Origin: a virus
DNA length: 31,196 nucleotides
Strand: one strand, 5' to 3'
Virus record (IMG/VR): IMGVR_UViG_3300017753_000051
Location: 1 to 31,196 of that record
Below are positions 1-31,196 of the stretch, in pieces (position 1 is the stretch's first letter; every line of letters starts with the position of its first letter). A program made the position numbers and the translations under genes. A model generated the notes under the pieces. The model did not search any database. It was not told where the DNA came from and saw only the letters and a list, made by a program, of their open reading frames with translations.

Positions 1-1
1 A

Positions 2-2794
2 GAAAAGGATAAAATTTGGAAGGAACTTCGTAGCTCCTCAATGAGAATTTGGGAATATCATAAGGAGTTTAAAGATGATGATAAGAAGTTAAAAAAGCAA
101 GTAAAAAATGAATATAATTCTCTAAAAAATCAAATTGAAGAGAGACTTGTCAAGTACAATGTTGATAATGTAAAAACTGATGAGTTACTTCTTAATTACT
201 TTAATGAATTAAAAGAAGAGATATCTTCAATTGTAATTCCAGAAGTCAAATATTATGATGATGATATCAAAGGTGTCAAAACCGAATTAAAAGAACTCAA
301 AAATCTTGTAAAACTCATAAAGGTAGAGCAAAAAGAATTACAGGAGGGTTTACTAAATGAACCCCTAGATAAAAAATTATCTATAGATGGACAATCTGAC
401 CCACTAACTCCATTAGATAAGCAATTTCCAGACCTTAAAACATTAGCAGATCATTATAGATTATTCATTACTAGAACTCAACAGCAACTTGCCACAATGG
501 GTGGTGGTGGTGAAGTTCGTCTTGAATTTCTCGACGATCTTGATAGAGATACTGCATTAGTAGACGGTAAGTTTCTTAAGTATGAATCTGCATCTGGCAA
601 GTTCGTGGGTTCTGATGGAGGATCTGGAGATGGAGAAGCATCTAAACTAGTCCTTGATGTTAGAAACAATAATGTTGGATATGCATTAACAATTGGTACT
701 CCAGTATACCAAGTAGGATATAACTCTGGTCAAGATAGACTAAATGTTGAAATATCAAATGCTGATACGTCATCGACTATGCCTGCAAAGGGTATAGTTT
801 CAACTACTCTAGAAAACAATACAAATGGACAAATTATCGTTTATGGAGAACTTGAAGGAGTTAATACATCTGCATTTGATATTGCAGATGAATTGTATGT
901 TGCTCCTGGTGGAGGACTTACAAATGTAAGACCTACTGACCCAACACATCTTGTTCAAAAGATTGCTGTTGTTCTTAAAAAATCTACTGCTAATGGTGCC
1001 ATACTCGTATATGGTGCGGGTAGAACCAATGACGTACCTAACAATATTAGTATTGCTGGTTCTATAACTGCCGTTGATGGATTTTTCTCTGGAAATATAT
1101 CCGTTGGTGGAACCATTACATATGATGATGTAACTAACGTTGACTCACTTGGATTAGGTACGTTCAGAAGCGGGGTAGAGGTCAATACAGGAACCGCACA
1201 GACTGCATTAATTGTCCGTGGTGATGCAAGAGTTACTGGTGTTCTTACGGTTGGTGAAGCATCGGTCACAATTGATGGTGATAACAATATTATTAACGTT
1301 GGTATTGTTACTATTTCAAATAGTGAAGTTGTTATCGGTGAAAATGTTATCATTAAATCTGGTGCAACTGGTATTAACTCTGCACCAAATGTTTTTTATG
1401 TTGCCAAAGACGGTAATGATGCTAATAATGGAACATCTATTGATAATGCAAAGTTGACCATTGCTAGTGCTGTAGGAGTTGCACAATCTGGATCAGTCAT
1501 CAAAGTATTGTCTGGTAACTATGTTGAAAGTAATCCTATTACAGTTCCTGCTTTTGTTTCTGTTGTTGGTGATGACTTGAGAAGTGTCAAGGTCTTACCA
1601 AATAACACTACCAGTGATTTGTTTCATGTTAATAAAGGTTGTAAGTTAGCAAATATGACCTTCTCAGGTCATCTTGCTCCAGCAGCTGCAGTTGCATTCC
1701 CATCTGCGGGTGCTACTAATGTCGGTGGTGGTAAGTGGAAAGGTCCATACATCCAGAACTGTACTAGTGATACCACTACCGGAACTGGTATCAGAATTGA
1801 TGGTGATAAAGCTGTCTTGACTAAATCAATGAACGTTGATGCCTTCACCCAATATAATCAGGGTGGTGTTGGTGTTGCAGTTACAAATGAAGGTTATGCA
1901 CAATTAGTTTCTGTGTTTACTATTTGTTGTGATAAAGCAATCACAGTTCATAAAGGTGGACAAGCAGATTTAGCAAATAGTAACTGTAGTTTTGGAACTC
2001 AGGGATTAGTTGCTGATGGTGTGAGTCCACAACAATTTGCTGGAATTGTTACTTCTTCTGCAGATGCAGGTCAAGATAATGTAACTATCAACGTTGGGTC
2101 GTCAACTACAAGACCTTATGATGGTCAAGTGGTTTATTTTGACCAACTATTTAAGTCTGTTGAAAGTATCACCGTTGGTTCTGGTGGAACTGGATATACT
2201 CAAGCACCAACAGTTACGATTGATGCACCTACAGGTCCAAGTGGAGAAACTGCATCAGCATTTGCTACTATTGAAAATGGTGCTGTAACAGAGATTTCTA
2301 TTATTAGTAGTGGAAGTCAATATACATCAACTCCATCAGTTACCATTTCTAGTCCTCAAAGTGGAATCAACACAGCAACTGCCACTGCCAATATGGCAGA
2401 TACTTATTTCACAATAAATAGTGCTACACCCATCGTTTCTGGAATTACAACACTAACACTTGCAGAAAACTTAATTAATACGGTTGGAGTTGGTTCTACT
2501 GCTTACTTCTTCCAACAAAGTAAGATTGTTGCAAGTTCTCATACATTTGAATATATTGGTTCTGGTAATACTATTACTTTAGCAACACCAAAACGAGGTG
2601 GAGTTACCATTCAAGCAAATGAAGTTGTAAGTCAAAATGGTGGAAGAGTAATATATACCAGCACAGATCAGGCAGGTAACTTTAGAATCGGTGACGATCT
2701 TCAGATCAACCAAGCAACAGGAACTATTAGTGGAAGAGCATTTTCCAAGAGTTTGTTCTCAGAAATAACACCCTTTATCTTAGCACTCAGTTAA
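2..2794 (+). CDS. Tail-fibre-like virion structural protein (5'-truncated by window)
   Basis: The frame is open from the first bases, so the gene probably begins upstream; the first in-window ATG is at 41 and has no well-spaced Shine-Dalgarno. Counting from that ATG, residues 1-115 are Lys/Glu-rich and look like coiled coil. A motif DQFPDLKTLADHYRLFITRTQ-like stretch and a Gly-rich linker follow, then low-complexity beta-rich sequence. Residues about 448-560 resemble a right-handed beta-helix (pectate-lyase-like; FYVAKDGNDANNGTS, then KVLSGNYVESNPITVP). About 709-780 hold two related beta units (GSGGTGYTQAPTVTI and SSGSQYTSTPSVTI). The C-terminus (STDQAGNFRIGDDLQINQ ... FSKSLFSEITPFILAL) is a typical end of cyanophage structural proteins. 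The likely role is a tail fibre or other external virion part; the exact structure is unknown. The next gene starts on the base after its stop. Confidence 0.75.
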   Translation, partial: EKDKIWKELRSSSMRIWEYHKEFKDDDKKLKKQVKNEYNSLKNQIEERLVKYNVDNVKTDELLLNYFNELKEEISSIVIPEVKYYDDDIKGVKTELKELKNLVKLIKVEQKELQEGLLNEPLDKKLSIDGQSDPLTPLDKQFPDLKTLADHYRLFITRTQQQLATMGGGGEVRLEFLDDLDRDTALVDGKFLKYESASGKFVGSDGGSGDGEASKLVLDVRNNNVGYALTIGTPVYQVGYNSGQDRLNVEISNADTSSTMPAKGIVSTTLENNTNGQIIVYGELEGVNTSAFDIADELYVAPGGGLTNVRPTDPTHLVQKIAVVLKKSTANGAILVYGAGRTNDVPNNISIAGSITAVDGFFSGNISVGGTITYDDVTNVDSLGLGTFRSGVEVNTGTAQTALIVRGDARVTGVLTVGEASVTIDGDNNIINVGIVTISNSEVVIGENVIIKSGATGINSAPNVFYVAKDGNDANNGTSIDNAKLTIASAVGVAQSGSVIKVLSGNYVESNPITVPAFVSVVGDDLRSVKVLPNNTTSDLFHVNKGCKLANMTFSGHLAPAAAVAFPSAGATNVGGGKWKGPYIQNCTSDTTTGTGIRIDGDKAVLTKSMNVDAFTQYNQGGVGVAVTNEGYAQLVSVFTICCDKAITVHKGGQADLANSNCSFGTQGLVADGVSPQQFAGIVTSSADAGQDNVTINVGSSTTRPYDGQVVYFDQLFKSVESITVGSGGTGYTQAPTVTIDAPTGPSGETASAFATIENGAVTEISIISSGSQYTSTPSVTISSPQSGINTATATANMADTYFTINSATPIVSGITTLTLAENLINTVGVGSTAYFFQQSKIVASSHTFEYIGSGNTITLATPKRGGVTIQANEVVSQNGGRVIYTSTDQAGNFRIGDDLQINQATGTISGRAFSKSLFSEITPFILALS

Positions 2795-3127
2795 ATGGCA
2801 CAATTAGCTCTCAACAGATTTCAGACAGTAACTTTAGATTTAACAACAGTAAATCAGACGGCATATACTTCTCCAACAGGGTATACCGCGATTGTTCTTT
2901 ATGCACATATTACAAATATAGCTACAAGTTCAACAACATTTACAATGTCTCACGTTAGATCATCGACATCAACAGAGATCTCAAAGGATGTCAGTGTTCC
3001 TCCAAGTGATGCGTATGTTCCTATGGATGGAAAACTTGTTCTTGAAACTAATGATTCTATAAAGATATCAGCAGGTTCTAATAGTAGTTTAAAATTGATA
3101 ATGAGTATCCTGGAGACTGCAAACTGA
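2795..3127 (+). CDS. Small beta-rich virion-associated protein
   Basis: This 110-aa Ser/Thr-rich protein has alternating hydrophobic residues, no cysteine, no signal peptide and no membrane segment. The pattern (FQTVTLDLTTVNQTAYTSP, then TAIVLYAHITNIATSS and DSIKISAGSNSSLKLIMSIL) suggests a single beta-sandwich of the kind found as small structural or tail-fibre-accessory proteins in T4-like cyanophages. The ATG directly abuts the stop of the fibre-like gene, and its own stop overlaps the next start (TGATG), so the three genes are translationally coupled. The structural role is inferred from this context; I do not recognise a named family. Confidence 0.7.
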   Translation: MAQLALNRFQTVTLDLTTVNQTAYTSPTGYTAIVLYAHITNIATSSTTFTMSHVRSSTSTEISKDVSVPPSDAYVPMDGKLVLETNDSIKISAGSNSSLKLIMSILETAN

Positions 3128-3471
3128 TGCCAAAACTCATTAGTCAAAAAAACTTTCAAAATATTACTGTCAATAGTTTAACAACAACGGCAACTAGACA
3201 GGTCTCTTTGGACATATTTGATGTTGATAGATTTCGTTCCGCAAGATATCAAATACAAGTAACCAGTGGAAGCAGTTATCATACAGTAGAATTTATTGTA
3301 GTTCATGATGGAACAACAACCTATAATACAGAATATGCCATTATTAGAACAAGCGGTATTTTGGCAACTTTCGATAGTGATATTTCATCTGGAAACGTGA
3401 GACTTCTGGTCACACCATCCTCAAATTCATCAACTACATTTAAAACTATAAGAACATCAATAAACACCTAA
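3127..3471 (+). CDS. Small beta-rich virion-associated protein
   Basis: The 114-aa product is predicted all-beta, with strands such as RSARYQIQVTSGSSYHTVEF, IVVHDGTTTYNTEYAIIR and DISSGNVRLLVTPSS. From memory, this pattern recurs in cyanophage structural proteins, both as a separate gene and as a domain of fibre proteins. The start overlaps the previous stop by one base. Its TAA stop is part of the CTAAATA late-promoter octamer that serves the next gene. Likely a virion or tail-fibre accessory subunit; precise function unknown. Confidence 0.7.
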   Translation: MPKLISQKNFQNITVNSLTTTATRQVSLDIFDVDRFRSARYQIQVTSGSSYHTVEFIVVHDGTTTYNTEYAIIRTSGILATFDSDISSGNVRLLVTPSSNSSTTFKTIRTSINT

Positions 3472-3477
3472 ATAATA
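3468..3477 (+). promoter_or_regulatory. T4-type late promoter octamer (CTAAATAATA)
   Basis: CTAAATA lies 18 bases before the ATG at 3493 and includes the TAA stop of the preceding gene. It resembles the gp55-dependent late consensus TATAAATA and has no -35 element, as expected for late promoters. Confidence 0.5.
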
Positions 3478-3492
3478 AGAGAATTTATACCA

Positions 3493-5256
3493 ATGTCTGT
3501 AGTAACTGATCTTGAAAAAAGTTTAGTAAAACTGAATAGTACAACTTATGATTCGGTTGATAAACTTATGAAGAAGGTTGCGAAAGATAATGACATCTCT
3601 GCGACAGAACTCCATCATAAGTTCAAGTCTAAACACAATATGATTCCCGACGATTGGATTAAAACACAAATGCAGGAAGGCAATCTACACAAGTGGTTTA
3701 AAGGATCCAAGTCTAAAGACGGTAAGTCTGGTTGGGTTAATGTAGTCACTGGTGGTACTTGTGCAAGTGATAAACCTGGCGAAGGAACTCCCAAGTGTGT
3801 TTCATCATCTAAAAGAGCAAGTATGACTCCTGCAGAAAGAAAGTCTGCACAAAGAAGAAAGAAAGATGCAGACCCAAACCAACAATCAAAGTCTGGTGCG
3901 GCAAAACCAACTTACGTTTCTACAGATCCTAAAAAGAAAATGAAAAAAGAAGAAATTGAACTGAGTGAAGTTTCAAAAAAACTTGCTCTCAAAGCAGATT
4001 ATATGCGGAAAAAAAGAGAATTTGATGCCGCAGAAGATGGTGATGATAAAGAAATGGATAAGCAATTGACAAAGAGTGGTAAATTTAAAAGTGATGAAAA
4101 TAGAAGAAGAATTCTCAAAAAACATGGTGATGGTTCAAAAGAAAATTTGGATAAGAATACCTATAAAGCACACTTTGAAGAAGTAGAAATAACTGAAGCA
4201 AAAGACAAAAAAGGTAAGGGCAGTGGAACCAAAGATGCCTGTTACCATAAGGTCAAGTCCCGTTATTCTGTTTGGCCGTCAGCTTATGCTTCTGGTGCAT
4301 TGGTGAAGTGTCGTAAGGTTGGTGCATCTAACTGGGGCAACTCTACTAAGAAAGAAGGGTTTGAAGGTTTCTATGATCTTCCTGAAATGACTGATCTTCA
4401 AATCAATGCCATGAGAAGATCTGGTATTGAAGTAGAAGTTCTTGATGAAAAGTGCTGGAAGGGTTATGAGAAGAAGGGTATGAAGACTATGTTTGGAAAG
4501 AGATATCCAAACTGTGTCAAAAAAGAAGAAACTGAGGTTACCGAGGGTAAATATTCTTCTGGTTCGGTTACTTATGTAAAAGGAACTGCACCAGTTAGAG
4601 CCACCTATGGCGGTAGAACAGAAACATTCCCTAAAGAAACTTATAAGAAAAAAGGTATGGTTAAGACTGCTGAAGAGGCAGAAGTTCGCTATTGCCCTAA
4701 GTGCGAAAAGAATGAAACAAGAGAAGAGTGTGCTTATGGTGGCAATTATTGGGATGAAAATTCAATGCCAGCAAAAGGTACTGAAGAGGTATCTGAAGCA
4801 GTAAGAATTCCAGCGAAGACTGGAAATATTGTTATGGTTAATCTTGGATGGAAAGGCAAGTATTATTCTATTAAGATGTTCTTCCCTCAAATTAGCAAAC
4901 CAAGTAGGAAAGATGTTCAGGATCAGATAGAGAAAATCTATCCTGGTGGAAAGTTGTACACTTTCGTAGTATCTAACTATGAACCAGGAGAACCAATGTT
5001 CCACTCAGAAGGTGCAGCATGGACAAAAAAATCAGGAAAAAATAAAGAAGGTGGACTCAACGAAAAAGGACGAAAGTCTTATGAAAAGGAAAATCCAGGA
5101 TCTGACCTTAAAGCACCAAGCAAAAAGGTTGGAAATCCCAGGAGGGCATCCTTCTGCGCTAGAATGAAAGGTATGAAAAAGAAACTAACTAGTAAGAAGA
5201 CTGCTAGTGATCCCGATAGCAGGATTAACAAATCACTTAGAGCTTGGAACTGTTGA
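3493..5256 (+). CDS. Lys/Cys-rich mosaic protein of T4-like cyanophages, function unknown
   Basis: The 587-aa, highly basic protein is built from short Cys-containing modules joined by charged linkers. Module 1, about residues 65-125, has GWVNVVTGGTCASDKPGEG and then a KRASMTPAERK segment. Module 2, about 245-285, has GTKDACYHKVKSRYSVWPSA and GALVKCRKVGASNWGNS. Module 3, about 321-346, has CWKGYEKKGMKTMFGKRYPN then CVKKEE. A CPKC zinc-ribbon-like pair lies near 401-404. The C-terminal module, about 549-587, has RRASFCARMKGMKKKLTS and ends in SLRAWNC. I recall similar modules from uncharacterised (DUF) families in marine phages but cannot name them safely. It sits between structural genes and the large terminase, the place where T4 encodes the small terminase gp16, yet shows no visible similarity to gp16. 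A nucleic-acid-binding or virion-internal protein is plausible. Confidence 0.6.
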   Translation: MSVVTDLEKSLVKLNSTTYDSVDKLMKKVAKDNDISATELHHKFKSKHNMIPDDWIKTQMQEGNLHKWFKGSKSKDGKSGWVNVVTGGTCASDKPGEGTPKCVSSSKRASMTPAERKSAQRRKKDADPNQQSKSGAAKPTYVSTDPKKKMKKEEIELSEVSKKLALKADYMRKKREFDAAEDGDDKEMDKQLTKSGKFKSDENRRRILKKHGDGSKENLDKNTYKAHFEEVEITEAKDKKGKGSGTKDACYHKVKSRYSVWPSAYASGALVKCRKVGASNWGNSTKKEGFEGFYDLPEMTDLQINAMRRSGIEVEVLDEKCWKGYEKKGMKTMFGKRYPNCVKKEETEVTEGKYSSGSVTYVKGTAPVRATYGGRTETFPKETYKKKGMVKTAEEAEVRYCPKCEKNETREECAYGGNYWDENSMPAKGTEEVSEAVRIPAKTGNIVMVNLGWKGKYYSIKMFFPQISKPSRKDVQDQIEKIYPGGKLYTFVVSNYEPGEPMFHSEGAAWTKKSGKNKEGGLNEKGRKSYEKENPGSDLKAPSKKVGNPRRASFCARMKGMKKKLTSKKTASDPDSRINKSLRAWNC

Positions 5257-5263
5257 GTAATTT

Positions 5264-6919
5264 ATGTCTGATAATGTATATCTTGGTAATCCCAATCTAA
5301 AAAAAGCAAATACTGCAATTGAATTTACTCAAGAACAAGTTCTTGAGTTTATGCGATGCAAAGAAGATCCTGTATATTTTGCTAATAACTATATAAAAAT
5401 TGTTTCTTTGGATGAAGGTCTTACTCAGTTTCATCCATACCATTTCCAAGAAAAGTTAATTAACAATTTTCATGAGAATAGATTTAACATCTGTAAAATG
5501 CCCCGTCAAACTGGCAAAAGTACTACAGTTGTTTCTTATCTTCTTCATTATGCGGTATTCAATGACTCTGTTAATATTGGCATCCTTGCTAACAAAGCAG
5601 CGACTGCTAGAGAACTTTTAGGAAGGTTACAGACTGCATATGAGAACTTGCCCAAATGGATGCAGCAGGGTATTATTTCATGGAACAAAGGATCTCTGGA
5701 GTTAGAGAATGGCAGTAAGATATTGGCAGCTTCTACGTCTGCAAGTGCTGTACGAGGCATGTCGTTTAACATTCTCTTCCTCGACGAATTCGCATTCGTT
5801 CCAAACCATGTTGCAGACTCGTTCTTTGCATCTGTTTATCCTACTATTACTTCTGGTAAAAACACCAAAGTAATTATTGTGTCAACGCCACACGGCATGA
5901 ATCACTTCTACCGTATGTGGCATGATGCAGAGAAAGGTAAGAGTGAGTATATTCCCACAGATGTCCATTGGTCAGAAGTTCCAGGTAGAGATATTAAGTG
6001 GAAAGAAACAACAATCTCAAATACTTCAGAAGCACAATTCAAGGTTGAGTTTGAATGTGAGTTTCTAGGATCTGTTAATACTCTGATCGCTCCAAGCAAA
6101 TTAAGAACTCTAATTTATGATAATCCAATTACTCGCAATGCTGGGTTAGATATCTATGAACATGTGATCGATAAGCATGATTATATTATGACTGTTGACG
6201 TTGCTCGTGGAGTTAGTGAAGACTATTCTGCTTTTGTTGTAGTTGATATTACTAAATTTCCACACAATATTGTGGCAAAATATAGGAATAATGAAATCAA
6301 ACCAATGTTGTTCCCAAATATCATATATGAAGTTGCAAAGAACTATAATGCAGCATATATTCTTTGTGAAGTCAATGATATTGGTGATCAAGTAGCATCT
6401 ATTCTTCAATATGACTTAGAGTATCAGAACTTACTGATGTGTTCTATGCGAGGTAGAGCAGGTCAAGTTGTTGGGCAGGGTTTCTCTGGCAAAAAGACAC
6501 AACTTGGCGTCAAGATGTCCAAGACTGTTAAGAAAGTCGGATCACTCAACCTCAAAACAATGATTGAGGAGAGTAAACTTATATTCAATGACTATGAAAT
6601 TATTTCAGAACTAACTACGTTCATTCAAAAGCATAACTCATTTGAAGCAGAAGAAGGATGTAATGATGACCTTGCAATGTGTTTGGTAATCTATGCATGG
6701 ATGGTTGCACAGGATTACTTCAAAGAATTAACCGATCAGGATGTTCGTAAGAGATTATATGAAGAACAGAAGAATCAAATTGAACAGGATATGGCACCAT
6801 TTGGATTCTTGGACGATGGTCTAGGTGAAGATAATTTTGTTGATGCTCAAGGTGATCGTTGGTCCAATGCTTCAGTTGGCGAATATGGTGATATGTCATA
6901 TATGTGGGATTACAACTGA
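5264..6919 (+). CDS. gp17: Terminase large subunit gp17 (packaging ATPase/nuclease)
   Basis: This is the DNA-packaging motor: it pumps DNA through the portal into the prohead and cuts the concatemer. The ATPase domain has Walker A MPRQTGKST (residues 79-87) and Walker B ILFLDEF (170-176, D174/E175), with STPHG as the coupling motif after it. The C-terminal RNase-H-like nuclease shows acidic residues at D312 (TVDVARG), E369 (CEVND) and D468/D469 (CNDDLAM). At 551 aa it is somewhat shorter than T4 gp17 (610 aa) and appears intact, with no intein or intron. It starts 7 bases after the previous stop, and its TGA overlaps the next ATG. Confidence 0.97.
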   Translation: MSDNVYLGNPNLKKANTAIEFTQEQVLEFMRCKEDPVYFANNYIKIVSLDEGLTQFHPYHFQEKLINNFHENRFNICKMPRQTGKSTTVVSYLLHYAVFNDSVNIGILANKAATARELLGRLQTAYENLPKWMQQGIISWNKGSLELENGSKILAASTSASAVRGMSFNILFLDEFAFVPNHVADSFFASVYPTITSGKNTKVIIVSTPHGMNHFYRMWHDAEKGKSEYIPTDVHWSEVPGRDIKWKETTISNTSEAQFKVEFECEFLGSVNTLIAPSKLRTLIYDNPITRNAGLDIYEHVIDKHDYIMTVDVARGVSEDYSAFVVVDITKFPHNIVAKYRNNEIKPMLFPNIIYEVAKNYNAAYILCEVNDIGDQVASILQYDLEYQNLLMCSMRGRAGQVVGQGFSGKKTQLGVKMSKTVKKVGSLNLKTMIEESKLIFNDYEIISELTTFIQKHNSFEAEEGCNDDLAMCLVIYAWMVAQDYFKELTDQDVRKRLYEEQKNQIEQDMAPFGFLDDGLGEDNFVDAQGDRWSNASVGEYGDMSYMWDYN

Positions 6920-7143
6920 TGGATTTAGATGGTCAGATAAAACTCAGTCACTTACTTCTCAGTGATAGAAAATGTAGAACTTGTGGTGAGATTAAAAACT
7001 TAATTGATGGATTTTATAGGATAAGAAAAGGTGGATCGTTGCCATCTTCATATTCATATGAGTGTAAGCAATGTACTATTCGTAGAGTTAGAGAAACTAG
7101 AAAGAATAAATCAAATACTATTTGGGAGTATCCTGACTGGTAG
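6919..7143 (+). CDS. Small zinc-finger protein, endonuclease VII-like treble clef
   Basis: The ATG at 6919 overlaps the gp17 stop (TGATG); an in-frame GTG at 6904 would give a less plausible overlap. The 74-aa product has two CxxC pairs, C19-x2-C22 (KCRTCGEIK) and C49-x2-C52 (YECKQCTIR), separated by a phage-typical Phe-Tyr segment (DGFYRIRKGG). This arrangement resembles the zinc-binding part of recombination endonuclease VII (T4 gp49) and HNH-like treble-clef proteins. The catalytic His/Asp/Asn part of the His-Me fold is not evident, so it may be a DNA-binding remnant or adaptor. Its position directly after the terminase hints at a packaging link, as in phages where an HNH protein assists the terminase, but this is inference. 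Confidence 0.7.
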   Translation: MDLDGQIKLSHLLLSDRKCRTCGEIKNLIDGFYRIRKGGSLPSSYSYECKQCTIRRVRETRKNKSNTIWEYPDW

Positions 7144-7183
7144 AATGTTCATGCATTGTTTCCCGTCTGAAAAGTGACTTTTT

Positions 7184-7191
7184 AATAAATA
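7184..7191 (+). promoter_or_regulatory. Late promoter octamer (AATAAATA) for gp18
   Basis: AATAAATA lies 36 bases before the sheath gene start, in the only sizeable gap (about 85 bases) between the terminase unit and the sheath gene. It matches the NATAAATA form of the T4-like late promoter. Confidence 0.6.
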
Positions 7192-7214
7192 TTTTTTAGA
7201 TAAACTGAGAAATT

Positions 7215-7221
7215 AAAGGAG
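7215..7221 (+). promoter_or_regulatory. Strong Shine-Dalgarno of gp18
   Basis: AAAGGAG with 6 bases to the ATG. Few genes in this window have a clear Shine-Dalgarno, so this marks a highly translated virion gene. Confidence 0.75.
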
Positions 7222-7227
7222 AGAAAC

Positions 7228-9432
7228 ATGGCGACTCCACAATTATCTCCAGGCGTACTCGTCAGAGAGGTTGATTTAACTGTCGGAAGAGCTGATAATG
7301 TATTAGATAATATTGGAGCAATTGCGGGTCCCTTTGCACTTGGTCCAGTTGAAGAACCTATTGATATTTCCACAGAGCAAGACCTGATTAACGTCTTCGG
7401 AAAACCACTTTCAACTGACGCCCAGTATGAGTACTGGATGAGCGCAGCATCATACCTTTCGTATGGTGGTGTTCTTAAGGTTGTGAGAGCAGATGGAACT
7501 ACCCTCAACAATGCAAATGCTGGTGTCAGCATGGCGTCTACTTCCATCAAAATTAAAAACTTTGATGATTATGAAGCAAACTATTCAGAGACCGAACCCA
7601 ACTATGTCTTTGCTGCAAAGAACCCCGGTTCTTGGGCAAACGAACTAAAGGTTTGTGTCATTGACGATGCTGCAGACCAACGCATTGGTATTACTACAAC
7701 AAATCCTAGTGCTGCTGGTGTAACAATTGGTTTTGGTGTTACAACTGCATTGACTAACGCAGTTATTCCTGGTGTTGGTGGAACTTCTGGATTCACTGGA
7801 TACATCAAGGGCATTATTACTGGTGTTGGAACTGCATCTACAACTGGAAACAGCACCTTTGACGTTAAGATTCTTTCTAGAGTCTCTACCGCAACTACCG
7901 ATTTGGATGTTGAGTATCCAATCACTTATGCTGAAGGAAATGCTAACGCAGAATTCCAAGCATCTGATACTATCGGATTTAAGAACAACGCTGGCATTAG
8001 CACTGGTAACGGTTCAGTAACCAGTGTTACTTCAAAGAAAGACTGGTATGGAGAGCAAACACTTGCACTTACCAATAGCGTTATATATTGGAAGTCTATT
8101 GCACCAAAACCAGTAACCACTGGATATGCAAGTGGTAGAAACGGTAAGAACGATGGTCTTCACGTTGCAGTTGTTGATGATACTGGTTCAGTAACTGGTA
8201 TTCAAGGCAATTTACTTGAGAAGCATACCAATCTTTCCAAGGCACTTGATTCTGTATCAGATACTGATGCACCAACCAAGAACTGGTGGAAGAACTATCT
8301 TGCAGTCTATTCCGATAACGTTTATGTTGGGGATAATCCTTCTGCAGGAAATGATACTTACAATAACACAACTCCATTAGCAACTGGTTTCTCCAGCGGT
8401 TACACTGCAATTACAGAGGCAGCAGGTCTTTGGAATCAAAAGGTACAAGGAGTTACATTTAGTGCAATCGGAAATACCACCTACACCTTTAAAGGTGGAG
8501 TTGATTATTCCTCAATTAATGGAATGACCGCAACTCTTGCAAATATTAAGACTGCATATGAGTTGTTTGATAATAAAGATGAGGTAGCAGTAGATTACCT
8601 GATCATGGGACCTGGATGCAGCACTAAGTTTGAATCGCAAGCAAAAGCAAACTCCTTGATTGCTATTGCTGGTCAAAGAAAAGATTGTATGGCAGTCATT
8701 TCTCCACATAGAGCAGACGTTGTAAACATTACAAATACAACAACTCAGACGAATAATGTCATTGAGTTCTACTCTCCACTTTCCTCTTCATCTTACGCGG
8801 TATTTGATACTGGTTATAAGTACACTTACGACCGTTTCAATGATAGATTCCGCTACATTCCAACCAATGGAGATGTTGCTGGTTTGATGGTTCGAACATC
8901 AATCAATGCTTTCCCATGGTTCTCGCCTGCAGGTCAGCAAAGAGGCATTATTAATAATGCAATTAAACTTGCATATAACCCAAATAAAGCACAGAGAGAT
9001 TTACTTTATCCGCTAAGAATTAACTCTATTGTTAATCAACCTGGCACTGGCGTTCTCCTCTTTGGCGACAAGACTGGTCTTACATTCGCTTCTGCGTTTG
9101 ATCGTATTAATGTCCGTCGTTTGTTCCTCACAGTTGAGCAAGCACTTGAAAGATCGGCAGAAGCACAACTGTTTGAATTGAACGATCAAATCACTAGAGC
9201 AAACTTCGTCAACATTGTTGAACCATATCTCCGTGATATTCAAGCAAAACGTGGAATCTACGGATTCCTTGTTATCTGCGACGAAACGAATAACACTCCT
9301 GATGTCATTGATAATAATGAGTTCAGAGCAGACATCTTCCTGAAGCCTGCTAAGTCTATCAACTACGTCACCCTTACCTTCGTTGCTACTAGAACTGGAG
9401 TTGACTTCCAAGAAGTCGCTGGCAGAGTTTGA
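7228..9432 (+). CDS. gp18: Contractile tail sheath protein gp18
   Basis: The sheath surrounds the tail tube and contracts to drive it through the host envelope. The N-terminus (LSPGVLVREVDLTVGR, then GAIAGPFALGPVEEPIDI) is the conserved start of phage sheath proteins. The C-terminal sheath domain carries AFPWFSPAGQQRGIINNA, INSIVNQPGTGVLLFGDKT, and NVRRLFLTVEQALERSA ending in the PAKSINYVTLTFVATRTGVDF signature. It is 734 aa against 659 in T4; the extra length lies in the variable, surface-exposed middle domains. It is transcribed from a late octamer and translated from AAAGGAG. The gene for the tube follows, as in T4. Confidence 0.97.
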   Translation: MATPQLSPGVLVREVDLTVGRADNVLDNIGAIAGPFALGPVEEPIDISTEQDLINVFGKPLSTDAQYEYWMSAASYLSYGGVLKVVRADGTTLNNANAGVSMASTSIKIKNFDDYEANYSETEPNYVFAAKNPGSWANELKVCVIDDAADQRIGITTTNPSAAGVTIGFGVTTALTNAVIPGVGGTSGFTGYIKGIITGVGTASTTGNSTFDVKILSRVSTATTDLDVEYPITYAEGNANAEFQASDTIGFKNNAGISTGNGSVTSVTSKKDWYGEQTLALTNSVIYWKSIAPKPVTTGYASGRNGKNDGLHVAVVDDTGSVTGIQGNLLEKHTNLSKALDSVSDTDAPTKNWWKNYLAVYSDNVYVGDNPSAGNDTYNNTTPLATGFSSGYTAITEAAGLWNQKVQGVTFSAIGNTTYTFKGGVDYSSINGMTATLANIKTAYELFDNKDEVAVDYLIMGPGCSTKFESQAKANSLIAIAGQRKDCMAVISPHRADVVNITNTTTQTNNVIEFYSPLSSSSYAVFDTGYKYTYDRFNDRFRYIPTNGDVAGLMVRTSINAFPWFSPAGQQRGIINNAIKLAYNPNKAQRDLLYPLRINSIVNQPGTGVLLFGDKTGLTFASAFDRINVRRLFLTVEQALERSAEAQLFELNDQITRANFVNIVEPYLRDIQAKRGIYGFLVICDETNNTPDVIDNNEFRADIFLKPAKSINYVTLTFVATRTGVDFQEVAGRV

Positions 9433-9443
9433 TACTAATATAT

Positions 9444-9451
9444 TATAAATT
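9444..9451 (+). promoter_or_regulatory. Late promoter octamer (TATAAATT) for gp19
   Basis: TATAAATT matches the T4 late consensus TATAAATA at seven of eight positions. It lies between the gp18 stop and the gp19 Shine-Dalgarno, 20 bases before the ATG. Confidence 0.55.
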
Positions 9452-9454
9452 ACT

Positions 9455-9462
9455 AAAGGAGG
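9455..9462 (+). promoter_or_regulatory. Near-perfect Shine-Dalgarno of gp19
   Basis: AAAGGAGG with 9 bases to the ATG is the strongest ribosome-binding site in the window, as expected for the abundant tube subunit. It begins only 3 bases after the promoter octamer, so a transcript would have to start within or just before it if that octamer is used; readthrough from gp18 is the alternative. Confidence 0.75.
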
Positions 9463-9471
9463 AAACTAACA

Positions 9472-10089
9472 ATGGCACAAATTCCAACTCGCGGAATCTC
9501 ATCTTTTAAGTCAAAACTTACCGGGGGTGGCGCACGTCCTAATCTATTCGAGGTGGACGTTACCTTCCCAGCCGCTGTTAACCTTGGTGTCCAAGGTGAT
9601 GGTGGTAGTGGTTCATTTGACTCTGAAAACTTCAGATTTCTCTGCAAAACTGCAGCACTTCCTGGTTCAAATGTTACTCCTATCGAAGTTCCCTTTAGAG
9701 GTCGCACTCTGAAGATTGCTGGAGATAGAACTATAGAACCATGGTCGGTAACCATCATCAACGATGAGGACTTCTCCCATAGAAGATCATTTGAGGCATG
9801 GATTCAAAACATGGCTCAATATGGAGACCACTCCGGTCTTACCGATCCCAACTCTTATATGGGTAACGCAGTTGTTTATCAACTCGGTAGAAGTGAGTCA
9901 AATCAACAGGGAACTAACACAACTGGAGATAACTCTAGAATTTTGGCACAATATCGTTTCATCGATATTTTCCCAACTTCTATCTCTGAAATCGGACTTT
10001 CTTACGATAGTGAGAATGCAATCGAAGAGTTTACCGTTGACTTCCAAGTTCAGTACTACTTCCCAGAAGCACCTGGTACTGGAGCTTGA
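9472..10089 (+). CDS. gp19: Tail tube protein gp19
   Basis: This subunit polymerises into the inner tail tube through which DNA passes. The protein has the tube fold pattern: an N-terminal strand region ending in FRFLCKTAALPGSNVTPIEV, then FRGRTLKIAGDRTIEPWSVT, the helix FSHRRSFEAWIQNM, and the C-terminal strands FIDIFPTSISEIGLSYD and EEFTVDFQVQYYFPE. The length is 205 aa against 163 in T4. It lies between sheath and portal, the T4 order. The C-terminal pattern resembles the gp3-like protein encoded at 15908-16471, consistent with a shared tube-type fold. Confidence 0.95.
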   Translation: MAQIPTRGISSFKSKLTGGGARPNLFEVDVTFPAAVNLGVQGDGGSGSFDSENFRFLCKTAALPGSNVTPIEVPFRGRTLKIAGDRTIEPWSVTIINDEDFSHRRSFEAWIQNMAQYGDHSGLTDPNSYMGNAVVYQLGRSESNQQGTNTTGDNSRILAQYRFIDIFPTSISEIGLSYDSENAIEEFTVDFQVQYYFPEAPGTGA

Positions 10090-10095
10090 TAAATA
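10088..10095 (+). promoter_or_regulatory. Late promoter octamer (GATAAATA) for gp20
   Basis: The octamer overlaps the gp19 stop codon (reading TGATAAATA) and lies 28 bases before the gp20 ATG. Confidence 0.55.
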
Positions 10096-10123
10096 GTTTG
10101 AGGAAAAGTTCAAACCTTAAATA

Positions 10124-11776
10124 ATGACAAAACTCTTTGGCTTCTCTATTGAGGATAAAAACCAATTATCACCCGCTGCGGTCTCGCCCGTTCCTCCTAA
10201 TAATGAGGACGGGTCTGACCATTATTTGAGCAGTGGGTTTTTTGGTTCTTATGTTGACATTGAAGGTGTATATAAAACTGAGTTTGATTTAATCAAACGA
10301 TATCGTGAAATGTCACTTCATCCAGAAGCAGACAGTGCAATTGAAGATATTGTAAATGAAGCGGTTGTATCAGATACTAATGATACTCCTGTTGAGATTG
10401 AACTTTCTAACTTGAATGCCAGTGATGGCATTAAGAAAAAGATTAGACAAGAGTTTAAATATATTCTTGACCTTTTAGATTTTGATAAGAAAGCACACGA
10501 AATCTACAGAAACTGGTATATCGACGGTCGTTTATATTACCACAAAATTATTGACTTGAAAAATCCCCAAAACGGTATTCAAGAACTTCGTTATATTGAC
10601 TCACTTAAGATTCGTTATGTTCGTCAAATGAAAAAGCAGGAAAAAGATTCTCGTTTGGCGGTTTATCAATCAAACAATCCCATGGAATATGAATTCCCTG
10701 AGATTGAAGAGTATTTTGTATACAATCCCAAGTCAGTTTATTCTACAACTAGTCCCAGTTCTATGGCTGGAGCAAGTAAGGATATCAAAATTGCAAGAGA
10801 TGCAATTTCATATTGCACTTCTGGTCTTGTAGATAGAAATAAGGGATCAACTCTTTCGTATCTACACAAAGCAATTAAGGCACTCAATCAACTTCGTATG
10901 ATTGAGGATTCTTTGGTAATCTATCGTTTGAGTAGAGCACCAGAACGTAGAATCTTCTACATTGATGTTGGCAATCTACCTAAACAGAAAGCAGAACAGT
11001 ATCTGCGTGATGTTATGAGTAGATACCGTAACAAACTTGTGTATGATTCTAGTACTGGAGAAGTTCGTGATGATAAAAAGCATATGAGTATGCTTGAGGA
11101 TTTCTGGTTACCTCGTCGCGAAGGAGGTCGTGGTACTGAAATTACAACTTTACCAGGTGGGCAGAACCTTGGAGAAATTACTGATATTAAGTATTTCCAA
11201 GAAAAACTTTATCGTGCCTTGAACGTTCCTACTTCACGTATTGGTGGAGAAGGTGGGTTTAACCTTGGTCGTTCTTCTGAAATTCTTAGAGACGAAGTTA
11301 AGTTCAGTAAGTTTGTTGGACGTTTGAGAAAGAGATTTTCTGCAATGTTCAATGATATGCTGAAAACTCAACTCATTCTTAAGAATGTTATCACTCCCCA
11401 AGATTGGGAGATTATGAGTGAGCATATTCAGTATGATTTCATGTATGATAACCATTTTGCAGAACTGAAAGAAGCAGAACTTCTCAACGAAAGGTTGAGT
11501 ATGGTTCAGCAAGCAGAACCTTATGTGGGTAAGTATTTCTCCCAAGACTATTTGCGTCGTAAGGTTCTCCGTCAGACTGATCAAGAGATCATCGAACAAA
11601 ATATGCTGATTGAAAAAGAAATAGAAGCAGGCATAATTCCTGATCCGGCAGAAATGCAAGTTGATCCAGCAACTGGACAATTAGCAGCACCTGGTGGTGG
11701 AGACTTGGGTGCTCCTGTTTTAGAACCTGAAATTGACGAAACTTCAGTTGAACCACCAGAAGGTGGAGAAATCTGA
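10124..11776 (+). CDS. gp20: Portal vertex protein gp20
   Basis: The dodecameric portal initiates head assembly, docks gp17 and later joins the tail. The 550-aa protein (T4: 524) carries recognisable portal segments: SGFFGSYVDIEGVYKTEFDL and IKRYREMSLHPEADSAIEDI near the N-terminus, GRLYYHKIIDLKNPQNGIQE, RAPERRIFYIDVGNLPKQKA, DFWLPRREGGRGTEITTLPG, and PTSRIGGEGGFNLGRSSEIL. Sequences of this last kind are used as cyanophage g20 marker-gene sites. The C-terminal tail is Pro/Gly/Glu-rich and variable. The gene starts 34 bases after gp19 and has its own late octamer. Confidence 0.97.
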   Translation: MTKLFGFSIEDKNQLSPAAVSPVPPNNEDGSDHYLSSGFFGSYVDIEGVYKTEFDLIKRYREMSLHPEADSAIEDIVNEAVVSDTNDTPVEIELSNLNASDGIKKKIRQEFKYILDLLDFDKKAHEIYRNWYIDGRLYYHKIIDLKNPQNGIQELRYIDSLKIRYVRQMKKQEKDSRLAVYQSNNPMEYEFPEIEEYFVYNPKSVYSTTSPSSMAGASKDIKIARDAISYCTSGLVDRNKGSTLSYLHKAIKALNQLRMIEDSLVIYRLSRAPERRIFYIDVGNLPKQKAEQYLRDVMSRYRNKLVYDSSTGEVRDDKKHMSMLEDFWLPRREGGRGTEITTLPGGQNLGEITDIKYFQEKLYRALNVPTSRIGGEGGFNLGRSSEILRDEVKFSKFVGRLRKRFSAMFNDMLKTQLILKNVITPQDWEIMSEHIQYDFMYDNHFAELKEAELLNERLSMVQQAEPYVGKYFSQDYLRRKVLRQTDQEIIEQNMLIEKEIEAGIIPDPAEMQVDPATGQLAAPGGGDLGAPVLEPEIDETSVEPPEGGEI

Positions 11777-11782
11777 TAAATA
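11775..11782 (+). promoter_or_regulatory. Late promoter octamer (GATAAATA) before gp67-like gene
   Basis: It again reads TGATAAATA, with the TGA being the gp20 stop codon. It lies 24 bases before the ATG at 11807. Confidence 0.55.
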
Positions 11783-11806
11783 AAAACAAATTACAAATTT
11801 AAACCG

Positions 11807-11977
11807 ATGGATGAATTAATGAATGCGATTATCTCCGATGAGAGTCCATCTCAAGTGACTGACAAGATTAAAGATATTCTTTTTGCAAAATCTGGAAAGA
11901 GAATTGAAATGATTAAACCTATTATTGCCGGTGATATGTTTAATAATGTCCAAGAATATTCTTCAGAAGAAGAATAG
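11807..11977 (+). CDS. gp67: Prohead core peptide, gp67-like
   Basis: This is a 56-aa ORF beginning MDELMNAIISDESPSQVTDK, followed by IKDILFAKSGKRIEMIKPII and ending in an acidic tail YSSEEE. T4 gp67, an 80-aa prohead core protein encoded directly after the portal gene, has the same architecture: an N-terminal MEgLIeAIkS-like motif, a short amphipathic helical body and an acidic C-terminus. Both its place between gp20 and gp21 and its own late octamer support the assignment. The acidic tail is shorter than in T4. In T4 the core proteins are cut by gp21 during maturation; cleavage of this peptide is inference. Confidence 0.65.
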   Translation: MDELMNAIISDESPSQVTDKIKDILFAKSGKRIEMIKPIIAGDMFNNVQEYSSEEE

Positions 11978-11978
11978 T

Positions 11979-11986
11979 AATAAATA
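11979..11986 (+). promoter_or_regulatory. Late promoter octamer (AATAAATA), partly duplicated
   Basis: AATAAATA is followed three bases later by a near copy, AATAAATG (11990-11997). It lies 24 bases before the ATG at 12011 and just after the gp67-like stop. Confidence 0.5.
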
Positions 11987-12010
11987 AGTAATAAATGTAT
12001 TATAAGAATA

Positions 12011-12571
12011 ATGACTCATAGACCAGTCGGGTCTGGCGTCTCGTTTTCTACGTCAACAAGTTCATCGAAATCTGCTGCTTTTACTGGGAAATCTCAGGCA
12101 CTCAGACTTTTTGCTACAGATAGTAATACCTTTGTTGCAATTGGAACTGAACCGACTGCAACTTTGAACGATTATGCCGTGCCAGCAGGAACCACTGCAA
12201 CTATTGCTATCAATAACGGATCTGCAAGAGTTGTTGATGTTACTCGCGGAGCAACTACTTTCATTCATTTTCCTGAAGGTCAAGCATCTCCATTTGGTGT
12301 AGGAGATTATGTTTCCTTATCAACTTCAGATAATGGTGGACAAGATTATTATAATTTTAGTCATAAACCAGTAACTGCAGTTGCAACTTCTGCAAATGTT
12401 GATGGTTTCTTTTCAACTAGAATTACAGTCGGAACAGATACATCAGGTATTGGAACTGCATTTAACGATCCCGATACATCATTGAGAAATTCAATCAAAG
12501 TTGCAGCGATCACTGATCAAGGAACTGGAGCACTCTACACACAACAAGTACAAATTAGCGGAGCAGCCTGA
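12011..12571 (+). CDS. Beta-rich protein in the prohead-core cluster, function unknown
   Basis: The 186-aa product is Ser/Thr/Gly-rich and predicted all-beta (FVAIGTEPTATLNDYAVPAG, TTATIAINNGSARVVDVTRG, VGDYVSLSTS), with no cysteine or membrane segment. It occupies the place of T4 gene 68 but does not look like gp68, a charged helical core protein. A head decoration or other virion protein is more in keeping with the composition. Its stop overlaps the gp21 start (TGATG), so translation of the protease is coupled to it. I do not recognise a named family. Confidence 0.65.
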   Translation: MTHRPVGSGVSFSTSTSSSKSAAFTGKSQALRLFATDSNTFVAIGTEPTATLNDYAVPAGTTATIAINNGSARVVDVTRGATTFIHFPEGQASPFGVGDYVSLSTSDNGGQDYYNFSHKPVTAVATSANVDGFFSTRITVGTDTSGIGTAFNDPDTSLRNSIKVAAITDQGTGALYTQQVQISGAA

Positions 12572-13221
12572 TGAAACTAATTAGAGAAGAAGTAGAATCA
12601 GTAGAATTTATTGTCGAATCTAAGAACGGCAAAAAGTCTATGTATATTGAGGGAGTATTCCTTCAAGGAAACATCAAGAACCGTAATGGTCGTATGTATC
12701 CTATGGATACTCTTCGTAAAGAAGTTTCGCGCTATAACGAAAATCATGTTCAATCAGGTAGAGCACTTGGAGAACTTGGTCATCCTGATGGACCAACAGT
12801 AAATTTAGATCGTGTATCTCATAAGATTATTTCTTTAAGAGAGAGTGGATCTAACTTTATTGGTAAAGCAAAAATTTTAAGTACCCCTATGGGTAAAATT
12901 GCATCTTCACTTATCGATGAAGGCGTAAAACTTGGAGTTTCATCTCGTGGTATTGGTTCATTAAAGCAGACTCGTGAAGGTGTTAATATTGTAAGTGATG
13001 ATTTTATGCTTGCAACTGCTGCTGATATTGTAGCAGATCCTTCTGCACCCGATGCTTTTGTTGAGGGTATTATGGAAGGTAAAGACTGGGTGTGGGATGG
13101 CGGCATTCTTCGTGAGAAGTATGCTGAGAAAACATACCAACATATTAATACGTTAGTAGATCAAAAGCAACTTGATGAACAAAAGTTAAATTTGTTTAAT
13201 CAGTTTCTTTCAAATTTATAA
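12571..13221 (+). CDS. gp21: Prohead core scaffolding protease gp21
   Basis: A serine protease of the T4 gp21/herpesvirus assemblin type that digests the scaffold and trims the capsid protein during prohead maturation. Catalytic-site motifs are visible: H71 in ELGHPDGPTVNLDRVSH and the serine pair S124/S125 in GVSSRGIGSL. The N-terminal motif GVFLQGNIKNRNGRMYP is also family-typical. The length of 216 aa is close to T4 (212). Likely target sites, (L/I)-x-E followed by a small residue, occur in gp23 (LNE|A) and gp22 (LSE|D). Confidence 0.95.
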   Translation: MKLIREEVESVEFIVESKNGKKSMYIEGVFLQGNIKNRNGRMYPMDTLRKEVSRYNENHVQSGRALGELGHPDGPTVNLDRVSHKIISLRESGSNFIGKAKILSTPMGKIASSLIDEGVKLGVSSRGIGSLKQTREGVNIVSDDFMLATAADIVADPSAPDAFVEGIMEGKDWVWDGGILREKYAEKTYQHINTLVDQKQLDEQKLNLFNQFLSNL

Positions 13222-13224
13222 TTC

Positions 13225-13232
13225 TATAAATA
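13225..13232 (+). promoter_or_regulatory. Perfect late promoter octamer (TATAAATA) for gp22
   Basis: This is an exact match to the T4 late consensus TATAAATA, immediately after the gp21 stop and 37 bases before the gp22 ATG. A second overlapping TAAATA follows at 13231-13236. Confidence 0.7.
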
Positions 13233-13269
13233 AATATAGATTAATTCAGAGGTTAGACGGAGAGTCAAA

Positions 13270-14352
13270 ATGTCGCGTGATAAAAATTTACAAGAAATGG
13301 AAGCAGGCACAAAGCAATCCAAAACTGCTGTTAATGCAGGTGCTAAGCCCGCAGACGCAATGGATACTTCAGTAGCAGGTTCCTACGAAGATCTCGGTGG
13401 TCCCACCCCCGAGAACTACAAACCCGATGACGATTCAGCAAAACTGAAAACGCCCGGTGCTACCCTTAAGCAAGTTAAGGACGTAGTAAACAAAGGTTCC
13501 AAAGCAGCAGAACCAATGAAGGGTATGAAAGAAGAGGAGCAACTCGATACTGAAGAAGTACTCGAGGAAGAAGAAGTTGCTACTGAAGAAGTTGCTACTG
13601 AAGAAGTAGTTGCTGAAGCAACTCCCGAATATGACATCGAAGAAGATGTCAATGCTCTGCTTGGCGGTGAAGATCTTTCCGAAGACTTCAAAGCAAAAGC
13701 AAAAACCATTTTTGAAGCAGCAATCAATACTAAGGTCGCTGAAGTCAAAGAAGCATTAGAAGCACAGTACGAAGAAAGACTGACAGAACGTTTAGTCGAA
13801 GAAACCGTAGAACTCAAGGAAAGAGTTGATTCTTACCTTGAGTATGTTGCTGATGAGTGGGTTAACGAAAACGAGCTCGCCATCGAACAAGGTCTTAAGA
13901 CCGAAATGACCGAATCCTTCCTTGAAGGAATGAAGGGTCTTTTTGAAGAACATTATGTAACAATCCCTGAAGATAAGTATGATGTACTTGAGAGCATGGT
14001 AGAAAAACTTGATGATATGGAGACAAAACTCAATGAGCAGATTGAGAAGAATATCGGATTAAACAAGAGACTCGCTGAGTCTGTTGCCGATAGTATTCTT
14101 GATCACGTATCCGAAGGTCTCGCTCAGACCCAGAAGGAGAAACTCGCCTCACTTTCTGAAAGTGTTGAGTTTGAAAGTGAAGAAGAATATCGTGAAAAGC
14201 TGGAGACACTTAAGGAGTCATATTTCTCCTCTAAGCCACAGTCTTCTTCTGCTAAAACTGAAACCCTTTCTGAAGGTGTAGATGTTTCTGCAGAATCATA
14301 TACTGGTTCTATGGATTCATACCTCAGAACCCTAGGTTCCTTTAGCAAATAA
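13270..14352 (+). CDS. gp22: Prohead core scaffold protein gp22
   Basis: The scaffold forms the temporary core around which gp23 assembles and is degraded by gp21. The product is very acidic and mostly helical, with a low-complexity Glu/Val/Ala stretch near residues 95-120 (EEVATEEVATEEVVAEATPE). A helical core EDFKAKAKTIFEAAINTKVA and long amphipathic helices run to about residue 310. The C-terminus ends SYTGSMDSYLRTLGSFSK, similar to the conserved end of gp22 proteins. It is 360 aa against 269 in T4; the extra sequence is at the N-terminus, a pattern I associate with cyanophages. It has its own perfect late octamer. Confidence 0.93.
   Translation: MSRDKNLQEMEAGTKQSKTAVNAGAKPADAMDTSVAGSYEDLGGPTPENYKPDDDSAKLKTPGATLKQVKDVVNKGSKAAEPMKGMKEEEQLDTEEVLEEEEVATEEVATEEVVAEATPEYDIEEDVNALLGGEDLSEDFKAKAKTIFEAAINTKVAEVKEALEAQYEERLTERLVEETVELKERVDSYLEYVADEWVNENELAIEQGLKTEMTESFLEGMKGLFEEHYVTIPEDKYDVLESMVEKLDDMETKLNEQIEKNIGLNKRLAESVADSILDHVSEGLAQTQKEKLASLSESVEFESEEEYREKLETLKESYFSSKPQSSSAKTETLSEGVDVSAESYTGSMDSYLRTLGSFSK
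13573..13602 (+). repeat. Perfect tandem 15-base repeat inside gp22
   Basis: Two exact copies of GAAGTTGCTACTGAA encode EVATE-EVATE. A third, diverged copy (GAAGTAGTTGCTGAA) follows at once. The repeat is in frame, so copy-number changes would only lengthen or shorten the acidic scaffold segment. Confidence 0.85.
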
Positions 14353-14372
14353 TTGAATTTAATATAATTCAA
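14353..14372. repeat. Inverted repeat in the gp22-gp23 gap
   Basis: Arms TTGAATT (14353-14359) and AATTCAA (14366-14372) are perfect 7-base inverted repeats around a 6-base spacer, starting on the base after the gp22 stop. A TATAAT (14363-14368) lies within it without a usable -35. It is AU-only in the loop and lacks a U tract, so it is not a classical terminator. An mRNA processing or stability hairpin before gp23 is possible. Confidence 0.5.
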
Positions 14373-14404
14373 ACGTAAACAAACACTTATTAAGGTAATA
14401 GCAA

Positions 14405-15826
14405 ATGTTCCAATCCGAGCATCTGCAGGAAAAGTGGGCACCTCTTCTCAACCACGAAGGTTGTGACAAGATCTCTGATCCTCATAGAAGAGCCGTCACC
14501 GCTGTCCTGTTAGAAAACCAAGAAAAATTTATGCGTGAGCAGTCTGCTTTCTCTGAAAGTGGAATGCTTAACGAAGCACCTACTAACTCTGCCGGTAATG
14601 GTGGATTCACTGGATCTGCAGCAGCTGCAGGACCTACCGCAGGTTTCGACCCCGTTCTGATCTCCTTGATCAGACGTTCAATGCCTAACCTGGTCGCATA
14701 TGACCTGGCTGGTGTTCAACCAATGAGTGGTCCTACTGGACTTATCTTCGCGATGCGTTCGCGTTATACCAACCAGTCAGGTAACGAATCATTCTTCAAC
14801 GAGCCTGATTCCGCATTCTCTGGTCAGGATGCAGGCAACGACCTCACTAACGGGTTCTCAGACGTTGCTGCTGGTATGGGTACTACCAGTCAGTCTGGTT
14901 CTAACCCCTCAATCCTGAACCCTGTTGGTTCTGCAACCTCCACCGCATATGATGTCGGTCAGGGTATGCGTACCGATGACGCAGAAGGTCTGGATGGTAG
15001 CGCAGGTAATGCGTTCAACCAGATGGCATTCTCTATCGAGAAAGTCACCGTAACCGCTAAGTCCAGAGCTCTGAAGGCAGAGTACTCTTTGGAACTCGCA
15101 CAAGACCTTAAGGCAATCCACGGTCTGAACGCTGAAGCGGAACTCGCTAACATTCTCTCTACTGAGATTCTGGCTGAGATCAACCGCGAAGTTATCAGAA
15201 CCATCTATAAGGTTGCTGAACAAGGCGCTGTTGAGAACACCGCTACTGCTGGTGTATTCGACCTCGACGTTGACTCCAACGGTCGCTGGAGTGTTGAGAA
15301 GTTCAAGGGTCTCCTGTTCCAAATCGAGCGTGATGCAAACCGCATTGCACAAAGAACTCGTCGCGGAAAGGGTAACATCATCCTGTGTTCTGCAGACGTT
15401 GCTTCTGCATTGACCATGGCTGGTGTACTCGACTACACCCCCGCACTCAACGCTAACCTGAACGTTGATGATTCTGGTAACACCTTTGCTGGTATTCTGC
15501 AAGGTAAGTATCGTGTTTATATCGATCCTTATGCTTCCAACCTGGCTGCTAACAACGGTGGTCTGGCACAAGGTTCTAACCAGTACTACGTCGTCGGTTA
15601 TAAGGGTTCTTCGCCTTATGACGCAGGTGTGTTCTACTGCCCATACGTTCCTCTTCAGATGGTTCGTGCAGTTGGAGAGAACTCCTTCCAACCTAAAATC
15701 GGCTTCAAGACCCGCTACGGTCTTGTCGCGAACCCCTTCGCAGAAGGAACCGAGCAGGGTCTGGGACGCCTCCAGGTCAATAAGAACCGCTACTATCGTC
15801 GCGTTGCTGTCAAGAACATCATGTGA
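14405..15826 (+). CDS. gp23: Major capsid protein gp23
   Basis: This HK97-fold subunit builds the head. Family segments are clear: WAPLLNHEGCDKISDPHRRA near the N-terminus, LVAYDLAGVQPMSGPTGLIF, AMRSRYTNQSGNESFFNEPD, MAFSIEKVTVTAKSRALKAE, YSLELAQDLKAIHGLNAEAE, and C-terminal FQPKIGFKTRYGLVANPFAE with KNRYYRRVAVKNIM. The predicted gp21 cleavage site is after E57 (LNE|APTN), matching the place where T4 gp23 is cut after E65. It is 473 aa. Codon use is visibly richer in C-ending codons (AAC, TCC, ACC) than in neighbours, consistent with very high expression. TAAGGT lies 9 bases before the ATG; a terminator follows. Confidence 0.98.
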   Translation: MFQSEHLQEKWAPLLNHEGCDKISDPHRRAVTAVLLENQEKFMREQSAFSESGMLNEAPTNSAGNGGFTGSAAAAGPTAGFDPVLISLIRRSMPNLVAYDLAGVQPMSGPTGLIFAMRSRYTNQSGNESFFNEPDSAFSGQDAGNDLTNGFSDVAAGMGTTSQSGSNPSILNPVGSATSTAYDVGQGMRTDDAEGLDGSAGNAFNQMAFSIEKVTVTAKSRALKAEYSLELAQDLKAIHGLNAEAELANILSTEILAEINREVIRTIYKVAEQGAVENTATAGVFDLDVDSNGRWSVEKFKGLLFQIERDANRIAQRTRRGKGNIILCSADVASALTMAGVLDYTPALNANLNVDDSGNTFAGILQGKYRVYIDPYASNLAANNGGLAQGSNQYYVVGYKGSSPYDAGVFYCPYVPLQMVRAVGENSFQPKIGFKTRYGLVANPFAEGTEQGLGRLQVNKNRYYRRVAVKNIM

Positions 15827-15850
15827 TCCATTCGGTTCACATCGTTCTTC

Positions 15851-15881
15851 AGAGGGTGGTCTTCGGACCCCCTCTTTTTTT
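15851..15881 (+). terminator. Intrinsic terminator after gp23
   Basis: A 10-base-pair stem, AGAGGG(t)GGTC paired with GACCCCCTCT with one bulged T at 15857, closes a TTCG tetraloop (15862-15865) and is followed by a run of seven T. This is a textbook rho-independent terminator closing the head-gene block. Confidence 0.92.
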
Positions 15882-15883
15882 AT

Positions 15884-15894
15884 CTAAATAAATA
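15884..15894 (+). promoter_or_regulatory. Late promoter octamer (CTAAATAAATA) for gp3
   Basis: The motif lies directly downstream of the terminator T-run and 13 bases before the gp3 ATG, so it would restart transcription for the next unit. Confidence 0.6.
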
Positions 15895-15907
15895 TAAAAC
15901 TGAGATA

Positions 15908-16471
15908 ATGGCAGTATCAAACGCATTTGCCAACCAGATACAGAATAGAAATTTTCTATCTCCAGTTGGATTTAAATTTATTTTGAATCGAACTCCTAAA
16001 GTATCATTTTTTGGTAATTCTGCAAACGTACCAGGCATAACTCTTGGTATAGCAGAACAACCAACTTACCTTAAAAATATTCCAGTTCCTGGAGATAAGA
16101 TAGATTTTCAGGACTTTACGTTAAGGTTTATTGTCGATGAGAATCTTGAAAACTATATGGAGATGCAAAAGTGGATTCGTGGATTAGGATTCCCAGAATC
16201 TCTTGAAGAAATATATGACCTTCAGAATAGTAAAAGATATACTGAAGCAAATAGAGAAAAGATTATGGACATCTATTCAGATGGCACTCTTTTCATTCTA
16301 AACAGTAGTAATAATATCAACTTCCAAGTTAAGTTTAAAGATATGTTTCCATATCAATTAACAGATTTATCTTTTGATGCCACAGATGTTGACATTGAAT
16401 ACTTTACATCAGAGGTCACTTTCAAGTATACTATCTATGATATACTAGATAAAAACGGCAATCCCTTATGA
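15908..16471 (+). CDS. gp3: Tail completion and sheath stabiliser protein gp3
   Basis: T4 gp3 caps the head-proximal end of the tail tube and sets its length. This 187-aa protein (T4: 176) keeps the pattern of a proline-glycine turn (NVPGITLGIAEQPTYLKNIP), a strand-helix unit (DFTLRFIVDENLENYMEMQK, WIRGLGFPES) equivalent to T4 VRFIVDEELKSWIGMYEWML-type sequence, and C-terminal strands FPYQLTDLSFDATDVDIEYF. The same layout is seen in gp19, supporting a tube-like fold. It lies between gp23 and uvsY, a typical cyanophage position. Its TGA overlaps the uvsY ATG. Confidence 0.85.
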   Translation: MAVSNAFANQIQNRNFLSPVGFKFILNRTPKVSFFGNSANVPGITLGIAEQPTYLKNIPVPGDKIDFQDFTLRFIVDENLENYMEMQKWIRGLGFPESLEEIYDLQNSKRYTEANREKIMDIYSDGTLFILNSSNNINFQVKFKDMFPYQLTDLSFDATDVDIEYFTSEVTFKYTIYDILDKNGNPL

Positions 16472-16905
16472 GTTTTGATTTGGATACCATCCAAAAGATG
16501 TGGGTGGAAGATTCAAAAATTGATATTGATAACCTTCATACCGAATCTTTGAATATTCCAACACTTCATGCGAAGTACTTTGATATATACAATAACATAG
16601 TTCTACTTAAAAAGAAAGCGGAACAACAGAAGAAAAATATTCGCCATGAAAGGTATGAATACTTTTCAGGTAAAGCAGATCCAGAAGTTTATATTGATAA
16701 CCCATTTCCAAAGAAAATTAGAGATAAAGAAACAATGCAAAAATATCTCGACGCAGATAATAAGTTATCTTCTGTATCTTTGAAAGTTGAATACTACGAT
16801 ACGATGCTTAACTATTTGGAAAGTATTCTGAAGGTAATTCAAAATCGCACATATCAGATTAAAAACGCTATAGAGTTCATTCGTTTTCAGTCAGGATTGG
16901 GTTAA
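16468..16905 (+). CDS. uvsY: Recombination mediator UvsY
   Basis: UvsY loads the UvsX recombinase onto gp32-covered single-stranded DNA. The 145-aa protein (T4: 137) has the family layout: an N-terminal helix with DSKIDIDNLHTESLNIPTLH, a basic helix ending in ERYEYFSGKADPEVYI (T4 has a closely similar DYYSGRGD segment), and C-terminal helices KLSSVSLKVEYYDTMLNYLE and ILKVIQNRTYQIKNAIEFIR. It overlaps gp3 upstream (ATGA) and abuts the next gene (TAATG). UvsX itself is not in the window. Confidence 0.9.
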   Translation: MSFDLDTIQKMWVEDSKIDIDNLHTESLNIPTLHAKYFDIYNNIVLLKKKAEQQKKNIRHERYEYFSGKADPEVYIDNPFPKKIRDKETMQKYLDADNKLSSVSLKVEYYDTMLNYLESILKVIQNRTYQIKNAIEFIRFQSGLG

Positions 16906-17123
16906 TGAGCGAAGAATGGGTTTATGAAAATGAAGATTTTGATCCAGAAGGAACTTATATAGAACTACAATTTGGTCCCGAAGACGCATATCTTCTTTAT
17001 AAATCTGTCTCAGTTCATCTTGACAAATGGTCTGGTGGAGATCCAAGTGAACAGGAAAGACTTTATTATCTTAAAAATTTTCTGTATAGAGTTGTGCTTG
17101 AATATAAATTCAATATAGACTAA
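16905..17123 (+). CDS. Small acidic protein, unknown function
   Basis: The 72-aa acidic protein (EEWVYENEDFDPEGTYIELQ, FGPEDAYLLYKSVSVHLDKW, then a C-terminal helix LKNFLYRVVLEYKFNID) has no cysteine, signal or membrane segment. It starts within the uvsY stop (TAATG), so it is part of the gp3-uvsY unit. Its predicted helical pairing suggests a small soluble binding protein. I do not recognise a family. Confidence 0.65.
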   Translation: MSEEWVYENEDFDPEGTYIELQFGPEDAYLLYKSVSVHLDKWSGGDPSEQERLYYLKNFLYRVVLEYKFNID

Positions 17124-17163
17124 TTGTACAAGGCAATTATTGATTATAAGTTTTATAAAATAC

Positions 17164-17171
17164 AATAAATA
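17164..17171 (+). promoter_or_regulatory. Late promoter octamer (AATAAATA) before uvsW
   Basis: AATAAATA lies 21 bases before the uvsW start. In T4 uvsW is a late gene, which agrees with a late-type element here. A weak TTGTAC-N15-TATAAG (17124-17150) is also present upstream but is not convincing. Confidence 0.5.
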
Positions 17172-17192
17172 TTTTTAGATGAATGGACCTAT

Positions 17193-18668
17193 GTGACTGA
17201 CACGACAGTAAATCTTGTTATTTCTAAGTCTAACGAAGTATTTTTAAAAATTCATACAGAACCTCATATTGAATATGAGTTGCGGGATCACTTCAAGTTT
17301 GAAGTTCCCAATATGAAATTTATGCCTCAATATCGCAATAGGCAATGGAACGGAGAGATTCACCTATACGATATGAGATCAAAGCAGATCTATGTCGGTC
17401 TGTTAGATAAGATTATATCTTTCTGTAACAACTACGGATACACTTATAAATTTGAAAGTAATAAGTTCTACGGACTTCCTTTTGAGATCAATGAACAAAT
17501 TTCATTTGAAGGAGTCAAGGACTACATGAACTCTATTTGTGCTCATACTCCCAGAAAGTATCAGGTTGAGGGAGTATATGATGCTTTACGACATAATCGA
17601 AAGCTATTGATAAGCCCCACAGCGAGTGGCAAATCCTTAATGATTTATTCCCTCGTAAGATATTATGTGGATAAAGGACAAAAAATTCTTTTAGTTGTTC
17701 CAACGACATCTCTTGTAGAACAGATGTACAAGGACTTTTTGGATTATGGTTGGAATGCTGACTCATATTGCCACCGTATCTATTCTGGTCGTGAAAAAAG
17801 TAATGATGCACCAGTAACCATCACAACTTGGCAGTCTGTCTATAAGTTAGATAGAACTTTCTTTGAAGACTACAATGTAGTTATAGGAGATGAAGCACAC
17901 CTATTTAAGAGCAAGTCTCTTATTTCAATTATGACCAAACTTCATCATGCCAAGTATAGATTTGGTTTCACAGGAACTTTAGACGGCACACAGACGCATA
18001 AATGGGTCTTAGAGGGAGTCTTTGGACCATCATATAAAGTTACACGAACAGACGAGTTGATGAAACAGGGACACCTTTCTCAACTTGATATTCAATGTAT
18101 TGTGCTAAAACATCCTCCTCACAAGTTTGAAGTATATGAAGATGAGATTCAATATCTTATTTCACATGAACAACGAAATAAATTTATTACTAACTTAGCA
18201 TTAGATTTAAAAGGCAATACCCTTGTCTTGTTTAGTCGTGTTGAATCACATGGAGCAATTCTTTTTGATAAGATAAATAGCAGCAAGGGTGAGAACCGTA
18301 AAGTATTTTTTATACACGGTGGCGTTGATACTGAAGAGAGGGAGTTGGTAAGAGAGATAACAGAAAAAGAAAATAATGCAATCATCGTTGCCTCTTATGG
18401 AACTTTTTCTACTGGTATTAACATTAAGAACCTCCATAATGTGATCTTTGCTTCACCCAGTAAATCGAGAGTTAGAAATCTACAATCAATTGGAAGAGTA
18501 CTTAGGAAAGGAAAAAATAAAACTAAAGCAATACTCTACGACATCTCTGATGATTGTACTTACAATTCAAGGAAAAACTACACACTAAACCATCTCATAG
18601 AAAGAATTAAAATTTATAATGAAGAGAACTTTAATTATGAGATAATCACTATTCAATTAAAGAGTTAA
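17193..18668 (+). CDS. uvsW: DNA/RNA helicase UvsW
   Basis: UvsW is an SF2 helicase that unwinds R-loops and branched recombination intermediates, moving T4 from origin to recombination-dependent replication. Motifs are in order: an N-terminal DNA-binding region with MKFMPQYRNRQWNGEIHLYD; Walker A SPTASGKS (141-148); motif Ia VPTTSLVEQM; DEAH box GDEAH (232-236); GFTGTLDGT; VLFSRVESHG; ASYGTFSTGINIKNLHNVIF; and motif VI QSIGRVLRKGK. It is 491 aa (T4: 503). The start is GTG; the ATG two bases upstream is out of frame and ends at once, and the frame is closed at 17166. Confidence 0.95.
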   Translation: MTDTTVNLVISKSNEVFLKIHTEPHIEYELRDHFKFEVPNMKFMPQYRNRQWNGEIHLYDMRSKQIYVGLLDKIISFCNNYGYTYKFESNKFYGLPFEINEQISFEGVKDYMNSICAHTPRKYQVEGVYDALRHNRKLLISPTASGKSLMIYSLVRYYVDKGQKILLVVPTTSLVEQMYKDFLDYGWNADSYCHRIYSGREKSNDAPVTITTWQSVYKLDRTFFEDYNVVIGDEAHLFKSKSLISIMTKLHHAKYRFGFTGTLDGTQTHKWVLEGVFGPSYKVTRTDELMKQGHLSQLDIQCIVLKHPPHKFEVYEDEIQYLISHEQRNKFITNLALDLKGNTLVLFSRVESHGAILFDKINSSKGENRKVFFIHGGVDTEERELVREITEKENNAIIVASYGTFSTGINIKNLHNVIFASPSKSRVRNLQSIGRVLRKGKNKTKAILYDISDDCTYNSRKNYTLNHLIERIKIYNEENFNYEIITIQLKS

Positions 18669-18669
18669 T

Positions 18670-19068
18670 ATGGAAGAAGATTTTTATGCAACCCTAAAAT
18701 TAAACACAGGTGAAGAAATATTTGCCAAAGTAGCAGCATCCGAAGAGGAAGATAGAACTTACATTGTATTGTCTTATCCTATTACGATATCAGAAATTAA
18801 AACTAAATCTGGTAAACAGTTTGGTTATAAAATGGAACCATGGTTAAAAACTACTACTGATGATATGTTTATTCTTAAATTAGATGATGTTATAACAATG
18901 AGTGAATCATCTGATATTGAAATAATATCTTTATATCAATCTTATGTAAGACAAACAAGCAAACTTTCGAGTAATTTATCTAAGACAAAAATGTCTAGAA
19001 AAATGGGATATATCTCTAATGTCAATGATGCTAAAGAAATTCTAGAAAAACTCTACGAGAATAGTTAA
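18670..19068 (+). CDS. Sm-like (LSm-fold) small protein
   Basis: The 132-aa protein has an Sm-like beta-barrel pattern in its first 85 residues: FYATLKLNTGEEIFAKVAAS, TYIVLSYPITISEI, FGYKMEPWLKT, and DDMFILKLDDVITMSE. A helical, charged tail of about 45 residues follows (KTKMSRKMGYISNVNDAKEI). It is recognisably related to the 97-aa protein encoded at 30245-30538 (shared TGEE[IV]xAxV and a central PW). Sm-like proteins of presumed cyanophage origin are known from structural work. Binding of RNA is possible by analogy to Hfq/Sm but unproven. It starts two bases after the uvsW stop and is probably co-transcribed. Confidence 0.7.
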   Translation: MEEDFYATLKLNTGEEIFAKVAASEEEDRTYIVLSYPITISEIKTKSGKQFGYKMEPWLKTTTDDMFILKLDDVITMSESSDIEIISLYQSYVRQTSKLSSNLSKTKMSRKMGYISNVNDAKEILEKLYENS

Positions 19069-19135
19069 GCTTTAAAGGTAAGCTATAGCTGTCTTATCAA
19101 CCTTAACAAAGATATCCTACTGATGATTTGAGTAC

Positions 19136-19164
19136 TTGTCAAGTATTTAACTAAATGGTATAAT
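19136..19164 (+). promoter_or_regulatory. Sigma70-type promoter of gp55
   Basis: TTGTCA (19136-19141), a 17-base spacer and TATAAT (19159-19164). Five of six and six of six consensus bases at ideal spacing make this a strong vegetative-type promoter. Transcription would start near 19171, shortly before the gp55 gene. The rest of the 120-base gap holds a 10-base palindrome (AGCTATAGCT, 19081-19090) within a loose imperfect hairpin. Confidence 0.85.
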
Positions 19165-19188
19165 TTATAGATAATATGAGATATTTTT

Positions 19189-19734
19189 ATGATTCAATCA
19201 GGAATGGCAAAAAGAAAAAGATCGGAACATTACGTCAACAATAAAGAATTCCTTGCTGCTCTTATTGAACATCGATGCAATGTCGAAGTTTCTTATAGAA
19301 AGAAGTTTGGAAAGAATTTAGAAGAACAAGATAAGTCTGAAAGAGCAAAACGATGGGATACGAAACCTCCTATTCCACGCTACATTGGTGAGTGTTTTTT
19401 AAAGATTGCAAATCATCTATCATTTAAACCAAACTTTGTTAACTACATGTTCAAGGAGGACATGATCTCTGATGGAATCGAAAATTGCGTTCAGTACATA
19501 CATAATTTTAATCCTGAGAAATCCCAAAATCCTTTTGCTTACTTTACGCAGATCATTCATTATGCATTTCTCAGACGTATTCAAAAAGAGAAAAAGCAAT
19601 TAGAAATCAAAAACAAGATTATTGAACGATCTGGTTACAGTGAGGTGTTTGACGACAACAACACCCTTGACGGATCGAACTACTCCGAGTATAATCAAAT
19701 CAAGGATAATGTCCATTCTAAACTGCGTGGATAA
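19189..19734 (+). CDS. gp55: Late-transcription sigma factor gp55
   Basis: gp55 redirects host RNA polymerase to the TATAAATA late promoters, working with the sliding clamp gp45. The 181-aa protein (T4: 185) has KRSEHYVNNKEFLAALIEHR near the N-terminus and sigma region 2-like helices: PRYIGECFLKIANHLSFKPN, then MISDGIENCVQYIHNFNPEK and NPFAYFTQIIHYAFLRRIQK, which corresponds to the -10-binding helix of sigma70 proteins. An alternative start at 19204 (MAKRKRSEHY) is possible and may be the real one. A sigma70-type promoter lies just upstream, so it can be made before late transcription. Stop overlaps the gp47 start (TAATG). Confidence 0.93.
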   Translation: MIQSGMAKRKRSEHYVNNKEFLAALIEHRCNVEVSYRKKFGKNLEEQDKSERAKRWDTKPPIPRYIGECFLKIANHLSFKPNFVNYMFKEDMISDGIENCVQYIHNFNPEKSQNPFAYFTQIIHYAFLRRIQKEKKQLEIKNKIIERSGYSEVFDDNNTLDGSNYSEYNQIKDNVHSKLRG

Positions 19735-20774
19735 TGAAAATTGCAATCATTACCGATCAACACTTTGGTGCTCGTAAAAACTCTAAGTTATTTCACGATT
19801 ACTTTCTAAAGTTCTATAATGATGTGTTTTTCCCGACGCTGGAACAGTACGGGATAACCACAGTTGTAGATATGGGAGATACCTTTGACAGTCGTAAAGG
19901 CATTGACTTCTCTGCACTAGCATGGGCAAAGAATAATTACTACGATCGCCTACATGATCTTGGTATAAAAGTTCATACAATCGTTGGCAATCACACCACA
20001 TATTACAAGAATACCAACGATGTTAACTCTGTAGACTTACTCCTACGGGAATATAAAAACGTTAATGTCTACTCAGAGGCAACTGAAGTAAAGTTAGGAA
20101 ACTTAAAAACGTTGTTTATCCCATGGATTAATGCAGAAAATCAAGACAAGACTTTCAAACGTATTGAAAGTTCAATTTGCAAAGTCGCGATGGGGCACCT
20201 TGAACTCCAAGGATTTAGAGTTAATAAACAAATCGTCATGGAGCATGGTCATGATTGCGAGTTATATTCAAAGTACTCCAAGGTCTTCAGCGGTCACTAT
20301 CACACTAGATCGGATAATGGACGGGTATACTATCTGGGAAATCCATACGAAATGTTCTGGTCAGATGTCGGTGATCGGAGAGGATTCACCATCTTTGATA
20401 CAGAGACTCTGGAACACACTCACGTAGATAATCCTCATAGAATGTTCTATAACATCTATTATGAAGATACTTCTTATCAAACATTTGATACTAGAGAATA
20501 TGAGAACAAAATTGTACGAATCATTGTTCGTAAAAAGACTGATCTTAAAAATTTTGAAAAGTTTGTAGATAAACTTTATGCCTCAAATGTTTCTGAACTC
20601 AAGATTGTTGAGAACTTTCAAATTCAAGAGAATGAAGAGTTTGAAGCATTTGAGTCAGAAGATACTCTTTCTATCTTGAATAGATATGTGGAAGAAGCAA
20701 AAATAGATCTTGATAAGTCTATTGTTCAAAACCTTATTTCTGAAGTCTATCAAGAAGCTTGCGAAATGGTATAA
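19734..20774 (+). CDS. gp47: Recombination nuclease subunit gp47 (SbcD/Mre11 type)
   Basis: gp47 is the nuclease of the gp46/47 complex that resects DNA ends to start recombination-dependent replication and helps degrade host DNA. All metallophosphoesterase motifs are visible: D8/H10 (ITDQHFG), D46/D49 (DMGDTFD), N86/H87 (VGNHT), H155 (AMGHLEL) and H188/H190 (SGHYHTRS). The 346-aa length matches T4 (339). The start overlaps the gp55 stop and the stop overlaps the next ATG. Unlike T4, where gp46 is close by with small genes between, a DUF3110-like gene sits in the gap. Confidence 0.96.
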   Translation: MKIAIITDQHFGARKNSKLFHDYFLKFYNDVFFPTLEQYGITTVVDMGDTFDSRKGIDFSALAWAKNNYYDRLHDLGIKVHTIVGNHTTYYKNTNDVNSVDLLLREYKNVNVYSEATEVKLGNLKTLFIPWINAENQDKTFKRIESSICKVAMGHLELQGFRVNKQIVMEHGHDCELYSKYSKVFSGHYHTRSDNGRVYYLGNPYEMFWSDVGDRRGFTIFDTETLEHTHVDNPHRMFYNIYYEDTSYQTFDTREYENKIVRIIVRKKTDLKNFEKFVDKLYASNVSELKIVENFQIQENEEFEAFESEDTLSILNRYVEEAKIDLDKSIVQNLISEVYQEACEMV

Positions 20775-21043
20775 TGTTTATTTTAACAATTGACGGCAGA
20801 GAAGATGATGGTGCTTATAGTGTTATAGATGATGAAGGAAATCAAACACTATACATCTTTGAAGAAGAAGATGATGCCGTTAGATTTGCTATGATGCTAG
20901 AAGAGGAAGAATATCCTGAAATGCATGTAATGGAAGTTGATAAAGAGATAGTTGTATCTATCTGTGAAGTCCACGATCATAATTATGCTATAATAACAAA
21001 AGATGACCTTGTGATTCCCCCTGAAGTAAATGATATTATTTGA
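20774..21043 (+). CDS. DUF3110-like protein of cyanobacterial type
   Basis: The ATG at 20774 shares a base with the gp47 stop. The 89-aa acidic protein starts MFILTIDGREDDGAYSVIDD, continues NQTLYIFEEEDDAVRFAMML, and ends in IPPEVNDII. The pattern hydrophobic strand, GAYSV/GIHSL-like turn, F-E-x-x-D-D-A-x-R-[FY]-A-x-x-L-E helix and a pair of late strands matches DUF3110, a family widespread in cyanobacteria and of unknown function. It probably came from a cyanobacterial host. Sandwiched between gp47 and gp46 with overlaps on both sides (14 bases with gp46), it would be made in step with the nuclease complex. Confidence 0.75.
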   Translation: MFILTIDGREDDGAYSVIDDEGNQTLYIFEEEDDAVRFAMMLEEEEYPEMHVMEVDKEIVVSICEVHDHNYAIITKDDLVIPPEVNDII

Positions 21044-22742
21044 AAAAATCCGTTGGAAAAACTTTCTTTCTACCGGAAATCAATTTACAGAAGTTGAACT
21101 GAATAAAGAATCTACAACTCTTATCATTGGCAATAATGGTGCAGGTAAGTCAACGATCTTAGATGCGTTAACTTTTGTATTGTTTGGAAAATCTTTTCGT
21201 AAGATTAATAAACCACAACTCATTAACTCTACGAATGAAAAGGATTGTCTTGTAGAGATTGAGTTTACTATTGGTTCTACTAACTGGATGATTCGTAGAG
21301 GAATCAAGCCAAGTTTATTTGAAATTTATAGAAATGATACTTTGTTAGACCAGAATGCTTCGGCAGTAGAGCAACAGAAGTTTCTGGAACAGGTTATTCT
21401 TAAGATGAACTATAAGTCTTTTACTCAGATTGTCATCTTGGGTAGCAGTAACTTTGTTCCATTTATGCAACTGGCGACATCAAGTCGCAGAGAAGTTATT
21501 GAAGACTTGTTGGATATTAAGATTTTTTCTTCAATGAATAATATTCTGAAAGAAAAGATTCGGGGTATCAAGGATAATATTCGCACCTTAGAACTCAAGA
21601 AAGAATCTGTTAGTGATAAAGTTCAGATGCAGGAGAACTTTATTGAAGAACTTGAGAACCGTGGAAAGAAAAATATTGAGGATAAAGAATTTAAGATTGG
21701 CAAACTCCTTGTAGAAGAAAATAATTGGATGGGAGTCAACGAAGAAAAAAATAGAAAACTATTTGAACTCCAAGGAAAACTTGAAAGTTATAGTGGTGCT
21801 ACGGAAAAACTTCGTAAATTTGGTAATCTAAAGGGAAAGATTTCTAACAAAGTATCAACTATTACTAAGGAACATAAATTTTTCTCACAGAATACGGTTT
21901 GTCCTACCTGTACTCAGGATATAGAAGAATCGTTTCGGTTAAATAAAATTGAAGACGCTCAAAATAAAGCAAAAGAGTTGCAATCTGGATATAAAGATCT
22001 GGAGGAGGCAATTAAAAATGAGGAAGAACGAGAGCGTCAATTTACTGTTCTATCAAAGGAGATCACTTCCCTAACACATGGCATTTCTCAAAACAATACT
22101 AAGATCGCTGGATGTCAACGACAAGTCAGAGATCTGGAATCGGAAATTCAAAAAGTTACCGAACAACTTGCAAATAGAACTGCTGAGAATGAAAAGTTAG
22201 ATATCTTCAAAGAAAACTTAAAACAAGTATATGATGACTTGTCTGGGGAAAAAAATCTGATTCAATATCATGACTTTTCATACTCTTTGTTAAAGGACAG
22301 TGGAGTAAAATCCAAAATCATCAAAAAATATTTACCTCTGATTAACCAACAGGTTAATAGATATCTTCAGATGATGGATTTCTATATTAACTTTACGTTA
22401 GATGAAGAGTTCAACGAAACGATTCAATCCCCTATTCATGAAGACTTTTCTTATTCTTCTTTCAGTGAAGGTGAAAAACAACGTATTGACCTAGCACTTC
22501 TCTTCACTTGGAGGGAAGTTGCAAAATTAAAAAATTCAACTAATACAAACCTCCTTATTCTTGATGAGATTTTTGATTCTTCCCTTGATGGATTTGGAAC
22601 AGAAGAGTTTCTTAAAATCATCAGGTATGTGATTAAAAACGCAAATGTTTTTGTCATCTCTCATAAGAGTGGAATGGAAGACAAATTTGAAAATGTTGTG
22701 AAGTTTGAAAAAACAAAAGGTTTTAGTGGAATTGTAAAATGA
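21030..22742 (+). CDS. gp46: Recombination ATPase subunit gp46 (SbcC/Rad50 type)
   Basis: gp46 is the SMC-like ATPase partner of gp47. Walker A GNNGAGKS (34-41) follows an N-terminal IRWKNFLSTGNQFTEVEL strand. Two coiled-coil arms flank the zinc hook CPTC (C291/C294). The ABC signature FSEGEKQRIDLAL starts at residue 478 and Walker B LLILDEIFDSSLD at 508 (D512/E513); the H-loop is in VFVISHKSGM. It is 570 aa against 560 in T4, so appears complete. The start lies inside the DUF3110-like gene; its TGA overlaps the epimerase ATG. Confidence 0.96.
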   Translation: MILFEKIRWKNFLSTGNQFTEVELNKESTTLIIGNNGAGKSTILDALTFVLFGKSFRKINKPQLINSTNEKDCLVEIEFTIGSTNWMIRRGIKPSLFEIYRNDTLLDQNASAVEQQKFLEQVILKMNYKSFTQIVILGSSNFVPFMQLATSSRREVIEDLLDIKIFSSMNNILKEKIRGIKDNIRTLELKKESVSDKVQMQENFIEELENRGKKNIEDKEFKIGKLLVEENNWMGVNEEKNRKLFELQGKLESYSGATEKLRKFGNLKGKISNKVSTITKEHKFFSQNTVCPTCTQDIEESFRLNKIEDAQNKAKELQSGYKDLEEAIKNEEERERQFTVLSKEITSLTHGISQNNTKIAGCQRQVRDLESEIQKVTEQLANRTAENEKLDIFKENLKQVYDDLSGEKNLIQYHDFSYSLLKDSGVKSKIIKKYLPLINQQVNRYLQMMDFYINFTLDEEFNETIQSPIHEDFSYSSFSEGEKQRIDLALLFTWREVAKLKNSTNTNLLILDEIFDSSLDGFGTEEFLKIIRYVIKNANVFVISHKSGMEDKFENVVKFEKTKGFSGIVK

Positions 22743-23455
22743 AAGTATTGATCACAGGACATAAAGGTTTTATTGGTAGTAATGTTTATTTGGACTGGCA
22801 AGAAGAACTTGGAAATGTAAACGTTGATGGTATTGATAGACCTGATGATGTGAGTAGTTTTTCTGGAGGTGACTATGATCTTGTAGTTCATCTTGCAGCA
22901 TATGCAAACATTAGAGACAGTCTTGAAAATCCCCAACTGTTTTATGAGAACAATGTAGTCAAAGCAAAACCACTCTTTGACTGGTGTCAAGAAACAAATA
23001 CTAGACTCCTTTATGCGTCTTCTAGTGCAGTAGAAGAAGACTACTGGGAAAATCCATATGCGATGACAAAATGGGTAAATGAAATGATGGCACCAAAGAA
23101 TTCAGTGGGAATGCGTTTCACAACAGTTTATGGTCCTGATAGTAGGAAGGACATGATGTATCGTATGCTTCAGGATAAAACTGCTAAGTATGTCACGAAT
23201 CATAAGCGAGACTGGATTCATGTGAAGGATGTATGTCGTGCTATTCGGTATCTTGCAAGTAGTGACATTACTGGTCCTGTATCTGTTGGAACTGGAAACT
23301 CTGTTTCTGTAAAAGATCTAGCAGAAAAGATGGGTATGGGTCACCTACCAGTAAAGGAAGTGACACCAGGAGAACGTCAAGACAATGCTGCCGATGTTAC
23401 ACTTCTGAAAAGTACTGGATGGTTTCCAAGCATTAATGTTCTTGATACAGTTTAG
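22739..23455 (+). CDS. NAD-dependent nucleotide-sugar epimerase/dehydratase (extended SDR)
   Basis: The Rossmann motif TGHKGFIG (G7-x2-G10-x2-G13) is followed by DLVVHLAAYANIRDSLENP, the family's HLAA motif. The catalytic segment LLYASSSAVEEDYWENPYAM-TKW supplies the Ser and Y107-x3-K111. RFTTVYGPDSRKDMMYRMLQ and the late WIHVKDVCRAIRYLA motif complete an extended-SDR pattern such as UDP-glucose 4-epimerase. At 238 aa it is shorter than cellular enzymes (about 310-340 aa), with a reduced C-terminal substrate domain. The substrate is unknown; LPS or glycan modification is a possible role. Epimerases near gp46 are found in other cyanophages. It is coupled to gp46 by ATGA overlap. Confidence 0.88.
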   Translation: MKVLITGHKGFIGSNVYLDWQEELGNVNVDGIDRPDDVSSFSGGDYDLVVHLAAYANIRDSLENPQLFYENNVVKAKPLFDWCQETNTRLLYASSSAVEEDYWENPYAMTKWVNEMMAPKNSVGMRFTTVYGPDSRKDMMYRMLQDKTAKYVTNHKRDWIHVKDVCRAIRYLASSDITGPVSVGTGNSVSVKDLAEKMGMGHLPVKEVTPGERQDNAADVTLLKSTGWFPSINVLDTV

Positions 23456-23466
23456 AGAAGTAAATT

Positions 23467-23474
23467 TATAAATA
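23467..23474 (+). promoter_or_regulatory. Perfect late promoter octamer (TATAAATA)
   Basis: An exact TATAAATA lies in the 38-base gap before the ATG at 23494, 19 bases upstream of it. Confidence 0.7.
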
Positions 23475-23493
23475 CTTAAAAAGTTTACTTAAA

Positions 23494-23958
23494 ATGGATT
23501 ATAAAGATTTGCGTAGTATTCAAGAATCATACAATGCAATGTATTCTGAAGAAGTAGTTGAAGAAGGTTTGGCAGGTATGGTTGATAAGGCAACCAAAGC
23601 AGGTCAAGCTGGTTTGGAAAAAATGGGTGTAAAAATCAACCGCACTCCTAGACCAACTGCTAGACCAAGTGTCAGAACACAAGACACTATGCGTCAAAAT
23701 CAGTCTAGTATGGAAGAAGTCGATGTCTTTGATATCGTCAAGGGTCATCTGATTGATGAGGGTGCAACCGAATCTGAAGCACTCAAAACAATGTTTTCAA
23801 TGACTGAAGAAGAAATTAATGCAGTCATTGAAGCATATACCGTAACTAATGCAGACAAAAAAGGTAACACCCCTGCATATCAAAACTATATGAAAGGTAT
23901 GAAAGGTAAAGATGGTAAACCCGTGTATCAGGCAGCACCCCACCTGAAGGGAGTCTGA
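23494..23958 (+). CDS. Late-expressed protein of unknown function
   Basis: The 154-aa protein begins MDYKDLRSIQESYNAMYSEE, similar to the start of several cyanophage structural proteins. It has a basic Pro/Arg segment (RTPRPTARPSVRTQDTMRQN) and an acidic helical part (EVDVFDIVKGHLIDEGATES, EALKTMFSMTEEEINAVIEA) that recurs in proteins of these phages. The C-terminus is Lys/Gly-rich (YMKGMKGKDGKPVYQAAPHL). It is flanked by a perfect late octamer and an intrinsic terminator, so it forms a one-gene late transcription unit. A virion protein, perhaps packaged internally, is likely but not proven. Confidence 0.65.
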   Translation: MDYKDLRSIQESYNAMYSEEVVEEGLAGMVDKATKAGQAGLEKMGVKINRTPRPTARPSVRTQDTMRQNQSSMEEVDVFDIVKGHLIDEGATESEALKTMFSMTEEEINAVIEAYTVTNADKKGNTPAYQNYMKGMKGKDGKPVYQAAPHLKGV

Positions 23959-23979
23959 ACCACTTTTATAAGTGTCTAC

Positions 23980-24006
23980 AGGGAGGTCTTCGGACCTCCT
24001 TTTTTT
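23980..24006 (+). terminator. Intrinsic terminator with TTCG loop
   Basis: GGAGGTC (23982-23988) pairs perfectly with GACCTCC (23993-23999) around a TTCG loop, extended by a G-T and an A-T pair, and is followed by a run of T. It shares the 12-base core GGTCTTCGGACC with the terminator after gp23. Confidence 0.92.
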
Positions 24007-24007
24007 G

Positions 24008-24013
24008 TATAAT
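24008..24013 (+). promoter_or_regulatory. Possible -10 element before the CobT-like gene
   Basis: TATAAT lies 21 bases before the ATG at 24035 and 2 bases after the terminator T-run. No acceptable -35 is visible at 16-18 bases because that region is the terminator stem. It could be a promoter that needs an activator. Confidence 0.4.
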
Positions 24014-24034
24014 AGATTCATACGCAACCAAGCA

Positions 24035-26167
24035 ATGGCAGTTTCGCACGAAATCAAATCTCAACTTGCCAAACTGTTGGCAACTGAAGATCTAATTGTG
24101 GAGCATCGTCAGGTTGAAACTGCACAGTTCAACGTTCAGACTCGCGTTTTGACCCTTCCCCAGTGGGAAAAAGCAAGTAACTTTGTTTATGATATGCTTG
24201 TCGGACACGAAGTAGGTCACGCTCTCTTTACTCCAGACCAGGATCCACCCAAAGGTATTCCTCATACCTATATCAATATTGTTGAGGATGCTCGTATTGA
24301 GAAACTGATGAAGCGTAAATATCTGGGTCTTGGTAAAACCTTTTATCGTGGATACAAAGAACTTTCTGACGAAGACTTCTTCGTTCTAAAGGATGAAGAT
24401 GTTTCTAAAATGAGTCTGCCTGATCGTATCAATCTTCACTTCAAGATTGGTAACTATATTGATATTCCCATTTCTTCTGGTGAAGAACAGGGGTTGGTTG
24501 ATATGATTGCTGCTTGTGAAACGTTTGAAGATGTGATTGCTGCTTCTGAAGCACTCTATAAGCACTGTAAAAAGGAAAAGGAACAAGAAAAAGTTGCTGA
24601 CATTCAACAGCAACCTCAGCAAGATCAAGAAAGTTCTGGTGAAGAAACTAAAAAACAGATACCTCAAATTGAAAACCAAATCTCTGAAGATACTGGTGAC
24701 AGCGATAGCGAAGAAAGAGAAAAGCAAGATACTCAGAACCTGAACACTCAGATTGGTGCTGGAGACACTTTTGATGGTGAAGTTCGCACTGTAGATACTC
24801 TCAATGACAAACTTAAAGAGTTGGTGTCTAAGAGTGGCATTGATAACACCTATGCAGAACTTCCTAAAGTAAATCTTGATACTATCATTGCTAATAATTC
24901 TGAGATTCATGATCACATTGATGAGTATTTCAATCTTCAAAGTGCCCGTTTCGATACTATCTTTGACAATGTTGATGCTGAATATAAGGAGTTCAAAAAG
25001 TCTGCTCAGAAAGAAGTCAATTATCTTGTGAAAGAGTTTGAATGTAAGAAAGCAGCGGACTCTTATGCTCGTGCTACTACATCAAGCACTGGAGTCTTGG
25101 ATTGCTCTAAACTGCACACTCACAAGTACAATGAAGATCTATTCAGAAAAGTTACCACTCTGAGTGACGGTAAGAACCATGGTTTAATCTTTGTACTTGA
25201 TTGGTCTGGTTCAATGTCTAGTGTTCTTAAGAATACTTGTAAGCAACTTTACAACCTTATCTGGTTCTGCAAGAAAGTTTCCATTCCTTTTGAGGTTTAT
25301 GCTTTCACTAATGAGTGGATTCGTCAGTATTATGATTATAAAGTTGAGAATTACGTTCAATCAAATGCTCAACCTCATTATGAAAAGAAAGAAGGACTTC
25401 TATGTGTGTCTGATCAGTTTTCAATGATGAATCTTCTTACTAGTAAAACTAACGGTAAGGAACTTGAGCGTCAGATGATTAATATCTGGAGGATTGCTAA
25501 TTACTACTCTAGTTCTTGGGGTTCTTCTTATTCTATTGCAGAACGACTTTCTCTTTCTGGAACTCCTCTGAATGAAGCACTGGTTTCTCTTCATCAAATC
25601 ATTCCTAAGTTTCAGAAGGAAAATAAACTACAGAAAGTTCAGTGTGTTGTTCTGACTGATGGTGAGGCAAATTCACTTCCACGTCACGTTGAAATCAAAA
25701 TTGGTGATTCTAAACCTTATATTGGTGCTCAACGTTTGAACGGTGGTATTAGCTTTATCCGTGATCGTAAGTTGGGAACTACTTATGCTGTTGGATATAA
25801 TTTCTTTAAGTTCTCGGAAATTCTTCTGAACAATCTTAAGGATAATTTTCCACAAGTGAACTTTATTGGTATTCGTGTCGTTTCCTCTCGCGATGCAAGT
25901 GGTTTTATAAAAATGTATTGTGATCTTGGTTCTAAAGAACACACTGCTATTCAAACTGAGTGGAAGAAGACTAAAAGTTTTTGCATCAAAAACTCTGGAT
26001 ATGATGCATATTTTGGTATCTCTGCATCTGCACTTTCTCAAGAGACTGAATTTGAAGTTGATGAAGGTGCAACAAAAGCAAAGATTAAATCTGCTTTTGT
26101 CAAGTCTTTGAAGACTAAGAAACTAAATAAGAAAGTTCTTGGTGAATTTATTTCTCTGGTGGCATGA
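24035..26167 (+). CDS. CobT-like VWA protein with HExxH metallopeptidase motif
   Basis: The ATG at 24035 is chosen because upstream in-frame codons run through the terminator. The 710-aa protein has an N-terminal metal-site motif H58-E-V-G-H62 (MLVGHEVGHALFTP) followed by NIVEDARIEKLM (E84/D85), the HExxH...NxxED pattern of metallopeptidase-like domains fused to VWA. A low-complexity acidic Gln/Glu linker spans about 185-245. The C-terminal VWA domain has MIDAS residues D389/S391/S393 (DWSGSMSS), T510 (GTPLNEAL) and D542 (LTDGEAN). Such proteins pair with MoxR/CobS AAA+ ATPases; one is encoded close downstream. A chaperone-like or metal-insertion role is inferred; no cobaltochelatase large subunit CobN is present. 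Confidence 0.8.
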   Translation: MAVSHEIKSQLAKLLATEDLIVEHRQVETAQFNVQTRVLTLPQWEKASNFVYDMLVGHEVGHALFTPDQDPPKGIPHTYINIVEDARIEKLMKRKYLGLGKTFYRGYKELSDEDFFVLKDEDVSKMSLPDRINLHFKIGNYIDIPISSGEEQGLVDMIAACETFEDVIAASEALYKHCKKEKEQEKVADIQQQPQQDQESSGEETKKQIPQIENQISEDTGDSDSEEREKQDTQNLNTQIGAGDTFDGEVRTVDTLNDKLKELVSKSGIDNTYAELPKVNLDTIIANNSEIHDHIDEYFNLQSARFDTIFDNVDAEYKEFKKSAQKEVNYLVKEFECKKAADSYARATTSSTGVLDCSKLHTHKYNEDLFRKVTTLSDGKNHGLIFVLDWSGSMSSVLKNTCKQLYNLIWFCKKVSIPFEVYAFTNEWIRQYYDYKVENYVQSNAQPHYEKKEGLLCVSDQFSMMNLLTSKTNGKELERQMINIWRIANYYSSSWGSSYSIAERLSLSGTPLNEALVSLHQIIPKFQKENKLQKVQCVVLTDGEANSLPRHVEIKIGDSKPYIGAQRLNGGISFIRDRKLGTTYAVGYNFFKFSEILLNNLKDNFPQVNFIGIRVVSSRDASGFIKMYCDLGSKEHTAIQTEWKKTKSFCIKNSGYDAYFGISASALSQETEFEVDEGATKAKIKSAFVKSLKTKKLNKKVLGEFISLVA

Positions 26168-26301
26168 ACTGGAAAGAAATCGCACTTCAAAGTGAAACTA
26201 ACCCTAAGATCCGTAAGGTTCTTTTAGAGGGTCCTAAGAAATTAACAGATGCATGGTTGCTAGCTGCAATGAAATTTAAGTATGGTCGGTTTGAAAAGTG
26301 A
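26164..26301 (+). CDS. 45-aa peptide between the CobT-like gene and cobS
   Basis: This ORF starts inside the stop of the VWA gene (ATGA overlap). It reads MNWKEIALQSETNPKIRKVL, LEGPKKLTDAWLLAAMKFKY and ends GRFEK. It is basic and probably helical, with no membrane segment. Its overlap with the upstream stop and its position ahead of the cobS promoter support a real gene. I do not recognise a family. Confidence 0.5.
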   Translation: MNWKEIALQSETNPKIRKVLLEGPKKLTDAWLLAAMKFKYGRFEK

Positions 26302-26312
26302 CCCATGATTAT

Positions 26313-26340
26313 TTGAGATCCCTCTTTTTTACCCTATAAT
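26313..26340 (+). promoter_or_regulatory. Sigma70-type promoter of cobS
   Basis: TTGAGA (26313-26318), a 16-base spacer and TATAAT (26335-26340). Transcription would start near 26347, giving a short leader before the ATG at 26363. The T-run at 26325-26330 is not preceded by a convincing hairpin. Confidence 0.7.
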
Positions 26341-26362
26341 AACTTCAGTTCAAACAAACAAC

Positions 26363-27451
26363 ATGTCTCTCTCACCTGAGTTCATTCGCACTTCCCTTCA
26401 AGGGTTGTATGGTGAGTCTGTTGCTGCTGCTGATATTCGTGCCTGGTGTGCTATGAATGGCGCGAACTACCAAACTGTCACCAACAAACTTGCTGATTAC
26501 AAAACTAGTCGTGGAAAGTGGAACTTGACCGTTCAAGAAAAACTAGAGCAAACCTATCAGGCACTACCTGCTATGCCTGCTATCAAACAAAACCTTATTC
26601 CTGCAAAAGATGATACCTTCGTCAGCTTTGGTAACTTCGCTGATATTAAAAAAATTATTAAGTCCGGTCTGTTCTATCCAACGTTCATTACGGGTCTTTC
26701 GGGTAATGGTAAAACGTTCTCTGTGGAGCAAGCATGTGCTCAAACAAAACGAGAACTTATCCGTGTAAACATCACAATCGAAACAGATGAAGATGATCTC
26801 ATTGGCGGATTCCGCCTTGTCAATGGTGAAACCGTTTGGCACAATGGTCCAGTCGTCGAAGCCTTGGAGCGCGGTGCGATTCTATTGCTTGACGAGATTG
26901 ACCTGGCTTCCAACAAAATTCTTTGCCTTCAATCAATCCTGGAAGGAAAAGGAGTTTTCTTGAAGAAGATTGGTAAGGTTGTTCAACCTACCGATGGTTT
27001 CAATATCGTTGCCACTGCAAACACTAAGGGTAAAGGTTCTGATGATGGTCGCTTTATTGGTACTAATGTTTTGAATGAAGCATTCCTGGAGCGTTTTCCT
27101 GTGACTTTTGAGCAAGAATATCCGACAGTTGCTATTGAGCAGAAAATTTTGAACAAATTTTGTACTGATGAAAATTTTTGTATGCGACTTGTTGATTGGG
27201 CAGATATCATCCGTAAGACCTTTTATGATGGTGGTATTGAAGAAATCATCAGCACTCGTCGTCTGATACACATTATCAAGGCATACAACATCTTCCAAGA
27301 CAAAGCAAAGGCAATTCAGGTTTGTGTGAATCGTTTTGATGATGAAACCAAGCAAGCATTCCTTGAACTATATGATAAAGTTGATGCAGATTTCCAAATG
27401 CCTGTAGAAAATAATAGTACCGATGTGATTGACACAGAGGTTTCATTTTGA
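26363..27451 (+). CDS. cobS: CobS-type MoxR-family AAA+ ATPase
   Basis: The 362-aa protein has a helical N-terminus, Walker A GLSGNGKT (111-118), the pore-loop-like segment DLIGGFRLVNGETVWHNGPV, Walker B ILLLDEID (D177/E178), sensor 1 in FNIVATANTKG, and an arginine-finger region NEAFLERFPV. This is the CobS/MoxR subfamily, whose bacterial CobS works with CobT in cobalt insertion during vitamin B12 synthesis. cobS is a well-known gene of T4-like cyanophages. Here the likely partner is the VWA protein encoded upstream. Whether the phage pair acts in B12 metabolism or as a remodelling chaperone cannot be decided from sequence. It has its own sigma70-type promoter. Confidence 0.88.
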   Translation: MSLSPEFIRTSLQGLYGESVAAADIRAWCAMNGANYQTVTNKLADYKTSRGKWNLTVQEKLEQTYQALPAMPAIKQNLIPAKDDTFVSFGNFADIKKIIKSGLFYPTFITGLSGNGKTFSVEQACAQTKRELIRVNITIETDEDDLIGGFRLVNGETVWHNGPVVEALERGAILLLDEIDLASNKILCLQSILEGKGVFLKKIGKVVQPTDGFNIVATANTKGKGSDDGRFIGTNVLNEAFLERFPVTFEQEYPTVAIEQKILNKFCTDENFCMRLVDWADIIRKTFYDGGIEEIISTRRLIHIIKAYNIFQDKAKAIQVCVNRFDDETKQAFLELYDKVDADFQMPVENNSTDVIDTEVSF

Positions 27452-27457
27452 TATAAT
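27429..27457 (+). promoter_or_regulatory. Consensus sigma70 promoter (TTGACA-N17-TATAAT)
   Basis: TTGACA (27429-27434), a 17-base spacer and TATAAT (27452-27457) match the bacterial vegetative consensus at all 12 positions. It overlaps the end of cobS, and transcription should begin near 27464, inside the longest form of the next ORF. Confidence 0.85.
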
Positions 27458-27496
27458 ATGACTAACTCATGGTCCTTTCTATTTGACGAATTAAAT

Positions 27497-28054
27497 ATGT
27501 CTAATCAAAATTATTGGGAAGATGGCGGATTCAGTTTGACAGGTAATCCTCCTTATCAGACAAATACTGCATCTTCAGACACTAGTGTTTTTAGTAGTTC
27601 TTATCTTGCAGGTGATAGGGGTAATGACCATATCTCATTTATTGGCAATGATGCTCGACCAGCAGCACAGATTCCCGTTACTCTTGGAGGAGAAGATACT
27701 ATTACTTTTAATATGAATCAACCTTTTAAATCAACACCCACACCCACACTTACACCTTCAACTAACACTAAGCAAAAGTATAGTGAAGATGTAATCATTA
27801 AAGAACTAAAAGATTACATCACTAGAACATATGACCAGCACTATTCTGCTGGTTCTGATAAGATTCAGACTCTTGATCTTATCGAAGCTTGTGGTGATGG
27901 TGAGGCATTCTGTCGCAGCAACATTCTCAAGTATGCGTCACGATATGATAAGAAGGGAACTGCGCGTCGTGACATTATGAAAATTCTGCATTATGCTGTG
28001 CTCCTAATGCATTTCAACGATAAGAATGCACAACGTGAAATCTACCCTCAATGA
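27497..28054 (+). CDS. DUF3310 domain protein
   Basis: The longest ORF starts at 27458, but its ATG touches the -10 box of a consensus promoter, so transcripts from that promoter would lack it; the in-frame ATG at 27497 (MSNQNYWEDGGFSLTGNPPY) is preferred, giving 185 aa. The N-terminal half is low-complexity and Ser/Thr/Pro-rich. The C-terminal 65 residues match DUF3310 (TLDLIEACGDGEAFCRSNIL, KYASRYDKKGTARRDIMKIL, HYAVLLMHFN), a small helical domain common in phages, sometimes called nucleotide-kinase-like without proof. It lies just upstream of the sliding-clamp gene and may be co-transcribed with it, suggesting a replication or nucleotide role. Confidence 0.8.
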   Translation: MSNQNYWEDGGFSLTGNPPYQTNTASSDTSVFSSSYLAGDRGNDHISFIGNDARPAAQIPVTLGGEDTITFNMNQPFKSTPTPTLTPSTNTKQKYSEDVIIKELKDYITRTYDQHYSAGSDKIQTLDLIEACGDGEAFCRSNILKYASRYDKKGTARRDIMKILHYAVLLMHFNDKNAQREIYPQ

Positions 28055-28074
28055 AACTGAAACCATCCAATACT

Positions 28075-28743
28075 ATGAAACTATCTGATCGCACAATCAA
28101 TCTTCTTAAGAACTTCTCTTCTATCAATCAGTCGATTCTTTTTAAAGAAGGCAACTCTCTTCGCACTATTTCTGTGATGAAGAACATCCTTGCAGAAGCA
28201 AATATCGGAGAGGATATTCCTCGAGACTTTGGTATCTATGACCTTAATCAATTTTTGAATGGTCTTAATCTACATCAAAGTGCAGAACTTGACTTTCAGA
28301 ACGATGGTTATGTGGTTATTAAAGAAGGCAGGTCACGATCAAAGTATTTCTTTGCAGACCCTAATGTCATCGTGACTCCTCCAGAGAAGTCTATTTCTCT
28401 GCCTACTGAAGATGTATGTTTTACTCTTGACACCAATCAACTTGATAAACTACTGAAAGCAGCAGCAGTGTATCAACTGCCAGACCTTTCTGCTGTTGGT
28501 GAAAATGGTGTTGTTAAACTTGTTGTTCGGGATAAGAAAAACGAAACATCTAATGACTTCTCTGTTATTGTTGGTGAAACTGAAGATGAGTTTTCTTTCA
28601 ACTTCAAAGTTGAAAACATCAAGATCATTCCTGGTTCTTACGATGTTGTTGTATCTAAGAAACTTCTTTCTCGATTCAAGAGCACTCAGTATGATTTGAC
28701 TTATTATATTGCTCTGGAACCCGATTCTACATTTGCAGATTGA
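28075..28743 (+). CDS. gp45: DNA polymerase sliding clamp gp45
   Basis: The trimeric clamp tethers the DNA polymerase and also activates gp55-dependent late transcription. The start at 28075 (MKLSDRTINLLKNFSSINQS) aligns with T4 gp45 (MKLSKDTTALLKNFATINSG); an upstream ATG at 28051 overlapping the previous stop would add MKLKPSNT. Conserved features are FGIYDLNQFLNGL, YFFADPNVIVTPPEKSISLP, IKIIPGSYDVVVSKKLLSRF and the C-terminal YIALEPDSTF. It is 222 aa (T4: 228). No Shine-Dalgarno is visible before either ATG. Small genes and then gp44 follow. Confidence 0.93.
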   Translation: MKLSDRTINLLKNFSSINQSILFKEGNSLRTISVMKNILAEANIGEDIPRDFGIYDLNQFLNGLNLHQSAELDFQNDGYVVIKEGRSRSKYFFADPNVIVTPPEKSISLPTEDVCFTLDTNQLDKLLKAAAVYQLPDLSAVGENGVVKLVVRDKKNETSNDFSVIVGETEDEFSFNFKVENIKIIPGSYDVVVSKKLLSRFKSTQYDLTYYIALEPDSTFAD

Positions 28744-28744
28744 T

Positions 28745-28900
28745 ATGAAAAGGTGGGAAGTTACTTATAAACTCCCTGCTACGGGGAGTAAGTATCATAA
28801 GACAATTGTGGAAGCAAATTATCAACATGATGCAAAGAAGATTGCACAAGCTCAAATTCCTTCTGCTATAATTTGTGGAGGTCCACAACCTGTAAGATGA
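28745..28900 (+). CDS. Small conserved protein, unknown function
   Basis: The ATG at 28745 lies one base past the gp45 stop. The 51-aa product (MKRWEVTYKLPATGSKYHKT, IVEANYQHDAKKIAQAQIPS, then GGPQPVR) has a strand-strand-helix pattern with the [IV]xAxxxxxAxxxAxAQ helix typical of tiny beta-beta-alpha proteins encoded by T4-like cyanophages between replication genes. Its TGA overlaps the next ATG. Function is unknown. Confidence 0.65.
   Translation: MKRWEVTYKLPATGSKYHKTIVEANYQHDAKKIAQAQIPSAIICGGPQPVR
28842..28872 (+). promoter_or_regulatory. Possible extended -10 promoter before the membrane protein and gp44
   Basis: TGCTATAAT (TATAAT at 28867-28872) is an extended -10 element; the best -35 is TTGCAC (28842-28847) with a long 19-base spacer. 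It would serve the genes at 28897 onward, including gp44. Confidence 0.35.
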
Positions 28901-29109
28901 AAACAATTACATGGATGAGAATAGTTGGCAGTATCGGAGTTATTACCGCATATTTCACTATCCTACATATCAATGTTTTGGTTGGTGTGATAATTAATTT
29001 CATTGCCGACCTTGTGTCAATTCCTTACTTTGTGAGGACTAAGGCATGGGATGTTGTTATAATGCTATCATTTCTTCTGAGCATCAGTATCAGCAAACTA
29101 TTATCATAA
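28897..29109 (+). CDS. Small membrane protein
   Basis: The ATG at 28897 overlaps the preceding stop (ATGA). The 70-aa product is hydrophobic, with likely membrane segments at about residues 8-40 (IVGSIGVITAYFTILHINVL, VGVIINFIADLVSI), which could cross once or twice, and 51-68 (WDVVIMLSFLLSISISKL). Positive residues (R39, K42) lie between them. It probably sits in the host inner membrane. Related small membrane proteins near the clamp genes occur in other cyanophages. Function is unknown. Confidence 0.65.
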   Translation: MKTITWMRIVGSIGVITAYFTILHINVLVGVIINFIADLVSIPYFVRTKAWDVVIMLSFLLSISISKLLS

Positions 29110-29125
29110 ACATTTTTATATAATT

Positions 29126-30073
29126 ATGAATCGTAATGAATTTCTTTGGGTCGAAAAATATCGCCCCAAAACTATTGATGAGTGCATTCTTCCTGAGTCT
29201 ACTAAGAATACCTTTAAAGGGTTCCTAGATAAGGGTGAGGTTCCTAACCTTCTTCTTTCTGGTCCTCCTGGTATAGGTAAGACCACTGTCGCTAAAGCCC
29301 TCTGCAATCAACTTGGAGTAGATTCTTATGTCATCAATGGATCCGATGAAGGTAGATTTCTTGACACTGTACGGAATCAGGCCAAGAACTTTGCTTCGAC
29401 CGTATCACTTTCGTCAGATGCAAAACACAAAGTCATCATCATTGACGAAGCTGATAACACAGGGAACGATGTACAACTCCTCTTACGGGCAAATATTGAG
29501 ACGTTTTATAACAACTGTCGATTCATCTTCACCTGTAACTACAAAAACAAAATCATCGAACCCTTACATTCTCGGTGTGCCGTCATCGACTTTGGAATCA
29601 AGGGAAAAGAACGACAGGAAATCGCAGCAGGATTCTTCAAACGTCTCCAAGAAATCTTGGGTACAGAAAATATTGAATATGATAACAAGGTCCTGGTAGA
29701 ACTTATCAATAAGCACTTCCCAGACTGGCGTCGTGTTCTTAATGAGTGTCAAAGATACTCGACTAGCGGAAAGATTGATTCTGCTATTCTTGCTACCTTC
29801 TCTGATGTTTCTGTAAATGACCTTATCAAAAACCTTAAACAAAAGAACTTCACTGAAGTTCGTAAGTGGGTCGTTAATAATATGGATAATGATTCTGCGA
29901 CACTTCTTCGTCTTATATACGATGCTCTCATGACAACCCTTGAAAACAATAGCATTCCTGCTGCTGTACTTATTTTTGCTAAGTATCAGTATCAGATCGC
30001 ATTTGTTGCCGACCAAGAAATCAATTTCCTTGCTTGTTTAACTGAGATTATGTGTGAATGTGAATTCAAATGA
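29126..30073 (+). CDS. gp44: Clamp loader large subunit gp44
   Basis: gp44 is the AAA+ ATPase that, with gp62, opens and loads the gp45 clamp. Visible motifs are WVEKYRPKTIDECILPE at the N-terminus, Walker A GPPGIGKTT (46-54), Walker B IIIDEAD (D107/E108), sensor 1 FIFTCNYKNKIIEPLHSRC with the SRC arginine-finger motif (149-151), and the C-terminal collar helices. It is 315 aa (T4: 319). The start is 16 bases after the membrane-protein stop. In T4 gp62 follows directly; here it does not. Confidence 0.96.
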   Translation: MNRNEFLWVEKYRPKTIDECILPESTKNTFKGFLDKGEVPNLLLSGPPGIGKTTVAKALCNQLGVDSYVINGSDEGRFLDTVRNQAKNFASTVSLSSDAKHKVIIIDEADNTGNDVQLLLRANIETFYNNCRFIFTCNYKNKIIEPLHSRCAVIDFGIKGKERQEIAAGFFKRLQEILGTENIEYDNKVLVELINKHFPDWRRVLNECQRYSTSGKIDSAILATFSDVSVNDLIKNLKQKNFTEVRKWVVNNMDNDSATLLRLIYDALMTTLENNSIPAAVLIFAKYQYQIAFVADQEINFLACLTEIMCECEFK

Positions 30074-30252
30074 CAGAAGAGCAACTAGAAAAAGAACGTC
30101 ACATTGATGACGATTGTGAAGTTGTCAATAACTTCTATCGCGCTAAATATTGGCACCCAAACATTCCATTCTATCTCCAGGATGAAAATGGAGACACCTA
30201 TGAGTTTGGTTGGAAACTCATTTATCAATATATCGAGAATCTAAATGCTTAA
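30070..30252 (+). CDS. Small acidic protein, unknown function
   Basis: The 60-aa product (EEQLEKERHIDDDCEVVNNF, YRAKYWHPNIPFYLQDENGD, TYEFGWKLIYQYIENLNA) overlaps the gp44 stop by ATGA. It is too short for gp62 (187 aa in T4) and shows none of its features, so I leave it unnamed. The Tyr/Trp-rich second half suggests a small folded domain. It overlaps the next gene by eight bases. Confidence 0.65.
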   Translation: MTEEQLEKERHIDDDCEVVNNFYRAKYWHPNIPFYLQDENGDTYEFGWKLIYQYIENLNA

Positions 30253-30538
30253 TGTAAAATTGTTTCGTATCGTGACTGGTGAAGAAGTTATCGCAGAAGT
30301 TCTTTCTGAAGATGACTCTACTGTGACTGTTCAGAATGGTCTAGTTGTTCTTCCAACTGGTCAAAGTATTGGTTTTGCCCCTTGGGCGACCGTTGTTGAT
30401 GAAGACAATCGTGAACTGGTTGTATCTAGAAATCATATTGTTTACATTGGGGAAATTTCCTCTAGTATCAAGAAAAAATATAATGAAATTTACGGAAGTA
30501 AATTGATTACTCCTGAAGACAAAAAACTTATTTTATGA
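30245..30538 (+). CDS. Sm-like (LSm-fold) small protein
   Basis: The 97-aa product has a short Sm-like barrel: VKLFRIVTGEEVIAEVLSED, STVTVQNGLVVLP, IGFAPWATV, and RELVVSRNHIVYIGEISSSI, then a short helical tail KKKYNEIYGSKLI. It is a shorter relative of the 132-aa protein encoded at 18670-19068. It may bind RNA or single-stranded nucleic acid by analogy, but a role is not known. It is translationally coupled to both neighbours. Confidence 0.72.
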   Translation: MLNVKLFRIVTGEEVIAEVLSEDDSTVTVQNGLVVLPTGQSIGFAPWATVVDEDNRELVVSRNHIVYIGEISSSIKKKYNEIYGSKLITPEDKKLIL

Positions 30539-30732
30539 TTATGAAAAAGAAACAACGATGTCAAGTTAAGTCCAGATTCTATTATATTTTCTGGGGAACT
30601 GCTACGGTAGCAGTAGTTTTAGGTCAACTTTATGTTGGTAGTGGATACCGCATTTTGCATAATGATATGCAGAATTTATTGCAAAAAGTTGATGGCGTTC
30701 TTCTTCGTGCAGATGAACCCAACTACCTATGA
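30535..30732 (+). CDS. Single-pass membrane protein, unknown function
   Basis: The ATG at 30535 overlaps the previous stop (ATGA); an alternative start is the ATG at 30541. The 65-aa product has a basic N-terminus (KKKQRCQVKSRFY), one membrane segment at about 17-36 (YIFWGTATVAVVLGQLYVGS), and a soluble tail (NDMQNLLQKVDGVLLRADEP). The positive-inside rule predicts the N-terminus in the cytoplasm. Function is unknown. Confidence 0.6.
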   Translation: MIMKKKQRCQVKSRFYYIFWGTATVAVVLGQLYVGSGYRILHNDMQNLLQKVDGVLLRADEPNYL

Positions 30733-31196
30733 AATCTCATAAAACTCCTTTAAGGTATCCTGGTGGCAAGTCTCGTGCCTGCACTAAAATGGATCAATAC
30801 CTCTTGAAGGTATCTGATTCTAAAGAATACCGTGAACCTTTTTTAGGTGGTGGTAGTGTAGCAATTCACATTACTAAAAAGTATCCTCATCTTGATGTGT
30901 GGGTCAATGATCTGTATGAACCTCTTTATAATTTTTGGAGAGTTCTTCAAGATGATGGTAATGCTTTATATGAAACACTATGTGATTTAAAATCTAGACA
31001 TCCAGAACCAGAATCTGCAAAAGAACTATTCTTAAAATCAAAGGAGTATTTAAATGATGAATCCAATAATGATTCTTTACAGCGTGCTGTCAGTTTTTAT
31101 ACTATCAATAAGTGTTCTTTTTCTGGTCTCACCGAGTCATCCTCCTTCAGCAAACAAGCAAGTGACTCAAACTTCTCAATGCGAGGAATCGAAAAA
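30729..31196 (+). CDS. dam: Dam-type DNA adenine methyltransferase (cut by window end)
   Basis: 156 codons are open to the window end. The N-terminus has PLRYPGGKSRACTKMDQYL, the RYPGGK motif of the D12 class of N6-adenine methyltransferases. The AdoMet-binding motif EPFLGGGSVAIHITKKYP follows, then VNDLYEPLYNFWRVLQDD and YTINKCSFSGLTESSSFS. The catalytic DPPY motif would lie beyond the window. The usual target is GATC, but this cannot be read here. Likely roles are protection from host restriction or marking of DNA. It is coupled to the previous gene by ATGA overlap. Confidence 0.93.
   Translation, partial: MKSHKTPLRYPGGKSRACTKMDQYLLKVSDSKEYREPFLGGGSVAIHITKKYPHLDVWVNDLYEPLYNFWRVLQDDGNALYETLCDLKSRHPEPESAKELFLKSKEYLNDESNNDSLQRAVSFYTINKCSFSGLTESSSFSKQASDSNFSMRGIEK

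Follow-up and report, generated by a model that had tools for sequence, protein, structure and literature searches.

Gene organisation of the locus

The window, by which we mean the whole stretch of DNA that was analysed (31,196 nucleotides), is a 31.2-kb virus record of the T4-like cyanophage type. Its genes, which were named by resemblance to annotated relatives, follow the order tail sheath, portal, gp21 protease, major capsid, gp47, gp46, the module described here, gp45 and gp44. The genes on which this work bears are as follows.

12571-13221, gp21-like protease
19734, gp47
21030, gp46
24035..26167, + strand, VWA/HExxH protein of 710 aa, PHROG 459 'peptidase' (phrog_459, 866.9 bits)
26164..26301, + strand, 45-aa peptide (phrog_869), whose start overlaps the VWA stop codon
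26363..27451, + strand, MoxR/CobS-like AAA+ ATPase of 362 aa (phrog_249; AAA_5, 67 bits)
28051, gp45
29126, gp44

Translation of the open reading frames confirmed the residues and coordinates that an earlier note on this DNA had given for the VWA/HExxH protein, and the 45-aa and CobS-like frames lie as it described them. The VWA frame mechanically opens at an upstream GTG (23972); homologues align from the ATG at 24035. In the records of S-SM2 and P-SSM4 the protein is designated T4-GC 146. The VWA/CobS-like pair is present in nearly all marine cyanophages of the T4-like type. The CobS-like gene lies downstream of the VWA gene in 93 of the 100 loci that have room for it, and gp46 lies upstream in 82 of 89. 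The pair is usually labelled as a vitamin B12 gene and a 'peptidase'. The 45-aa peptide has homologues in 36 loci; it is unannotated in P-HM2, and pcyA occupies its slot in P-SSM4. Neither the Rfam scan nor the tRNA scan gave a hit in the window, and PADLOC returned no match and hence no hint of a defence system.

Conserved motifs of the VWA/HExxH protein

The protein combines an HExxH motif near its N-terminus with a VWA domain bearing a metal-ion-dependent adhesion site (MIDAS).

24206..24220, + strand, HEVGH (residues 58-62), two presumed zinc ligands and the catalytic Glu
24275..24295, + strand, N81-x-x-E84-D85-x-R87, presumed third zinc ligand (E84) and its neighbours
25199..25213, + strand, MIDAS DxSxS (D389, S391 and S393; DWSGS 389-393)
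25562..25564, + strand, MIDAS T510 (SGTPL 508-512)
25658..25660, + strand, MIDAS D542 (TDGE 541-544)

Residues 84-89 read EDARIE. In tblastn alignments of viral and genome-collection loci, H58, E59 and H62 were identical in 131 of 131 matches and N81, E84, D85 and R87 in 132 of 132, and the MIDAS residues were equally fixed (DxSxS, 134/134; T510 and D542, 135/135 each). Since several of the 'genome' matches are probably phage contigs binned into MAGs, they were counted as viral-like loci and not as cellular genes. Loss of HExxH in close homologues, which the earlier note had named as evidence that would tell against its reading, occurred in none of the 131, and given the invariance across 131-135 loci we do not believe that the HExxH/ED/MIDAS module arose by chance.

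An N-domain alignment of 50 rows, including five bacterial homologues at 17-23% identity, has P42, H58, E59, H62, N81, E84, D85, R87 and G98 as its sole invariant columns, which at the level of sequence is the pattern of an active site. The signature is kept in bacterial mobile-element homologues and in most of the other phage lineages examined. The homologue in the distant Stenotrophomonas phage BUCTxx99 has lost HExxH while keeping the rest of the protein, and the peptidase may therefore be dispensable in some members.

It could be argued that HExxH binds zinc only as a structural or peptide-binding site and that the protein is a non-proteolytic AAA+ co-chaperone, as CobT (discussed below) and the Stenotrophomonas phage protein function, or are at least maintained, in the absence of the motif. 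However, the glutamate of a zincin HExxH, here E59, is the general base and not a zinc ligand, and E59 is as invariant as the two histidines (131/131). We consider this explanation quite improbable, and favour a metallopeptidase that is probably active.

Predicted folds

Since the VWA domain dominated the fold search with the full-length AlphaFold2 model (pLDDT 78, from a 42-row alignment), the N-domain was folded and searched alone.

24035..24604, + strand, N-terminal zincin-like domain (residues 1-190; AF2 model, pLDDT 91.5, pTM 0.86)

In this model HExxH belongs to helix 49-65 and E84 to helix 77-95; the model helices, together with the invariance of these residues, give the zincin feature of an HExxH and an acidic third ligand on the following helix. 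The best 18 VIA matches of the N-domain model were all metallopeptidase structures (Z 4.4-6.6), including ZMPSTE24 (6.6), ArdC (6.5), selecase, abylysin, jannalysin, IrrE/PprI and BlaR1. As each Z is modest, the assignment of a fold class draws on the consistency of this list and on the invariant motif; Foldseek with the same model reached E 0.05 at best, and a search of solved structures by sequence returned nothing for the N-domain. ArdC, IrrE/PprI and selecase/jannalysin, which are among the best structural matches, differ from the cyanophage protein in their low identity (~7-16%) and in having no VWA/AAA+ partner. We regard a zincin fold for the N-domain as supported but not settled, and infer from the model that the domain may bind zinc and cleave protein.

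The best matches of the VWA part were human MDN1-MIDAS (Z 16.4), Rea1-MIDAS (15.4) and NorD (15.4). Both NorQ-NorD and Rea1/midasin pair a VWA of this structural type with an AAA+ ring (MoxR or midasin), but neither system is known to have an N-terminal metallopeptidase-like domain.

The CobS-like ATPase

The CobS-like protein has a Walker A motif (GLSGNGKT, 111-118) and a Walker B motif (LLLDEID, 174-180), with G116 and K117 present in 115 of 115 loci and E178 in 110 of 110, and matches AAA_5 at E 2.3e-18. A Walker A/B ATPase adjoining a VWA protein with an intact MIDAS is a MoxR AAA+/VWA pair, and the earlier note's proposal of such a pair with an intact HExxH signature was upheld by the conservation of both the motifs and the pairing. 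On TIGR01650, the CobS equivalog model, the phage protein scored 63.6 bits, below the cut-off of 558.55, whereas a real CobS from Sphingomonas scored 599.4. The partner is a MoxR-type AAA+ ATPase that fails curated CobS membership.

The CobS query also retrieved an ATPase from a Staphylococcus kayvirus; as no neighbouring ORF of at least 250 aa in the fetched locus had HExxH or VWA motifs, we did not treat it as a member of this module.

Relation to CobT and cobaltochelatase

Of the CobS- and CobT-like labels that the earlier note had used, the AAA+/VWA architecture stands; curated membership does not, as the CobS cut-off was failed and the VWA protein matched neither PF06213 nor PF11775 (CobT), nor DUF2201, at E up to 1. 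Membership of a DUF2201-type or CobT family, which had been suggested for an HMM search, thus gave way to PHROG 459 'peptidase', and PF11775 yielded no candidates anywhere in the window.

Real CobT sequences were fetched by PF06213 from alphaproteobacteria, so that only alphaproteobacterial CobT was sampled, and none of the 32 has HExxH. In a joint alignment the HExxH position reads G-x-x-D-x-x-A-L in CobT, whereas at the E84 position CobT retains E(Q/T)xR; one CobT row (L176) was misaligned at its N-terminus, and its motif region was read in a separate CobT set, which supplied 28 of the 32 sequences. Direct profile comparison of the cyanophage and CobT N-domains was unconvincing (E 0.0044 or 0.76 by settings). 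The cyanophage N-domain profile matched that of mobile-element proteins (Methylobacter group) at E 2.7e-16, and the mobile-element N-domain (all groups) matched that of CobT at E 5e-9, against 0.14 or worse in reversed controls. The intermediate profile left out the T4-like Ochrobactrum protein, whose inclusion would be circular. By these profiles, the cyanophage N-domain is homologous to that of CobT only via a chain of mobile-element homologues.

In a tree of 41 sequences, CobT forms a single clade (100/100) among HExxH-keeping mobile-element proteins. The cyanophage proteins make up another clade, split from CobT by 100/100 branches. Two changes in HExxH suffice on this tree, one in CobT and one in the Stenotrophomonas phage. 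A tree of the VWA domain alone again has a CobT clade, on the side of the mobile-element proteins, but its internal branches are less well supported; both trees are midpoint-rooted, have long branches and contain alphaproteobacterial CobT only. Since HExxH is an ancestral mark of zincin folds, we infer that it was lost in CobT rather than gained elsewhere. Real CobT, as read from these alignments and trees, shares its fold with the phage protein but has lost the peptidase site. The cyanophage proteins are distant CobT relatives, for which 'peptidase' is a better annotation than CobT.

The cobaltochelatase CobNST likewise combines an AAA+ MoxR motor with a VWA protein, and both CobT domains are distantly homologous to those of the phage protein via mobile-element intermediates. 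It differs in that CobT is without HExxH (32/32), that the phage proteins fail the curated models and that there is no phage CobN. The pair of SSU5-type phages and phage-plasmids, annotated as 'CobT' and 'porphyrin biosynthesis', resembles the cyanophage pair in its HExxH and ED motifs, its VWA domain and its AAA+ partner, and adjoins DNA polymerase genes; however, in the tree it makes up a clade of its own that falls on the side of CobT, and an E. albertii plasmid protein of this group matches both PF11775 and PF06213.

A phage CobST that uses host CobN for B12 supply has been proposed (PMC8651126). Under this explanation, the pair would hijack host CobN to raise cobalt insertion and the production of B12 or pseudo-B12, and 'peptidase' would be a misannotated CobT. 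The distant homology to CobT is real, and CobN/ChlH-type proteins are encoded by 59 of 61 host-family genomes whereas a CobT match was found in none of the 61, so that a partner exists and the gap could be filled by the phage pair. The earlier note had pointed to the lack of a phage CobN, and indeed there is none in 15 complete phage genomes bearing such pairs; since the hosts encode CobN/ChlH-type proteins, this alone does not exclude work on B12. However, given that the CobS-like protein misses the equivalog cut-off (63.6 against 558.55 bits), that the VWA protein matches neither CobT model, that the cyanophage clade is separate from CobT, that the peptidase site is strictly conserved in phage though lost in real CobT, and that comparable pairs are present in phages and phage-plasmids whose hosts, Escherichia and Pelagibacter among them, are not known to carry out aerobic corrin synthesis, we regard hijacking of CobN as unlikely. 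The earlier note had suggested that the module may remodel or process a protein instead of, or in addition to, making B12; such a role in place of B12 synthesis is the probable one.

Promoters, neighbourhood and virion content

Three signals on the + strand bear on when the pair is expressed.

23982..24006, + strand, terminator hairpin and T-run, GGAGGTC TTCG GACCTCC TTTTTTT, read from the sequence
24008..24013, + strand, TATAAT -10-like box, 27 nt before the VWA start
26335..26340, + strand, TATAAT -10-like box, 28 nt before the CobS-like start

The terminator separates the module from the upstream genes. TATAAT lies upstream of the CobS-like gene in 74 of 85 loci, against a 4.5% background in random windows, and an exact TATAAT lies at most 70 nt upstream of the VWA gene in 24 of 115, against the same 4.5%. 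NATAAATA, a late motif of cyanophages (PMC2984593), was found upstream of one of 85 CobS-like genes and of none of 115 VWA genes. In the window NATAAATA precedes gp18, gp20, gp22, a tube paralogue and others, and also uvsW. It is missing from some structural genes of the window. The VWA and CobS-like genes, situated between gp46 and gp45, carry promoters that are of the early/middle type as classed by motif only. In the text of the transcriptome papers that we found, neither gene is named.

Replication and recombination genes adjoin the pair in T4-like phages, SSU5, RHEph10, B1VFA, ICP2, oyster Zobellviridae and BUCTxx99; its neighbours in haloarchaeal and Gordonia phages are less clearly replicative. 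In S-CREM2 the homologous pair is ORF55 (31017-33062) and ORF56 (33141-34271), and both are missing from the 52-protein virion proteome, in which the gp21 protease and the scaffold were detected (PMC10665884).

These observations bear on a role in virion assembly. Iyer et al. 2021 (PMC7824862) described in jumbo phages (group 2.2) a MoxR protein with a vWA protein that has an N-terminal metallopeptidase domain, and proposed that they act in virion assembly by analogy to a MoxR-VWA pair of an archaeal virus. Judged by the published description (ASV44728/ASV44729), the jumbo-phage pair shares its three-part architecture with the cyanophage pair, which by the same analogy could be an assembly chaperone and maturation protease; MoxR-VWA pairs do act in assembly elsewhere, and transient assembly factors may be gone from the finished virion. 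Absence from a virion proteome is no proof against such a role. However, the late promoter is found at 0/115 VWA and 1/85 CobS-like genes while several structural genes of the window have one, the pair sits among replication genes, the S-CREM2 proteome lacks it while containing the gp21 protease and scaffold, and the window already encodes a gp21-like protease. For the jumbo-phage pair, that study proposed a part in virion assembly and drew no connection to CobT, whereas the promoters, location and virion proteome of the cyanophage pair argue for an early/middle, non-virion role. We believe an assembly function to be unlikely as well, and the virion protein that the earlier note had allowed as a substrate is the part of its proposal that these data do not favour.

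Proposed model and significance

Based on these observations, we think it probable that the pair is an early/middle ATP-driven remodeller joined to a probably active metallopeptidase. The pair would be made in early or middle infection with the replication and recombination genes. The CobS-like MoxR AAA+ protein would assemble into a ring that serves as the motor, presumably a hexamer, and would be coupled to the VWA protein, whose VWA domain may hold a ligand or adaptor through the MIDAS metal, as in Rea1/midasin and NorQ-NorD. A protein delivered to the zincin N-domain would then be cut there (zinc ligands H58, H62 and E84; catalytic E59). The substrate would most likely be a host or phage protein of the early or middle stage, and neither a virion protein nor the corrin ring.

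We also propose, more tentatively and as a possibility that we would not yet call probable, that CobT is a domesticated, catalytically dead descendant of AAA+-driven metallopeptidases spread mainly by phages and mobile elements, that the cyanophage 'cobS/peptidase' is an active, early-expressed member of this group, and that its listing as a B12 auxiliary metabolic gene is wrong. The architecture has already been noted in jumbo phages (PMC7824862); the link to a degenerate CobT and the argument against labelling the pair as a B12 function both appear to be new, as no paper linking the cyanophage peptidase/CobS-like pair to a degenerate CobT was found in the open-access literature searched.

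Marine T4-like cyanophages are at present credited with cobS as one of their core auxiliary metabolic genes (PMC3037559; PMC10665884), and its presence has led authors of ecological papers to infer that viruses control B12 (e.g. PMC13390420). Should the pair prove to be a protease that remodels proteins early in infection, such cobS-based inferences would no longer hold, and one of the core functions of viruses abundant in the ocean would have been left unstudied under a metabolic name. CobT, in turn, would gain an origin, with an N-domain that was formerly a metallopeptidase.

Gene neighbourhood of the module

Two ORFs lie upstream of the VWA/HExxH and CobS-like genes in the window, and two further features accompany the pair:

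22739-23455, ORF resembling NAD-dependent epimerases, an insertion that separates gp46 from the module
23494-23958, 154-aa ORF, between gp46/epimerase and the early-type module
26164-26301, 45-aa peptide (MNWKEIALQ...)
27458-28054, DUF3310 protein, adjoining the CobS-like gene

The epimerase-like ORF has no annotated counterpart at the equivalent place in S-SM2, P-SSM4 or P-HM2. The 154-aa ORF, with which the late-type NATAAATA motif at 23467 goes, gave only partial PHROG matches, all to entries of unknown function. The 45-aa peptide is conserved in 36 loci; since pcyA takes its place in P-SSM4 and it is not annotated in P-HM2, the peptide is optional to the module. The DUF3310 protein carries a low-complexity N-terminal extension of ~100 residues.

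Distribution of the pair and its homologues

Synechococcus phage S-CREM2 possesses the pair (locus L030, 5865-9119), annotated as 'ribosome assembly protein' and 'MoxR-like ATPase', the CobS-like protein being 59% identical, although the genome paper gives this phage as lacking cobS (PMC10665884). Many matches (genome contigs L117-L147) come from MAGs that bear labels such as Bacteriovorax, Euryarchaeota and Planctomycetota; these look like T4-like phage contigs misbinned into other genomes. HExxH-VWA proteins also form a bacterial and genomic-island branch (L151, L152, L148, L150, L192), with members from Methylobacter, a gammaproteobacterium, Aeromonadales and Salmonella GI-Cluster 7-6, where the gene lies near ssb and bet.

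The VWA homologue of Stenotrophomonas phage BUCTxx99 (L188, 6846-8831) has REVST where HExxH is expected and an intact EDVRTE; this is a natural loss of the predicted peptidase site, in one phage.

By our count, in an alphaproteobacterial sample whose genome completeness is not established, a CobN match was missing from 30 of the 68 genomes matching CobT, and in the named control Caulobacter vibrioides CobT was matched and CobN was not. Even for genuine CobST there may be a role independent of CobN.
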